This document shows, piece after piece, positions 1 through 64,000 of a DNA stretch of 64,000 bases. The position numbers were made by a program, and so were the translations under genes. This DNA comes from Xanthomonas sp. F10. GTDB lineage: Bacteria; Pseudomonadota; Gammaproteobacteria; Xanthomonadales; Xanthomonadaceae. The stretch lies in contig NZ_JACHNP010000001.1 in assembly GCF_014206815.1 (NCBI RefSeq), positions 2,384,456-2,448,455 of the forward strand. Direction: 5' to 3'. Each line of letters begins with the position of its first letter. The stretch's first letter is position 1. The notes under the pieces are model-generated. The model was given only the letters and a program-made list of their open reading frames with translations. It made no database searches and had not been told where the DNA came from.

Positions 1-218
1 CGCGCGCGGCAGGGTCAAGCCCACCCAGGCCCGGACTGTCAAGGCCCGCGGGCCGGGACCGCTGCCTGAACCAGCCAGCCGCCGGCGCCCGGCGGCGCTG
101 GGATCCGCGGCAATTGCCCCCACCTGACAAGCTGGGTACGCTGATCGATTGCCGTCCCCTTTCCGCCCCCTCACTGGCCAGCGGCACCGCCACGGCCGGC
201 ACATTCCGGAATCTTTTC

Positions 219-3217
<2,999 letters not shown>

Positions 3218-3218
<1 letters not shown>

Positions 3219-3625
3219 TGAGCAGCGAACACAAGATCCTGGCGCGCATCCCGATCAGCGTGCGCTGGCGCGACATGGACAGCATGGGCCACGTCAACAA
3301 CGCCAAGTACATCTCCTACCTGGAAGAAGCGCGCGTGCGCTGGATGCTGGGCGTGGAAGGCGTCTCGATGAGCGACCGCATCGCACCGGTGGTGGCGGCG
3401 ACCAACGTCAACTACCGCGCACCGATCGTGTGGCCCAACGACATCCTGGTCGAGCTGTTCGTCGAGCGCCTGGGCACCAGCAGCGTGACCATCGGCCACC
3501 GCATCGTCGACCAGCAGGACGAGAGCCGGCTCTATTCCGACGGCAACGTGGTGGTGGTGTGGATGGACACCCAGACCGGCAAGAGCGCACCGCTGCCGGA
3601 CGCGGTGCGCAAGGCGACGAGCTGA
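3218..3625 (+). CDS. Hot-dog fold acyl-CoA thioesterase (YbgC/FadM-like)
   Basis: This 135-aa protein belongs to the 4-hydroxybenzoyl-CoA thioesterase (hot-dog) superfamily. The N-terminal block RWRDMDSMGHVNNAKY carries the family's catalytic aspartate and the GHVNN loop. The length matches YbgC/FadM-type enzymes, which hydrolyse acyl-CoA thioesters in the cytoplasm. The exact acyl substrate cannot be read from the sequence. The ATG overlaps the uvrA stop by 4 bp, so the gene is translationally coupled to uvrA although no functional link is obvious. It ends in a convergent arrangement with the PCuAC gene, separated by a 66-bp palindromic repeat. Confidence 0.88.
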
Positions 3626-3791
3626 GGCCTGTGCCTGCGCCGGGGCACGCCCGGCGCAGGCAAACCATCGCAGTACCGGCGGCATTCGCGCTTGAATTCG
3701 CCGGGCAGCGCGCGACCGCCCCGCGGGGCGTACCTAGTCCAGCACCTGCAGGCACCTCTAACAGCCCGCTTTTTGCAGCGCCGCAGCCCTT

Positions 3792-3857
3792 GTAGGAGCG
3801 GCTTCAGCCGCGACGCGCGTTGCAGTGAATGCCTGTCGCGGCTAAAGCCGCTCCTAC
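3792..3857. repeat. 66-bp REPIN-like palindrome, copy 1
   Basis: The two ends are inverted copies of a 23-bp arm beginning GTAGGAGCGGC, and each arm holds its own small palindrome (GCGGCTTCAGCCGC type). Two more copies of exactly 66 bp lie at 49295-49360 and 52295-52360. The GTAG head and stem-loop resemble REP/REPIN elements of Xanthomonas and Stenotrophomonas (SMAG-like). This copy lies between the convergent ends of the thioesterase and PCuAC genes, in an otherwise featureless 251-bp gap. Confidence 0.85.
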
Positions 3858-3876
3858 GAGTACCAAGGAACTCCCC

Positions 3877-4323
3877 TTACATCGCCTGCTTGCGCACGGT
3901 CAGCGTCGCGTCGGCCTTGCCACCATCTTCCAATTGCAATTGCAGCGGCACGGCCTGGCCTTCGGTCAGCGCACCCGTGCCCTGCATCAGCATCAGGTGC
4001 ATGCCGCCGGGCTTGAGTTCGACGCGGGCGCCGGGGGCCAGCGGCACACGCTCGACCGCGCGCATCCGGCTGACGCCGGCCACCAGCGTGGTCTCGTGCA
4101 GCGACACATCGCCGAAGCGGGGGCTGCTGGCCCCAGTGACCGTGACCGCCTTGCCGCAGCCGTTGTGGAGCACGCCATAGCCGGCGGTCATCGGCATGGC
4201 CGGATTCGGCGGCAACCGCACCCAGCCCTGCTCCAGGGTGAGGCAGGCCGGTTCTGCGGCCGACGCCGCGGTGGCGACCACGCATAGCACCATCAATACG
4301 CCAGCGAATGGTTTGGTTATCAT
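3877..4323 (-). CDS. Periplasmic copper chaperone PCu(A)C family protein
   Basis: The product is 148 aa, starting at the ATG at 4323 (MITKPFAG), followed by a hydrophobic signal peptide ending near ASA-AEP. The mature part has the PCu(A)C layout: a His in SLHETT, Met residues in VSRMRAVE, and the C-terminal GGMHLMLM, which together make the H-M-H-M copper(I) site. In this family the protein delivers copper to the CuA site of cytochrome oxidase. No Sco or oxidase gene is adjacent. It diverges from the enoyl-CoA hydratase gene with only 34 bp between the starts, so both promoters must be compact or overlapping. Confidence 0.88.
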   Translation of the reverse strand: MITKPFAGVLMVLCVVATAASAAEPACLTLEQGWVRLPPNPAMPMTAGYGVLHNGCGKAVTVTGASSPRFGDVSLHETTLVAGVSRMRAVERVPLAPGARVELKPGGMHLMLMQGTGALTEGQAVPLQLQLEDGGKADATLTVRKQAM

Positions 4324-4357
4324 CGCCGCGGTTCCTTCTTCGAAAGCAGACCGCAGC

Positions 4358-5137
4358 ATGACGACGCTCATCGACGTGATCAACCACGGCCCCATCCGCG
4401 AGCTGCGCCTGGCGCGGCCGCCGGTCAACGCGCTGGACACCGAGCTGTGCCAGCAACTGATCCAGGCGATCGAGCAGGCCGGCGCCGACGGCGCGCACGG
4501 CCTGGTGCTGTCGGGCAACGAGCGGCTGTTCTCTGCCGGCATGGACGTGCCGCACCTGCTCAGTCACGGCGACGACCGCGCCAAGCTGCTCGCCAGCTGG
4601 CAGCAGTTCTTCGGCGCGGCGCGCGCGCTGGCCGCCAGCCCGATGCCGGTGGTGGCGGCGCTGACCGGCCACGCCCCGGCCGGCGGCTGCGTGCTGGCGC
4701 TGTGCTGCGACTACCGGGTGATGGCGCGCAGCCCCGAGCCGGCGCGTCCGGTCACCATCGGGCTCAACGAGACCCAGGTCGGCCTGGTCGCCCCGGAAGG
4801 CATCCAGCGCCTGCTGCGGCGGGTGGTGGGCGCGCACCGCGCCGAACGCCTGCTGGTCGGCGGCGACCTGGTCAGCGCCGAGCGCGCGCTGGAGATCGAT
4901 CTGGTCGACGAATTGGTCGACGCCGACCTGGTGGTGGCGCGCGCGCTGGCCTGGCTGCTGGAACTGCTGAAGCGGCCGCGGCAGCCGATGCTGCAGACCC
5001 GCGCCATCGCCCGCGCCGACCTGCGCGCGGCGCTGGCCGACGAGCACATCGGCCTGGAACGGCTGATCGACGACTGGCAGGCGCCGGACACCCAGGCCGC
5101 GCTGCGCGCGCTGGCGGCGCGGCTGGGCAAGGGCTAG
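4358..5137 (+). CDS. Enoyl-CoA hydratase/isomerase family protein
   Basis: This 259-aa crotonase-fold protein has the two oxyanion-hole segments LFSAGMDVPHLL and GHAPAGGCVLAL. The residue pair that usually gives hydratase activity (two glutamates) is not clearly conserved: the second segment reads NETQVGL, closer to Delta3-Delta2-enoyl-CoA isomerases. An isomerase role in unsaturated fatty-acid beta-oxidation is therefore as likely as hydration. The start was set at the ATG at 4358, because the upstream reading-frame extension lies inside the divergent PCuAC gene. The neighbouring tesB and hot-dog thioesterase also act on acyl-CoAs, giving a loose acyl-CoA theme. Confidence 0.85.
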   Translation: MTTLIDVINHGPIRELRLARPPVNALDTELCQQLIQAIEQAGADGAHGLVLSGNERLFSAGMDVPHLLSHGDDRAKLLASWQQFFGAARALAASPMPVVAALTGHAPAGGCVLALCCDYRVMARSPEPARPVTIGLNETQVGLVAPEGIQRLLRRVVGAHRAERLLVGGDLVSAERALEIDLVDELVDADLVVARALAWLLELLKRPRQPMLQTRAIARADLRAALADEHIGLERLIDDWQAPDTQAALRALAARLGKG

Positions 5138-5268
5138 TAGGGCTAGGGCGTGCCATCGATCCCCGGGCATGCCGCGCCACGGTTGTGCGCGTCCGGGTGA
5201 GCGGGACAGAAAGACGTGCCCCCAGGCCCGAGCGATCGCGCGGCCGCAGGCGCGCGCGGACGGCCCGG

Positions 5269-5274
5269 TATAAT
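5269..5274 (+). promoter_or_regulatory. Candidate -10 box upstream of tesB
   Basis: A perfect TATAAT lies 31 bp before the proposed TTG start of tesB in an otherwise very GC-rich stretch. No good -35 match is visible at 16-18 bp upstream, so the assignment rests on the -10 alone. Confidence 0.4.
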
Positions 5275-5304
5275 CGGCGCACGTCCGTCGCCAGGCCCCG
5301 CCTC

Positions 5305-6213
5305 TTGTCCGCCAAGCCCGCCCCCGTCGTGTCCGAACTGATCGAGCTGCTGTCGCTGGAGCGGCTGGAGGACAACCTGTTCCGCGGCCAGAGCCGCGAC
5401 ATCGGCACCAAGTACGTGTTCGGCGGCCAGGTGCTGGGCCAGGCGCTGTCGGCGGCGCAGGCCACGGTGGAGAACGCGCGCCGCGTGCACTCGCTGCACG
5501 CCTACTTCCTGCGTGCCGGCGACATCGAGCATCCCATCGTCTACGACGTGGACCGCACCCGCGACGGCGGCAGCTTCTCGGTGCGCCGGGTCACCGCGAT
5601 CCAGCACGGCAAGGTGATCTTCTTCTGCGCGGCCTCGTTCCAGGAACAGGAAGACGGCGCCACCCACCAGCTGAAGATGCCGGAAGTGCCGCAGCCGGAA
5701 GACATCGAACCGACCCCGGCGGCACGCCCGGAAGTGCTGGCGACGCTGCCGACCAAGGTGCAGCGCTGGCTCTCGCGCGGCGGGCCGTTCGAGTTCCGCC
5801 ACGTGTATCCGCGCGACGAACTGAATCCGCCCAAGCGCCCGCCGTTCCAGCAGATGTGGCTGCGCCTCAGCGAGCCGGTCGGCGATGCGCCGGAACTGCA
5901 CCAGGCACTGCTCGCCTATGCCTCGGACTTCCACCTGCTCGGCACCGCCACCTTCCCGCATGGCATCAGCTACTACACGCCGAACGTGCAGATGGCCTCG
6001 CTCGACCACGCGCTGTGGTTCCATCGCCCGTTCCGCGCCGACGACTGGCTGCTGTACTCGCTGGACAGCCCCAGCGCGCAGGGTGCGCGCGGCCTGGCGC
6101 GCGGGCAGTTCTTTACCCGCGACGGCACCCTGGTGGCCAGCACCGCGCAGGAAGGCCTGATCCGCGTGGTGCCCGACGCCGATGCCGCGGCGCAGGTTCC
6201 GGCGAAGCGCTGA
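5305..6213 (+). CDS. tesB: Acyl-CoA thioesterase II (TesB)
   Basis: The product is a double hot-dog thioesterase of about 302 aa. Family landmarks are LEDNLFRGQS near the N-terminus, VFGGQVLGQAL, and the C-terminal hot-dog with YASDFHLLGTA (catalytic Asp), GLARGQFF and ASTAQEGLIR (Gln). TesB hydrolyses medium- and long-chain acyl-CoAs in the cytoplasm. No ATG precedes the conserved region. The candidates are TTG at 5305, with a weak CAGG 9 bp upstream and placed just after the TATAAT, and GTG at 5329. The GTG product would align with the E. coli N-terminus, so the start is uncertain by eight codons. Confidence 0.9.
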   Translation: MSAKPAPVVSELIELLSLERLEDNLFRGQSRDIGTKYVFGGQVLGQALSAAQATVENARRVHSLHAYFLRAGDIEHPIVYDVDRTRDGGSFSVRRVTAIQHGKVIFFCAASFQEQEDGATHQLKMPEVPQPEDIEPTPAARPEVLATLPTKVQRWLSRGGPFEFRHVYPRDELNPPKRPPFQQMWLRLSEPVGDAPELHQALLAYASDFHLLGTATFPHGISYYTPNVQMASLDHALWFHRPFRADDWLLYSLDSPSAQGARGLARGQFFTRDGTLVASTAQEGLIRVVPDADAAAQVPAKR

Positions 6214-6223
6214 GGACACCGAC

Positions 6224-6745
6224 ATGCGTCAGATCTTCAGCAGCCAGCGCGTGGAAACCGCCGAAGGCGTGGCCGCGCTGCTGCGCGATGCCGGTATCGA
6301 GGTGCGGCTGAGCAACGGCCGCTCCTACCGCAGCCGCCGCAGCGGCCAGTTCAGCTATCTCGACCCGGTGGCGGCGCAGGCCCAGCCCACGGTGTGGGTG
6401 GTGCATGCCAACGACCAGCCGCGTGCGCGCGAACTGCTGCGCGACGCCGGGCTGCTCGACAGCACCCGCCGCGATCCCGAACAGGGCCGTGCGCCGTACT
6501 TGAACGAGTTCCGCTCGCAGGTGGAAGTGGACGCCGGCAAGCGCTGGGCCTGGCGCATCCGCATCGCCCTGCTGCTGGCGATCGGCGCGGCGGCGCTGGT
6601 GACGGTGCTGCGCCACCGCGACAACCGCGCGCCTACCGCCGTACCGGCCCAGCCCGCCGCGACGCAGCAGGCCACGCCACCGGCGCAAGACACCGGCAGC
6701 GATGAGGTGCGCGTGCGCGTGCAGCCGGCGCCGCGCGGCAACTGA
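6224..6745 (+). CDS. DUF2007-domain membrane-anchored protein
   Basis: The 173-aa product opens with MRQIFSSQRVETAEGVAALL and continues through GIEVRLSNGRSY to WVVHANDQPRARELLRDAG. This is the pattern of DUF2007, a ferredoxin-like domain proposed to be a signal-transducing module. One transmembrane helix follows (about residues 108-127, ALLLAIGAAALVTVL), then an Ala/Pro/Gln-rich tail of about 40 residues. With no signal peptide, the domain is probably cytoplasmic and the tail periplasmic. It starts 10 bp after tesB, with GAGG at a workable distance, and is probably co-transcribed. Its function is not known. Confidence 0.75.
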   Translation: MRQIFSSQRVETAEGVAALLRDAGIEVRLSNGRSYRSRRSGQFSYLDPVAAQAQPTVWVVHANDQPRARELLRDAGLLDSTRRDPEQGRAPYLNEFRSQVEVDAGKRWAWRIRIALLLAIGAAALVTVLRHRDNRAPTAVPAQPAATQQATPPAQDTGSDEVRVRVQPAPRGN

Positions 6746-6905
6746 GGCAGCGCGCGCGGCGCCGTGCTGCGCGCATCGGCGACGACGTATCGTGACTGAT
6801 GCAGGATCCTGTCTGCCTGCGCCGCACTGCGCGCGCAGCCCACGCCTGCACTAGCGCGACGCCGCGTCGCGCACGCGAACGCGAACGCCCCACCTCCCAC
6901 ACAGC

Positions 6906-6937
6906 AAAACGCCCCTGCACCTTGCGGTACAGGGGCG
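6906..6937 (-). terminator. Rho-independent terminator of the EF-hand gene
   Basis: On the minus strand an 8-bp GC-rich stem (CGCCCCTG / CAGGGGCG) with further pairing in the loop is followed directly by TTTT. It lies about 50 bp past the stop of the EF-hand gene. Confidence 0.75.
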
Positions 6938-6985
6938 CGGTCGATCGGCGCCTTGATGCAGTGAAGCCGTGTTGCGGCGAATGAC

Positions 6986-7591
6986 TCAGTTGTTGTCCGG
7001 CGCCGGCATCGGCGGCGGCGGCGTGTCGCCACCGCGCGGTCCGGCCGGGCGGTGCGCCCAGCGCTTGGCCTGCGCCGCATCGAACTCGGCGCGGCTGAGC
7101 ATGCCGTCCTTGTTGGTGTCGGCCGCGGTGAACCAGGCATCGCGATGCTGCTTGGCGCGCAGCTCGAAGTCGGCACGGTCGATGTAGCCGTCCTTGTTCA
7201 CGTCCATCTTGTCGAAGCGCGCGGCGAGCTTGGGATCGGCCTGCGCTTCGGCGCGGCTGATGCGGCCGTCCTTGTTGGTGTCCAGCTTGGCCATCATCGC
7301 GCCGGGCACGCCGTGTCCACCCGGGCCACCGTGGCGGCCGTGCCGCGGCCACTCGTCGCGGCTGAGCTTGCCGTCGTGGTTCTTGTCCAGCGCGTCGAAA
7401 TGTTCGGCCAGGCGCGGATCGGCGGCGGCTTCGCTGCGATCGATGACGCCATCGCCGTTCTTGTCGAGCGTGGCGATGCCGCCGGCAGCGGCAGGCGCGG
7501 CGGGATCGGCCGGCGGCGGCGGAACCGCGTAGGCGGTTCCGGACAGGACGGCCAGCACGGCCAGGGCAAGCAGCGGGTTGCGAGACTTCAT
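6986..7591 (-). CDS. Secreted EF-hand calcium-binding protein
   Basis: The 201-aa precursor has a clear signal peptide ([22 protein letters not shown]) and then five EF-hand-like loops: [48 protein letters not shown] and [12 protein letters not shown]. Each keeps Asp at loop positions 1 and 5, Gly at 6 and an acidic residue at 12. A His/Gly/Pro-rich linker ([12 protein letters not shown]) separates loops 2 and 3. It is expected to bind calcium in the periplasm or outside the cell. Such five-loop CREC/calmodulin-like proteins occur in Xanthomonas, but no specific role can be assigned. It diverges from bpt across a 199-bp gap in which I see no clear promoter motif, and it has its own terminator. 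Confidence 0.88.
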
Positions 7592-7790
7592 GGGTCACTC
7601 CCTGAGGATGATGAGGAACCTGCCAGGACGGCAGGCGTCCGGCGCCGCGGGCGGCCCGCGCAACGGGCCGGCGCCGTGGCGCCTTCCCTGCAGACAACGC
7701 CCCGCCGTCGCCGCGGTTGACCCACGGCCGGGCGTATTCATGGACGGGACAGTCGCGGCCCCTGCGATGGCGAAGCGCTATGCTCAGGGC

Positions 7791-8552
7791 ATGGCCATCC
7801 ATTCCGACGCCAGCGACGACCTGCGGCTGTTCCAGACGGGCCAGCACGCGTGCGGCTACTGGCCCGAGCGGCAAGCCCGCGACCTGGTGCTGGACCCGCA
7901 CGACCCGCGCCTGGGCGCGCTGTATCCGCTGGCGTTGAGCTGGGGCTTCCGCCGCTCCGGCGACCTGGTCTATCGCCCGCACTGCGATCACTGCCGTGCC
8001 TGCGTGGCGGTGCGCATCCCGGTCGAGGACTTCGTACCCGATCGCAGCCAGCGCCGCTGCCTGGCGCGCAACGCCGATGTCGAGGTGCGCATCGTCGCCG
8101 CCGAACGCAGCGAGGAACAGCTGGCGCTGTACCAGCGCTACCTGCAGCATCGCCATCCCGGCGGCGGCATGGACGATCACGGCGCACACGAGTTCGACCA
8201 GTTCCTGATCGGCCGCTGGTCGCACGGGCGCTTCCTGGAACTGCGGCAACGCATGCCGGATGGAAGGCGTGGGCCGCTGCTGGCGGTGGCCGTCACCGAC
8301 ATCGCCGCGCAGGCGCTGTCGGCGGTCTACACCTTCTACGACCCGGACGCCGGCGCGCGCGGCCTGGGCACGCTGGCGATCCTGCAGCAGATCGCCTGGG
8401 CGCGACGCGACGGCCTGCGTCATCTGTATCTGGGCTACTGGATCCGCGGCCACCAGAAGATGGACTACAAGCGCCGCTTCCGGCCGTTGCAGGCCTACGA
8501 CGGCCGCCACTGGCGCGACTTCGACGACTACCTGCGCCAGCTCGGCGGCTAG
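7791..8552 (+). CDS. bpt: Aspartate/glutamate leucyltransferase (N-end rule, Bpt/Ate family)
   Basis: The 253-aa product has the two-part Ate/Bpt layout: an N-terminal domain with the cysteine motif [13 protein letters not shown] and the CDHCRAC cluster, and a C-terminal GNAT-like domain with [18 protein letters not shown] and [16 protein letters not shown]. Family members transfer Leu (Bpt) or Arg (Ate) from charged tRNA to N-terminal Asp or Glu of proteins, marking them for ClpS/ClpAP. The bacterial enzyme normally uses leucyl-tRNA, hence the Bpt call. The ATG at 7791 puts the conserved [11 protein letters not shown] near residue 15, as in the family. Confidence 0.92.
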
Positions 8553-8643
8553 CCCACGGCAACCGATACCGCGCTGCCCAGCCGCTGCCGCCGCACGTCG
8601 CCGCGCCATCGTGCGGACATGCAGCGCATGCGAAACTTGGCGC

Positions 8644-9876
8644 ATGACATCACGCCTCCTCCTGCTCGCCCTGACCCTGCTGTGCGGCGCCTGCGCGCAC
8701 ACCGCTCCCACCGCCCCTGCGATGACCGACGCCCCCGCGCCAGCCGCCACGACGCTGCGCTTGGCCACCTACAACACCTCGCTCAATGCCGACGCACCCG
8801 GCGGCCTGATCGCCGCGCTGCAGGGCGACAGTGCGCAGGCACGCAAGATCGCCGCGGTGCTGCAGCAGGTGCGACCTGACATCGTGCTGCTCAACGAGTT
8901 CGACTACGACGACGCGCACCGCGCCGCCGACCTGTTCGAACAGCGCTACCTGGCGGTACCGCAGCCGCATGGCGGTGCGGCGCTGCGCTATCCCTACCGC
9001 TACCTGGCGCCGGTCAATACCGGCGTGCCCAGCGGCCTGGACCTGGACAACGACGGCCACGTCGGCGGCGAAGGCCGTGCGCGCGGCAACGACGCCTGGG
9101 GTTTCGGCCTGCATCCCGGCCAGTACGGCATGCTGCTGCTGTCCAGGTACCCGATCGACACCGCGGCGGTGCGCAGCTTCCGCCTGTTCAAGTGGAGCGC
9201 GATGCCCGACGCGCTGCGCCCGGTCGATCCGGCCACCGGCCGCTTCTTCCACAGCGACGCGGTGTGGGCGCAACTGCGGCTGTCGTCGAAATCGCATTGG
9301 GACGTGCCGGTGCGTACCCCGCTGGGCGTGCTGCATGCGCTGGTGTCGCATCCGACCCCGCCGGTGTTCGATGGCGCGGAAAAACGCAACGCCGCACGCA
9401 ACCACGACGAACTGCGGCTGTGGCGCGATTACCTGGACGATGCCGGCAGCGGCAAGGCGCGCTGGCTGTGCGACGACGCCGGCCGCTGCGGCGGGCTGGC
9501 CGCCGATGCGCAGTTCGTGATGCTCGGCGACCTCAACAACGACGTGATCGACGGCGACGGCCGCCACGACGCGATCCGCGCCCTGGTGACGCATCCGCGC
9601 GTGCTGCAATACCCCACCCCGCACAGCGCCGGCGGCGAAGAGACCACCCGCGCCTACGCGGCCACCGGCATCGACCATCGCGGCCCGCCGCAGCAGGTCA
9701 CCGGCGATTTCGGCCCCAAGGCCGGCACCATGCGCCTGGATTACGTGTTGCCGTCGCGCAACTTCCGCTATCTGGACAGTGGCGTGTTCTGGCCGGCGTC
9801 CAGCGATCCCGCCGCCGCCATCGCCGACGGCAGCGACCACCATCTGGTCTGGGTCGACGTCGCCGCGGGACCGTAA
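8644..9876 (+). CDS. Endonuclease/exonuclease/phosphatase (EEP) family exported protein
   Basis: The 410-aa product has a hydrophobic N-terminus (LLLLALTLLCGACAHT) that could be a lipoprotein signal, though the lipobox is imperfect. The body has EEP-superfamily signatures: LATYNTSLN, LLNEFDYDD (metal-binding Glu), a GDLNNDVIDG block, DYVLPSRNF and the terminal SDHHLVWVD with the catalytic His. This fold cleaves phosphodiester or phosphomonoester bonds in nucleic acids, phospholipids or inositol phosphates. The substrate is unknown here, but export suggests an extracytoplasmic target. It ends in a strong terminator and starts 91 bp after bpt. Confidence 0.82.
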   Translation: MTSRLLLLALTLLCGACAHTAPTAPAMTDAPAPAATTLRLATYNTSLNADAPGGLIAALQGDSAQARKIAAVLQQVRPDIVLLNEFDYDDAHRAADLFEQRYLAVPQPHGGAALRYPYRYLAPVNTGVPSGLDLDNDGHVGGEGRARGNDAWGFGLHPGQYGMLLLSRYPIDTAAVRSFRLFKWSAMPDALRPVDPATGRFFHSDAVWAQLRLSSKSHWDVPVRTPLGVLHALVSHPTPPVFDGAEKRNAARNHDELRLWRDYLDDAGSGKARWLCDDAGRCGGLAADAQFVMLGDLNNDVIDGDGRHDAIRALVTHPRVLQYPTPHSAGGEETTRAYAATGIDHRGPPQQVTGDFGPKAGTMRLDYVLPSRNFRYLDSGVFWPASSDPAAAIADGSDHHLVWVDVAAGP

Positions 9877-9912
9877 GCGCGGCGCACCCCGCGGCGCTTG
9901 CAGCGCCCCACA

Positions 9913-9940
9913 GGCGGCCGATCGGCCGCCTTTTCTTTTT
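9913..9940 (+). terminator. Rho-independent terminator after the EEP gene
   Basis: The perfect palindrome GGCGGCCGATCGGCCGCC is followed at once by TTTTCTTTTT. It lies 36 bp after the stop of the EEP gene on the same strand. Confidence 0.93.
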
Positions 9941-10102
9941 GCCACACCAGCCGCCATGTCCCCAGGGGCTGGCTTGCCGCCAGTGCAACTGCATCGATCG
10001 CCTGGCCGAAGGCGCCACGGGCATGTGAACTACCCGACTTTCGGCAAACACCGGCGGACCAGGGCCGCGCCGCAGACGTTCCGCGCCGCGCGCCGGCATC
10101 GG

Positions 10103-10120
10103 CCTTGATCCAGATCAAGG
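10103..10120. promoter_or_regulatory. Perfect FNR/ANR-type box upstream of the roadblock operon
   Basis: The 18-bp palindrome CCTTGATCCAGATCAAGG contains TTGAT-N4-ATCAA, the consensus for FNR/ANR/DNR regulators that respond to low oxygen or nitric oxide. Its centre is about 76 bp before the roadblock start codon, compatible with a class II activator site near -41 if the transcript starts around 10150. Apart from the terminator above, this box is the only feature I see in the 311-bp gap 9877-10187. Confidence 0.7.
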
Positions 10121-10187
10121 GCAACACCGCGCCGACGCGGTCCAATGCCTTCCGCACCCGGTCGGGATGCGCAAGCGGAAGGCGAGC

Positions 10188-10550
10188 ATGCGAACGCAAC
10201 AGTTGCAACAGGCGCTGGAAGGCCTCAACGGCGCCACCGCCGACATCGAGGCCTCGGCGCTGATTTCCCTGGACGGGCTGATGATCGCCTCGGCGATGCC
10301 GCAGGGCATGGACGAGGACCGCGTCGGCGCGATGTCCGCGGCGCTGCTCGCGCTGGGCGAGCGCAGCGCGCGCGAACTGGCGCGCGGCGCGCTGGAGCGG
10401 GTGCTGATCCAGGGCGAGTCGGGCTACGTGATCATGAGTGCGGCCGGCCGCGAGGCGGTACTCACCGTGCTGGCCAAGCCCAGCGCCAGGCTGGGCCTGG
10501 TGTTCCTGGACATCAAGCGCGCCGCGCAGGCGCTGCAGCAGATCCTGTAG
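10188..10550 (+). CDS. Roadblock/LC7 (MglB-like) domain protein
   Basis: This 120-aa protein is essentially one roadblock/LC7 domain: an N-terminal helix (QLQQALEGLNG), a strand block ASALISLDGLMIAS, a long helix with ALLALGERSARELARG, and the strands RVLIQGESGYVIMSAAG and AVLTVLAKPSARLGLVFLD. Bacterial roadblock proteins usually form dimers and act on small Ras-like GTPases, as MglB does on MglA. No GTPase gene lies in this operon. The ATG at 10188 is chosen over 10167 because GGAAGG lies 5 bp upstream. It is the first gene of a tightly spaced five-gene operon behind an FNR-type box. Confidence 0.88.
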   Translation: MRTQQLQQALEGLNGATADIEASALISLDGLMIASAMPQGMDEDRVGAMSAALLALGERSARELARGALERVLIQGESGYVIMSAAGREAVLTVLAKPSARLGLVFLDIKRAAQALQQIL

Positions 10551-10559
10551 GGGGCCGCC

Positions 10560-11060
10560 ATGCCGCTGCCGCCGATGGATCCGCCGCACGAGCCGCACCG
10601 CAGCACCGAACTGCGCTACCACGACGGCAGCCGCCGCACGGTGTACTGGAGCGAACGCGAGGTGGCCTACCCGGACGGGCGCCTGATCGTTTCGCGCACC
10701 GACCTGGACGGCATCATCACCCACGCCAACGACGCCTTCGTCGAACTCAGCGGCTGGCCGCGCGAACTGCTGATCGGTGCGCCGCACTGCATCCTGCGCC
10801 ACCCGGAGATGCCGCGGCGCGCGTTCCGCGCGCTGTGGGAGACCGTGCTGGCCGGCGACAAGTGGCACGGCTACGTCAAGAACCTGCGCCGCGACGGCGC
10901 CTGCTACTGGGTCTACGCCACCGCGCTGCCGAACGTGCGCGACGGCCGCGTGGTCGGCTTCACCTCGGTGCGGCGCAAGCCGTCGCGGCGACGCATCGAC
11001 GCGCTGCAGCCGCTGTACGCGCAATGGCTGCAGGACGAGCGCGCGGAGACGCCGGCATGA
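10560..11060 (+). CDS. Single-PAS-domain protein (Aer-like PAS)
   Basis: The 166-aa protein has a PAS fold from about residue 40 to 145: LIVSRTDLDGIITHANDAFVELSGW, ELLIGAPHCILRHPEMPRRAF, KWHGYVKNLRRDGACYWVYAT and VVGFTSVRRKP. The HCILRHPEMP segment and the WxGxVKNxRxDGxxYWVxA run are typical of the PAS domains of Aer and related aerotaxis receptors, which bind FAD or heme and sense redox or oxygen. There is no output domain or membrane helix, so it must signal through partners. It starts 9 bp after the roadblock gene (GGGGG Shine-Dalgarno), and its stop overlaps the next start. Confidence 0.86.
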   Translation: MPLPPMDPPHEPHRSTELRYHDGSRRTVYWSEREVAYPDGRLIVSRTDLDGIITHANDAFVELSGWPRELLIGAPHCILRHPEMPRRAFRALWETVLAGDKWHGYVKNLRRDGACYWVYATALPNVRDGRVVGFTSVRRKPSRRRIDALQPLYAQWLQDERAETPA

Positions 11061-11812
11061 GCCATACCTTCCTGGTCGCGCCGGACTTCGCGCCCGAATA
11101 CTTCGGCGGCTGGTACCTGCTCAGCACGGTGTTGCAACGCCGTGCCGGCATCGGCCTGCGCCTGCTGATGCCGGCCGACGCCGCCGAACAGCGGCAAGTG
11201 CTGGACGGCGGCGGCGTCGACCTGGTGTACGCCAGCCCTTTCGACGCCAGCGCGCTGATCCGCCACCGCGGCTATCTGCCGCTGGTGCGGCCGCGCGGGC
11301 ACGCCGACGAGGTGGTGATCGCCACCGCGGCCGAGGCGCCGGCGCGCTGCGTGGAAGACCTGCCCTACGGGTGCCGCATCGCCCTGACCGCCAACCACGA
11401 CGTGCGCCTGATCGGCCTGCGCCTGCTGGAGCCGGCCGACCTGGAGCCGGAACGCATCGCCTGGCGTCCGGCCAGCAGCTATGCCGCGGTCGCGCGGCTG
11501 CTGCTCGAAGGCGAAGCCGACGCCGGCCTGTTCCTGGCCACTGCCTACCACGGCCTGTCGCGGCTGACCCGCGCGCGGCTGCGCCCGCTGGTGGAAAGCG
11601 CGCTGTGCGACATCGGCCACGTGCTGTTGGCGCATCCGCGCCTGGGCCCGCAACTGCCGGTGCTGCGCGAGGCCCTGCTCACGCTCGGCGATGCCGCGCA
11701 CCGCGACGACCAGGCGGTGCTGGACGCGCTGGGCCTGGAACGCGGCTTCGAGGCGATGGCCATGGAGGACGCGGAATTCATGATCGACCTGATCGACACC
11801 CTGCTGGACTGA
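11057..11812 (+). CDS. PhnD-like substrate-binding domain protein, apparently cytoplasmic
   Basis: The 251-aa protein resembles the PhnD family of phosphate/phosphonate-binding proteins: FLVAPDFAPEYFGGWYLLSTVLQ, then VDLVYASPFDASALIRHRGYLPLVRP, CRIALTANHDV and YAAVARLLLEGEADAGLF. Such proteins normally have a signal peptide and feed an ABC transporter. Here there is no signal peptide and no permease or ATPase nearby. A soluble ligand-sensing role beside the PAS and roadblock proteins is the more natural reading, though this is inference. The ATG overlaps the PAS stop by 4 bp. Confidence 0.72.
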   Translation: MSHTFLVAPDFAPEYFGGWYLLSTVLQRRAGIGLRLLMPADAAEQRQVLDGGGVDLVYASPFDASALIRHRGYLPLVRPRGHADEVVIATAAEAPARCVEDLPYGCRIALTANHDVRLIGLRLLEPADLEPERIAWRPASSYAAVARLLLEGEADAGLFLATAYHGLSRLTRARLRPLVESALCDIGHVLLAHPRLGPQLPVLREALLTLGDAAHRDDQAVLDALGLERGFEAMAMEDAEFMIDLIDTLLD

Positions 11813-11819
11813 GGCGCCC

Positions 11820-12461
11820 ATGGCCACCACTCCCGCTCGCGATCCCGCACGCCTGGTGATGCGTACCCATGCCCGCGCCCTGCTGCGCGATCCGCGCGAC
11901 GCCGCCGCGCACCTGGCGCGGCTGCACGCCGCGCTGCAGTTGCACGACAACGAACCGACCCAGGGCGTGCTCGCCGACCTGTTCGTGGCCCTGCCGCGGC
12001 ACGACGTCGCCCTGCGCCAGCTGGCGCTGCAGATGGCCGCGGCGCATCTGCCGCCGCACGTGGCCGAGGCCTTCCAGCGCCACAGCCAGGGGCATGCGCT
12101 GCTGCCGATCAACGCCCTGGCCACGCGCTGGAGCGTACTGGCGCGCCCGTCGGCCGACGTGCCGGCGCGGGTGCGCCGGGCCAGCCCGGACCATTCTCGG
12201 CGGATGGTGCGCGAAGTGGTGGAGGCGCTGTGCGACGGCGCGCCGATCGCCGCGGCGCGCTGCGAGCGCGAGTTCCTGGACTACTGCATCAGTTGCCAGG
12301 ACAAGCTCGCCTTCATGCTCGCCACGCGCGAACTGCGCCGCCACGCACTGGCCCTGGGCGACCGCTGGGACCGTACCGCGCGCTGGCTGCAACAGCGCGA
12401 ACCGTTGGGCGGCCGCAGCGTCGACGCCCTGTCCTTTTCCAGCGCGAGTGCGCCGCGATGA
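11820..12461 (+). CDS. Conserved hypothetical, all-helical, roadblock operon
   Basis: I do not recognise the family of this 213-aa protein. It appears almost entirely alpha-helical, with repeated helix-like segments (AHLARLHAALQLHDNE, VALRQLALQMAAAHL, RRMVREVVEALCDG). It carries a short CISC cysteine pair near residue 162 that could bind a metal or form a disulphide. No signal peptide or membrane helix is seen. It sits 7 bp after the PhnD-like gene and overlaps the next start, so a role in the same module is very likely. Confidence 0.7.
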   Translation: MATTPARDPARLVMRTHARALLRDPRDAAAHLARLHAALQLHDNEPTQGVLADLFVALPRHDVALRQLALQMAAAHLPPHVAEAFQRHSQGHALLPINALATRWSVLARPSADVPARVRRASPDHSRRMVREVVEALCDGAPIAAARCEREFLDYCISCQDKLAFMLATRELRRHALALGDRWDRTARWLQQREPLGGRSVDALSFSSASAPR

Positions 12462-13093
12462 CTGCCCCCGAACCGACCAGTTCCGAACCGACTTGGCTGA
12501 TGCCGACCCCGCATGGCGTGCTGCACGGCTTCGCCAGCGCCACGCCCGACCGCATGCAGCGCGCGTTGCAACTGCTGCTCGGTGCGCACGGTGCGTTGTC
12601 GCTGCAGGAATGGCGCCAGCGCGTGGGCGGCGACGCGCAGCGCCTGCTGCAGGACGCGCGCGACCAGCAATGGGTGCAGTTACTGCGGCGCGCCGTGCCG
12701 GGCCCGGAAATCCGCCTGGACGATTTCGCCCAGCACGTGATCGCGCCGCTGTCGGCCGAACGCCGCGCGGTGCTGGCCTCCGACAGCGGCTTCTGCCTGG
12801 GCCATGCCGGCCTGGACCAGGAGCAGGCCGAGACGCTGAGCGTGGCCGCGGCCGACTTCGCCGGCTTCGCCCAGCGCCAGAGCGCACGCGGCTGGCACGG
12901 CGCGCACCGCTACGTGGCGTTCTACAGCGAGCCGCAACTGCTGCTGCCGGACTGGTCGTTCGTGCCGTTCTGGGTCGACGGCGCCGGCTACTGGCTGGTG
13001 CTGGGCGGCGAGGCGCTGCTCAACAACCTGGCGATGGTGGAACTGGTGTGGAGCATCCGGCTGGCGGCGGCACGGTTTGCGCCGCCGGCCTGA
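12458..13093 (+). CDS. Hypothetical protein with possible C-terminal roadblock-like fold
   Basis: The 211-aa protein begins with a helical segment that could be a winged-helix or DprA-type fold (ALQLLLGAHGALSLQEWRQR, about residues 35-55). From about residue 105, the stretch RAVLASDSGFCLGHAGLD followed by a long alanine-rich helix resembles the strand-helix core of a roadblock/LC7 domain. It continues through RYVAFYSEPQLLL and YWLVLGGEALLNNLAMVELVW. If correct, the operon encodes two roadblock-type proteins. This is fold reading by eye and needs structural confirmation. The start overlaps the preceding stop (ATGA), and the operon ends at a bidirectional terminator. Confidence 0.68.
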   Translation: MTAPEPTSSEPTWLMPTPHGVLHGFASATPDRMQRALQLLLGAHGALSLQEWRQRVGGDAQRLLQDARDQQWVQLLRRAVPGPEIRLDDFAQHVIAPLSAERRAVLASDSGFCLGHAGLDQEQAETLSVAAADFAGFAQRQSARGWHGAHRYVAFYSEPQLLLPDWSFVPFWVDGAGYWLVLGGEALLNNLAMVELVWSIRLAAARFAPPA

Positions 13094-13099
13094 GCGGCC

Positions 13100-13117
13100 G
13101 GGATTGGGGATTCGGGA
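13100..13117 (+). repeat. Short GGGATT-type heptamer repeat
   Basis: The run GGGATTGGGGATTCGGGA is a short version of the heptameric repeat blocks at 16318-16346 and 16541-16607. It lies directly after the last gene of the roadblock operon. Confidence 0.7.
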
Positions 13118-13127
13118 GCGGGGATGA

Positions 13128-13157
13128 AAAAGCGGGCTTGTCTTGCGGCCCGCTTTT
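13128..13157. terminator. Bidirectional terminator between the roadblock operon and purT
   Basis: AAAAGCGGGC and GCCCGCTTTT form a 10-bp stem around a 10-nt loop, with A and T runs on both sides. It can end transcription from both convergent units. Confidence 0.88.
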
Positions 13158-13172
13158 CCCGTGCGCGAAGTT

Positions 13173-14360
13173 TCAGGCATCGAGGTCGATGGTGAGGGCG
13201 GCAGCGGCGTCGCGGGCGGTCTGGCGCGCCTGTTCGATGTCGGCGCCGCGGGCCAGGGTCACGCCGACGCGGCGGTGGCCGTGCACGCTGGGCTTGCCGA
13301 ACAGGCGCAACGCGGTGTCCGGCGCCTGCAGGGCGGCGTCGACGTTGCCGAAGCGCGGCACGCCTTCGCCGTGCGCCAGCAGCGCGCACGAGGCCGACGG
13401 GCCGTTCTGGCGGATGGCGGGAATCGGCAGGCCGAGGATCGCGCGCGCATGCAGGGCGAACTCGCTCAGTTCCTGCGACACCAGGGTGACCAGGCCGGTG
13501 TCGTGCGGCCGCGGCGACACTTCGCTGAACCAGACCTCGTCGCCCTTGACGAACAGCTCCACGCCGAACAAACCCCAGCCGCCGAGATCGTCGGTGACCG
13601 CGCGGGCGATGTCCTGCGCCCGCTGCAGGGCCAGCGCCGACATCGGCTGCGGCTGCCAGCTCTCGCGGTAGTCGCCGTCCTTCTGCCAGTGCCCGATCGG
13701 ATCGCAGAACGCGGTGCCGCCGGCGTGGCGCACGGTCAGCAGGGTGATCTCGTAGTCGAAGTCGATGAAGCCCTCGACGATGCAGCGGCCGGCGCCGGCG
13801 CGGCCGCCGGTCTGCGCGTACTCCCAGGCCGCATCGATGTCGGCGGCGCTGCGCAGGGTGCTCTGGCCCTTGCCGGAGGACGACATCACCGGCTTGACCA
13901 CGCACGGCAGGCCCACCGCGGCGATCGCTTCGCGGTATTCCTCTGGCGTATCGACGAAGCGATACGGCGAAGTCGGCAGGCCCAGGGTCTCGGCGGCCAG
14001 GCGGCGGATGCCTTCGCGGTCCATGGTCAGCCGCGCCGCGCGCGCGGTCGGAATCACCCGCTGGCCGAGGTCGCGCTCCAGCGCCACCAGGGTTTCGGTA
14101 TGGATCGCCTCGATCTCCGGCACGATCAGGTGCGGCTGCTCGCGCGCGATCAGCTCGCGCAGCGCCATCGCATCGAGCATGTCGACCACGTGGCTGCGGT
14201 GCGCGACCTGCATCGCCGGCGCATCGGCGTAACGGTCGACCGCGATCACTTCCACGCCGAAGCGCTGCAGTTCGATCGCCACCTCCTTGCCCAGCTCGCC
14301 GGAGCCGAGCAGCAGCACGCGGGTGGCGGAAGCGGACAACGGGGTTCCCAGAGTGACCAT
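13173..14360 (-). CDS. purT: Formate-dependent phosphoribosylglycinamide formyltransferase
   Basis: The 395-aa ATP-grasp enzyme makes formyl-GAR from GAR, formate and ATP in purine synthesis, the folate-independent alternative to PurN. The start at 14360 gives [26 protein letters not shown], matching the E. coli N-terminus; the frame's upstream extension of 45 residues has no family counterpart. Other landmarks are [58 protein letters not shown] and [12 protein letters not shown]. It stands alone between a terminator and a divergent Rieske gene, whose start lies 167 bp away. Confidence 0.97.
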
Positions 14361-14527
14361 GGCGGCGGCGCCTGCGCGGAGAGGGGGCACCATTCTAACG
14401 GCCCGGCGCTCCTCGCCGGCACGCAGCGAAGTGCTATCTTCTGCAGCGTCACTGGGGATGTCGCCATGCACGCACGCAGCGCCGAAAACCGCCACGGCAC
14501 GCCCTGCCGCACCGCCGGGGAGTGCCC

Positions 14528-15679
14528 ATGCAATCGCTGATGCCGGCCGAGGCGTACATCGACGAGGCCTGGTTCGCCCGCGAACGTACCCAGCTGATGA
14601 TGCCGCTGTGGCAGTTCGTGGCGCCGCGCATGCTGCTGGACAAGCCCAACGCCTTCGTGCGCCTCTCGGTGTGCGGGGTGGATGTGGTGGTGCAGAACAT
14701 CGACGGCGAACTGCGCGCCTTCGACAATCTGTGCCTGCACCGGCAGAACCCGCTGCAGCAACAACCGCAGGGCGTGCGCCCGCTGGTGTGCAGCTACCAC
14801 GGCTGGCGCTACGGCGCCGACGGCGGCGTGGACAACATCCCCTTCCAGGACGATGCCTACCGCCTGGCCCCGGAGGCGCGCGCCTGCCTGCGGCTGCGCC
14901 GCTTCGCGGTGGCCTGCATCGGCAAGCTGGTGTTCGTGAACCTGTCGGCCGCGCCGATGCCGCTGGAGGCCCAGTTCTCGCTGGAGGCGCTGGAAATGCT
15001 GCGCGCCGCCTCCGAGCAGTTCGACGACGAAGTGCTGGTGGCGACCTTCGAGGCCAACTTCAACTGGAAGCTGGCCTACGAGAACCTGCGCGACGCGCTG
15101 CATCCGCGCTTCGTGCATGCACGCACCTTGGCGCAGCAGGTCAAGTTCCAGGTGCAGATGGACGATGCCGGCATCGCCGAGGCGCGCCGCTACCACGCCG
15201 AGGGCAGCGCCTCGCGCGAGGCGCACCTGGCGCGCCTGCGTGAGTTCAGCAGCGGCGGGCTCAACGAGCCGCTGCTGGCGATGGCGCACTACCCCTGGCA
15301 CGCGCACGTCGAACGCTTCGGCACCGACGACTGGTATCTGAACTGGCTGCTGTACCCGAACCTGCACATCGCCTCGGGCTCGGGTGGCTATTCCTTCATC
15401 ATCGAGCACCACCAGCCGGTGTCGGCGCAGCGCACCGACCTGCTGGTCTACTACGTCACCGCACGCAAGAAGCATCGCTATCCGGGTTCCGACGCGGTGC
15501 TGCTGGGGCATCTGCACGGCGCCGAGAAGGTGCTGCGCGAGGACATCGACATCATGGAACAGGTGCAGTCGGGACTGCGCGCCGGCGCCCCGCGCGCCGT
15601 GCTGGGCGACTACGAGCACGCCAACATGCAGATCGAACGCTGGTACATGGACGTCATGGAGGGCCGCCATGTCCTCTGA
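14528..15679 (+). CDS. Rieske non-heme iron oxygenase, alpha-subunit-like
   Basis: The 383-aa protein has the Rieske [2Fe-2S] motif CLHRQN ... CSYHGW (C-x-H and C-x2-H, about residues 75-98). In the C-terminal half is the mononuclear iron site [13 protein letters not shown], carrying the bridging Asp and the H-x4-H pair of ring-hydroxylating oxygenases. The substrate is unknown, and no ferredoxin or reductase gene is adjacent. The ATG at 14528 is preferred over the GTG at 14522 because GGGGAG sits 5 bp upstream. Its end overlaps the next gene by 11 bp, implying co-translation with the beta-helix protein. Confidence 0.9.
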
Positions 15680-16295
15680 AAAATACGTGGTCGGCAGCGG
15701 TGCGCTGCTGCGCTGGGCGCTCGCGGCCTGGGCCGAGGCGGCGCCGGACTGCGTGCTGCACCCGCTGGACGTGGCGCAGGGCAAGGACTACCGCTTCGAC
15801 CTGGATGCCCTGCATGCGCTGGCCGACACCGGCGCCACCGCCTTCGTCGCCTGGGGCGCGCAGTTCCTCAACTTCCGCCGCCAGGAGCTGATGGGCGAAC
15901 TCAAGGCCCGCGGCTTCAAGATGCCGCCGCTAATCTGCCGCGGCGCGCAGGTGGCGGCCAGCGCGCGCGTCGGCGAGAACTGCGCGATCGGCGCCGGCGC
16001 CATCGTCGATGCGCACTGCGACATCGGCTTCAACGCCTGGATCGGCGCGGCGGCGGTGCTGGAATCGGCGGTCAAGGTCGGCGCCTCGGCGTGGATCGAG
16101 GCCGGCGTGACGCTCGGTGCCGACGCGCAGATCGGCGCCCAGGCCACCCTTGGCCGGCAGGTCGACATCGGCCCCGGCGTACGCATCGGCAAACGCTGCC
16201 AGATCGAGATCCCCGGCCGCTACCGCAACGACATCGCCACCGGCACCCACCATCTCAGCGGTTTCCGCACGCCGGTGCTGATCCTGGGCGGGTGA
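15669..16295 (+). CDS. Left-handed beta-helix (hexapeptide) protein, NeuD-like
   Basis: The 208-aa protein has an N-terminal segment resembling the PglD/NeuD nucleotide-like domain (KYVVGSGALLRWALAAW, FVAWGAQFLNFRRQEL). From about residue 95 follow hexapeptide repeats (ICRGAQVAASARVGENCAIG, AIVDAHCDIG, AAVLESAVKVG, VTLGADAQIG, VDIGPGVRIG) that build a left-handed parallel beta-helix. Relatives are acyltransferases for sugars. The catalytic His of NeuD/PglD is not obvious in the helix, so activity is uncertain. The 11-bp overlap with the Rieske gene suggests the pair acts on the same metabolite, possibly a modified amino sugar or aromatic. Confidence 0.78.
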   Translation: MSSEKYVVGSGALLRWALAAWAEAAPDCVLHPLDVAQGKDYRFDLDALHALADTGATAFVAWGAQFLNFRRQELMGELKARGFKMPPLICRGAQVAASARVGENCAIGAGAIVDAHCDIGFNAWIGAAAVLESAVKVGASAWIEAGVTLGADAQIGAQATLGRQVDIGPGVRIGKRCQIEIPGRYRNDIATGTHHLSGFRTPVLILGG

Positions 16296-16317
16296 GTGGT
16301 CGCCGCTTGCAGGCGGC

Positions 16318-16346
16318 GGGATTGGGGATTAGGGATTCGGGATTGG
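16318..16346 (+). repeat. GGGATT/GGGATTC heptamer repeat block, plus orientation
   Basis: Four head-to-tail units of the type GGGATTN occur here. A longer block in the opposite orientation lies at 16541-16607, so about 190 bp of non-coding DNA is flanked by inverted heptamer arrays. Confidence 0.75.
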
Positions 16347-16540
16347 CAAAAGCGGGGCAATGACGGGCTGACACCGTACCGACTGCCTGCTGCCAGCCGG
16401 GGACATTGCCTCCAACTTGCATTCGACGACCTCGGCCAGGCAGCGACCGGCTCGCTCTCGCAGTGACTTTCACTTCGAAACAACCAGATCCGGGATTCGC
16501 GCAAGTAAACCCCTTTGCCCGTCGCGTGCCTAGCTTCTAC

Positions 16541-16607
16541 CAATCCCGAATCCCGAATCCCGAATCCCGGCTCCTCACCAATCCCGAATCCCCAATCCCG
16601 AATCCCG
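16541..16607 (-). repeat. GGGATTC heptamer repeat block, minus orientation
   Basis: About nine units of AATCCCG/AATCCCC type occur in two runs separated by a short CGGCTCCTCACC spacer. Together with the block at 16318-16346 they fill much of the 374-bp gap 16296-16669. No ORF or structured RNA was recognised between them. Confidence 0.75.
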
Positions 16608-16613
16608 GCCCTC

Positions 16614-16641
16614 TTGCAACCTGATATCAATTTGATATCTT
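16614..16641 (+). promoter_or_regulatory. Promoter with tandem TGATATC operator, SPFH operon
   Basis: TTGCAA (16614-16619) and TATCTT (16636-16641) form a plausible -35/-10 pair with a 16-bp spacer. Two TGATATC copies at 16622-16628 and 16633-16639 are 11 bp apart, one helical turn, and cover the spacer and -10. The arrangement fits repression by a ribbon-helix-helix protein, and such a protein is encoded as the third gene of this operon. Confidence 0.5.
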
Positions 16642-16669
16642 TTCGTCCAACCACCCAAGGACGTCCACC

Positions 16670-17542
16670 ATGAAAGAGCAGCCCCGTTCCTCCCTGCCCG
16701 GCATTCCGATGATCGTGGGTCTGGTCCTGGTGTTCGTGGCTGGGGCCGGCGCGATCGTTGCCACCGGTGTGCTGCAGCCGTCGGCGATGCCGTGGACCCT
16801 GCTGGTCGCGATCCCGGTGCTGACCATCGCGCTGTTCCTGGTGGTCGGCCTGTACGCGCTGGAACCGAACCAGGCCGCGGTGCTGAGCCTGTTCGGCCGC
16901 TACGTGGGCACGGTCAAGGATCCTGGCCTGCGCTGGAACAATCCCTTCTTCAGCAAGCGCAAGGTCAGCCAGCGCGTGCGCAACTTCGAGAGCGGCCGGC
17001 TCAAGGTCAACGAACTGGACGGCAGCCCGATCGAGATCGCCGCGGTGATCGTGTGGCAGGTGATGGACGCGTCCGAGGCCGTCTACAACGTCGACGACTA
17101 CGAGAGCTTCGTGCATATCCAGTCCGAGGCGGCACTGCGTGCGATGGCCACCAGCTATCCCTACGACCAGCACGAGGACGGGCAGATCTCGCTGCGCAGC
17201 CACCCCAACGAGATCAGCGAACAGCTCAAGCGCCACCTCGACGAACGCCTGACCCAGGCCGGCGTGGACGTCATCGAGGCGCGCATCAGCCACCTCGCCT
17301 ACGCCCCGGAAATCGCCCAGGCGATGCTGCAGCGGCAGCAGGCCAACGCGGTGATCGCCGCGCGCACCCGCATCGTCGCCGGCGCGGTGGGCATGGTCGA
17401 GATGGCCCTGGCCGAACTGCAGAAGAACGGCGTGGTCGAGCTGGACGAGGAGCGCAAGGCGCACATGGTCAGCAACCTGCTGACCGTGCTGTGCTCGGAC
17501 CGCGGCACCCAGCCGATCGTCAACGCCGGCTCGCTGTACTGA
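16670..17542 (+). CDS. SPFH/Band 7 domain membrane protein
   Basis: The 290-aa protein has two transmembrane helices (about residues 12-33 and 41-62) and then an SPFH domain: [53 protein letters not shown], and the helical part with [23 protein letters not shown] and [16 protein letters not shown]. It most resembles the stomatin-like SPFH proteins found with Arc-type regulators. These organise membrane microdomains or proteases; a specific partner is not evident. It is the first gene of a compact operon running to 19071. Confidence 0.9.
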
Positions 17543-17549
17543 CGTGTCC

Positions 17550-17843
17550 ATGAGCATGCACGCCATCGCGCCGCTGGCGCTCGCCCTCTCCGGCCTGCCG
17601 GCCCTGGTCATCGCCGCCTGGGTCGGCGGCAAGGGCGACGACCGCGCACGCGGGCTGGGCCTGCGCTGGGCGCTGATCGGCCTTGCGATCCTGATCGGCG
17701 CGGCGGCGCTGTACTGGACCGGCGGCCAGCGCGCCGGCGTCTATGCGGTGGCGATCGCGCTGCTGCTGACGGTGAACGCGCTGATCGTGTCGATGCTGCT
17801 GCACCTGCGGCGCAGCGACGCCGCGCGGCAGGAGCGGTCATGA
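17550..17843 (+). CDS. Small three-helix inner-membrane protein
   Basis: The product is about 97 aa with three hydrophobic segments: [39 protein letters not shown] and a third around [21 protein letters not shown]. The tail is short, charged and cytoplasmic ([11 protein letters not shown]). I do not recognise the family. ATG codons at 17550 and 17556 and a GTG at 17544 are all in frame, and 17550 is a compromise. It lies 7 bp after the SPFH gene, and its stop overlaps the next start, so it is translationally coupled to its neighbours. Confidence 0.7.
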
Positions 17844-18019
17844 GCGAGAAGAAGGCCTACCCGCTGCGCATCAACGCCGACGTGCTGGCGGCGGCGCAGC
17901 GCTGGGCCGACGACGAATTGCGCAGCCTCAACGCGCAGATCGAGTACGTGTTGCGCGACGCGCTGCGCAAGGCGGGCCGGCTGCCCAAGCCCGGCGACGA
18001 CAAGGAACGCACATCATGA
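17840..18019 (+). CDS. Arc-family ribbon-helix-helix DNA-binding protein
   Basis: The 59-aa protein has the Arc/MetJ layout: a basic strand (KKAYPLRINADV), helix A (LAAAQRWADDE), and helix B after the conserved SLNAQIEYVLRDALRKAG. Small RHH proteins of this form bind DNA as dimers of dimers on direct repeats. It overlaps both neighbours by 4 bp. The two TGATATC copies 11 bp apart in the operon promoter would suit autoregulation by this protein; that link is inferred. Confidence 0.82.
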   Translation: MSEKKAYPLRINADVLAAAQRWADDELRSLNAQIEYVLRDALRKAGRLPKPGDDKERTS

Positions 18020-18192
18020 GCAAGCGCTGGGAATATCTCACCGTCGAGGCCAAGACCACGCTGATGCTGGGGCTGAAACTGGACGAACTGCAGGCCGATC
18101 TGAACAAGCACGGCAAGCTCGGCTGGGAACTGGTCAACGTCCTCACCCTGCCGGGCACCAAACCGCTGATGATGTTCAAGCGGGAGGTGTGA
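18016..18192 (+). CDS. DUF4177-like small protein
   Basis: The 58-aa protein (KRWEYLTVEAKTTL, ELQADLNKHGKLGWELVNVL) has the KWEY...LGWELV pattern of DUF4177, a small alpha-beta domain found across bacteria with no established function. Its start overlaps the ribbon-helix-helix gene by 4 bp. It is too small and too tightly coupled to have an independent promoter. Confidence 0.75.
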   Translation: MSKRWEYLTVEAKTTLMLGLKLDELQADLNKHGKLGWELVNVLTLPGTKPLMMFKREV

Positions 18193-18193
18193 C

Positions 18194-18481
18194 ATGCATC
18201 CGCATCGGGTTCTCGCGCCTGCACGGGTGGCGCTGCTGCGCCCGCGCTCGGCGCTGGCAGCGGCCGCCGGCGCGCTGCTGGATCGCCTGCAGGCCGGCGG
18301 CTTCGCCGCGGTCGAAGCCGACCAGCACCGCGATCCCGCCCTGAACCACCTGCGTATCGCCCGTCGCGATGCACCCGGACCGGCCGCGTACGCGACGCCC
18401 GACCACGTCCTCCCGACCCTGATCGCCGATGTCGTCGCCTGCGTCCGCGCCCTGCCCGCCACCCACGGAGCCACGCCATGA
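18194..18481 (+). CDS. Hypothetical protein in SPFH operon
   Basis: The 95-aa product has no recognised family. It is preceded by GGGAGGT 6 bp before the ATG and its stop overlaps the next start (ATGA), which supports it as a real gene. The sequence is mostly helical and alanine-rich (ALAAAAGALLDRLQAGGFAA) and lacks a signal peptide. It may act with the neighbouring membrane proteins, but nothing in its sequence shows how. Confidence 0.55.
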   Translation: MHPHRVLAPARVALLRPRSALAAAAGALLDRLQAGGFAAVEADQHRDPALNHLRIARRDAPGPAAYATPDHVLPTLIADVVACVRALPATHGATP

Positions 18482-19071
18482 GCCGACCGCGATCCACGTC
18501 GCCCTCGCCGGCACGACAGTATCCGGTGGCACCGGCGCATCGGCTGGGCCTGGCCGTGTGGCTGTGGCTGCCGCTGCTGCTCGTGGCCGCGGTGATCGGC
18601 GCCTTTGCGCTGCACGCCGCACGGCCCGGCGCGCTCTGGTGGCATTTCGGATTATTGGCCCTGATCGGTGTGGCCGGCACCGCCACCTTCGCGCGGCAGC
18701 GCGTGCTGTTGCGCGACGGCCTGGTGGAAATACGGGCGACCTTCCTGACCAAGCGCGTGCCGCTGCCCGCGCTGCGCCTGGAGGCCGCGCGCGTGGTCGC
18801 GCTGTCCGAGCACACCGGCTTCAAGCCGGCATTGAAGCTGTTCGGTTTCGGCTACCCCGGTTTCCACGCGGGCTACGTCCGGACCCGCGACGGGCACAAG
18901 GCGTTCTGCCTGATCACCGGCGATCGCGTGCTGGCCGTACCGCTGCACGAGGGCGGCTGGCTGCTGCTCAGCGTCGAACAGCCCAGGCAGGTGCTGCAGG
19001 AATGGCAGACGCTCTCGGCGCGGGCGCCCGGCGGCGAAGGGACACCCCGCGCGGCCCGCCGCCTGGCCTGA
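18478..19071 (+). CDS. Membrane protein with bacterial PH-like domain
   Basis: The 197-aa protein has two transmembrane helices (about residues 24-46 and 53-70). They precede a soluble domain with RQRVLLRDGLVEIRATFLTKRVPL, a YPGFHAGYVRTRDGHKAFCLIT segment and VPLHEGGWLLLSVEQP. This strand-rich pattern is like bacterial PH domains (bPH type), which often sit under the membrane. It closes the SPFH operon. Membrane PH proteins beside SPFH proteins suggest a shared membrane-domain function, but this is association only. Confidence 0.65.
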   Translation: MSRPRSTSPSPARQYPVAPAHRLGLAVWLWLPLLLVAAVIGAFALHAARPGALWWHFGLLALIGVAGTATFARQRVLLRDGLVEIRATFLTKRVPLPALRLEAARVVALSEHTGFKPALKLFGFGYPGFHAGYVRTRDGHKAFCLITGDRVLAVPLHEGGWLLLSVEQPRQVLQEWQTLSARAPGGEGTPRAARRLA

Positions 19072-19315
19072 GTCCGACACGCGTCGCCGGGTCGTCGCTG
19101 TTGCGACCGGCCGCACAGGGCACGACATGCTGCGCGCGGTGCGGCAAGTTCTCGCGGTTCGCACGCGTCCAGTACGTCGAGGAGGCCAAGTCGGACGTTC
19201 TGGCGTCTGCAAGACGATATGCTGGAACACCAGCCACGCTCGTCCTCGTCGCCAGCCGCGCGCGTCACGACGACGACGACGTCGCCCTCCACATGACGCC
19301 TCAAGGATCGGCCCG

Positions 19316-20134
19316 ATGGACGACCCAGCGCCCCGCGAGATTCCCACCACCGCCCCGGCGCTGCCGCCGACGCTGTCGGCGCGGCTGCACGGGCTGCACT
19401 GGCACCGCAATCTGGTCGGCGAAGCCGGCGCCCAGGTCTACCGGCTCGACGGTGCCGGCACGCCGGATCTGTACCTCAAGCGCGGCACCGGCATCTCGCA
19501 CGACGAGGTGGTGGCCGAGTTCGCACGGCTGCACTGGCTGCGCGGGACAGGCTGCGTGCCGCGCGCACTGCATTTCGAGGCCGACGCCGCTGGCGCCTGG
19601 CTGCTGAGCGAAGCGTTGCCGGGCAAGACCGCCTACCAGTGGCTGCAGGACGCGCCCGCGCAGGCCGAGCGCATCGTGCAGGCGCTGGGCGAGTTCCTGC
19701 GTCGCTTCCATGCCGTGCCGATCGACACCTGTCCGTTCGACGCGAGCCACCCGCTGCGTTTGGCCGCGGCGCAGCAGCGGCTGCAGGCGGGCCTGGTCGA
19801 CACCGAGGACTTCGACGCGGCGCGTGCCGGCTGGTCGGCGGACGCAGTGTGGCAGGCGATGAGCGCGCTGCTGCCGCTGGCCAGCGAACGCGTGCTGTGC
19901 CACGGCGACTATTCGCTGGACAACATCCTGCTCGACGCGGCGGACCACGTCGTCGGGGTGATCGATCTCGGCCGTGCCGGGGTCGCCGATCCGTACCAGG
20001 ACCTGGCGATCCTGGCCAACTGCCTGGACGAGTTCGGCCCGGCGCTCGCCGGCGGCTTCTTCGCCGCGTACGGCATCGCTACGCCGGACCGCAAGCGGCT
20101 GCAGTTCCACCAGTTGCTCGACGAGTTCTTCTGA
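19316..20134 (+). CDS. Aminoglycoside 3'-phosphotransferase-like kinase
   Basis: The 272-aa protein has the APH fold: an N-lobe with YLKRG (ATP-binding Lys), then LCHGDYSLDNILLD with the catalytic Asp and Mg-binding Asn, and VIDLGRAGVADPYQDLA with the second metal ligand. The overall pattern resembles the chromosomal APH(3')-II-type enzymes of Xanthomonadaceae, including the S. maltophilia form, which phosphorylate kanamycin and neomycin. The start at 19316 (MDDPAPREIP) fits those enzymes; the longer frame upstream is arginine-rich shadow. Activity on aminoglycosides is likely but unproven. Confidence 0.85.
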   Translation: MDDPAPREIPTTAPALPPTLSARLHGLHWHRNLVGEAGAQVYRLDGAGTPDLYLKRGTGISHDEVVAEFARLHWLRGTGCVPRALHFEADAAGAWLLSEALPGKTAYQWLQDAPAQAERIVQALGEFLRRFHAVPIDTCPFDASHPLRLAAAQQRLQAGLVDTEDFDAARAGWSADAVWQAMSALLPLASERVLCHGDYSLDNILLDAADHVVGVIDLGRAGVADPYQDLAILANCLDEFGPALAGGFFAAYGIATPDRKRLQFHQLLDEFF

Positions 20135-20217
20135 ACCGCGTCCGCCGCATCGTGCGCGGCGCGGCAGGATTGCCCGCGCGACTGGCCGCCCGCGGTGCTT
20201 GGCTCTACCCTGTGCCG

Positions 20218-21027
20218 ATGCGCACCGTTCCCCACCTGCTGCTCAACACCGAGTCCATCGAACTGCTGCCGGCCGCGCGGCTGCGCGCCCGCAGCAACGC
20301 CGACGCGCGCCAGCTCGCGCAAGCGACCTGGCTGCTGCGGCGCAAGCACGACGGGCGCTACCTGGCGACCGCGAACGCACACGGATTGCACGCGCTGGTG
20401 CCGAGGCTGATGCACGAACCCGGCATCGACGCGGCACTGGATCGGCTCGACGCGCTGCCCGCACGCGGCGCACTGCGCGAAGCCGACGCCTGGTTGCCGC
20501 TGCACGCGCTGCAGGAACAACTGGACCAATTGGGCCTGGCCGCCGACGCCTACGCGCAGCGCAGCGGCCTGCCGCTGCAGCCGGAGCCGGCCACCCTGCA
20601 CGCGGCCGGCAACGACCGCTACCGGCGCCCGCTGTGGCTGAGCGCGGGTGCCGCACGCGCCTGGCATGCGCTGCGCCGTGCCGCCGCGCGCGATGGCGTG
20701 GTGCTGGAGGCAATCTCCGGCTATCGCAGTCACGCGTATCAACTGGGCATCTTCGCGCGCAAATTCGCCCGCGGGCAGACCCTGGAGCAGATCCTCGCGG
20801 CCAATGCCGCACCGGGCTTCAGCGAGCATCACAGCGGGCACGCCCTGGACATCGGCACGCCCGGCGAGCCGCCAGCGGAGGAAAGCTTCGAACGCACGCC
20901 CGCCTTCGCCTGGCTGCGCACGCACGCCGGCGCCTTCGGCTACCGGATGAGCTATCCGCGCGACAACCCGCATGGCATCGTCTACGAACCCTGGCACTGG
21001 TGCTGGCAGGAGGCCGCTTGCGCATGA
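20218..21027 (+). CDS. VanY/LdcB-like D-alanyl-D-alanine carboxypeptidase (M15B)
   Basis: The 269-aa protein has the M15B zinc-peptidase motifs: SGYRSHAYQLGIF, SEHHSGHALDIGTP (zinc His and Asp) and EPWHWCW (zinc His with general-base Glu). Such enzymes trim the terminal D-Ala from peptidoglycan stem peptides. No signal peptide is visible from the ATG at 20218, so export, if it happens, is not explained. The N-terminal 100 residues are helical and do not match the catalytic family. The stop overlaps the next start by 4 bp. Confidence 0.87.
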   Translation: MRTVPHLLLNTESIELLPAARLRARSNADARQLAQATWLLRRKHDGRYLATANAHGLHALVPRLMHEPGIDAALDRLDALPARGALREADAWLPLHALQEQLDQLGLAADAYAQRSGLPLQPEPATLHAAGNDRYRRPLWLSAGAARAWHALRRAAARDGVVLEAISGYRSHAYQLGIFARKFARGQTLEQILAANAAPGFSEHHSGHALDIGTPGEPPAEESFERTPAFAWLRTHAGAFGYRMSYPRDNPHGIVYEPWHWCWQEAACA

Positions 21028-21620
21028 TCCGTTCCCACACCCGCCGGCCGCGCGCCGGCACCGCCGCTTGGCGGGCGCTGACGCTGCTGGCCCTGGCGCT
21101 GCCCAGCTGCGCCGCCGCGCAATGGCACGACCGGCAGGGCCAGCCCCTGCCCGACAGCGCCGAGCGCGGGCACGACAAGGCCTTCGCCGCCGCGCTGCAG
21201 ATCGCCGACGACGCCGACTTCGCCACGTTCGCGCAGGAGTGGGGGCAGACCGAGGCCGCGCATGCGCCGCAGCTGCGCACGATCGCGCGCGTGCATCGCG
21301 GCCAGTTGCTGCGCGTGGCGCTGCTGTACTCCGGCTGCGCGCCCAGCCCCAACAACGGCGGCGCCTGCGATGCGCAGATGAGCCTGCGCGTGCTCGGCCC
21401 CGACGGCAGCACCACCCTGCAGGATCCGATGCGGCCGCTGGGCATGGGCGGCCCGCCGGCCGCCGCCGGCCTGCTGGAACTGGCACCGCTGTCGGTGCAA
21501 CTGCGTTTCGAGGACAGCGACCCCCTCGGCACCTACACCGTGCAGGTCACGGTCAACGATCCCAGCCAGGACGCGTGGGTGCGCCTGAAGGCGCAGATCG
21601 AGTTGGTGGCCGCCCCCTGA
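21024..21620 (+). CDS. Secreted hypothetical protein
   Basis: The 198-aa product carries a signal peptide (ALTLLALALPSCAAAQ) after a basic N-terminus. The mature region looks like a beta-sandwich, with RGQLLRVALLYSGC, MSLRVLGPDGST and LGTYTVQVTVND, and two cysteines (SGC and ACD) that may pair. I do not recognise the family. It overlaps the VanY-like gene by 4 bp, which suggests an accessory role in the periplasm. Confidence 0.68.
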   Translation: MIRSHTRRPRAGTAAWRALTLLALALPSCAAAQWHDRQGQPLPDSAERGHDKAFAAALQIADDADFATFAQEWGQTEAAHAPQLRTIARVHRGQLLRVALLYSGCAPSPNNGGACDAQMSLRVLGPDGSTTLQDPMRPLGMGGPPAAAGLLELAPLSVQLRFEDSDPLGTYTVQVTVNDPSQDAWVRLKAQIELVAAP

Positions 21621-21660
21621 ATGGCCCACTGCCCCGTCTGTTCCAAGGACAGCGTCGTTG

Positions 21661-23097
21661 ATGGACGAGCACATCGATCATAGCCGCCGTGCCGCCAGCG
21701 CCACGCTGCTCGGCGCGGGCGCCGCCCTGGCGCTGCCGGGATGCGGCCGCAGCGCCCCGGATCCACTGGAGGTCGGCGACATCGCCGCCATCGACCGGAC
21801 CCGTGTCGCACGTATCGCGCAACCGCGCAGCACCGCGGAGGTGGACGCCCTGCTGCGCGACAGCAACGGCGCGGTGTCGGTCGGGGGCGCGTGCTACAGC
21901 ATGGGCGGCCAGGTCAGTGCCGCCGATTCGCTGCATCTGGATCTGCGCAGCCTGATCGGCGTGGTGCGGCTGGATCGGGAAGCGCAGCGGATCCGCGTGC
22001 GCAGCGGCATGCGCTGGCGCGATGTGCAGGACCAGATCGATCCGCACGATCTTTCGATTGCGGTGATGCAGAGCTACAGCAACTTCAGCGTCGGTGGCTC
22101 GATCTCAGTCAATTGCCACGGCCGCTACCTGCACGCCGGTCCCATCGCGCACACGGTGCAGGCCCTGCAACTGGTCGATGCGCAAGGCAGCGTGCACGAA
22201 CTCGACCGCCAGCGCGACCCGGCGCTGTTCGCCGCGGCGATCGGCGGCTACGGCGGCCTCGGCGTGATCACCGAAGCCGAGCTGTCGCTGGCGCACAACG
22301 ATCTGCTCGAACGCCACGTCCAGCAGCTGCCACTGGCCGACTACCCGGCGTTCTTCGCCGAACGCATCGCCAGCGATCCGCTGGCGGTCATGCACAATGC
22401 CGATCTGATGCCGCCACGCTTCGACCAGCCGCTGGCGGTGACCTGGCGGCGCAGCATCGCGACACCGACCGAACCTCGCCGGCTGCTGCCCCGTGGGCAG
22501 GACTACGCGCGCGAACGGTCCCTGATCTGGGCTGCCTCGGAGCTACCGATGGGTCCATGGCTGCGCGAGCGCTACCAGACCGAACCGCTGCTGCACACGC
22601 CGGCGGTTATGCGCCGCAACTGCCAGGCCAGCCTGGATGCGAATGCGCTGGAGCCGCGCACGCGGCGCCTGTCCACCTTCCTGCTGCAGGAATACTTCGT
22701 GCCGGTGGCGGCATTCGCCGCATTCGCACAGGACATGGCAGCGATCCTGCGACGCCATGAGGTCAACGCGCTCAACGTCTCCATCCGCCACTCGCCTGCC
22801 GACACGGTGGCGTTGCTGCGCTGGGCGACGCAACCGGTGTTCTCGTTCGTGCTGTACCACAAGCAGCGCAGTGGGATGGCCGCGGACCGTGACGCGGCGG
22901 TATGGACGCGGCAACTGATCGATGCCGCACTGGCGCACGGCGGCCGCTACTACCTGCCGTACCGTCTGCATGCCAGCACACGCCAGTTCGCCGCGGCCTA
23001 TCCGGAGGCAGAGGCGTTCGCGCGGATCAAGCACCAGGTCGACCCGCAAGGGCGCTTCCGCAACCATCTATGGGACAAGTACCTGCCGCGTGCATAA
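21661..23097 (+). CDS. FAD-linked oxidase (PCMH-type), probable Tat lipoprotein
   Basis: The 478-aa protein begins with SRRAASATLLGAGAALALPGC, a twin-arginine signal ending in a lipobox-like LPGC. The PCMH FAD-binding domain follows: VSVGGACYSMGGQ, QSYSNFSVGGSISVNCHGRYLHAGP and AIGGYGGLGVITEAEL. The C-terminal part resembles aldonolactone oxidase/cytokinin-dehydrogenase-like substrate domains. Substrate and electron acceptor are unknown. The ATG at 21661 and the TTG at 21658 are both possible after AAGGA at 21645. It lies 40 bp after the secreted protein gene and is probably in the same unit. Confidence 0.82.
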   Translation: MDEHIDHSRRAASATLLGAGAALALPGCGRSAPDPLEVGDIAAIDRTRVARIAQPRSTAEVDALLRDSNGAVSVGGACYSMGGQVSAADSLHLDLRSLIGVVRLDREAQRIRVRSGMRWRDVQDQIDPHDLSIAVMQSYSNFSVGGSISVNCHGRYLHAGPIAHTVQALQLVDAQGSVHELDRQRDPALFAAAIGGYGGLGVITEAELSLAHNDLLERHVQQLPLADYPAFFAERIASDPLAVMHNADLMPPRFDQPLAVTWRRSIATPTEPRRLLPRGQDYARERSLIWAASELPMGPWLRERYQTEPLLHTPAVMRRNCQASLDANALEPRTRRLSTFLLQEYFVPVAAFAAFAQDMAAILRRHEVNALNVSIRHSPADTVALLRWATQPVFSFVLYHKQRSGMAADRDAAVWTRQLIDAALAHGGRYYLPYRLHASTRQFAAAYPEAEAFARIKHQVDPQGRFRNHLWDKYLPRA

Positions 23098-23156
23098 CCG
23101 GTACGCGCGCGCCTGACAGGGCAAGAGCCGAGACGGCACGCAGCGGAGTGCCAGCG

Positions 23157-23528
23157 TCAACGCCGCAGCGCATCCCCCGCCCACAGCAGCCAGCCCAACA
23201 TCAGCGTGGTGCCGCCGATCGGCGCCAGCCGGGTCGGCCACTGCGCCAGTGCGTTGCCGGCCAGGCTGCCGGAGAACAGCAAGGTCCCCAGCAGCAACAG
23301 GCACAGCGCAACACGTCCGAGCAGGCGCTCGCTGCGGCGGCCCAGCGCCGCCAGCGCCACGCCGTGGCCGAAGGCGTACAGCGCCGCGGTCTGCAGGTGC
23401 GATTGCGCCAGGGGCTCGGCCACGCCGTGCGAGGCATAGGCGGACAGGCCGATGGACACGGCCGCGAGCAGTGCGCCGGCGCTGCTCAGCCAGAACGGCC
23501 CGCGCGTACGGCGATCGAACGTCAGCAT
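23157..23528 (-). CDS. DUF423 small membrane protein
   Basis: The 123-aa protein has four hydrophobic segments and the DUF423 pattern GLSAYASHG near the N-terminus, AALYAFGHGVALAAL and GSLAGNALAQWPTRLAPIGGTTLMLGW. Family members (such as E. coli YgdD) are small inner-membrane proteins of unknown function. A strong GGAGG lies 9 bp before the ATG at 23528; the upstream in-frame extension is not needed. Confidence 0.85.
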   Translation of the reverse strand: MLTFDRRTRGPFWLSSAGALLAAVSIGLSAYASHGVAEPLAQSHLQTAALYAFGHGVALAALGRRSERLLGRVALCLLLLGTLLFSGSLAGNALAQWPTRLAPIGGTTLMLGWLLWAGDALRR

Positions 23529-23579
23529 GTGCGATCCCTCCGGGAGCACGGCAGCGTTTGCCGCCCCCCCCATAAACAG

Positions 23580-23604
23580 AACGCGCCGCAAGATGCGGCG
23601 CGTT
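23580..23604 (-). terminator. Terminator-like hairpin after the SRPBCC gene
   Basis: On the minus strand the 10-bp stem AACGCGCCGC / GCGGCGCGTT with a 5-nt loop is followed by CTGTTT. It lies 29 bp after the SRPBCC stop and 51 bp before the DUF423 start. Confidence 0.7.
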
Positions 23605-23632
23605 CCGGTTCACTCGTCCACCAGGGCAGGAC

Positions 23633-24799
23633 TTACTTGATCGCCCAGTAGATGTCGTAGGTGCCTTCCGGCGAGAACGACTTGTCCACCCCGCCCTTCC
23701 AGGCTTCGTACGGACGGTCGGTCACGTCGTAGCCGCTGGTCGCCGCCCAGGCACGCAGCGCGTTGCGCGCCGCATCCAGGCCCGCCATGTGGCCGGTGTA
23801 GCTGGCGAAGGCGGAACGGTGCGCTTCGGTCCGCACGTAGGTCACCGGAGCGCCCTGCGGGATGGTCACCTTCAGCGGCTCGCCAGCGGCGGCAACCGGG
23901 GTGGCATCGACCGGCGCGGCAGCCGCGTCGTCCTTCTTGTCGTCCTTCTTCTCATCCTTCTTGGCGTCGTCCTTCGGCGCGCCACCGGCACGCTTGCGCA
24001 CCGGCTGGGCGACGTCGAACGCGTACTTGTCGGCGCCGAAGTCGGTGGTGACGATGCGCACCGGACCGGCCGCTTCCAGGCCGTTGGCGTCCATCACCCG
24101 CTTGATCCACTCCTGGTTGTCCTTGATGGACTTCTTGATGGAGTCGTTGTCGCGGTCGATGTTGCCGGCGTTGACCACCAGCAGGTCCTCGGCCGGGACG
24201 TCGACGACCTTCAGATCCTTCAGCGGGGTGTCGTCGGAGCGGTAGTCCACGTTCGGCACGGTGGCCAGCACGTTGCTTAGGCGCGACAGACCCAGCTTGA
24301 TGTCGTCGCCGACATGGCGGCTGACGTACAGGCCGGCGTAGCGACCCAGCAGGTCCCAACCGTACTTGACGGTGTAGTCCTGGGTGATCTTCACGTTGCG
24401 GCCGTTCTTGCCGGTCGACTCGAGCTTGAACGTGGTGGTCTTGTCCTTGCCCTTGGTCTCGTCCTCGATGGCGATGACCACGTCCTTGTTCTTCTCGGTC
24501 GAGGTGATGGTCCAGCTACCCTTGCCGATGTAGCCCTCCTTGGAGCTGTAGTCCAGGCGCGCGCCGACGCCGGATTCCGGGCCGGAGAGCTTCAGCTCGA
24601 TGCGCGGGTCGCGCAGCACCAGGGGGTTCCAGTCCTTGAACCGACGCAGGCTGTTGACCGTGTCATAGACGATGGTCATGCGCCGATTGGTCTCGACGCT
24701 TTCGGACATGTGACGCTCCGAGGGCAGCACCACGCCGACAATGACGAACAGGCCAGCCACGATCCCCAGGGCGATCAGGAACTCGATAATACGGGTCAT
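23633..24799 (-). CDS. Membrane-anchored SRPBCC plus GyrI-like domain protein
   Basis: The 388-aa protein has one N-terminal transmembrane helix (EFLIALGIVAGLFVIVGVVL). An SRPBCC/polyketide-cyclase-like domain follows (TVNSLRRFKDWNPLVL, VGARLDYSSKEGYIGKGSWTI). A second domain, after a low-complexity linker rich in Asp and Lys (about residues 276-297), has TIPQGAPVTYVRTEAHRSAF and GYDVTDRPYEAWKGGVDKS, like GyrI-type small-molecule-binding domains. The domains likely face the periplasm if the helix is a signal anchor. Ligand and role are unknown. Confidence 0.78.
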   Translation of the reverse strand: MTRIIEFLIALGIVAGLFVIVGVVLPSERHMSESVETNRRMTIVYDTVNSLRRFKDWNPLVLRDPRIELKLSGPESGVGARLDYSSKEGYIGKGSWTITSTEKNKDVVIAIEDETKGKDKTTTFKLESTGKNGRNVKITQDYTVKYGWDLLGRYAGLYVSRHVGDDIKLGLSRLSNVLATVPNVDYRSDDTPLKDLKVVDVPAEDLLVVNAGNIDRDNDSIKKSIKDNQEWIKRVMDANGLEAAGPVRIVTTDFGADKYAFDVAQPVRKRAGGAPKDDAKKDEKKDDKKDDAAAAPVDATPVAAAGEPLKVTIPQGAPVTYVRTEAHRSAFASYTGHMAGLDAARNALRAWAATSGYDVTDRPYEAWKGGVDKSFSPEGTYDIYWAIK

Positions 24800-25254
24800 T
24801 CAGGAGGTCTCCGGGGCCGATCCCACGGCCGGGTTGATGAAGCGAAGCGCCCATCCTAGCAGGCTTCGCTGTCCGTGGTCAGCACATCACGGAATGCCGC
24901 TTCGCCCCCTGCCGCAACGGGCTTGCGCGGTGCCGGCGACGGCCGCGGGAACGGCGCCGCGGGCAACCAGACCATTGTCCTGACAGCAGCACCGGACAGG
25001 CCTGCGCGGCCGGTCCGCGACCGCATCGAAGCGAGCAACGGCGGCACCATCGGGCCGACGGGCGTACCGCAAGACTGCTCGGCCCAGGCCAGACCACTTG
25101 CCTGCACGGGACAAGCCTGCCCCGCCTGTGGCGGCACCTCGTGCACGGCACCCGGCTGCACCGCAGCCGCCCGACATGCGCGTTACCGGTCTCCGCGGGC
25201 CGTCATCCTGTCTCGTTCAGACCACCTGCAGCGCCGGGCCGGGCCTCCGGTCCG
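24800..25254. other. 455-bp non-coding gap
   Basis: The gap lies between the divergent start of the SRPBCC gene and the 3' end of the response-regulator gene. It should hold the SRPBCC promoter near its left edge. I see no clear -35/-10 pair, stable terminator, repeat or credible small gene; several short frames are open only because of the high GC. Confidence 0.5.
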
Positions 25255-25896
25255 TCAGACCAGCTGCAGCTCGAACGCCTTCAGCACCGCCCGCGTGCGG
25301 TCGCGCACGCCGAGCTTGGAGAGAATGTTGGAGACGTGGTTCTTGATCGTGCCCTCGGCCACGCCCAGCGAATTGGCGATCTCCTTGTTGGAGAAGCCGC
25401 TGGCCATCAGCCGCAGGATCTCGGTCTCGCGGTCGGTCAGCGGGTCGGGCCGGTCCAGGCTGACGAAATCGTTGCGCATGTGCTCCAGGCCCGAGAGCAG
25501 GCGCTGGGTCACCGCCGGCTGCACCAGCGAGCCGCCAGCGGCCACGGTACGGATCGCGCCCACCAGTTGCTCCAGCGACACGTCCTTGAGCAGATAGCCC
25601 TTGGCCCCGGCCTTGAGCCCGGCCAGCACCAGTTGGTCGTCGTCGAAGGTGGTCAGGATGATGGTCGGCGGCAGCGCCGCGGCGCGCGACAGCACCTGCA
25701 GCGCCTCCAGCCCGGACATCGAGGGCATGCGCATGTCCATCAGCACCACGTCGGGCAGCACCTGCGGGATCAGCTCCACCGCCTGGCGGCCGTCGCTGGC
25801 CTCGGCCACCACCTCGATGCCGCCGTCCAGCGCCAGCAGCGAGCGGATGCCCTGCCGCACCAGGGTTTGATCGTCGACCAGGCAAACACGGATCAT
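25255..25896 (-). CDS. NarL/FixJ-family response regulator
   Basis: The 213-aa protein has an N-terminal receiver (VCLVDDQTLVRQGI, phospho-acceptor Asp in DVVLMDMRMPS, Thr and Lys switch residues in IILTTFDDD and GYLLKDVS). A LuxR-type helix-turn-helix follows (LTDRETEILRLMASGFSNKEIA, GTIKNHVSNILSKLGV). It is the output partner of the kinase directly upstream, whose stop it overlaps by the ATGA arrangement. Target genes cannot be deduced; no transporter or stress gene lies in the same unit. Confidence 0.93.
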   Translation of the reverse strand: MIRVCLVDDQTLVRQGIRSLLALDGGIEVVAEASDGRQAVELIPQVLPDVVLMDMRMPSMSGLEALQVLSRAAALPPTIILTTFDDDQLVLAGLKAGAKGYLLKDVSLEQLVGAIRTVAAGGSLVQPAVTQRLLSGLEHMRNDFVSLDRPDPLTDRETEILRLMASGFSNKEIANSLGVAEGTIKNHVSNILSKLGVRDRTRAVLKAFELQLV

Positions 25897-27086
25897 CACA
25901 ACACTCCTTGGGGAACGGCGGGCGGCAGCAGGGTGGCGGCGCCGGGAACCGCGGCGCGCAAACGGAAACCCGCGCCGGGCGCGGCCGTCACGTCCAGGCT
26001 GCCGCCGTACTGGCTCAGGCGCTCGCGCATGCCGCGCAGGCCGTTGCCGGGGGCCAGCGTCTCGCAACCGCGGCCGTCGTCGCGCGCCTGGATCACCACT
26101 TGCGGGCCGTCGCGGCGCACCTCGATCCACAGATTGTCGGCCTGGGCGTGGCGCACCGCGTTGGTGATGATCTCCTGGGTGCAGCGCAGCAACACGTGTG
26201 CGCGCTCGGGATCCTCCACGGTCAGCGGCTCCTCCACCTGCAGATGGATCTGCAGCGACGGCACCCGCTCGGCCAGCGGCCGCAGCGCCGCCGCCAGGTC
26301 GATCGCGCCGCTGTCGCGCAGCTGGCTGACCGCCTCGCGCACGTCGGTTAGCAGCAGCTTGGCCAGGGTATGCGCCTGCTGCACGTGCTCCTGGGCACGG
26401 CCCTCGGTGATGTGGCCGGCCACTTCCAGGTTCAGGCTCAGCGCGGTCAGGTGGTGGCCGAGCAGGTCGTGCAGTTCGCGCGAGATGCGGGTGCGCTCGT
26501 TGACCCGGGCGCTCTCGGCCAGCAGCGCGCGGGTGGCGCGCAGTTCGGCGTTGAGCTGGCGCTGCTCCTCCCGCGCCTGGGTCTGCTGGCGCGCGACCAA
26601 GCTGGTGACGAAGATGAACATGGAGAAGCCGCCGTACAGCAGCGACTGCATCAGCGCCTCGAACGGCGGGAAGCCGATGGTCAGGTACACCGGCAGCACC
26701 GCCAGCTGGCTCAGCAGCAGCCAGGCCACGCCGGCACGTACCGGCAGCAGCCAGGGAATCACCCCTGCCGCCACCATCATCAGGATGCTGCCCAGCCCCG
26801 AGCGGTGCAGATAGCCGACCGCCAGCGCGCAGATGGTCAGCAGCACCAGCATGCCGCGGTCGTACCAGCGCACGCCGTCGCCGCTGTGCAGGCGCCGGGT
26901 CAGCAGGAAATAGACCACGCCGAAGCCCAGGTAGCTGGCCAGCAGCAGCCATACCTCGCCGCTGGGCATCCGTCCCGACTCCTCGACCGGCTCCCAGTAC
27001 AGGTACAGCAACGGCATGCAGATGACGGCCCAGGTGAACAGGCCGGCATAGCGCAGGACGCGGGTATGGCTGAGATATCCCAACAT
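25896..27086 (-). CDS. DesK/NarX-type (HisKA_3) sensor histidine kinase
   Basis: The 396-aa protein has five or six transmembrane helices in the first 160 residues with only short loops, suggesting it senses a membrane property or an integral ligand. A coiled segment (RQQTQAREEQRQLNAELR) links to the HisKA_3 dimerisation helix with SRELHDLLGHHLTAL (phospho-acceptor His). The HATPase domain has EIITNAVRHAQ, DDGRGCET and NGLRGMRERL. The organisation matches DesK-like kinases, which respond to membrane fluidity. It forms an operon with its regulator and diverges from the GNAT-min operon. Confidence 0.92.
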   Translation of the reverse strand: MLGYLSHTRVLRYAGLFTWAVICMPLLYLYWEPVEESGRMPSGEVWLLLASYLGFGVVYFLLTRRLHSGDGVRWYDRGMLVLLTICALAVGYLHRSGLGSILMMVAAGVIPWLLPVRAGVAWLLLSQLAVLPVYLTIGFPPFEALMQSLLYGGFSMFIFVTSLVARQQTQAREEQRQLNAELRATRALLAESARVNERTRISRELHDLLGHHLTALSLNLEVAGHITEGRAQEHVQQAHTLAKLLLTDVREAVSQLRDSGAIDLAAALRPLAERVPSLQIHLQVEEPLTVEDPERAHVLLRCTQEIITNAVRHAQADNLWIEVRRDGPQVVIQARDDGRGCETLAPGNGLRGMRERLSQYGGSLDVTAAPGAGFRLRAAVPGAATLLPPAVPQGVL

Positions 27087-27166
27087 GCGGCCATCTTAGG
27101 ATGAACGGCGCGCATTGCACTCCCACGGAAGTCATGCCGGCGCGGCTCGCCGCCCCGGGTCGCGCG

Positions 27167-27175
27167 TGCGATAAT
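27167..27175 (+). promoter_or_regulatory. Extended -10 promoter element, GNAT-minCDE unit
   Basis: TGCGATAAT is an extended -10 (TGN plus GATAAT), located 52 bp before the GNAT start in a GC-rich gap shared with the divergent kinase gene. No obvious -35 is seen, which is common for extended -10 promoters. Confidence 0.45.
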
Positions 27176-27226
27176 CCGGCCCGGCGGCCCGCACGGGGCC
27201 GCGCGCGCATCAGCAATGGAGTCTCA

Positions 27227-27820
27227 ATGTCGATCGTCATCCGCGACGTGCGCGAGCACGAGCTCGATTCGGTCCTGGCCCTGAACAACAACGCCGGACT
27301 GGCGATCCTGCCGCTGGATTCGGCCAAGCTGCACCGCTTCTACGAAACCGCAGAGTACTTCCGCGTCGCAGAGCGCGACGGCAACCTGGCCGGCTTCCTG
27401 GTCGGCTTCGGCAGCGACAGCGACCACGACAGCAGCAATTTCGCCTGGTTCCGCGAGCGCTATCCGCAGTTTTTCTATATCGACCGCATCGTGGTGGCCA
27501 GCCGCCGCCGCGGCGGTGGCGTCGGCCGGGCGTTCTATGCCGACGTGCAGAGCTATGCCGAGTTGCGCTACCCGCAACTGGCGTGCGAGGTTTTTCTGGA
27601 TCACGGCGCCGATGCGGCGCTGCTGTTCCATGGCAGCTTCGGCTTCCGCGAAGTGGGCCAGAACACGATGAACGAAGTGGAGGTGCGTGCGAGCATGCTG
27701 TTGAAGGATCTGTGCAGTTACACCTGGGTGCGCGAAACCTATGGCGACACCCTGCCCGAGCTGCCCTGGGCCGGCCATGCCCATCGTCTGCAGCGGGCGC
27801 AGCGCCCGACCGGGACCTGA
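27227..27820 (+). CDS. GNAT-family N-acetyltransferase
   Basis: The 197-aa protein has the GNAT core: FYIDRIVVASRRRGGGVGRAFYADV (acetyl-CoA pyrophosphate loop RRxGxG type) and a C-terminal strand-helix with FHGSFGFREVGQ. The substrate is unknown. It begins at the ATG at 27227, and its stop is 2 bp before the GTG of minC, so it is probably the first gene of the min transcript. A link between this acetyltransferase and cell division is suggested only by position. Confidence 0.85.
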   Translation: MSIVIRDVREHELDSVLALNNNAGLAILPLDSAKLHRFYETAEYFRVAERDGNLAGFLVGFGSDSDHDSSNFAWFRERYPQFFYIDRIVVASRRRGGGVGRAFYADVQSYAELRYPQLACEVFLDHGADAALLFHGSFGFREVGQNTMNEVEVRASMLLKDLCSYTWVRETYGDTLPELPWAGHAHRLQRAQRPTGT

Positions 27821-27822
27821 GC

Positions 27823-28584
27823 GTGTCGTCGGTGAATCTGGATTTCGAGCAGGCCGGCGAACTGAAGATCGGCCAGGTCGGCATCGCCAACCTGCGCGTG
27901 CGCACGCTGGACGTGGCGCGGCTGAGCCAGGAGATGCGCGAGCGCGTGCAGCGCGCGCCCAAGCTGTTCGGCCGTGCCGCGGTGATCATCGATTTCGGCG
28001 GTCTGGCGCAGACCCCGGACACGGCCACCGCGCAGGCGCTGCTGGACGGCCTGCGCGACGCCGGCGTGCTGCCGGTGGCGCTGGCCTACGGCACCCGCGA
28101 GATCGAGGAACTGTCGGTGGCGCTGGGCCTGCCGCTGCTGGCCAAGTTCCGCGCGCAATACGAGCGTTTCGACGGTGGCGCAGTCGCCGCCGCGCCGGCG
28201 CCGGTCTCGCCGCCGCCCCCGCCTCCGCCGCCGCCCGCTCCGGCGGCGCGGCCGCAACCCGGGCGCATGCAGAAGAACGCGGTGCGCTCCGGACAGCAGC
28301 TGTATGCGGAGAATTGCGACCTGACCGTGATGGCCACCGTCGGCGCCGGCGCCGAGGTGATCTCCGACGGCAGCATCCACATCTACGGCACCTTGCGCGG
28401 TCGCGCGCTGGCCGGCGCCCAGGGCAACACCGAGGCGCGGATCTTCTGCCGCGATTTCCACGCCGAACTGGTCGCCATTGCCGGCCACTACAAGGTGCTG
28501 GACGATATTCCCAAGGAACTGCGTGGCAAGGCCGTCCAGGTCTGGCTGGAGCAGGACCAGATCAAGATCGCCGCGCAAGACTGA
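27823..28584 (+). CDS. minC: Septum site-determining protein MinC
   Basis: The 253-aa FtsZ-polymerisation inhibitor starts at a GTG. The N-terminal domain (about 1-110) has the FtsZ-interacting fold with FGRAAVIIDFGG. A linker contains nine consecutive prolines (around residue 130), followed by the C-terminal right-handed beta-helix domain: RSGQQLYAENCDLTVMATV, AEVISDGSIHIYGTLRGRALAG and ARIFCRDFHAELVAIAGHY. These are the MinC_C motifs that bind MinD and MinC. The poly-proline linker is longer than in E. coli. Confidence 0.96.
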   Translation: MSSVNLDFEQAGELKIGQVGIANLRVRTLDVARLSQEMRERVQRAPKLFGRAAVIIDFGGLAQTPDTATAQALLDGLRDAGVLPVALAYGTREIEELSVALGLPLLAKFRAQYERFDGGAVAAAPAPVSPPPPPPPPPAPAARPQPGRMQKNAVRSGQQLYAENCDLTVMATVGAGAEVISDGSIHIYGTLRGRALAGAQGNTEARIFCRDFHAELVAIAGHYKVLDDIPKELRGKAVQVWLEQDQIKIAAQD

Positions 28585-28620
28585 CGCGGCCCTACCACGA
28601 ACGTATCAGGAGATAGTCCT

Positions 28621-29430
28621 TTGGCTGAAATTATCGTTGTCACCTCCGGCAAGGGCGGCGTCGGCAAGACCACCACCAGCGCGAGCCTGGCCTGCGGGCT
28701 GGCGCGACGCGGCAAGAAGGTCGCCGTGATCGACTTCGACGTGGGCCTGCGCAACCTCGACCTGATCATGGGCTGCGAGCGCCGCGTGGTGTACGACTTC
28801 GTCAACGTGGTGCACAACGAAGCCACCCTGAAGCAGGCACTGATCAAGGACAAGCGTTTCGACAACCTGTTCGTGCTGGCCGCCTCGCAGACCCGCGACA
28901 AGGACGCGCTGACCCAGGAAGGCGTGGAGAAGGTGCTCAAGGACCTGGCCGCCGACGGCTTCGACTACATCGTCTGCGACTCGCCGGCGGGCATCGAGAA
29001 GGGCGCGTTCCTGGCGATGTACTTCGCCGACCGCGCGGTGGTGGTGGTCAATCCGGAAGTGTCCTCGGTGCGCGACTCCGACCGCATCCTCGGCCTGCTC
29101 GACTCCAAGACCCACAAGGCCGAGAGCGGCAAGAGCCTGCCCGCGTTCCTGCTGCTGACCCGCTACAGCCCGGCGCGCGTGGAAACCGGCGAGATGCTGA
29201 GCATCGCCGACGTCGAGGAAGTGCTCGGCCTGAAGGCGATCGGCGTGATCCCCGAATCCGGCGACGTGCTCAACGCCTCCAACAAGGGCGAGCCGGTGAT
29301 CCTCGATGGCGAATCGCCGGCCGGCCAGGCCTACGAAGACGCCGTGGCGCGCATCCTCGGCGAGGAACGTCCGATGCGTTTCATCTCCGTGGAGAAGAAG
29401 GGCTTCTTCACCAAGTTGTTCGGAGGGTGA
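28621..29430 (+). CDS. minD: Septum site-determining ATPase MinD
   Basis: The 269-aa ParA-type ATPase has the deviant Walker [27 protein letters not shown], the Walker [13 protein letters not shown] and the C-terminal membrane-targeting amphipathic helix ([11 protein letters not shown]). With MinC and MinE it sets pole-to-pole oscillation that keeps the septum at mid-cell. It starts at TTG, preceded by AGGAGA at 10 bp; no ATG or GTG fits the conserved [12 protein letters not shown] start. Its stop lies 2 bp before minE. Confidence 0.98.
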
Positions 29431-29432
29431 GC

Positions 29433-29690
29433 ATGGGACTATTCGATTTCCTCAAGACCAAGAAGAACACCGCCGAAACCGCGAAGAACCGCCTGCAGAT
29501 CATCATCGCGCAGGAACGCAGCCAGCGCGGCGGCCCGGACTACCTGCCACTGCTGCAGCGCGAACTGCTGGAAGTGATCAAGAAGTACGTCAACATCGAC
29601 GCCGACGCGGTCAAGGTGGACCTGGTCAAGGACGGCGAGCACGACGTGCTCGACATCTCCGTGGCCCTGCCGGAAGGGCCGACGCCCTGA
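29433..29690 (+). CDS. minE: Cell division topological specificity factor MinE
   Basis: The 85-aa protein has the family pattern: N-terminal [20 protein letters not shown] (membrane and MinD contact), [17 protein letters not shown], then the dimerisation region [20 protein letters not shown]. MinE stimulates MinD ATPase and confines MinCD to the poles. The ATG at 29433 follows GGAGGG by 5 bp, and the GTG at 29427 overlapping the minD stop is less likely. Confidence 0.97.
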
Positions 29691-29815
29691 GGCCGCGCGT
29701 CGGCCGTGGCCGACGCCGCGGCTGACGCGCCGGTCCAGCCCGGCGCCGCGACGGGCCGTGCCTGCGGTGATCGGGCGCGCCGCCGCGCCCTTTCCCTCCC
29801 AACGACGTCCAGACG

Positions 29816-30313
29816 ATGCAGACCGATGCCGCCCTTCCCGCTGCCGCCGCCCAGGTGCTGACCGTGGGCGCGATCGGCCTGGACGCGCCGCGCGCGCTGC
29901 TGGCCGGCTACGGGCTGGCCCTGCACCGCGTCGCCGATGGCGCCGCCATTCCCGGCAGCTACTGGGGCGAGCCGGAGGCAGGGGTGATCGCCAGCGACGT
30001 CTACGTGCGCGACGACACGCCGGTGCATTCGCTGCTGCACGAAGCCTGCCACCTGATCGTGCTGCCGCCGCAGCGGCGCGCGCAGGTGCATACCGACGCC
30101 ACCGACTCGGTGGAAGAGGAAGATGCCACCTGCTACCTGCAGATCGTGCTGGCCGACGCCCTGCCCGGCGTGGGCCGCGCGCGGCTGATGGCGGACATGG
30201 ACGCCTGGGGCTACACCTACCGGCTCGGCTCCACCCGCGCCTGGTTCGAGCAGGACGCCGACGACGCGCGCGCCTGGCTGGCGCAACGCGGGCTGCTGCC
30301 GGCACAGGCCTAG
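29816..30313 (+). CDS. Putative zincin metalloprotein (HExxH)
   Basis: The 165-aa protein contains VHSLLHEACHLIVLPP, an HExxH zinc motif, with a following acidic segment EEEDATCYLQ that could give the third ligand. Upstream is a short alpha-beta region (GSYWGEPEAGVI, VYVRDDTPVHS). It looks like a minimal peptidase or a non-peptidase zincin. No signal peptide is seen. It is 125 bp after minE on the same strand and convergent with the kinase gene at 30323. I do not recognise the exact family. Confidence 0.65.
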   Translation: MQTDAALPAAAAQVLTVGAIGLDAPRALLAGYGLALHRVADGAAIPGSYWGEPEAGVIASDVYVRDDTPVHSLLHEACHLIVLPPQRRAQVHTDATDSVEEEDATCYLQIVLADALPGVGRARLMADMDAWGYTYRLGSTRAWFEQDADDARAWLAQRGLLPAQA

Positions 30314-30322
30314 CGTTCTTTC

Positions 30323-31636
30323 CTACGGCGCGGGCGACGACGACGCCGCGCCTTGTGGCTTCAAGGCGCTGCTCAGGTCCAGCGTCGCGTGGGTGCCGCT
30401 GCCGGCCAGCGAATCCAGGTGCAGCGCCCAGCCCAGGTGCTCGCACAGCCGCGCGATCAGGTCCAGGCCGATGCCGCTGCCCTCGCGGCTGCCGCCGCCG
30501 CGCGCCATGCGCATGTAGATCGCGCTGATCTCTTCCGGACTCATGCCGTGGCCGGGGTCGTCGATGCAGACCACGCCCGGCGCCGGCATGGTGATCTCGA
30601 TCCGGCCCTTGTCGCTGTTCTCGATGGCGTTGCGCAGCAGATTGCCGATCGCCACCTGCACGATCGCCAGCGGGGTCAGCACCTCGCACGGCGGCAGCGG
30701 CGCCAGCACCAGTTCCAGGCGCTTGTCCGCGCACAGGTGGCGGTGATCCTCGACGATCTCCGGCAGCAACTGGTCCAGCCGCACCAGGTCGTTGCCGCGC
30801 GCCAGCCGCGCCGGATCCTTGGCCAGCACCAGCAGCAGCGAGATCAACTGGCCCACGCCGCTGGCGGTGCGGCGGATGCGCAGCAACTGGTTGCGTACGC
30901 TGGGCGGCACGTCGTGCTGCTCCAGCGCCAGCTCGGCGGCGCCGCCAATCACCGCCACCGGGGTGCGCAGTTCGTGGCTGGTGCTGTCGATGAAGGCGCG
31001 CTCGCGCTCCACGAACAGGTCGTTGCGCGCCAGGTAGTCGTTCAGCGCCTCGGCGATCACCACCTGCTCGGCGCTGGCACGCGGATGCACCTCGATGCGC
31101 TGCCCGGGCCGGTCCGGCCGCAGGCTGCCGATGCGCTGGGCCATGTCGATCAGCGGCTGCACCACCCGGCCCATGCCCCAGGCCACCAGCGCGCCGAGCA
31201 AAAGCACCGCCACCGCGTTGGACACCAGCATCCACAGCGCCAGGTTGTCCTCGTGGTCGTGCAGTTCGGTGATGTCCAGCGCCAGGGCCAGGCGGCGCCC
31301 GCGCACGTCCTGCACCAGCACCACCTTCTCGCTGCCTTCCAACTGCACTTCGTCGTGCAGGCCGGGCCCCAGCGCCGCCACGGCCGGTGGCAGCGGTGCG
31401 CCGCCCTCGTTGCCGTACAGGCTCACGGTACGGGTGTCGATCCATCGGTAGTCCGGATCGGCGGCGCTGCGCGCCAGGAAGTGGTCCAGCTCGGAGGTCA
31501 GCAGCGAGCGCCAGGTGAGCTGCTCGGCCTGGTCGTTGACGATGTAGCCATGCACGAACACCGCCAGCGACAGCAGCGCCGCGTAGCCCACCAGCCACAG
31601 GGTCAGCCGCTGCCGCAGCCCGGCCCTAGTCGGCAT
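30323..31636 (-). CDS. Sensor histidine kinase (PmrB/PhoQ-like)
   Basis: The 437-aa protein has two transmembrane helices (about residues 13-31 and 134-156) bracketing a periplasmic domain of about 100 residues, then a HAMP-like linker. The HisKA helix has FIDSTSHELRTPVAVI (phospho-His). The HATPase domain has NLLRNAIENS, IDDPGHGMSPEEIS and SREGSGIGLDLIARL. It overlaps the regulator gene by 11 bp. The divergent PAP2 and EptA genes suggest it controls lipid A modification in response to cations or peptides, as PmrB does; this is inference from context. Confidence 0.9.
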   Translation of the reverse strand: MPTRAGLRQRLTLWLVGYAALLSLAVFVHGYIVNDQAEQLTWRSLLTSELDHFLARSAADPDYRWIDTRTVSLYGNEGGAPLPPAVAALGPGLHDEVQLEGSEKVVLVQDVRGRRLALALDITELHDHEDNLALWMLVSNAVAVLLLGALVAWGMGRVVQPLIDMAQRIGSLRPDRPGQRIEVHPRASAEQVVIAEALNDYLARNDLFVERERAFIDSTSHELRTPVAVIGGAAELALEQHDVPPSVRNQLLRIRRTASGVGQLISLLLVLAKDPARLARGNDLVRLDQLLPEIVEDHRHLCADKRLELVLAPLPPCEVLTPLAIVQVAIGNLLRNAIENSDKGRIEITMPAPGVVCIDDPGHGMSPEEISAIYMRMARGGGSREGSGIGLDLIARLCEHLGWALHLDSLAGSGTHATLDLSSALKPQGAASSSPAP

Positions 31637-32327
31637 GCTCGCCCTCGTGGGGGCCGACCACCGCCAGGCGGTAGCCGATGCGCGGCAGGGTGTGGATCAG
31701 CTTGGCCGCGAACGGGCCGTCGACGCTGCGGCGCAGGTCGTAGATGTGCGAGCGCAGCATGTCGCCGTCCGGCGGTTCGTCGCCCCACAGCGCCTGCTCC
31801 AGGCGGTCGCGGGTGACCGCGGCCGGGCTGGCCTGCATCAGCACCTCCAGCAGCTTGCGGCAGGCCGGGTACAGGTGCAGGGTGCGCCCGCCGCGGGTCA
31901 CCTCCAGCGTGGACAGGTCCAGTTGCAGGTCGCCCACCCGCAGCAGCTTGCTGCGGCCGCGGCCGCTGGCGCGCACCAGCAGCGCCTCCAGCCGCACTTC
32001 CAGCTCCGGCAGCGCGAACGGCTTGGTCAGGTAGTCGTCGGCGCCGGCGCGAAAACCGGCGATCTTGTCGGGCAGTTCGTCGCGCGCGGTCAACATGATC
32101 ACCGGCACGTCGGCATGGTGCTCCTCGCGCAGCGCGCGCAGCACCTGCTGCCCGTCCAGCCGCGGCAGCATCCAGTCCAGGATCAGCGCGTCGTAGCGCT
32201 GGGTGGTGGCCAGGTGCAGCCCGGTGACGCCGTCCGGCGCCGCATCCAGGGTGTGGCCGCGCACCTCGAAGTAGTCGAACAGGTTGGCGACCAGGTTCCG
32301 GTTGTCTTCTATGACCAGCAGCCGCAT
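31626..32327 (-). CDS. OmpR/PhoB-family response regulator
   Basis: The 233-aa protein has a receiver (LLVIEDNRNLVANL, phospho-Asp in ALILDWMLPRLDG, GADDYLTKPFALPELEVRL). A winged-helix Trans_reg_C domain follows (EVTRGGRTLHLYPACRKLLEVLMQ, DMLRSHIYDLRRSVD, IHTLPRIGYRLA). It is the cognate regulator of the overlapping kinase gene. A pair of 11-bp direct repeats 50 bp upstream of its start is a good candidate for its own binding site, placed where it could also act on the divergent PAP2-eptA unit. Confidence 0.93.
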   Translation of the reverse strand: MRLLVIEDNRNLVANLFDYFEVRGHTLDAAPDGVTGLHLATTQRYDALILDWMLPRLDGQQVLRALREEHHADVPVIMLTARDELPDKIAGFRAGADDYLTKPFALPELEVRLEALLVRASGRGRSKLLRVGDLQLDLSTLEVTRGGRTLHLYPACRKLLEVLMQASPAAVTRDRLEQALWGDEPPDGDMLRSHIYDLRRSVDGPFAAKLIHTLPRIGYRLAVVGPHEGEHAD

Positions 32328-32376
32328 GGGGGCGCTCGAATTCGGGGGACGGACCCGCCCATGCTAGCGGAAGCGT

Positions 32377-32398
32377 GTCGGAACGCCGTCAGAACGGC
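32377..32398. promoter_or_regulatory. Tandem 11-bp direct repeat, candidate OmpR-type operator
   Basis: GTCGGAACGCC at 32377-32387 is followed directly by GTCAGAACGGC at 32388-32398, a 9 of 11 match at one helical turn. OmpR/PhoB-family regulators bind such tandem half-sites. It is the only structured element I see in the 307-bp divergent gap 32328-32634. Confidence 0.45.
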
Positions 32399-32634
32399 GG
32401 CGCATCTTGATCGAATCTCGACAAAACCTGGAAAGGATCCCAACACGACGGTCTCAGGCTGCCCTCCCCGCACGCCACCGCCGAGGCCCGACCGCCCCGT
32501 TCCCGAGCCCCTTCCCACCTCCCAGCCGCCGGTGGCCCGGCGCTTGCATGACCGCGGCCGTGCGCAACCTTTGCTGAAGCCTCGGCCCTCCCATCCCGCA
32601 GTTCCGACAGCTATCCGACACCTGCAACCCGACC

Positions 32635-33456
32635 ATGCCCTCACTTTCCCGCCGCCCCTGGCCGCCTTCGTCGACCATGCTCAGTACGCCCCTGCGATTG
32701 TCCGCTGCGGCGGCGCCCTCTCTCGGCGCACGCCGGTACTTCTATCTCTCCCACCTGTGGGTGCCGCTGGCGCTGGTGCTGCTGGCCAGCACCGTGCTGA
32801 TGGGCCTGGGCGGCGATTTCTGGATCGCCGACCTGCTGTATCGCTGGGAAGGCGGGCAATGGGCGCTGAAGGATGCGGCGCTGACCCGTAGCCTGATCCA
32901 CCACGACGGCAAGATGCTCAGCGCCGCGGCGTGGGCGGTGACCGCCGCGCTGGCGGTGTGGGCGTGGCGCCGTCCCGATGGCCGCCGCTACCGTCTGCCG
33001 TTGCTGTACCTGTTGCTGGTGGTGGGACTCAGCACCGGGGTGGTGTCGCTGCTGAAGTCGGTGACCCACATGGACTGCCCCTGGGACCTGACCCGCTACG
33101 GCGGCGAGCGGATCTTCGTGGGCCTGTTCGAGACCCGCCCGGCGGGCATGCCGCGCGGGGTATGCTTCCCCGCCGGTCATTCCAGTGCCGGCTATGCCTG
33201 GGTGGGGCTGTACTTCGTCGCGCTGGCGCTCAAGCCGGCCTGGCGCTGGCCAGCACTGGCGATCGGCCTCGGGGGAGGCTTGCTGTTCGGTCTCGGCCAA
33301 CAGCTGCGCGGCGCGCATTTCATGTCGCACGACCTGTGGACGCTGGCCCTGTGCTGGGGCGTGGCACTGGGCCTGTACCGGGCGATGCTGTGGCCGGACG
33401 CGATGGCGTCGCAGGCCGATCGGCGCCTCTCCATCACCAACGATTCCGCCGCATGA
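32635..33456 (+). CDS. PAP2-family membrane phosphatase
   Basis: The 273-aa protein (or 259 aa from the ATG at 32677) has about five transmembrane helices. It carries the three lipid-phosphatase motifs in order: K in LLKSVTHMDCPWDL, PAGHSSAGYAW, and RGAHFMSHDLWT with the catalytic His and Asp. Related enzymes are lipid A or undecaprenyl-pyrophosphate phosphatases of the LpxE/LpxT/PgpB group. The stop overlaps the eptA-like start by 4 bp, so the two act together: one may remove or transfer lipid A phosphates, and the other may add phosphoethanolamine. Confidence 0.88.
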   Translation: MPSLSRRPWPPSSTMLSTPLRLSAAAAPSLGARRYFYLSHLWVPLALVLLASTVLMGLGGDFWIADLLYRWEGGQWALKDAALTRSLIHHDGKMLSAAAWAVTAALAVWAWRRPDGRRYRLPLLYLLLVVGLSTGVVSLLKSVTHMDCPWDLTRYGGERIFVGLFETRPAGMPRGVCFPAGHSSAGYAWVGLYFVALALKPAWRWPALAIGLGGGLLFGLGQQLRGAHFMSHDLWTLALCWGVALGLYRAMLWPDAMASQADRRLSITNDSAA

Positions 33457-35114
33457 GCCATCCCGTCGCCCCGCCCTCGCCGTCCACCGCCTCCCGCGCC
33501 CGCTGGTGGGCCTGGCGCCCGCAGCTGAGCAACGAGATGCTGGCGCTGGCGGCCAGCGCGTTCTTCGCCCTGGCCTGCAACGGCATGTTCTGGCGCAGCG
33601 CGATGAGCGGCCACGCCGGCGACGTGAAGCTGGCGCTGTCGCTGTTCCTGCTGCTGCTGGCGGTGCACGGCCTGCTGCTCGGCCTGCTGCTGTGGCGCGG
33701 CATCGCCAAGCCGGTGCTGACGGTGCTGCTGATCACCACCGCGTTCGCCGCGCACTACATGAACAGCTACAGCGTCTACCTGGACGCGGACATGCTGCGC
33801 AACGTGCTGGCCACCGACCACAAGGAATCGCGCGAGCTGATGACCCCGGCGCTGATCGCGCCGCTGCTGTTCTACGCGGTGCTGCCGATCCTGGTGCTGT
33901 GGCGGGTTCGGCTGATCCGGCGTTCGCCGCTGAAGGCGCTGGCGATCCGCGCCGGTTTCCTGGTCGGCATGCTGGCGCTGGGCGGCATCGCCGCGATGCT
34001 CTCGTTCCAGGACCTGTCGGCGATGATGCGCAACCATCGCGAGATCCGCTACCTGGCCACGCCGATCAACTACCTGGTCGCGCTGCGGCAGAACTTCAAG
34101 TCCGACAGCCCCACGCGCAAGGCGCCGAAACTGCCGCTGGAACACGACGCCAAGGCCACCGCGCGCGCGCCGGGCAGCAAGCCGCGGCTGCTGGTGGTGG
34201 TGCTGGGCGAGACCGCCCGCGCGCAGAACTGGGGCCTCAACGGCTATGCGCGGCAGACCACGCCGGAGCTGGCCAAGCGCGACGTGATCAACTTCCCCGA
34301 CATGCACTCCTGCGGCACCAGCACCGAGGTCTCGGTGCCGTGCATGTTCTCGCCGTTCGGCCGCCACTACTACAACGAGAGCAACATCCGCAAGCACCAG
34401 TCGCTGCTGCACGTGCTCGAGCACGCCGGCATCGCCACGCTGTGGCGCGACAACCAGTCCGGCTGCAAGGGTGTGTGCGACGGCCTGCAGATCCAGCACC
34501 TGGACGACGCCAAGGATCCGCAGCTGTGCAAGGACGGCCGTTGCATGGACGAGATCCTGCTGCAGGACCTGGCCGCGCAGGTGCGCGCCAAGCCTGGCGA
34601 CCGCGTGGTGGTACTGCACCAGCTCGGCAGCCACGGCCCCAGCTACTTCGAGCGCTACCCGGCCGCGTTCCGTCGCTTCACTCCGACCTGCGACACCGCC
34701 GACCTGGGCAACTGCAGCCGCGAGCTGATCACCAACGCCTACGACAACACCCTGCTGTACACCGACCACCTGCTGGCGCGCACCATCGACACGCTGCAGG
34801 CGATGCCCGACTACGATACGGCGATGATCTACCTCTCCGACCACGGCGAGTCGCTGGGCGAGAAGGGCCTGTACCTGCACGGCGTGCCCTACGCGATCGC
34901 GCCGCAGGAGCAGACCCACGTACCGATGGTGATGTGGTTCTCGCCGGGCTTCGCCAGCGCGCGCGGCCTGGACCTGGCCTGCCTGCAGGCGCGGTCGCGC
35001 CGCTACGCCGACCAGGACAACCTGTTCCCGTCGGTGCTGGGCTTGATGCAGGTCAGGACCGGCGTCTACGAGCGCTCGCGCGACCTGTTCGCGCAGTGCG
35101 CCAAGCCGCAATGA
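33453..35114 (+). CDS. EptA-type lipid A phosphoethanolamine transferase
   Basis: The 553-aa protein has five N-terminal transmembrane helices (about 35-185) with a DUF1705-type region (HYMNSYSVYLDADMLRNV). The periplasmic sulfatase-fold domain includes VVVLGETARAQNWGLNGY (metal-binding Glu), CGTSTEVSVPCMFS (Thr nucleophile), YLSDHGESLGEKGLYLHG and the Asp/His ligands. Cysteines are spaced for several disulphides, as in EptA/MCR enzymes. It transfers phosphoethanolamine from phosphatidylethanolamine to lipid A phosphates, lowering the surface charge and conferring polymyxin resistance. It is coupled to the PAP2 gene and divergent from the two-component system. Confidence 0.95.
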   Translation: MSHPVAPPSPSTASRARWWAWRPQLSNEMLALAASAFFALACNGMFWRSAMSGHAGDVKLALSLFLLLLAVHGLLLGLLLWRGIAKPVLTVLLITTAFAAHYMNSYSVYLDADMLRNVLATDHKESRELMTPALIAPLLFYAVLPILVLWRVRLIRRSPLKALAIRAGFLVGMLALGGIAAMLSFQDLSAMMRNHREIRYLATPINYLVALRQNFKSDSPTRKAPKLPLEHDAKATARAPGSKPRLLVVVLGETARAQNWGLNGYARQTTPELAKRDVINFPDMHSCGTSTEVSVPCMFSPFGRHYYNESNIRKHQSLLHVLEHAGIATLWRDNQSGCKGVCDGLQIQHLDDAKDPQLCKDGRCMDEILLQDLAAQVRAKPGDRVVVLHQLGSHGPSYFERYPAAFRRFTPTCDTADLGNCSRELITNAYDNTLLYTDHLLARTIDTLQAMPDYDTAMIYLSDHGESLGEKGLYLHGVPYAIAPQEQTHVPMVMWFSPGFASARGLDLACLQARSRRYADQDNLFPSVLGLMQVRTGVYERSRDLFAQCAKPQ

Positions 35115-35240
35115 CCGGGCGTCCACGCGCCGCCCTGGCGTGATCGAACACGGCGGCGCGGCCAAGGGCGCGCCGCGCGAACTTGCGGCGGTGCGGGCGG
35201 CCCACTAGCCTTCCGGGCAATCGCCCTGCAAGGATTCGCC

Positions 35241-37271
35241 GTGAACCACCGCTCTCCGCTGCTCGCGCTGTGCCTCGGCGCGAGCCTGCTGACGCTGTCC
35301 GCCTGCCGCAAGGAACCCGCGGCCGAGACCGCCGCCCCGGCCGCAGCACAGCCCGAGGGCGAAAGCGCCGACCAGTTCGTCGCCCGCATCAACGAGGAGT
35401 ACCGCGCGCTGCTGCCGGAGCTGACCGCGGCGCAGTGGCTGTCGGCCACCTACATCAACGGCGACAGCGAGCGGCTGGCGGCCAAGGCCAATGCGCGCTG
35501 GCTGAGCACGCTCAACGGTTGGATCGCGCAGGCGCGGCGCTACGACGGCAAGCAGATGTCGGCCGACAGCGCCCGCGCGCTGCGCCTGCTGCAGCAGATG
35601 ACCGCGATGCCGGCGCCGCACGATCCGGCGCGGCTGGCCGAATTGGCCGCGCTGGCGACGAAGATGGAGGGCGCCTACGGCGCCGCGTCCTACTGCACCG
35701 GCGAAGGCGATGCGCGGCGCTGCCGGCAGTTGGGCGAACTGGAGGACGTGCTGCGCCGCAGCCGCGACTACGACCAGCAGTTGGATGCCTGGCAGGGCTG
35801 GCACGCCGCCGTGCAACCGATGCGCAAGGACTACCAGCGCTTCGTCGAACTGGTCAACGAGGGCGCGCGCGACATGGGCTATGCCGACACCGGCGCGCTG
35901 TGGCGCAGCGGCTACGACATGCCGCCCGCGCAGTTCGCCGCCGAGACCGATCGGCTGTGGACCCAGGTCAAGCCGTTGTACGAACAGCTGCATTGCTATG
36001 CGCGCGGCAAGCTCGACGCCGAATACGGCAAGGACAAGGGCGAGGTGGCTGGCGGCCTGCTGCCGGCGCATCTGCTCGGCAACATGTGGCAGCAGGACTG
36101 GAGCAACCTGTGGGACCTGCTGCAGCCCTATCCCGGCGCCGGCAGCCTGGATATCACCGACGCACTGGAACGGCAGTACCAGGGCGACCTGAGCGCGGCG
36201 CTGGCGCGGCGCAACGGCGACACCTCGGCGCAGGCGCGGTTCATGGCCCAGCGCGAAGCGCAGTTGCTCAGCGCGCGGCAGATGACCGAGCGCGCGCAGG
36301 ACTTCTACACCTCGCTGGCGATGCCCAAGCTGCCGGACAGCTACTGGACGCGCAGCCAGTTCATCAAACCGTTGGACCGCGACGTGGTCTGCCACGCCAG
36401 CGCCTGGGACATGGACATGGCCGGCGACGTGCGCACCAAGATGTGCGTCAAGCCGAACGAAGAGGACTTCACCACCATCTACCACGAGCTCGGCCACCTT
36501 TATTACGACCTGGCCTACAACCCGCTGCCGCCCCTGTTCCAGGCCGGCGCCAACGACGGTTTCCACGAAGCCATCGGCGACACCGTGGTGCTGGCGATGA
36601 CCCCGCAATACCTGCATTCGATCGGCCTGGTCGATGCACCGCAGGTCGGCCGCGAGGCGCTGATCAACGCACAGATGCGCATGGCCCTGAGTAAGGTGGC
36701 GTTCCTGCCGTTCGGGCTGATGATCGACCGCTGGCGCTGGGGCGTGTTCGACGGCTCGATCGCCGCGGACCGCTACAACCAGGCTTGGTGGGAACTGAAG
36801 GCCAAGTACCAGGGCGTGGCGCCGGCGACGCCGCGCGGCGAGGACTTCTTCGACCCCGGCGCCAAGTACCACGTGCCGGCCAATACCCCCTACACCCGCT
36901 ACTTCCTCTCGCACATCCTGCAGTTCCAGTTCTACAAGAGCCTGTGCGATGCGGCCGGCTACAAGGGCCCGCTGTACGAGTGCACCTTCTACGGCAACAA
37001 GGAAGCCGGGCAGAAGTTCTGGTCGATGCTGCAGCGTGGCGCCAGCCAGCCGTGGCAGGCCACGCTCAAGGAACTGACCGGCAGCGAGCGCATCGACGCC
37101 GGCCCGCTGCTGGAATACTTCGCGCCGATGCAGGAATGGCTCAAGCAGCAGAACCAGGGACGGATGTGCGGGTGGGACCCCGCGGCGCAGGCGTCGGCAC
37201 AGGCCAGTGCGGCCACCCCCGCTGCATCCGCGCCCCCGCCAGCGCCGACGACGCCACCGCGCCAGCGCTGA
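35241..37271 (+). CDS. M2-family peptidyl-dipeptidase (bacterial ACE homologue), lipoprotein
   Basis: The 676-aa protein is a homologue of angiotensin-converting enzyme; the enzyme from Xanthomonas (XcACE) has been characterised as a true dipeptidyl carboxypeptidase. The start is a GTG at 35241 with AAGGA 6 bp upstream. The N-terminus is a lipoprotein signal (LLTLSACRKE), and after it comes an Ala/Pro/Glu-rich spacer. The zinc site is TIYHELGHLYYDLAY, with the third ligand in NDGFHEAIGDT. The usual bacterial M2 length is 600-680 aa. Anchoring implies action on periplasmic or extracellular peptides. A Pro/Ala-rich tail of about 30 residues ends the protein. Confidence 0.95.
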   Translation: MNHRSPLLALCLGASLLTLSACRKEPAAETAAPAAAQPEGESADQFVARINEEYRALLPELTAAQWLSATYINGDSERLAAKANARWLSTLNGWIAQARRYDGKQMSADSARALRLLQQMTAMPAPHDPARLAELAALATKMEGAYGAASYCTGEGDARRCRQLGELEDVLRRSRDYDQQLDAWQGWHAAVQPMRKDYQRFVELVNEGARDMGYADTGALWRSGYDMPPAQFAAETDRLWTQVKPLYEQLHCYARGKLDAEYGKDKGEVAGGLLPAHLLGNMWQQDWSNLWDLLQPYPGAGSLDITDALERQYQGDLSAALARRNGDTSAQARFMAQREAQLLSARQMTERAQDFYTSLAMPKLPDSYWTRSQFIKPLDRDVVCHASAWDMDMAGDVRTKMCVKPNEEDFTTIYHELGHLYYDLAYNPLPPLFQAGANDGFHEAIGDTVVLAMTPQYLHSIGLVDAPQVGREALINAQMRMALSKVAFLPFGLMIDRWRWGVFDGSIAADRYNQAWWELKAKYQGVAPATPRGEDFFDPGAKYHVPANTPYTRYFLSHILQFQFYKSLCDAAGYKGPLYECTFYGNKEAGQKFWSMLQRGASQPWQATLKELTGSERIDAGPLLEYFAPMQEWLKQQNQGRMCGWDPAAQASAQASAATPAASAPPPAPTTPPRQR

Positions 37272-37295
37272 GCAGCCACGCGTCCCGCCAGCGGA

Positions 37296-37826
37296 TCAGT
37301 CGTCGGCCAGCCGTGCCCAGCGCTCGTGGTCGCGCCAGATCCCGCCGATGCGCAGGTAGCGCGGCGAATAGCCTTCGCGGCGGAAGCCGGCGCGCTGCGC
37401 CAGGGCCAGCGAGCGGGTGTTGTCCGGCTGGATGTTGGCTTCCACCCGGTGCAGGCCCAGTTCGGCGAAGGCATAGGCCACGCACAGGCGCAGCGCGTGC
37501 GTCATCAGTCCGCGGCCTTCGCAGCCGGCCATGGCGTGGTAGCCCAGGTAGGCGCTCTGGAAGCAGCCGCCGACCACCTGGCTGAAGGTGAACAGGCCGG
37601 CGAGCGCGCCCGTGCTGCGTTCGCGCGCCAGCAGGGCGATGTTGCTGCCGTCCAGGGTCTGCGCGTACCAGGCCTCGAACCCCGGCACGTCGGTGAACGG
37701 ATAGGTCCACGGGTGATGCAGGGCGACGCTGGCGCGGTGCGCCTGGATCAGCGCCATGCCGTCGCGGCGCCGCACCCGCGCCAGCGACACGGCCTCCTGC
37801 GCAGCCTGGCCGGCGCTCTGGCCCAT
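37296..37826 (-). CDS. RimJ/RimL-like GNAT acetyltransferase
   Basis: The 176-aa protein has the ribosomal-protein-alanine acetyltransferase pattern: FTFSQVVGGCFQSAYLGYHAM, GRGLMTHALRLCVAYAFAELGLHRVEANIQPDNTRSLALAQR and AGFRREGYSPRYLRI. The acetyl-CoA loop and the HRVEANIQPDN motif are typical of RimJ. It probably acetylates N-terminal alanines of ribosomal or other proteins. It starts 4 bp after the stop of the preceding 137-aa gene and is cotranscribed with it. Confidence 0.87.
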   Translation of the reverse strand: MGQSAGQAAQEAVSLARVRRRDGMALIQAHRASVALHHPWTYPFTDVPGFEAWYAQTLDGSNIALLARERSTGALAGLFTFSQVVGGCFQSAYLGYHAMAGCEGRGLMTHALRLCVAYAFAELGLHRVEANIQPDNTRSLALAQRAGFRREGYSPRYLRIGGIWRDHERWARLADD

Positions 37827-37830
37827 GGTC

Positions 37831-38244
37831 TCAGGCCGGCGCCGTCGCGCCGCCGTCGTCGCGGCGCATGACCTGGGCGTGGCGCGTCTTGAACTCCTCG
37901 AAGCTCAGGCCCTGCGCCTGCGCATCGGCCTGCGCGGCGTCCTTCAGCGCGTCCGAGTACATCAGCCGCACCGGCGTGCCGGCGCGCTCGTGCAGCTCCG
38001 CCGCCTGCATGATCAGCGACAGCACCTGCGCGGCGCTCTCGCTCTGCCCGGCGATGCGCCCGTCCATGCCCAGCACCCACTCGCCGTCGCGGCGCACGAT
38101 GCCGGCCAGCAGGGTGCGCTGCTGGTCGCGCAGCTCCGCGTGCGGTTCGATGGGCGCGGCCGGCGCGGCGCCCTCGGCGCGGTGGCGCAGGCGCTCGGCC
38201 AGCTTCTTGCGCAGATCGCGGCGCTGCTTGGACTGGATGGACAT
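37831..38244 (-). CDS. Conserved hypothetical protein
   Basis: The 137-aa protein begins with a very basic helix (SIQSKQRRDLRKKLAERLRHR), then EWVLGMDGRIAGQSESA and a helical segment LSLIMQAAELHERAGTPVRLMYSDALK. No signal peptide or membrane helix is seen. I do not recognise the family. GAGGAAA lies 5 bp before the ATG at 38244. Upstream, a 50-bp gap separates it from the exporter gene, so it may be part of a three-gene unit with the exporter and the RimJ-like gene. Confidence 0.7.
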   Translation of the reverse strand: MSIQSKQRRDLRKKLAERLRHRAEGAAPAAPIEPHAELRDQQRTLLAGIVRRDGEWVLGMDGRIAGQSESAAQVLSLIMQAAELHERAGTPVRLMYSDALKDAAQADAQAQGLSFEEFKTRHAQVMRRDDGGATAPA

Positions 38245-38294
38245 GCGGTTTCCTCAACGATGACCCGACGACGATAGCCCAACCGCGGCCATGC

Positions 38295-39545
38295 TCACAG
38301 CGGATCGGCCGGCTCCAGCCGCGGCACCTGCGCGTCCGGCCGCGGCAGGCGCTTGCCGCTGCGCCGCTCCCAGCGCCAGAAGCCCCAGCCCAGCAGGAAG
38401 AACGCGCCCGAGCCCAGCGCCAGGTGCAGGGCATGGCCGCTGAGCAGCGGCGACAGCACCCCGGCCACCAGCACGGTGACCATCAACTGGGTGAAGGCCT
38501 GCAGCGACGAGGCCAGCCCACGCTGGCGCGGATACATGTCCAGCACCGCCAGCGCCAGGATCGGGAAGATCAGCGCGGTGCCCAGGCCGGCGAAGAAGAT
38601 CGGCAGCACCGCCCACGGCAGCGCGATGGCCGGCACCAGCGCGGTGTAGGCGATGTTGCCGGCCATCGACAGGCCGCAGCAGACGAAGCCGAAGCGCACC
38701 TGGCGCATCGGCCCCAGCCGCCCGGCCATGCGCCCGGACAGGAACGCGCCCAGGGTCATGCCGCCGATGGTGGGCAGGAACAGCCAGGCGAAGTCGCGTT
38801 CGGTCTTGCCCAGCAGGTCGATCATGAACACCGGCGCCGAGGCGATGTACAGGAACACCCCGCCGAAATTGAACGCACCGGCCGCGGCCAGGCGTTGGAA
38901 GCGCGGATTGAGCGCGATGCCGATGTAGTCGCGCAGCAGCGTGCGCGGCGCCAGCGGCGTGCGCGCCTGCGGCGGATGCGTCTCCGGCATCCAGCGCAGG
39001 GTCGCCAGCAACAGCAGCGAGGAGAAGCCGACCAGGAACCAGAAGATCAATGGCCAGCCGCGGCCGCTGCCCAGGATCCAGCCGCCGATGACCGGCGCGA
39101 TCGCAGGGGCGATGCCGAAGATCATCGACACCTGGCTCATCAGCCGCTGCGCATCGTCGCCATGGAACAGATCGCGGATCACCGCGCGGCCGACGATCAT
39201 GCCGACGCCGGCCGAGACGCCCTGCAGCGCGCGGAAGACCAGCAGGGTCGGCAGGTCGCGCGACAGCGCGCAGCCTGCCGAGGCGAGCATGAACACGACC
39301 AGCCCGGCGACGATCACCCGCCGCCGCCCCAGCGCGTCCGACAGCGGCCCGTGTGCCAGGCCCATCACCGCGTAGGCCAGCAGGTACACGCTCACCGTCT
39401 GCTGGATCGCCACCGGATCGGCGTGCAGGCGCTGCGCCAACTGCGGGAACGCCGGGAAGATGGTATCGATGGAGAACGGGCCGAACATCGCCAGCCCGGC
39501 CAGCAACAGGGCCATGCGGCGTGTGGACACGGACGGGAGCGTCAT
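38295..39545 (-). CDS. Bcr/CflA-family multidrug exporter (MFS)
   Basis: The 416-aa protein has twelve predicted transmembrane helices. The N-terminal Bcr/CflA landmarks are MFGPFSIDTIFPAFPQLAQRL, VYLLAYAVMGLAHGPLSDALGRR and LVFRALQGVSAGVGMIVGRAVIRDLF. Bcr/CflA transporters export drugs such as bicyclomycin, chloramphenicol or sulphonamides, or amino acids and their precursors, using the proton gradient. The start was placed at 39545 (MTLPSVSTRRMALLL) rather than the 24-residue upstream extension. It diverges from gcvP across a gap that holds the glycine riboswitch, so glycine export by this protein could be considered, but nothing in its sequence shows it. Confidence 0.9.
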   Translation of the reverse strand: MTLPSVSTRRMALLLAGLAMFGPFSIDTIFPAFPQLAQRLHADPVAIQQTVSVYLLAYAVMGLAHGPLSDALGRRRVIVAGLVVFMLASAGCALSRDLPTLLVFRALQGVSAGVGMIVGRAVIRDLFHGDDAQRLMSQVSMIFGIAPAIAPVIGGWILGSGRGWPLIFWFLVGFSSLLLLATLRWMPETHPPQARTPLAPRTLLRDYIGIALNPRFQRLAAAGAFNFGGVFLYIASAPVFMIDLLGKTERDFAWLFLPTIGGMTLGAFLSGRMAGRLGPMRQVRFGFVCCGLSMAGNIAYTALVPAIALPWAVLPIFFAGLGTALIFPILALAVLDMYPRQRGLASSLQAFTQLMVTVLVAGVLSPLLSGHALHLALGSGAFFLLGWGFWRWERRSGKRLPRPDAQVPRLEPADPL

Positions 39546-39744
39546 GGGGACATCATCCTGAAAAGCCGGCGGCGGCGGCCACGGGACGGGCGCACACGCG
39601 ACGACGCCGTCCGGCATGGACGGGCGTGAGAGAAAGGAGTGCGGTCATGATACGCGCGGCGGCCGCCTGCGCGCATCCGCCGCGGCCTCCCCATTCAGCC
39701 TGGCGTGGGGACGAACGGCCCGCCGTGGGCGCCGCCGGCCACGC

Positions 39745-39750
39745 TATAAT
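39745..39750 (+). promoter_or_regulatory. Candidate -10 box of gcvP
   Basis: A perfect TATAAT lies about 15 bp before the first glycine aptamer, the expected position for the riboswitch transcript. No clear -35 element is visible. The rest of the 200 bp back to the divergent exporter gene shows nothing else. Confidence 0.55.
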
Positions 39751-39763
39751 CGCGACGCAGCAA

Positions 39764-39957
39764 GGTGGGAGAAGCGGGGCGACCCGCTGCCGAAGGCGCA
39801 AACGCCCGTAATCGCTCAGGCCCGATACCACCCGCACCAAGACTCTGGAGAGACCGGTCAAACCCGGCGCCGAAGGGGCACGAAGCGCAGCGCCAGCCGC
39901 CGCTTCCAAACTCTCAGGCAAAAGGACAGAGGGGCATTGGGAAGACGCGTGCTTCCC
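39764..39957 (+). promoter_or_regulatory. Tandem glycine riboswitch upstream of gcvP
   Basis: Two gcvT-type glycine aptamers follow each other. Aptamer I (about 39764-39829) has GGTGGGAGAAGCGG, then GCCGAAGGCGCAAACG and ATCGCTCAGG. Aptamer II (about 39841-39937) has GACTCTGGAGAGACCGG, GCCGAAGGGGCA, and AAACTCTCAGGCAAAAGGAC closing the core. A short linker joins them. A GGGAAG/CTTCCC hairpin at 39939-39957 may be part of the expression platform. In this class glycine binding to both aptamers turns the downstream glycine-degradation gene on. The start codon lies 84 bp further downstream. Confidence 0.95.
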
Positions 39958-40041
39958 GTCGATCGTGCCCGCCGCTGCGGCCCGACGATGGCCTTGCGCG
40001 CGTCCCCGCCTCCTCGTGCCTTCCTCAGCCGGACGACTGCC

Positions 40042-42903
<2,862 letters not shown>

Positions 42904-42932
42904 CCGCAACGTCGTTCGACGATGCATCCGAG

Positions 42933-42965
42933 ACCCAGCCTCGCGCGCGAGGCTGGGTTTTTTTT
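42933..42965 (+). terminator. Rho-independent terminator of gcvP
   Basis: An ACCCAGCCTCG stem pairs with CGAGGCTGGGT around a short CGCG loop, followed by a run of eight T. It begins 30 bp after the gcvP stop. Confidence 0.95.
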
Positions 42966-43132
42966 GCGTGCGCATCGCGCATCGCGGTAGACAAGTGCGC
43001 CGTCACCCGGCGCGTTGTACGGCTCGTTCACGCCGTGCCGCCCAGGATCGAGACTTCCGCCACGCCCGCGCCCTCACGTATCGGGCACACCACCGCGACG
43101 CCTTCTTCCGCCACGCACCGGAGCGACCTTCC

Positions 43133-45247
43133 ATGGCCAGCCGCAAGCGCACGCCCAGCGATCCCGCATCGTCCACCGCCCTCGTCGCCACCGCCGCACC
43201 CGCCGATCAGCGCGGCCATGGCGATGAATTGCATCAGCAAGCAGGCGGCACGCATCCGCCGCTGACCACCAACCAGGGCATTCCGGTCGCCGACAACCAG
43301 AACTCGCTGCGCGCCACCCCGCGCGGGCCGACCCTGCTGGAAGATTTCATCCTGCGCGAGAAGATCACCCACTTCGACCACGAGCGCATTCCCGAGCGCA
43401 TCGTGCACGCGCGCGGCAGCGCCGCGCACGGCTACTTCGAGCTGACCGCCTCGCTGGCCAAGTACACCACCGCCTCGCTGCTCACCGAAGTCGGGGTGAA
43501 GACCCCGGTGTTCACCCGCTTCTCCACCGTGGCCGGCGGCGCCGGATCGGTGGACACGCCGCGCGACGTGCGCGGCTTCGCGGTCAAGTTCTACACCAAG
43601 GAAGGCAACTGGGACCTGGTGGGCAACAACATCCCGGTGTTCTTCATCCAGGACGCGCTGAAGTTCCCCGACCTGATCCACGCGGTGAAGATGGAGCCGG
43701 ATCGCGGCTTCCCGCAGGCCGCCAGCGCGCACGACACGTTCTGGGACTTCGTCTCGCTGATGCCCGAGTCGCTGCACATGATCATGTGGGCGATGAGCGA
43801 CCGCACCATCCCGCGCTCGTTGCGCATGATGGAAGGCTTCGGCATCCACAGCTTCCGCCTGCTCGATGCGGACGGGCGCAGCACCTTCGTCAAGTTCCAC
43901 TGGCGGCCGAAGCTCGGCCTGCAATCCACGATCTGGGACGAGGCGGTGAAGCTGGCCGGCGCCGATCCGGACTTCCACCGCCGCGACCTGTTCGAGGCGA
44001 TTCAGCGCGGCGACTTCCCGGAATGGGAACTGGGCGTGCAACTGTTCACCCAGGAACAGGCCGACAGCTTCCCGTTCGACCACCTGGACGCCACCAAGCT
44101 GATCCCGGAGGAACTGGTGCCGCTGCAGATCGTCGGGCGCATGGTGCTGGACCGCTGGCCGGACAACTTCTTCGCCGAGACCGAGCAGGTGGCGTACTGC
44201 CCGGCCAACATCGTGCCCGGCATCGACTTCTCCAACGACCCGCTGCTGCAGGGCCGCCTGTTCTCCTACCTGGACACCCAGCTCAGCCGCCTGGGTGGGC
44301 CCAATTTCCACCAGTTGCCGATCAACGCGCCGAAGTGTCCGTTCGCGAACATGCAGCGCGATGGGCACATGCAGATGGGCGTGCCCAAGGGCCGCGTCGC
44401 CTACGAACCCAGCTCACTGCAGGCCGACAGCCCGCGCGAGACCGCGCGCGGCTTCGTCAGCCATCGCACCCAGCCCGACGACGGCGCCAAGGGCCGCGTG
44501 CGTGCCGAGAGCTTCGCCGACCACTACAGCCAGGCGCGGCTGTTCTACCGCAGCCAGACCCCGCCGGAACAGGCGCACGTGGCCTCGGCGCTGGTGTTCG
44601 AACTGTCCAAGGTCGACACCGCGCACGTGCGCGAGGCCGTGGTCGGGCACCTGCGCCACATCGATCCCAAGCTGGCGCAGCGCGTCGCCGACGGCCTGGG
44701 CATGGACGGATTGCCACCGGCGCCGCCGGCCGCGGTCGCCCCGCAGGACCTGCCGCTATCGCCGGCGCTGCAATTGATCGGGCGGATGAAACCCACCCTG
44801 CAGGGCCGCGCGATCGGCATCCTGATCGACGAGGGTTCGGACGCCAAGACCGTGCGCGAGCTGCGCAAGGCCGCCAGCGACGCCGGTGCGGCGGTCAAGA
44901 TCGTGGCGCCCAAGCTGGGCGGTGCCGTGCTCAGCGACGGCAAGCGCCTGATCGCCGACGGCCAGTTGGCCGGCACGCCCTCGTTCGTGTTCGACGCGGT
45001 GGCAGTGGTGCTGTCGGCCGAGGCCGGCAAGCGGCTGAGCAAGGAATCGGCAGCCATCGACTTCGTCAGCAACGCCTTCGCCCACCTCAAGGCCATCGCC
45101 GCCGACGCCGGCGCGCAGCCGCTGCTGAAGGCCGGCAACGTGCAGAAGGATGCCGGCGTGATCGAGGCCAGCGACAGCAAGGGCTTCGTCGCCGCCGCCA
45201 AGACCCGGCAGTGGAGCCGCGAGCCGAAGCTGCGCCTGCTGGCCTGA
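43133..45247 (+). CDS. katE: Large-subunit monofunctional catalase (HPII/KatE type)
   Basis: The 704-aa protein is a clade 2 catalase. The core has [18 protein letters not shown] (active-site His), [35 protein letters not shown]... (heme pocket), [11 protein letters not shown] (active-site Asn) and [24 protein letters not shown] with the heme-ligand Tyr. The N-terminal 55 residues are a polar extension typical of HPII. The C-terminal 150 residues ([45 protein letters not shown]) form the flavodoxin/class I GATase-like domain found only in large catalases. It detoxifies hydrogen peroxide. No regulator is adjacent. Confidence 0.96.
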
Positions 45248-45262
45248 TCAATGCGTAGTTCC

Positions 45263-45293
45263 CGCCATGGCGCCGCACGGTGGCGCCATGGCG
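45263..45293. terminator. Long hairpin after katE (no T run)
   Basis: CGCCATGGCGCC and GGCGCCATGGCG form a perfect 12-bp stem around a 7-nt loop, 15 bp after the katE stop. There is no following T tract on either strand, so it is a terminator-like or 3'-end-protecting hairpin rather than a classic intrinsic terminator. Confidence 0.55.
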
Positions 45294-45407
45294 AGACCCG
45301 CATTTCCGCCACCGTCCGCCGCCGCCCGACGAGGCGTCCGAGACCGACCCTGGGGCCTGCCTGACGACCGCCCGAACATCACCTGGTCAATTTTTCGCCA
45401 CCCCTCT

Positions 45408-45423
45408 TGACACTGTTGTGTCA
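45408..45423. promoter_or_regulatory. Inverted repeat TGACAC-N4-GTGTCA
   Basis: This is a perfect 6-bp inverted repeat separated by TGTT. It sits 17 bp before a cluster of DnaA-box-like motifs and looks like a transcription-factor operator. A related TGTCA-N6-TGACA pair lies at 45548-45563. Confidence 0.4.
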
Positions 45424-45439
45424 CGGGCCGGCATCGGCC

Positions 45440-45485
45440 TTATCCACAACCTTATGCAGAAGTCATCCACACCCCCTGTGGACAA
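45440..45485. other. Cluster of three DnaA-box-like 9-mers
   Basis: A perfect DnaA box TTATCCACA (45440-45448, plus) is followed by TCATCCACA (45463-45471, plus, one mismatch) and by TGTGGACAA (45477-45485, i.e. TTGTCCACA on the minus strand, one mismatch). Three boxes within 46 bp, two in one direction and one inverted, resemble DnaA-titration or DnaA-reactivation sites. They sit in the AT-richer part of the 608-bp gap 45248-45855. Confidence 0.5.
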
Positions 45486-45630
45486 CGGCTCACTGCCACC
45501 CTCACCTGAACATAACAACTAAGTCGTTGATCCGTCGTCATAAAGCCTGTCACGGACTTGACAAGAAGCGCGCAAGCCACTCCAAGGTGGCCGCCGGGCG
45601 AGGCGTGCGGCAAAAACTTATCCCGAACCT

Positions 45631-45710
45631 GGGAGCGCCGCGTCTACAGCGAGGAGAGGTGAAGGGACCGTGAAATCTTCACCTGTTCGCGACGAACGGT
45701 AGGCGCTCCC
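45631..45710. ncRNA. Candidate structured RNA, three-way junction
   Basis: Three nested stems can form. The outer stem pairs GGGAGCGCC (45631-45639) with GGCGCTCCC (45702-45710). Inside it, AGGTGAAG (45657-45664) pairs with CTTCACCT (45677-45684), and GTTCG (45685-45689) with CGAAC (45693-45697) around a 3-nt loop. Strand is unresolved. On the plus strand it could be a free sRNA or cis element; on the minus strand it lies in the 3' region of the alcohol dehydrogenase gene and is followed by a T5 run near 45612-45616. I do not recognise a known family. Confidence 0.4.
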
Positions 45711-45855
45711 GCGCCTTGCCACAGACGGGTCCAGCGAAACCCCATCCGCGGTCGCAGCCCCACCCTGAATCTGATGCAGCGCAGCAGACTTGGCGCCCGC
45801 TGACGGCCCGGCATGGGTGCCGGGTGTCTCGCCAACGAGAACCCACGCCACCGTC

Positions 45856-47019
45856 TTACGGGGTCAGGATCACCTTGCGGCAGTCCTGCTCCTTCTTGTC
45901 GAAGATCGAGTAGCCCTGCGCCGCCTCGGCCAGGCTCAGGCGGTGGGTGATGATCTCGTTCGGGCGCAGCCGGCCTTCGCCGATGTGCTCCAGCAGTTCC
46001 GGCATGAAGCGCTGCACGTGGGTCTGGCCCATCTTGAAGCTCAGCCCCTTGTCGAACGCATCGCCGAACAGGAAGCCGTGGATGAAACCGGCATACACGC
46101 CGGGCACGCTGACGGTGCCGCCGCGGCGGGTCGCAGCGATGCACTGGCGCAGCGCAGTGCCGCTGCTGCCTTCCAGCTTCAGCGTGGCCATCACCGTCTC
46201 CACGGTGCTGCCCTTGGCTTCGAAGCCCACCGCGTCGATGCTGGCATCCACGCCGCGGCCGTCGGTCTGGCCGACGATGATGTCGGCCGGATCGTCCACT
46301 TCTTCGAAGTTCAGCGGGATCACGCCATAGGTGCGCTGGGCGAAGTCCAGCCGATACGGATAGCGGTCGACCATGAAGATACGCTCGGCGCCGAGCATGC
46401 GGCAGCACGCCGCGGTCATCAGGCCGACCGGACCCGCGCCGAAGATCGCCACGGTGCTGCCCTGGCGTACGCCGGCATTGAGCGCGGCCTGATAGCCGGT
46501 GGGCAGGATGTCGGACAGGAACAGCACCTGCTCGTCGTGCAGCACGTCCGGCACCACCAGCGGGCCGACGTTGGCCTTGGGCACGCGCACGTATTCGGCC
46601 TGGCCGCCGGCCACGCCGCCGTACAGATGGCTGTAGCCGAACAGCGCCGCCGGCGGCCGGATGCCCTTCTGGTTCAGCGCCGCGCCCTTGCCGGTGTTGG
46701 TGGTCTCGCAGGCGGCGTACTCGGTCAGGCGGCAATGGAAGCACTCGCCGCAGGCGATCACGAAGGGGATCACCACGCGGTCGCCCTTCTTCACCCGCTG
46801 CACGTCCGGGCCGACCTCCTCCACCACGCCCATGAATTCGTGCCCGAGCACGTCGCCGGTGTGCAGGTCGGGGATCTTGCCGCGGTACAGGTGCAGGTCC
46901 GAGCCGCAGATCGCGGTGGCGGTGACGCGCAGGATGATGTCGTCGGTCTCCACCAGCACGGGGTCGGGAACGGTTTCCACGCGCACGTCCCGGGTGCCGT
47001 GATAGGTCAGAGCTTGCAT
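45856..47019 (-). CDS. Zinc-dependent alcohol dehydrogenase (formaldehyde dehydrogenase-like)
   Basis: The 387-aa MDR-family enzyme has the catalytic zinc site ([25 protein letters not shown]), the structural zinc cysteines in [16 protein letters not shown] and the NAD-binding [16 protein letters not shown]. The long insertion region and the [16 protein letters not shown] pattern are like the glutathione-independent formaldehyde dehydrogenase group. The substrate may be formaldehyde or another small alcohol or aldehyde. AAAGGAA lies about 9 bp before the ATG at 47019; an in-frame extension of 17 residues exists but is not favoured. Confidence 0.9.
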
Positions 47020-47197
47020 GGGTGGTTCCTTTCGTCTGCGAACACGTGTGTGCAGTGTCGCTGCCGGCACCGTGCATCGTCGGTGACCATGCCGTGAGTC
47101 CGATGTCGCGACCGCGGTGCATGCCTTGCAGGCAGTGCCCTGCGTGCACGCGCTGCCGCTGCATTACCATGCGCCGTCCCCACTGCGAGCCGATGCC

Positions 47198-47548
47198 ATG
47201 CCCGACAGCCTCCACGACCTGCAAACCGCCCAACGCGCCTTCGCCGATGCCCGCGACTGGGGTCAGTTCCACAGTCCGCGCAATCTCGCCGCGGCGCTCT
47301 CGGTGGAAGCGGCGGAACTGCTGGAACATTTCCAATGGCTGGACGATGCGCAGAGCCGGCAACTGTCTACAGAAAAAAAGCAGCAGGTCGGCAGCGAGAT
47401 CGCCGACGTGCTGCTGTATCTGGTGCAGCTGTGCGACAAGCTGGACATCGATCCGATCGACGCCGCGCAGCGCAAGATGCTGGCCAACGCTGCCAAGTAT
47501 CCGGTGGAGCTGGCCAAGGGCCGCATCACCAAGTACACCGAGCTGTAA
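47198..47548 (+). CDS. MazG-like nucleotide pyrophosphohydrolase
   Basis: The 116-aa protein is an all-alpha NTP pyrophosphatase of the MazG/RS21-C6 (dCTPase-like) group. The first metal-binding motif is SVEAAELLEHFQW (E-x2-E) and the second is EIADVLLYLVQLCDKLDID (E-x2-D). Such enzymes hydrolyse non-canonical or excess dNTPs to monophosphates, house-cleaning the nucleotide pool. The start at 47198 places DLQTAQRAFADARDWGQFH at the N-terminus as in the family. It diverges from the alcohol dehydrogenase gene. Confidence 0.88.
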   Translation: MPDSLHDLQTAQRAFADARDWGQFHSPRNLAAALSVEAAELLEHFQWLDDAQSRQLSTEKKQQVGSEIADVLLYLVQLCDKLDIDPIDAAQRKMLANAAKYPVELAKGRITKYTEL

Positions 47549-47620
47549 GCACGCCAGGCGACTTACAGGGCGGAAGTGCAATGCGCGGCGGCGGCGTGCG
47601 CCGCCGCGCATCATGAGCGG

Positions 47621-48385
47621 CTAGGCGCTCGTGCGCGAACTGCGCTTGCGTGTGGACGACGTCTTGCTGGCCGCGCGCTTGCTGGTCGTGCGCTTGCTGG
47701 AGGCGCTCTTCTTCGCCGGTGTCTTCCTGGCGGTCGACTTTTTCGAGGCCGTCTTCTTCGAGGCCGTCTTTTTCGTCGCCGCCTTCTTTGCCGAAGAGGC
47801 CTTGCTCGCAGCCTTCCTGGCCGTTGCCTTTCTCGCCGACGTGGACTTGGCCGTGCTCTTTTTCGCGGAGGACGTGCGCGTACCGGACTTTTTGGCGCGG
47901 GTCTGCGCCGCCTTCTTGGCCGCGGCCTTGCGCACCGTTGCCCCCTTGGTCTGCGCGGCCTTCTTCGCCGCCGTCGAGCGGCTGCTGGCGCTGCGCTTCT
48001 TCGCCGCGCGCTTGGTCTGCGTCGACAGCGCCTCGCTGCCCACGGTCTTGCGCGCCGTCGTGCCCTTGCTGGCGGTCTTGAGCGCCTTCTTGGCGCCGCG
48101 CGAGCGCGTGGGCGACGGCTTGCCCTGCTTGCCGCCCTTGGCTTCTTCCTGCGCGATCTTCTTCTTGGTTGACTTCGACGCGGTCTTCGATGCACCGGTC
48201 TTGACCCCGGCGCGGCGCGCCTTGGACAGGCCGATGGCGATCGCCTGCTTGGTCGACTTCACCTGGGTCTTTCCCTCGCGCACGCGGTCGATCTCCTCAC
48301 GCACGAATTCGCCGGCCTGGGTCGTGCCAGCCTTGCCTTCGCGCTTGGCGCGGCGCGCACGGGTGGTGGTGGATTGCTCCGGCAT
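47621..48385 (-). CDS. Histone H1-like Ala/Lys-rich protein with DUF6496-type N-terminus
   Basis: The 254-aa protein has an N-terminal conserved segment (about 25-65: AGEFVREEIDRVREGK, KSTKQAIAIGLSKARRAG) like DUF6496. The remaining 190 residues are made almost only of Lys, Ala, Ser, Thr and Arg, with repeated AAKKA and TASKK motifs. This tail is like eukaryotic histone H1 tails and bacterial HctB/AlgP-type proteins and should bind DNA non-specifically. The low-complexity tract is prone to length variation between strains. ORFs on the other strand here are a codon-bias shadow. Confidence 0.85.
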   Translation of the reverse strand: MPEQSTTTRARRAKREGKAGTTQAGEFVREEIDRVREGKTQVKSTKQAIAIGLSKARRAGVKTGASKTASKSTKKKIAQEEAKGGKQGKPSPTRSRGAKKALKTASKGTTARKTVGSEALSTQTKRAAKKRSASSRSTAAKKAAQTKGATVRKAAAKKAAQTRAKKSGTRTSSAKKSTAKSTSARKATARKAASKASSAKKAATKKTASKKTASKKSTARKTPAKKSASSKRTTSKRAASKTSSTRKRSSRTSA

Positions 48386-48509
48386 CGATACGTCTCCTGA
48401 TAGCGGCCACGACGGCCATCCGCTTCGGGTGTAGCAACGCTCAGGTCAAGAGCAGGCATACGATAGGCGAAGCGCGCGTGCATGCGCCCGCAGGCAGACG
48501 ATGGCGCGA

Positions 48510-49082
48510 TCAGCCGTCGCGGCCGCACAGCGCCGGCGAATAGGCCTGGATGGCGTGCTGGATCGGCGCGTGGCGCCCGTACATCAGCACAGCGACCAGG
48601 CCCACCGACAAGATGGCGTACACCCGCAGGCGAGCAGGCAGCTGCGGCGCCCCGTGCCACCGCAGATAGCAGGCCGTGGTCGCGGCGCCGACGACCACGC
48701 CGACCGCGACCTCGGACAGGCTGTGCGCACGCGCGTAGACGCGAGCAATGGCGATCACGCTGGCGATGGCGAGCCCGCCGGCCACCGCCAGCCGCGGCCG
48801 CGGGCGGGCGCGCAGGCACAGTATGCAGGCCATCGGCCACACGGACGCGGCAAGCATGGTGTGTCCGCTGATCACCCGGAACTGCAACGCGCGCAACTCC
48901 ACGCCGCAGCCGGCGTAAAGAATCTTGGTCGCGCCAACCAGGGCCGCGGCGGTCGCCACCAGGCCCAGCCAGGTGCCGGCGGCGCGCCACCCGCCACTGC
49001 CCTGCGCCAGCCAAACGGCGCAGACCAGCGCCAGCGGCAAGGTCATCGCCGCGTCGCCGAAGTTGCTGATGGCAGACCACAT
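48510..49082 (-). CDS. PAP2-family membrane phosphatase, small
   Basis: The 190-aa protein has five or six hydrophobic helices and PAP2 motifs: VISGHTMLAASVWP (SGHT) and ARVYARAHSLSEVAVG (R-x4-HSxxE). A Lys-bearing first motif is visible as ATKILYAGCGVEL. It may dephosphorylate a lipid such as undecaprenyl pyrophosphate or phosphatidylglycerol phosphate. The start at 49082 (MWSAISNFGD) is preferred over an in-frame extension of 56 residues rich in Arg and Ser. It is the second PAP2 gene in the window. Confidence 0.8.
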   Translation of the reverse strand: MWSAISNFGDAAMTLPLALVCAVWLAQGSGGWRAAGTWLGLVATAAALVGATKILYAGCGVELRALQFRVISGHTMLAASVWPMACILCLRARPRPRLAVAGGLAIASVIAIARVYARAHSLSEVAVGVVVGAATTACYLRWHGAPQLPARLRVYAILSVGLVAVLMYGRHAPIQHAIQAYSPALCGRDG

Positions 49083-49461
49083 GCTGGGAAAAACGTCCTT
49101 CGGCGTACGCGTCGTTTGGGGCGCCGACGCGGTGCGCCGTGGCCGCCATGATACGGGCGATCGCTCGAACGGGAGGATCGTGGTGCGCAGCGCGCGACGA
49201 AGGCGCGAGCGCGGCCACGACAAGCCCGGCCCTTGATCCATCCGCCGCATTGCCCTGCGCGTACCGGGGCTTCCCGAACCACAGCCAGCCCCTCGTAGGA
49301 GCGGCTGCAGCCGCGACCGGCTTTACCGGGAATGCCCCTCGCGGCTGCAGCCGCTCCTACAGCACGGGCCCCCGAAGCCATCAAAGGCGCCCTGACGCCG
49401 CTTCTGCACGACACCCTGCATCTGTTCGCGTGCGGCGCAAGCACTGGGCCGCATCCGTTCC
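49083..49461. other. 379-bp gap between PAP2 and DUF763 genes
   Basis: The gap contains the REPIN copy at 49295-49360 and, at its left edge, the presumed promoter of the PAP2 gene. I see no further ORF with coding character, terminator or promoter consensus. Confidence 0.5.
49295..49360. repeat. 66-bp REPIN-like palindrome, copy 2
   Basis: This copy is the same length as copies 1 and 3. The arm here reads GTAGGAGCGGCTGCAGCCGC, a compensated change that restores a perfect inner palindrome (GCGGCTGCAGCCGC). It lies 101 bp after the DUF763 gene stop. Confidence 0.85.
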
Positions 49462-50832
49462 TCAGTTCGCGCGTGCGGCGCGCCGCTCCGCGACCTCGCA
49501 CGGTGCCGGCTCCCAGCCGAACACGCTGCGCCCGCCATAGGCATGCGATTGCGCGCGCTCTTCGGCGATGTAGTCCTCCACCGACGGACCGCGCGCGGTC
49601 GGCTCGAGCAGGCGCGCCTGCGCGTCCAGGCGGCGGATCGCCTCCAGCTTCTCCTCGCGGCCCAGCTTGGCCTGCGCGACCGCGGTCTTGAGCACGCCGA
49701 TGGTGTGGTCGTAGACCCGCGTCGGCACCGGGAACGGATGCCGGTCCTTGCCGCCGTGGGCCAGCGAGAAGCGCGCCGGATCGCTGAAGCGGCATGGCGT
49801 GCCATGCAGCACCTCGGCCACCAGCGCCAGCGCGCGTACGGTGCGCGCGCCGACGCCCGGCACCTGCAGCAGATCCTGGAAATCGCGCGGGCCGCAGTCG
49901 GCGGCGGCGGCCAGCGCGCCGTGCAAGCGCCGCACCACGACGTCGCTGCCGCGCACATCGTGGTGGTCGGGCAGCGATAGATGCGGCAGGTCGGCCGGGC
50001 GGCGCTCGGGCACCGCAACCGCCACCGGCGCGAACAGGTCGCCGGTGGCGGCGAACAGCGCATCGGCAGCCGGCGCGGCGCCGGCCTGCGCTGCAGCTGC
50101 GGCGGCCGGTGCCGGCGCCTGCGCAGCCTCCAGCGCTGCGTATTCGCGGGCGATGCGCTCCGGCGCCAGCGTCTGCAACAGGTCCACCTGTGCCGCGCGC
50201 GCGGCGGCGGCGCGATGATCGGCAAGATTGACGATACGGCCCTGGCGCGGACCGTCGATGGCCGCATGCGGCGCGTCGACGAAACTGCTCAGGCCTTCCG
50301 ACAGCCAGTGGTAGCGGCGCGCCTGCTTGCGCGCACCATGCATGCCTTGCTGCACCACCACCCAACGCCCGTCGTCGCTGACAATGAAGCCGTGCAGGTA
50401 CAGGTCGAAGCCGTCCTGCACCGCGGCGCTGTCGACCTTGGCCACCAGGCGGCTGACCCGCGCCAGGTCCGCGCCGTCCAGGCCGGTGCGCTCGCCCACC
50501 GCCTGCAGCTCGTCCGGCGTGGCCCGCGAATGCCGCCCGCGGCCGCCGCACACGTGGATGCCCAGTTCGCCGGACAGCGGCGCCAGGCCGCGCTTGAGCG
50601 CGCCCAGCACGCTGGTGGTGATGCCGGAGGAATGCCAGTCCATGCCCATCACCGCGCCCAGCGACTGGAACCAGAACGGATGCGCCAGGCGCCGCAGCAA
50701 TTCGTCGCGGCCATAGCTGTGCACGATGGCCTGGCACATCACCGCGCCGAGCCGGGTCATGCGCGCGCCCAGCCAGTGCGGCACGCGGCCACCGTGCAGG
50801 GGCAGATCGGCGCTGCCGGAACGTCGGCTCAT
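49462..50832 (-). CDS. DUF763 protein
   Basis: The 456-aa protein has the DUF763 pattern: an N-terminal SADLPLHGGRVPHWLGARM, then FWFQSLGAVMGMDWHSSGIT, LGIHVCGGRGRHSRATPDEL, LYLHGFIVSDDGRWVVVQQGM and YHWLSEG. The C-terminal half has a helix-hairpin-helix-like LLQVPGVGARTVRALALV, and HPFPVPTRVYDHTIGVLK. The family is broad in archaea and found in scattered bacteria; its function is not established, and the helix-hairpin-helix suggests DNA binding. An Ala/Pro-rich insertion (about 235-260) splits the protein. Confidence 0.88.
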   Translation of the reverse strand: MSRRSGSADLPLHGGRVPHWLGARMTRLGAVMCQAIVHSYGRDELLRRLAHPFWFQSLGAVMGMDWHSSGITTSVLGALKRGLAPLSGELGIHVCGGRGRHSRATPDELQAVGERTGLDGADLARVSRLVAKVDSAAVQDGFDLYLHGFIVSDDGRWVVVQQGMHGARKQARRYHWLSEGLSSFVDAPHAAIDGPRQGRIVNLADHRAAAARAAQVDLLQTLAPERIAREYAALEAAQAPAPAAAAAAQAGAAPAADALFAATGDLFAPVAVAVPERRPADLPHLSLPDHHDVRGSDVVVRRLHGALAAAADCGPRDFQDLLQVPGVGARTVRALALVAEVLHGTPCRFSDPARFSLAHGGKDRHPFPVPTRVYDHTIGVLKTAVAQAKLGREEKLEAIRRLDAQARLLEPTARGPSVEDYIAEERAQSHAYGGRSVFGWEPAPCEVAERRAARAN

Positions 50833-51233
50833 GGGGGCTCCGGGAATGACGGTGCACCAGGGTAGCCAGTGCCGGTCTCAGCGCGCGAGCCGCTAGCTAG
50901 CGAATGCTGAGCGGTTCAGTGCGGGCCGGTGCACGACGCGTGTCGAATCGGCTGCATCCGCCCGATCGCTACGGCGGTCGCGGCTGCTGACCCAAGGCCA
51001 CGCTGAGCCGCACCTACAGGCACAAAGACATGGCGCAACCGCGCACGCTTCACGTCGGCGGCACCGCGCGCTCACATGGTACTGCCGCGCGCGGCGCTCA
51101 GATGGGAACGGTCGTCTGCCGCCGGGTCGCGCATCGCGTGCGCCAGATTTTTCGCATCACACGTGTAGACGACACCACGCTGGCGGCGCCCGCGATGCGC
51201 GCCGCCGCGCCTTCCCCCAGCAGGAGACGCGCC
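50833..51233. other. 401-bp non-coding gap
   Basis: The gap lies between the divergent starts of the DUF763 and Tat-reductase genes and should hold both promoters. I could not identify a convincing -35/-10, operator, repeat or small gene in it. Confidence 0.5.
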
Positions 51234-52265
51234 ATGCACGATCACGATCCCGACCACTCCGCCGGACGCCGTCGTGCGCTCGGTGCCCTCGGCAGCGGCC
51301 TGGCCGCTGGCGGCGCGCTGGCGATGTCCGCGGGCGCAAGCGCGCAGCCCGCAGCCGCCAGCGGCGCTGGCGCCGCCCGCCCGCCGATGCAGAACCCGCG
51401 CACGCAGTATCCGCGGCCGCCGTTCGACACGCCGAAACAGGAATGGCCCGGGCTGGCCTCGAAGATGGTGCCGGTGCCCGATCACGGCGAGCGCAGCTAC
51501 GTCGGCTCCGGCCGCCTGAGCGGGCGCAAGGCGCTGATCACCGGCGGCGACTCGGGCATCGGCCGCGCCGCAGCGATCGCCTTTGCCCGCGAAGGCGCGG
51601 ACGTGGCGATCAACTACCTGCCGCAGGAGGAGTCGGACGCACGCGAGGTGGTCGCGCTGATCCGCGCGGCCGGGCGCAAGGCCGTGGCCATTCCCGGCGA
51701 CCTGCGCAATGCCGCGTTCTGCAAGCAACTGGTCGCACAGGCGGTGCAGCAGCTCGGCGGCCTGGACATCCTGGTCAACAATGCCGCGCGCCAGACCGCG
51801 CAGAAATCGCTGCTGGACATCGACGATCAGCAGTTGGACGACACCCTCAAGACCAACCTCTACGCGCTGTTCTGGATCACCCGCGCGGCGCTGCCGCATC
51901 TGCCGTCGGGCGCGGCGATCATCAACACCACCTCGATCGTCGCCGACGACCCGCCGGAATCGCTACTCGACTACGCCACCACCAAGGGCGGCATCGTCAG
52001 CTTCACCAAGAGCCTGGCCAAGCAACTCGCGCCCAAGGGCATCCGCGTCAACGCGGTGGCACCGGGGCCGTACTGGACGCCGCTGCAGCCCAGCGGCGGG
52101 CAATTCATGGACAAGCTCAAGACCTTCGGGGCCGACGGTCCCACCGGCCGCCCCGGCCAGCCGGCGGAGATCGCACCGATCTACGTGCTGCTGGCCTCGC
52201 AGGAATCCAGCTTCACCACCGGCAGCGTGTTCAGCAGCGTCGGCGGTCGCGGCAACGTGGGCTGA
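51234..52265 (+). CDS. Tat-exported short-chain dehydrogenase/reductase (YghA-like)
   Basis: The 343-aa protein begins with a twin-arginine signal (SAGRRRALGALGSGLAAGG, cleavage near SAQPAA). It is followed by a YghA-type SDR: PTP-like lead, VPVPDHGERSYVGSGRLSGRKALITGGDSGIGRAAA (NAD(P) site), LDILVNNAARQ, NTTSIVADDPPES (catalytic Ser), YATTKGG (catalytic Tyr and Lys), and RVNAVAPGPYWTPLQPSGGQ. YghA relatives reduce aldehydes with NADPH. An exported SDR is odd, because the nucleotide is cytoplasmic, so the signal may mediate folding with bound cofactor. AGGAG lies 9 bp before the ATG at 51234. Confidence 0.9.
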   Translation: MHDHDPDHSAGRRRALGALGSGLAAGGALAMSAGASAQPAAASGAGAARPPMQNPRTQYPRPPFDTPKQEWPGLASKMVPVPDHGERSYVGSGRLSGRKALITGGDSGIGRAAAIAFAREGADVAINYLPQEESDAREVVALIRAAGRKAVAIPGDLRNAAFCKQLVAQAVQQLGGLDILVNNAARQTAQKSLLDIDDQQLDDTLKTNLYALFWITRAALPHLPSGAAIINTTSIVADDPPESLLDYATTKGGIVSFTKSLAKQLAPKGIRVNAVAPGPYWTPLQPSGGQFMDKLKTFGADGPTGRPGQPAEIAPIYVLLASQESSFTTGSVFSSVGGRGNVG

Positions 52266-52294
52266 CACGCCGTAGGGCGTCATGCCATGCCGTC

Positions 52295-52360
52295 GTAGGA
52301 GCGGCTTCAGCCGCGACAGGCATTCCAGGGAACGCCTGTCGCGGCTGAAGCCGCTCCTAC
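52295..52360. repeat. 66-bp REPIN-like palindrome, copy 3
   Basis: This is nearly identical to copy 1 in its arms and the same length. It lies between the convergent 3' ends of the Tat reductase and UvrA2 genes, 30 bp after one stop and 39 bp after the other. Confidence 0.85.
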
Positions 52361-52399
52361 GTGGTTACACCAGCGACGGGCGTTCGCTGCCACAGCCGA

Positions 52400-54916
52400 T
52401 CACCCCAACAATTCCGCCGCAAGGAACGGCGCCGTGCGGCTGTCCGCCTGCCTTGCCACCACCTGCGGCACACCGGCCGCCACCACCTTGCCACCCGCGC
52501 CGCCCGCACCCGGCCCCATGTCGATGATCCAGTCGCTGGCGGCGGCCACGCGCATGTCGTGCTCCACCGCCACCACCGTGTTGCCCGCCTCCACCAGCCC
52601 ATGCAACTGCCGCAGCAGCGTGTCCACGTCGGCCGGATGCAGGCCGGTGGTGGGTTCGTCCAGCACGTACACGGTGCCGCGGCGCTGCGCACGCTGCAGT
52701 TCGGTGGCCAGCTTGATGCGCTGTGCCTCGCCGCCGGACAGTTCGGTGGCCGGCTGGCCCAGCCGCAGATAGCCCAGACCCACCTCCACCAATACCTGCA
52801 GCGGACGCGCGATCGGCACATCGCTGGCGAAGAAATCCAAGGCCTCCGCTACAGTCATCCGCAGCACCTGCGCGATGTTGCGGCCGTGCAGTTCGATCTC
52901 CAGCGTCTTGGCGTTGTAGCGCGCGCCCTGGCAGGTCGGGCACGGCGCATACACGCTGGGCATGAACAGCAGTTCCACGCTCACCGCGCCCTCGCCTTCG
53001 CACGTTTCGCAACGGCCCTTGGCCACGTTGAAGGAAAAACGCCCGGCGTGGTATTTGCGCTTGCGCGCCGCGGGCGTAGCCGCGAAGCGCTTGCGCACGT
53101 GATCGAACAGGCCGGTGTAGGTCGCCAGGTTGGAGCGCGGCGTGCGCCCGATCGGCGCCTGGTCCACCTGCACCAGCCGCCGCACGTGCTGCAGGCCGTC
53201 GGCGATGTAGCCGTCGGTGGCGACGCGCGCACCGCGCTCCAGCGGATCCAGTTCCTCTTCCGCCTCGGCCGGCGCCTGCCCCAGTTGCGTGCCCAGCAAC
53301 TCCACCAGCGCCTGGCTGACCAGCGAGGACTTGCCCGAGCCGGACACGCCGGTGACGGTGGTGAACACGCCCAGCGGAATGTCCACGTCGAGCGCGACCA
53401 CGTTGTTGCGGCTGACCTCGCGCAACTGCAGCCAGGCCTCGGGCGTGCGCGGCGCATGGGCGGCAGCTTGCGGTTCGGCGAACAGGTAGCGGCGCGTGGA
53501 CGAGGCCTGCACCTGCGCCAGTCCCGCCGGCGGACCGCTGTACAGCACCTGCCCGCCGTGCTCGCCGGCACCGGGGCCGACATCGACGATCCAGTCGGCA
53601 TGGCGGATCACGTCGATCTCGTGCTCGACCACGAACAGCGAATTGCCCGCGCCCTTGAGCTGGTCCAGCGCGCCGAGTAAGGCCTGCGTGTCGGCCGGAT
53701 GCAGGCCCGCCGACGGCTCGTCCATCACGTAGACCACGCCGAACAATTGCGAGCGGATCTGCGTGGCCAGGCGCAGCCGCTGCAGTTCGCCGGGCGACAG
53801 CGTCGGCGTGCTGCGCTCCAGCGTCAGATAGCCCAGGCCCAGCGCCTCCACCACCTGGATCCGCGCCAGCAGGTCCTGGGCGATACGCTGCGCGGCCAGC
53901 GCCTGCTCGGGGTGCCGCGCGCGGCCCTGCAGGCGGCCCTCGGCCGCGGGCCGCAACACGGCGGCCACCTCGCCGAGCGGGCGCTGCGACAGCTCGCCGA
54001 TGTCCAGCCCGGCGAAGGTCACCGACAGCGCCTCGCGGCGCAGCCGCTTGCCGTCGCAACTGGGGCACGCGGTGCTGATGAGGTACTGCGCCACACGCTT
54101 CTTGATCAGCGCGCTCTGCGTGGTGGCGAAGGTATGCAGCACGTAACGGCGCGCGCTGCTGAAGGTGCCCATGTACGCCGGTTCCTGCTTGCGCTTGAGC
54201 GCACGCTGGGTCTCGGCCAGGGTGAAGCCGGGATACACCGGTACGGTCGGTTGCGCGTCGGTGTACAGGATCCAGTCGCGGGTCTTCTTCGGCAGCTTCG
54301 CCCACGGCACGTCGACGTCGTGGCCGAGCGTGGTGAGGATGTCGCGCAGGTTCTGCCCGTGCCAGGCCGGCGGCCACGCCGCGACCGCACGCTCGCGGAT
54401 GCTCAGCGAACGGTCCGGCACCATCGACGCCTCGGTGGCGTCGTAGATGCGCCCCAGCCCGTGGCAGGTGGGGCAGGCGCCGGCCGGCGTGTTGGGCGAG
54501 AAACCGTCGGCGTGGATGATGCCCTGCCCCGGCGGATACGTGCCGGCACGCGAATACAGCATGCGCAGCGAGTTGGAGATGGTGGTGACGCTACCCACCG
54601 ACGAGCGCGTGCTAGGCGCGCCGCGATGCTGCTGCAGCGCCACCGCTGGCGGCAGCCCATCGATGGCGTCGACGTCGGCGACGCCGGCCTGGTCGATCAG
54701 CCGCCGCGCATAGGGCGAGATCGAATCCAGATAACGCCGCTGCGCCTCGGCGAACAGCGTACCGAACGCCAGCGACGACTTGCCCGAACCGGACACGCCG
54801 GTGAACACTACCAGCGCGTCGCGCGGCAGTTCCACGTCCACGTCCTTGAGGTTGTGCTCGCGCGCACCGCGGACGCGCACGAAACCGGAAGCGGCGGAAG
54901 CGGGAGGCGTGGACAT
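52400..54916 (-). CDS. UvrA2-type excinuclease A paralogue
   Basis: The 838-aa protein is a second UvrA, but it lacks the UvrB-binding domain: the sequence passes from SLRMLYSRAG almost directly to the zinc region GACPTCHGLG, where canonical UvrA has an insert of about 110 residues. It keeps two Walker A motifs ([10 protein letters not shown] twice), zinc cysteines (CPTC, CPSC, CETC, CPTC) and LSGGEAQR in the second half. The first signature reads LSPGELQR. UvrA2 proteins in Deinococcus and others give tolerance to DNA-damaging drugs without the full excision pathway. The start at 54916 (MSTPPASAASGFVRVRGAREHNL) suits the family. Its 3' end is convergent with the Tat reductase, across a REPIN. 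Confidence 0.9.
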   Translation of the reverse strand: MSTPPASAASGFVRVRGAREHNLKDVDVELPRDALVVFTGVSGSGKSSLAFGTLFAEAQRRYLDSISPYARRLIDQAGVADVDAIDGLPPAVALQQHRGAPSTRSSVGSVTTISNSLRMLYSRAGTYPPGQGIIHADGFSPNTPAGACPTCHGLGRIYDATEASMVPDRSLSIRERAVAAWPPAWHGQNLRDILTTLGHDVDVPWAKLPKKTRDWILYTDAQPTVPVYPGFTLAETQRALKRKQEPAYMGTFSSARRYVLHTFATTQSALIKKRVAQYLISTACPSCDGKRLRREALSVTFAGLDIGELSQRPLGEVAAVLRPAAEGRLQGRARHPEQALAAQRIAQDLLARIQVVEALGLGYLTLERSTPTLSPGELQRLRLATQIRSQLFGVVYVMDEPSAGLHPADTQALLGALDQLKGAGNSLFVVEHEIDVIRHADWIVDVGPGAGEHGGQVLYSGPPAGLAQVQASSTRRYLFAEPQAAAHAPRTPEAWLQLREVSRNNVVALDVDIPLGVFTTVTGVSGSGKSSLVSQALVELLGTQLGQAPAEAEEELDPLERGARVATDGYIADGLQHVRRLVQVDQAPIGRTPRSNLATYTGLFDHVRKRFAATPAARKRKYHAGRFSFNVAKGRCETCEGEGAVSVELLFMPSVYAPCPTCQGARYNAKTLEIELHGRNIAQVLRMTVAEALDFFASDVPIARPLQVLVEVGLGYLRLGQPATELSGGEAQRIKLATELQRAQRRGTVYVLDEPTTGLHPADVDTLLRQLHGLVEAGNTVVAVEHDMRVAAASDWIIDMGPGAGGAGGKVVAAGVPQVVARQADSRTAPFLAAELLG

Positions 54917-55046
54917 GGGCTGGGCCGACAACGCGAAGGAGCGCGCAAGCTTAGCCGGTCGGCCGACATCGGCGTGTCGCGGCCATCGCGCTACAGCGCG
55001 CTTGGTCGGTCGTCGGCGAAGACGCACCGTCCCGGTGACGCAGGTG

Positions 55047-55688
55047 TCAGCTCAACGCGGGCGCCGTCAGCGTCTCGGCGTTCTCGTCGCGCGCGGCCAG
55101 CGCCTGCATCCGCGCCACCGCGCTGGAGAAAGCGCGCAGCACCGCCACACCGCGTTCGGCATAGATGGCATGCAGCGCCTGGTAGTACCACAGCGTACCG
55201 TCGCGGCCGGCGGTGAAGCGCTCGAACACCGCCGTGCCGACCTCGGGATCTTCCAGGTCGGCGACGATGCTGCGCGCGTTGTAGAGCTTGTCGCAGGCCG
55301 ACACCAGCAACACCGCGTCCGGCGCCTCGGCCAGATGCGCCAGATACGCCTGCTTGCGGATGCGCCAGTCGCGGCGTTTGGCGGGCACGTCCGCGGGCAC
55401 CGCCTTGCGTTCGGCCGTGGCGTCGGTACAGGCCATCACCATGTCCGCCACCGCCTCGCCGAACTGCGCGCGGATCACCGCCTCGTGCCCGGCGCCGCAA
55501 TCCTCCACCACGTCGTGCAGCAGCGCCGCGATCGCCTGGTCCTCGTCGCCGCCGGCCTCCAGCACCAGCGTCGACACGCCCAGCACATGACTCAGATACG
55601 GCACCGTGCCGCCCTTGCGGAACTGGCCGGCGTGGGCGATGCGCGCATAGTCGACGGCACGCGCGTAACGTTCGGTGAGAGCGGTCAT
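55047..55688 (-). CDS. HD-domain protein, (p)ppGpp-hydrolase-like
   Basis: The 213-aa protein has an HD domain with the RelA/SpoT-hydrolase arrangement: HAGQFRKGGTVPYLSHVLGVSTLVLE, AIAALLHDVVEDCG (HD pair) and CDKLYNARSI (second Asp). Stand-alone members of this type resemble small alarmone hydrolases (MESH1-like) and degrade (p)ppGpp in vitro. No synthetase domain is present, so its role would be hydrolysis or another phosphohydrolase reaction. It lies 130 bp upstream of the UvrA2 gene on the same strand; separate promoters are likely. Confidence 0.85.
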   Translation of the reverse strand: MTALTERYARAVDYARIAHAGQFRKGGTVPYLSHVLGVSTLVLEAGGDEDQAIAALLHDVVEDCGAGHEAVIRAQFGEAVADMVMACTDATAERKAVPADVPAKRRDWRIRKQAYLAHLAEAPDAVLLVSACDKLYNARSIVADLEDPEVGTAVFERFTAGRDGTLWYYQALHAIYAERGVAVLRAFSSAVARMQALAARDENAETLTAPALS

Positions 55689-55915
55689 GCGGCGATCCTG
55701 ACGGAACAGGCCGGCATTATCGCCAAACTGGCCGCCGTGAGCGCGTGCAGACGCGCGTGGTCATGGCCTCCGTTCAAGCCGCGCGTGGCAGGCATCGCGT
55801 GCGTCATCGGCCGTGAGTGCTTGCATGGATACGGACTACCGCGCAGCCCTGGCCTGATCGAAGCTCCCTCCCCGCTTACACTTGTCTGCTCCGTCGCAAC
55901 GCACCGCACGCATAC

Positions 55916-56377
55916 ATGGACGTCCGTCATCTCGACCAGCACGCACCGGAACTGCCGCAGATCGCCGCCTGGTACCACGCGGCATGGGGCCAGGAGGCAG
56001 GCTTCTCGCTGGACGACGAACTGCGCCAACTGCAACGCGCGCCGGATGCAAACGGCCTGCCGCGGCGGCTGGTGGCCTTCGACGGCGCCCACGCGATCGC
56101 CGTGGCGCAACTGAAATACCGGGAAATGGACGCCTTCCCCCAGTACCCGTATTGGCTGGGCGGCGTGTACGTGGACGCGGCCTATCGCGGACGTGGCATT
56201 GCCGGCCGCCTGCTCGACCATGTCCTGACCGACGCCGCGACCCTGGGCCTGGGCGCGCTGTATCTGCAGACCGAGCACCTGGACGGCGGCCTGTATGCCC
56301 GCCACGGCTGGCAGCCCGTGCAGGAAGCCGATTCCTACGGCAGCCGCGTGCTGCTGATGGTGCGCCCGGTCGGCTGA
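55916..56377 (+). CDS. GNAT-family N-acetyltransferase
   Basis: The 153-aa protein has the GNAT core: AIAVAQLKYREMDAFPQYPYWLGGVYVDAAYRGRGIAGRLLDHV (acetyl-CoA loop RGRGIAG) and LYLQTEHLDGGLYARHGWQPVQE. The ATG at 55916 was chosen; the upstream extension in frame is arginine-rich shadow. The substrate is not known. Confidence 0.87.
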   Translation: MDVRHLDQHAPELPQIAAWYHAAWGQEAGFSLDDELRQLQRAPDANGLPRRLVAFDGAHAIAVAQLKYREMDAFPQYPYWLGGVYVDAAYRGRGIAGRLLDHVLTDAATLGLGALYLQTEHLDGGLYARHGWQPVQEADSYGSRVLLMVRPVG

Positions 56378-56519
56378 GCGGGGGCCCGCGTCGTCGCGCC
56401 TGCACATTACTTTTCCCCCGCGCCGCGTTAACGTGGCGCTTGGAAAGATGGAGCGGCCTTCCCTAACCTACCGCTCGATCCACACACGCATGAACGCAGC
56501 GCCGAGGATGCAACCCACC

Positions 56520-56780
56520 ATGATCACCGACACCGCCCACGCCGTGGACGATACCGCCACCGACAGCGCCCCGACCCCGCCCGCGCGCCGTGCCGCCATC
56601 TCCGGCCGCGCCGCCGCGCACAGCGTGTACCGCTCGCCGCTGTCCGCCGACGACGCAGGCGACGACGCGCTGCGCCTGCGCGAACAACGCGCCAAGCGCG
56701 CGGCGCAGGTGGCCGCGGTCGGCACCGTCGCCGCCCTGGCGGCCGTGGCCCTGATCGCCTGGCGGCGCGCGCGGCGCTGA
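56520..56780 (+). CDS. Small single-pass membrane protein
   Basis: The product is about 86 aa: a polar N-terminal half rich in Thr, Asp and Ala (AHAVDDTATDSAPTPPARR), a basic-acidic middle (ADDAGDDALRLREQRAKRAAQ) and a C-terminal helix (VAAVGTVAALAAVALIAW) ending in RRARR. The short positive tail suggests an N-out or tail-anchored orientation. ATG codons at 56490, 56508 and 56520 are all in frame; GAGG before 56520 favours that one slightly. I do not recognise the family. Confidence 0.5.
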   Translation: MITDTAHAVDDTATDSAPTPPARRAAISGRAAAHSVYRSPLSADDAGDDALRLREQRAKRAAQVAAVGTVAALAAVALIAWRRARR

Positions 56781-56858
56781 CCGCGCAACAGCACCTGGCG
56801 CATCCGGCATGATGCGCCGAGCAGGAAGCTCGCCACCGCCCACGCAAGGAACGTCCTC

Positions 56859-57281
56859 ATGACGCCATGGCACCGCATTGCCCAATTCGCCGGCCTGGCG
56901 CTGGTCGCCAGCGCATGCAGCATGCCCGCCGCCGCCCGCAAGACGCCCATGGCCTCGGCGGTGCTGCGCGTCCCGGCCGACCTGCCCAACCAGCGCCTGT
57001 TCGACTGCGCCGAATCCAGCATCGCCACCCTGTCCGAGACCAGCAGCTCCTGGCCCAAGGTCACTCGCGAAGACCCGGCGCAGGGCATCCTGGAATCGGG
57101 CGACTTCCCCGAAACGAACCGCAGCGGCTTTCGCCTGCGCCTGGAGCGGCCACCGGGCGCGAACCAGGCCAAGCTCGCCCTCAAGGGCGCCGGCGCCTAT
57201 TTCGTCGACCTGGGTGTCGACCAGGCGATGCAGGATCTCAAGACCGCACTGGATCGCTGCGTCGCCACGCAACCACACTGA
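56859..57281 (+). CDS. Periplasmic lipoprotein, candidate T4SS-toxin immunity protein
   Basis: The 140-aa protein has a lipoprotein signal with lipobox VASAC (Cys20), followed by Ser at +2, which favours outer-membrane sorting. The mature part is small and two-domain-like (VLRVPADLPNQRLFDCAESSI, AYFVDLGVDQAMQDLKTALDRC) with two further cysteines that could pair. AAGGAA lies 9 bp before the ATG. It sits 68 bp upstream of the XVIPCD toxin gene on the same strand. Immunity proteins of the Xanthomonas T4SS toxins are commonly periplasmic lipoproteins encoded next to the toxin, which is the basis of the call. Confidence 0.6.
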   Translation: MTPWHRIAQFAGLALVASACSMPAAARKTPMASAVLRVPADLPNQRLFDCAESSIATLSETSSSWPKVTREDPAQGILESGDFPETNRSGFRLRLERPPGANQAKLALKGAGAYFVDLGVDQAMQDLKTALDRCVATQPH

Positions 57282-57349
57282 GTCCGCCGAACGGAACACG
57301 GCGGTTCTGATCCCCGCTTCATTCATCTCGACCAAGGAAGGACACGACC

Positions 57350-58342
57350 ATGCCCAATTATTCCATCGAAGCCCGCTCGCTCGGCGTCATCGGCATCGCC
57401 GGCCACGCCTTCTGGGTGCTGCGCGACGAACGCGGCAAGGCCGTGGCGGAACTGCACGGCCTGGCCACCGACCGCCAGACCGGCCAGGCCATCCCCATCG
57501 GCACCGACGCCACCCGGCACGCGCTGCGCGCCTGGCACTACCCGCACGATCCTGCCTATGCACGCTCCATCGGCGCGAAGGTCGACAGCACCACCTACAT
57601 CCGCGACGACCAACCGTCACGCACGGTGGCCACCGGCGACAAGCACGAGATCCTGGAGCGCTGGAATACCGCGGTACGCGCCGTGCCGGAACTCAACGCA
57701 CAGGACCGCGACTATCCGAACTACGGCTTCAAGGTCTTCGGCGAAACGGTCAACAGCAACTCCGCCTACCGCACCTTCGGCGAGCTGATGGACGTGCCCG
57801 TGCAGGGTTTCCCTGGACGCCTCGAACCGGGCATCGACAACCGCATGCTGTCGCCGGAACGCACCGAGGAACTGCGCTACCACGCACTGGACGAACGGGA
57901 GCAACAACGCGCGCCAGCCCCCGCGGCCGACCCCACGCGCGCCGACCACCCCGATCACACGATGCTGCAGCAGATCCGCGACAAGGTCCACGGGCTCAAT
58001 GGCCCCGGCCAATTGAACCCGGCCGACAACGACCGCGTCAGCGCGAGCCTGTACGCCCTGGCCAAGCAACACCACTTCAGCAGCGTCGACCAGGTCGCGC
58101 TCAGCCAGCAGACCGCAACCGCCGCCGCGGGCGAAAACATCTTCATCGTGCAGGGCGCAGCCAACGATCCGGCCAAGCAGCGCGCGCATATGTCCACGGC
58201 GGAAGCGGCGCAGACGCCGGTGCAGCAGTCCTATGCGATTGCGCAGGCGCAGCGGCCGGAGCCGCAGGCCCAGACGCAACAGGTGGAGTCACCGGCGCAG
58301 ACGCAAGACGCGCAGCCGCGGCCACTGGTGCACGCGCTCTAG
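57350..58342 (+). CDS. XVIPCD-containing type IV secretion effector (X-Tfe-like toxin)
   Basis: The C-terminal region (about residues 198-300) matches the XVIPCD secretion signal that binds the VirD4 coupling protein: DHPDHTMLQQIRDKVHGL, RVSASLYALAKQHHFSSVDQV, ENIFIVQGAANDPAKQRAHM and QTPVQQSY, then a Gln-rich tail. The N-terminal domain (about 1-170) has LGVIGIAGHAFWVLRDERG, AVAELHGLATDRQTGQ and a later NSNSAYRTF, reminiscent of permuted papain-like amidases, although the protein has no cysteine. If a secreted toxin, it would act in the periplasm of a rival cell on peptidoglycan or lipid. The T4SS itself is not encoded in this window. AAGGAAGG precedes the ATG. Confidence 0.85.
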   Translation: MPNYSIEARSLGVIGIAGHAFWVLRDERGKAVAELHGLATDRQTGQAIPIGTDATRHALRAWHYPHDPAYARSIGAKVDSTTYIRDDQPSRTVATGDKHEILERWNTAVRAVPELNAQDRDYPNYGFKVFGETVNSNSAYRTFGELMDVPVQGFPGRLEPGIDNRMLSPERTEELRYHALDEREQQRAPAPAADPTRADHPDHTMLQQIRDKVHGLNGPGQLNPADNDRVSASLYALAKQHHFSSVDQVALSQQTATAAAGENIFIVQGAANDPAKQRAHMSTAEAAQTPVQQSYAIAQAQRPEPQAQTQQVESPAQTQDAQPRPLVHAL

Positions 58343-58488
58343 CTTTACGAACGTGCAATCGGCCGCCAGCAACATGCATGGCGGTCACCGACCGCATCGG
58401 GCGACGCGAGGAGCGTTTCCGTACAAGACAGTGCCTTCGCTGCACTCGACGCTGGCGTCGCAGGGCACTACGTTGGGGCTGGTTTCAC

Positions 58489-58698
58489 TCACCCCCCGGC
58501 CAACCCGCCGCCAGCGCGTCCAGGCAGAGCGCCGTCATCATCCACGGCGTCCGCGTCTTCAAGATCGCCCACTTCACGCGCAATCCCGGCCTGCGGATCG
58601 GGCTGTGGCGCTTCGCGGTCCAAGTCTCCGTCCTTCGGCGTGGGCACCTTGGCCGTATCGTCGACACCCTTACCGTTCGTAGCGTCATGCGTGTTCAT
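58489..58698 (-). CDS. Small acidic hypothetical protein
   Basis: The 69-aa product (MNTHDATNGKGVDDTAKVPT...) is rich in Asp, Gly and Pro and lacks hydrophobic segments, so it is probably disordered. AGGAGAGG lies 4-11 bp before the ATG at 58698, a strong Shine-Dalgarno in a stretch otherwise without genes, and this is the main support. It is antisense-oriented to the effector operon. I do not recognise the family. Confidence 0.55.
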   Translation of the reverse strand: MNTHDATNGKGVDDTAKVPTPKDGDLDREAPQPDPQAGIAREVGDLEDADAVDDDGALPGRAGGGLAGG

Positions 58699-58897
58699 CT
58701 CGCCTCTCCTCGTGTGTCTTTCGAGGCTACGGCGCGGGCCGTGAACACGGCTGCTGGATGGTGTCAGGATGATGCAGTGATCATGTGCCGCCACAGAGCA
58801 CTACTGCAATCACTGCGCTCGCGCCCCGCCGTTTCTGGCAAAACGCGCACAGCCAATGGAGCGAGTGCCTGCCATTGCACTCGCGTGAATCGCGCTG

Positions 58898-61126
58898 TCA
58901 CACCACTCCATGCCCCTCCACAAACACCGCCCCGTCACCTCCACCGCCGCTCTGCCGCAGCCGGCCTTCTACCTCCAGTGCCTCCAGCGACACATCGGCG
59001 CCAAGGTCAGTCGCCACACCTTCCAGCGTCAACCCCACCCACCGATCGCGGCCGGCATGCTTGGCGCGGTACAGCGCCGCGTCGGCGATGCGCAGGCTCA
59101 GCGGCCAGTCGCCGCCGGGGTGGGCGGGGAACAGGCTCACGCCCATCGACACGGTGAGGGCGATGCGGCCGGTCGGGCGCACCAGCGGTTCGGCCTGCAG
59201 GCGCTCGCGCAGGCGGCGGAACAGGCGCGGGGCGTCGGCCAGGGTGCCGCCGGGGCAGATCCACAGGAATTCTTCGCCACCCCAGCGGGCGATGATGTCG
59301 GTGCTGCGTGCGCACTCGCGCAACAGGTCGCCCAGGTGCATCAGGGCGTGGTCGCCGCCTTCGTGGCCGTGCAGGTCGTTGACACGCTTGAAATGGTCGA
59401 CATCCAGCAGCGCGATCAGCAGCGGCTCCTGCGTGCGCTCGGGCGTCGCGGCGGCCTCGCGTGCCTGCAACCAGGCGGTGATGTAGCGGCGGTTGCGAAG
59501 GCCGGTGAGGGCGTCCTCTTCGCTCTGGCGGCGGATGGTGGCGGTAAGCTGTTCCAGTTCGCGGTGCTGGGTCTGGATCTCGTCGTTCTTGCGCGCCAGT
59601 TCGGCGTTGATGCGCCGGCGCACGCGGCCTTCGCGCACCTTGAGCAGGAAGAAACCGGCGAGCGCCAGCAGCGCGGCCAACAGGCCGTAGAGCACGCTGC
59701 GCTGGCGCTGTTCGCGCGCCTGCAGTTGCGCGTAGGCGGCCTGTTCGGCGGCGCGGGTGCGGCCGAGCGCGGCCAGCTCGCTCTTCTTGCGCGCCAGGTC
59801 GACCGCCGATTCGAGCTCGGCGATGCGGGTCTTGGATTCGACGTTCACCGCGTCGTCGTTGACCGCCTTGTATTCGCGCATCAGCACCAGCGCCTCGTGG
59901 TCGCGACCGAGCGCGTCGAGGTTGTCGATCATGCGTGGGTACAGTTCCAGCCGCCGCGGCACGTTGTCCGAGTGCGCGAACAACTGCCGCGAGCGCTCGA
60001 ACGCGGTGGCCGCGGCCTCGCGCTGGCCGAGGTCCGCCAGGGCGACGCCAAGATTGGAATAGACGATGGCGGCTTCGCCGTTGTCGCCGTGATCGCCACC
60101 ACGCGCAACGTTCTCCAGCGCCGCGGCGGCTTCGCGCAACAGCGGCAACGCCTCCTGCGGGCGATGCTGGCGACGCAGCACGTTGGCGAGGTTGTTCAGC
60201 GGCCCGATCACCGACGCCTTGTCGTCGGCGCGCGCCGACGCCAGCGCCTGCCGGTAGATGGCCTCGGCACGCGGCAGTTCGTTGGCGCCTTCGTAGGCCG
60301 AGCCGAGGTTGTTGAGTACGTCCGCGCGCGCCAGTCCCTTGCGCGGCTTGGCGTCGTAGGCGGCCAGGGCACGCTGGCCGTATTCGATGGCTTTTTCCCA
60401 TTCGTGGGCATACACGAACACGCCGGTGGCGTTGTGCAGCATGGCGGCGTCGTCCGGTTTGCCCAGCGCCTTGCCCACGCGCTCCACTTCGAGCACGGCG
60501 GCGATGGCATCGGGCATGCGGCCCTGCTGCGAGGACACGATGAAGATGATCTGGTTGGCGTTGTACTCCACCAAGTCGGGATGGGTGCGCACCTTCGACA
60601 AGGCGATACGGGCGACGCGCAGGGCGTCGTCCTGCGCGCCCATCAGGTAGTAGGAAGCAGCGAGCATTCGCCACAGTTCAGCGATCTTTGGTTCGTCCGG
60701 CAGTTCTTTTTCCAGGCGCCGCATCTCGCCCTCAAGCTGGGCGATGCGAGCAGCATCGCGGGGCCGCCAGATGTCGCCATTGAGCTTTTTGAGCAAACGC
60801 AGCCGCTGCTGCGGCGACAACGGCTGGGTGAGCAACGCCGAGCCGATGGACACCACGGTGTCCGGCTGACCCGCCGCGGACGCCGCGTCCACCAGTTCCA
60901 GGCCAAGGGGAATCAAACCTTGCTTGTCGGCCGCGGCCTCCCACGCCGGCAAGCCCATGCGCAGCGCAGCCGCCGGGTCTTCGGCGCGCACGGCCTCCAC
61001 GCAGGCCGGCAAGGCCTGCGCCGGCGCGCATACGGGCGCTGACGCTGTCTGTGCCACCGCGCACGGCACCAGCACGCCCCACCACAGCAGCGCCCCGAGC
61101 GACTGCCAAACCAAGCGACTGCGCAC
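58898..61126 (-). CDS. Diguanylate cyclase with periplasmic TPR sensor (GGDEF)
   Basis: The 742-aa protein has a signal or anchor helix (SLGALLWWGVLVPCAVAQ). A long periplasmic array of tetratricopeptide-like repeats (about 150-450, such as AMLHNATGVFVYAHEWEKAIEYGQRALAAY and ADVLNNLGSAYEGANELPRAEAIYRQAL) leads to a transmembrane helix (VLYGLLAALLALAGFFLL) and a coiled linker. The GGDEF domain has DALTGLRNRRYI, DVDHFKRVND and RWGGEEFL, with RSTD 5 residues before as the inhibitory I-site. It should make cyclic di-GMP. The GTG start at 61126 with GGGGGAG 6 bp upstream is preferred to the ATG at 61156. Confidence 0.9.
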   Translation of the reverse strand: MRSRLVWQSLGALLWWGVLVPCAVAQTASAPVCAPAQALPACVEAVRAEDPAAALRMGLPAWEAAADKQGLIPLGLELVDAASAAGQPDTVVSIGSALLTQPLSPQQRLRLLKKLNGDIWRPRDAARIAQLEGEMRRLEKELPDEPKIAELWRMLAASYYLMGAQDDALRVARIALSKVRTHPDLVEYNANQIIFIVSSQQGRMPDAIAAVLEVERVGKALGKPDDAAMLHNATGVFVYAHEWEKAIEYGQRALAAYDAKPRKGLARADVLNNLGSAYEGANELPRAEAIYRQALASARADDKASVIGPLNNLANVLRRQHRPQEALPLLREAAAALENVARGGDHGDNGEAAIVYSNLGVALADLGQREAAATAFERSRQLFAHSDNVPRRLELYPRMIDNLDALGRDHEALVLMREYKAVNDDAVNVESKTRIAELESAVDLARKKSELAALGRTRAAEQAAYAQLQAREQRQRSVLYGLLAALLALAGFFLLKVREGRVRRRINAELARKNDEIQTQHRELEQLTATIRRQSEEDALTGLRNRRYITAWLQAREAAATPERTQEPLLIALLDVDHFKRVNDLHGHEGGDHALMHLGDLLRECARSTDIIARWGGEEFLWICPGGTLADAPRLFRRLRERLQAEPLVRPTGRIALTVSMGVSLFPAHPGGDWPLSLRIADAALYRAKHAGRDRWVGLTLEGVATDLGADVSLEALEVEGRLRQSGGGGDGAVFVEGHGVV

Positions 61127-61334
61127 TGCCTTCTCCCCCAAGATGCCGCGGCGCACGCCGGAGCCCTGGGCACGGCAACTGCCGGCGCAATCTGGTTCCC
61201 CGCGTGTCGCTGCCGATGTGCAGCGACGCCGACCCGTGCGCTGCTATCGGCCGCGAAGGCGATTTCTTGAGTCCCATCCCGCGCTGGAACCGACGTAGCG
61301 CACGCTATGCCCGCACCAGCCTGGACCGCAGCTA

Positions 61335-61357
61335 GCCCCTCTCCGGGCAGGAGAGGG
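61335..61357. repeat. CCCCTCTCC hairpin with GGTGAGGG tail
   Basis: CCCCTCTCC and GGAGAGGGG form a 9-bp stem with a 5-nt loop, followed by TTTGGGTGAGGGTCGG. This hairpin-plus-tail is a common intergenic repeat in Xanthomonadaceae. It lies 60 bp after the DUF1444-like gene stop and may help end that transcript. The remaining 290-bp gap (61127-61416) shows nothing else. Confidence 0.65.
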
Positions 61358-61416
61358 GTTTGGGTGAGGGTCGGGAGCACGCCGCGCAACACATATCTCG
61401 GATCCCGACACCCCCA

Positions 61417-62652
61417 TCACAGCGGCGTCAGCTGCCGGAGCTGTGCGTCGTCGGGAAACGCCCGCACCCGGTAGCGCGGCGGATACAGCGGCGGCTGCGG
61501 CTGCATCAAGTCGCCGAATGCAGTAATCGCCTCGTCCCAGGCCACCACGACGACCTCGTCCCCCTCGGCGTCGTCGCGCGGGACGATCAAGGCAATCCGG
61601 TCGGCCCTGGGCAGCAACGTCTCGACGCCCTTGGTCCAGGTACAGAGCGAAAACTGCCGTGCACCGTCGTCGCGCTCCTGGTAGACGCTGAACGATGCGA
61701 CGAAGATGTCCTGGCCGGTGGCGTCGTGCAGCTTGTCCAGCGCCGCCTGCTGGTCGGCATAGGCAGGCGCGTCCAGCAGCCGGCGCAGGTCCGCCTGGCG
61801 CTGGCGCTGCTCGGGCAACGCCAGCGCGAACGGCACGATGCGGCGCGCTTCGTCGTAGGTGAACACCAGCGCCGACACGCTGCGACCGTGCGCGGCCGCT
61901 TCCACGCTCAGCTCCAGCATCGCGCCGATGGCGGCCGCGTCGCGATCCCCCACCACCAGCAGGCAATCGCGCGCCGGCAGCATGAACAGCGGATTGCCCG
62001 CCACCGGAACGCGGTACAGCACGTCGGGGAGCAAGGCACGACTGGTGTCGTAGGCGTCCTGCCATGCGCCGCGGAACACGCCCGGTGCGACTTCGACGAA
62101 ATGGTCGGCGGTTGCCTCGCGCAGATTGTCGCGGGCGATGGCCAGGCCTTCGTCCAGGGTGATCCCCCATGCCGCACGCGGCCCCTGGAACAGCGTGGAA
62201 ATGGTGTCCGGCAGATCCAGCGCCAGCAGCTCGACGCAATCCTCGGCAATGTCGCGCCATGCATACGGGAATGGCGCATCGAGGCCCTTCTCAAGGACGT
62301 GCTCCAGCCGCAGCTCCTCGAACATGCCGCGATTGCGGATCACCGGCATCAGCGTCGGGCGCACCTCTTCGAATGTCTTTTCCCGGCCACTCTCTTCCTG
62401 CGCGTTGAGCGATGACGTCACATAGCCGCGCAATGCCTCGGCGCGGCCCTTGCGCGGCGCGGTCTTGTAGGCCTGATAGGCGTTGTGCAGATAGATGGTG
62501 TAGCCGTTGCCGCCGACCAGCCGGAACGCGCCGGGCTGATAGACCAACTCCTCGCGATAGCCGCGCGCGCGCAGGGCGTCGGTATACATCCTGGCGAAGG
62601 CATCGGGGCTGGGCGTGCGGTTGAACAGCGTATCGAACAGTGCAGCGAACAT
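61417..62652 (-). CDS. DUF1444-like conserved protein
   Basis: The 411-aa protein begins MFAALFDTLFNRTPSPDAFARMY, with AAGGA about 10 bp upstream. It continues with FEEVRPTLMPVIRNRGMFEEL, FPYAWRDIAEDCVELLALDLPDTI, WGITLDEGLAIARDNL and LFMLPARDCLLVVGDRD. This order resembles DUF1444 (YtpQ), an uncharacterised cytoplasmic family. The second half has no family I recognise. An in-frame extension of 47 residues upstream is unlikely. The function is unknown. Confidence 0.7.
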   Translation of the reverse strand: MFAALFDTLFNRTPSPDAFARMYTDALRARGYREELVYQPGAFRLVGGNGYTIYLHNAYQAYKTAPRKGRAEALRGYVTSSLNAQEESGREKTFEEVRPTLMPVIRNRGMFEELRLEHVLEKGLDAPFPYAWRDIAEDCVELLALDLPDTISTLFQGPRAAWGITLDEGLAIARDNLREATADHFVEVAPGVFRGAWQDAYDTSRALLPDVLYRVPVAGNPLFMLPARDCLLVVGDRDAAAIGAMLELSVEAAAHGRSVSALVFTYDEARRIVPFALALPEQRQRQADLRRLLDAPAYADQQAALDKLHDATGQDIFVASFSVYQERDDGARQFSLCTWTKGVETLLPRADRIALIVPRDDAEGDEVVVVAWDEAITAFGDLMQPQPPLYPPRYRVRAFPDDAQLRQLTPL

Positions 62653-62873
62653 CGGCGGTCGTCCTTGTCGAATGGCGGCATGCGGGTGCCGCGGAATGCT
62701 AGCGCAACTGTGCTGTCGCGCAGATGGACATGGGCTGCCGCTTGCGCGAAGGCAACCCGGCAACTCCGATAGCGCGAAGCCGCCAGCAGGCACGCGCGCG
62801 CTGTTCGATCAGCCGTCCACACGCCCGCACGCATTCCCGGCGCGATGCCTCACGCAGCTCGGTGCGTGCAAAT

Positions 62874-62897
62874 AAAAAAGCCCCGCTGTCGCGGGGC
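62874..62897 (-). terminator. Rho-independent terminator of purA
   Basis: On the minus strand GCCCCGC and GCGGGGC form a 7-bp stem around a 4-nt loop, followed by TTTTTT. It begins about 60 bp after the purA stop, the only gene on that strand that it can serve. The rest of the 307-bp gap 62653-62959 holds the hairpin repeat at 62918-62941 and no gene. Confidence 0.92.
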
Positions 62898-62917
62898 TCT
62901 TTGGAGACTCGGCGCTT

Positions 62918-62941
62918 CCTTCTCCCGCGTACGGGAGAAGG
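62918..62941. repeat. CCTTCTCCCG hairpin repeat
   Basis: CCTTCTCCCG and CGGGAGAAGG form a perfect 10-bp stem around CGTA, directly between the purA stop and its terminator. It belongs to the same type of CCTTCTCC hairpin intergenic element as 61335-61357, but with a different stem. Confidence 0.6.
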
Positions 62942-62959
62942 AGCCGCGTGCCACCTGCG

Positions 62960-64000
<1,041 letters not shown>

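Follow-up and report, generated by a model that had tools for sequence, protein, structure and literature searches.

A five-gene Xanthomonas operon as a probable GTPase-less derivative of a Group 3 MglA/MglB system

The operon described here encodes two MglB-type roadblock proteins together with a PAS, a PhnD-like and an all-helical protein, and lies at positions 10103 to 13093 of the window, the 64,000-nucleotide stretch of Xanthomonas sp. F10 DNA that was analysed. We hold it highly probable that the operon is derived from a Group 3 MglA/MglB system. With more reserve, we think it fairly probable that it now specifies a GTPase-less derivative of such a system, that is, an FNR-induced cytosolic complex that senses redox state and a ligand and acts independently of a GTPase. 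The sequence basis for this reading is homology, gene order, the absence of the GTPase gene, a conserved regulatory box and purifying selection. The puzzle of roadblock proteins without a GTPase is largely answered by Group 3 ancestry.

As the first-pass annotation had described, five tightly packed genes (A to E, all on the + strand) lie downstream of an FNR-type palindrome. The box, TTGATCCAGATCAA, occupies 10105-10118 (within 10103..10120, no strand assigned) and is followed on the + strand by a -10-like TCCAAT at 10141..10146. Gene A (10188..10550) encodes a 120-aa roadblock/LC7 protein of the MglB type. Gene E (12458..13093, 211 aa), whose reading frame overlaps that of D, encodes a second MglB-like protein in which a small N-terminal domain (residues ~12-76) precedes a roadblock fold (~84-206), so that the second roadblock fold suspected in the last gene is borne out; for two E homologues whose loci include the GTPase, the match to Robl_LC7 is weak and under the cut-off. 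Gene B (10560..11060, 166 aa) is, as proposed earlier, Aer-like: it consists of a single Aer-type PAS domain, with the Aer PAS structure 8dik as its closest relative among solved structures (4e-33) and PAS models the only ones over cut-off. It has no membrane or methyl-accepting part, its highest 19-residue hydropathy is 0.65, and the Aer membrane segment and signalling domain are absent from its 166 residues. The nearness of B to the Aer PAS domain is what recommends a different role for the operon, in which it would feed redox state from the cytosol into chemotaxis or into aerotaxis receptors, with B behaving like a detached Aer PAS domain. We consider this improbable, because visual inspection of the listed clusters of recurrent neighbours showed no chemotaxis gene and because the module is present in Psychrobacter and Moraxella, genera not known to be flagellated.

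Gene C (11057..11812) encodes a 251-aa PhnD-like binding protein that is predicted to be cytosolic. Its Phosphonate-bd domain (1e-29) begins at residue 5 and no signal peptide was found, in keeping with the earlier description of the protein; nor does it have adjacent ABC partners, the operon being flanked by genes for an Exo_endo_phos protein and PurT. A sequence search of solved structures gave no relative of C at 1e-3. Gene D (11820..12461) encodes an all-helical protein of 213 aa for which a fold search returned no match, and two of its homologues elsewhere resemble TPR models weakly, under the cut-off. A domain check found D and E fused in two loci, which supports contact between the two proteins. 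A PAS-PhnD fusion was hinted at by the table of mechanically called open reading frames and was rejected, as no frame contains both domains and the hint came from out-of-frame extensions. A link to phage or defence was likewise rejected: D and E have no PHROGs match, C has no phage match and none of the five window proteins matches PADLOC.

The origin of the operon is indicated by its homologues. A profile of E matches 24 of 369 genomes of the class, its own included, and 25 loci were fetched around the matches in the other 23; a gene that we call G stands beside E in 17 of these and is missing from eight. G encodes a Ras-like GTPase of ~180 aa (ATP_bind_1, 2e-12; Ras, 2e-5) and follows X, a gene for a protein of ~400 aa with no Pfam family over cut-off, while D usually comes before and A after. 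GTPGQ is present in 15/15 aligned rows of G, and DAR or DGR likewise. These are marks given for the MglA proteins of Group 3, for which Xanthomonas and Stenotrophomonas are among the hosts named (Wuichet & Sogaard-Andersen 2014, PMC4316618), and we class the loci that carry G as Group 3 systems. In that account a Group 3 system combines one or two MglB homologues with an MglA homologue and a protein of unknown function, for which Phyre2 indicated a receiver-like part and a winged helix. We read X as this last protein, and E and A as the MglB-like pair of a 1:2 system. Compared with those parts of the published account considered here, the operon resembles Group 3 in having two MglB homologues, in its occurrence in beta/gamma-proteobacteria and in its homologous loci with a two-part protein and MglA; it differs in lacking the MglA-type GTPase and the receiver/winged-helix protein and in having PAS, PhnD-like and helical proteins and an FNR box (PMC4316618).

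E has diverged far more than A, with identities to the window protein of 23-29% in 17 non-Lysobacteraceae loci of the class search, against 58-65% for A in 15 such loci. An alignment of A, run against 84,980 species, recovered at least 542 relatives; the 80 most similar to A were kept as named loci, so the counts of architectures are biased, and records near the window may be missing. With that limit, the 105 loci outside the genus set comprise 32 with the order A-B-C-D-E, 13 with D-X-G-E-A, 13 with A-B-C-D-X-G-E, 11 with A-B-C-D-X-E, seven with D-X-G-E-A-B-C (six of the 25 class-search loci and L192) and 29 in smaller classes. By domain content, 119 loci (the window and 13 relatives included) divide into 51 with ABCDE, 25 with all seven genes, 14 with ADEXG, 12 with ABCDEX and 17 others. 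Near the Thiothrix-type loci, genes for a bactofilin and for an OmpA-family protein are found repeatedly.

The earlier statement that no GTPase is encoded in the operon stands, and the search for a co-occurring one extends it: a Group-3-like GTPase was found in none of the 19 genus genomes and not in G019, a member of another genus that carries the operon, compared with 36 of 120 relatives in the same search. In the operon's own genome PF00071 matches are confined to frames of at least 471 aa and PF03029 has none over cut-off; an X profile found nothing at 8001-15000 of the window. Among the 120 relatives, 18 have A at E < 1e-50, and 14 of these (13 of the genus, own included, and G019) lack G; the remaining four (G064, G066, G084 and G476) have it, with G and A on different contigs in G476. 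The picture is mixed in the other genomes whose module has no G, of which 17 were searched. Eight have no G anywhere (L115, L117, L118, L124, L128, L139, L178 and L193), a count to be read with the fact that some hosts, GTPase-negative ones included, are incomplete metagenome-assembled genomes; a control recovered the GTPase in 7/7 GTPase-bearing genomes. The other nine encode a related GTPase elsewhere (six Psychrobacter, 6/6 tested, and L173, L180 and L183), so GTPase independence is not general. Of ten loci of the same family inspected around G, four have X, G and a distant A, and all ten are without B, C and D, a pattern consistent with separate 1:1 systems.

The distribution of G over a tree suggests repeated change. 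In a quick tree of A+B+C (61 rows, SH-aLRT support only) the presence of G needs at least five changes. When two doubtful rows are dropped (L144, and L123, in which the contig breaks off within the module), 59 rows are left and five changes are still needed; well-supported branches force three of these. The trees excluded any row that did not have A, B and C together, as well as 31 near-duplicates (22 Psychrobacter-type and nine genus copies). In the 12/12 Rhodoferax/Polaromonas-type loci with X and without G, the X protein stops at profile position 291-304 of 406 and so is missing its C-terminal quarter, where most other X proteins extend to ~400 (L182, with G, stops at 328). L119 has a short X plus a G, as would an intermediate in the loss of G. 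It seems that several losses of G occurred; in individual rows (L119 and L129, for example) G may have been gained by transfer.

If G has been lost, the constraint that remains on A bears on what the roadblock proteins now do. In 41 GTPase-bearing loci, 56 positions of A are constant to 90% or more, and 43 of these show no change in any of three GTPase-less groups (Lysobacteraceae 20/20, Rhodoferax-type 13/13 and Psychrobacter 29/29 rows), a comparison that left out the GTPase-less L183, L173, L180, L144 and L123, truncated loci and X-A-D-E loci. The 13 that vary in some GTPase-less rows include positions 15, 28, 34, 37, 55, 58 and 69. Among those kept are D29 and G30; this aspartate has been placed near MglA (PMC4316618). 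Conservation of 43/56 positions without G means that the constraint on A seems not to come from G alone, and that A changed little after the loss suggests that roadblock proteins are able to work without a GTPase. In Psychrobacter a GTPase encoded elsewhere could be the source of the constraint.

The same observations can be turned the other way, since retention of most constant positions, D29-G30 included, and a Group-3-like GTPase elsewhere in 9/17 of the other genomes would also agree with an A/E pair that regulates another P-loop GTPase or ATPase in trans, leaving the module an MglB-type GTPase regulator. We consider this unlikely, though an unrelated NTPase may yet be the partner, as neither the 19 genus genomes, G019 nor the eight further genomes (some of them incomplete assemblies) hold a Group-3-like GTPase, and as the PF00071 and PF03029 searches of the own genome offered long frames at most. 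For a GTPase-free function, which the favoured reading assumes, we see an even chance.

Conservation within the genus argues against decay. A search of 100 genomes located gene D in 15, its own included: 13/19 of the genus, G019 and a weak match in G099 (2e-4, with internal stops). Gene C occurs in 14/20 genus genomes, own included, and A, C and D are all missing from G001, G002, G008, G009, G016 and G017. The expectation that the five-gene order and the box would be kept in relatives was checked in the 13 operon-bearing loci fetched (12 of the genus and G019), and both are kept in 13/13, the box exactly and each gene with a near full-length match. The claim of a conserved order holds among these loci; it does not extend to more distant taxa, where the order differs, nor to the 6/20 genus genomes from which the operon is absent. 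Recurrent neighbours of the Xanthomonas copies showed nothing beyond local gene context. By simple counting in these GC-rich genes, dN/dS between the window genes and six genus copies is 0 to 0.37 over all five genes, and higher (0.20 to 0.55) against G019. The purifying selection on all five genes and the little-altered A indicate that the operon is functional and not a relic. That it is a decaying, functionless remnant of a GTPase system, as the disappearance of two core genes and the gaps in the genus might imply, is very improbable given this selection, the near full-length copies, the conserved promoter and the small change in A across several families.

The promoter region has its own constraint. 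The box lies 83 bases from the ATG of A in 13 of 14 loci (window included) and 82 in the other, and TCCAAT begins 29.5 bases past the box centre in 14/14, whereas the bases ahead of the box show poor conservation. This distance agrees with the spacing rule for class II activator sites, and places the box centre at about -41.5 relative to an inferred start near 10153. We scanned 55-125 bases before A for boxes with at most one mismatch. They were found in 14/14 genus and G019 loci and 6/7 other Lysobacteraceae, in 5/29 Psychrobacter and 5/23 other GTPase-less loci beginning with A, in 3/19 GTPase-bearing A-first loci and in 0/24 loci in which another gene leads. Among 6,960 random windows of 70 bases the rate was 0.65%, and a chance box was therefore rejected for the Lysobacteraceae (20/21 loci). 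Where a locus starts with D or X the region ahead of the first gene is the more relevant one, and a box lies within 350 bases of it in 1/28 loci, compared with 76/2,100 random 350-base windows. From these counts FNR control is a trait of the Lysobacteraceae and part of the Comamonadaceae, and not a general one.

The 4.78 Mb genome has four exact boxes against 0.16 expected from base composition. Of the other three, one stands at cydA, one in the hemN-ccoG interval and one in the gapA-ompW interval, a small low-oxygen set in which ccoG, cydA and ompW were identified under curated cut-offs, with ccoG and cydA truncated where the locus stops. Of the CRP/FNR-family proteins in the genome the best, L034, matches FnrL, FixK and Fnr models, all under curated cut-offs, and has CxxCx7C, one more central Cys and an ETVSR helix; the CxxCx7C and ETVSR motifs we take to be marks of the FNR type. 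The FNR control suggested earlier is thus plausible, and given a box spaced as in class II sites and a genome that encodes an FNR homologue we judge it very likely that FNR controls the operon, which is probably induced at low oxygen. A search of open-licence PMC papers on FNR in these bacteria yielded nothing that bears on the operon.

The Xanthomonadaceae copies examined are without X and G and have the order A-B-C-D-E. We propose that at low oxygen the FnrL-like protein activates the operon from the class II site. A and E would form a roadblock hetero-oligomer joined by the helical D, B may report redox state through FAD, and C may bind a small, probably anionic ligand in the cytosol; the resulting cytosolic complex would act on its target without need for the lost GTPase. 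As in the first-pass annotation, we infer a soluble redox-linked signalling complex. A related case is MglC of Myxococcus, an MglB paralogue reported to lack GAP activity and to act through protein contacts, although MglC works alongside MglA and MglB and the roadblock proteins of the operon have no MglA. The actinobacterial conservons (CvnA-D) also place a roadblock protein in a sensory operon, as described in PMC4316618, with a histidine kinase and a GTPase that A-E lack. Snodgrassella has an orphan mglB-3 of group 3 mgl, encoding a 121-aa roadblock protein away from mglA, in which a Gly-to-Arg change (nucleotide 235) was accompanied by altered soft-agar spreading and better competition in a non-native gut (PMC11112851). 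By numbering alone this site may correspond to the invariant G79 of A; unlike the genus genomes, Snodgrassella retains mglA (PMC11112851). Characterised MglA/MglB systems control type IV pili and cell polarity, and together with the Snodgrassella case and the bactofilin and OmpA-family neighbours this makes pili or polarity our best guess for the output, a doubtful one by analogy.

The operon had been put forward as a candidate new sensory module. The parent family is published, and 328 MglB homologues uncoupled from any MglA were reported with it (PMC4316618), so that orphan roadblock genes as such are already known. The operon is most probably a reduced form of Group 3; the GTPase-less form with PAS and PhnD-like proteins and an FNR box was not found described in the searches of open-licence PMC papers. 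A broader interpretation, to which we give somewhat less than an even chance, is that roadblock proteins have been freed from the GTPase in several lineages, with A little altered, and that in the Lysobacteraceae they would serve an FNR-induced cytosolic complex for sensing redox state and a ligand, with its own GTPase-free output, a bacterial counterpart of roadblock scaffolds such as Ragulator. Related bacteria that hold the same roadblock proteins with and without a GTPase amount to a natural experiment, in which roles of roadblock/MglB proteins beyond GTPase activation become testable. The finding also connects a GTPase group that has received little study with sensory partners, namely an Aer-type PAS protein and a PhnD-like protein of the cytosol, and, within a single family, with control by oxygen.

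The operon genes A (a roadblock/LC7 protein), C (the cytosolic PhnD-like protein) and D (the all-helical protein) are absent from six genomes of the genus (G001, G002, G008, G009, G016 and G017). In the genome that carries the window, an exact FNR box also lies between gapA and an ompW-like gene (locus L033). Between another exact box and hemN there is a short frame (L030) that appears globin-like by eye and is without an NCBIfam match.

Among the related modules, other layouts that do not include the Ras-like GTPase gene G take the order X-A-D-E at three loci (L078, L082 and L086) and D-X-E-A at two (L080 and L088), where X is a protein of approximately 400 amino acids and E the second roadblock fold. 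Genomes G302 and G405 contain both the X-A-D-E form and the form D-X-G-E-A-B-C, in which B is the Aer-type PAS protein. At L085:5033-6619 a single open frame encodes both the module GTPase and a Ser/Thr protein kinase domain. A domain check identified single D-E fusion proteins at L073:6191-7618 and L074:3745-5181; both contigs are short, one of them stopping shortly past E, and neither showed a roadblock A. Thiothrix-type loci have a bactofilin gene (L192:4633-4992) and an OmpA-family gene (L192:11909-12646) close to the module.

The PhnD-like domain is also found outside the module, as the C-terminal half of a protein encoded on a Sphaerotilus plasmid (L046:7410-8735), the N-terminal half of which is STAS-like as judged by eye. 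The gene adjoins that of a SpoIIE phosphatase, and its product is a further cytosolic use of the PhnD-like domain.
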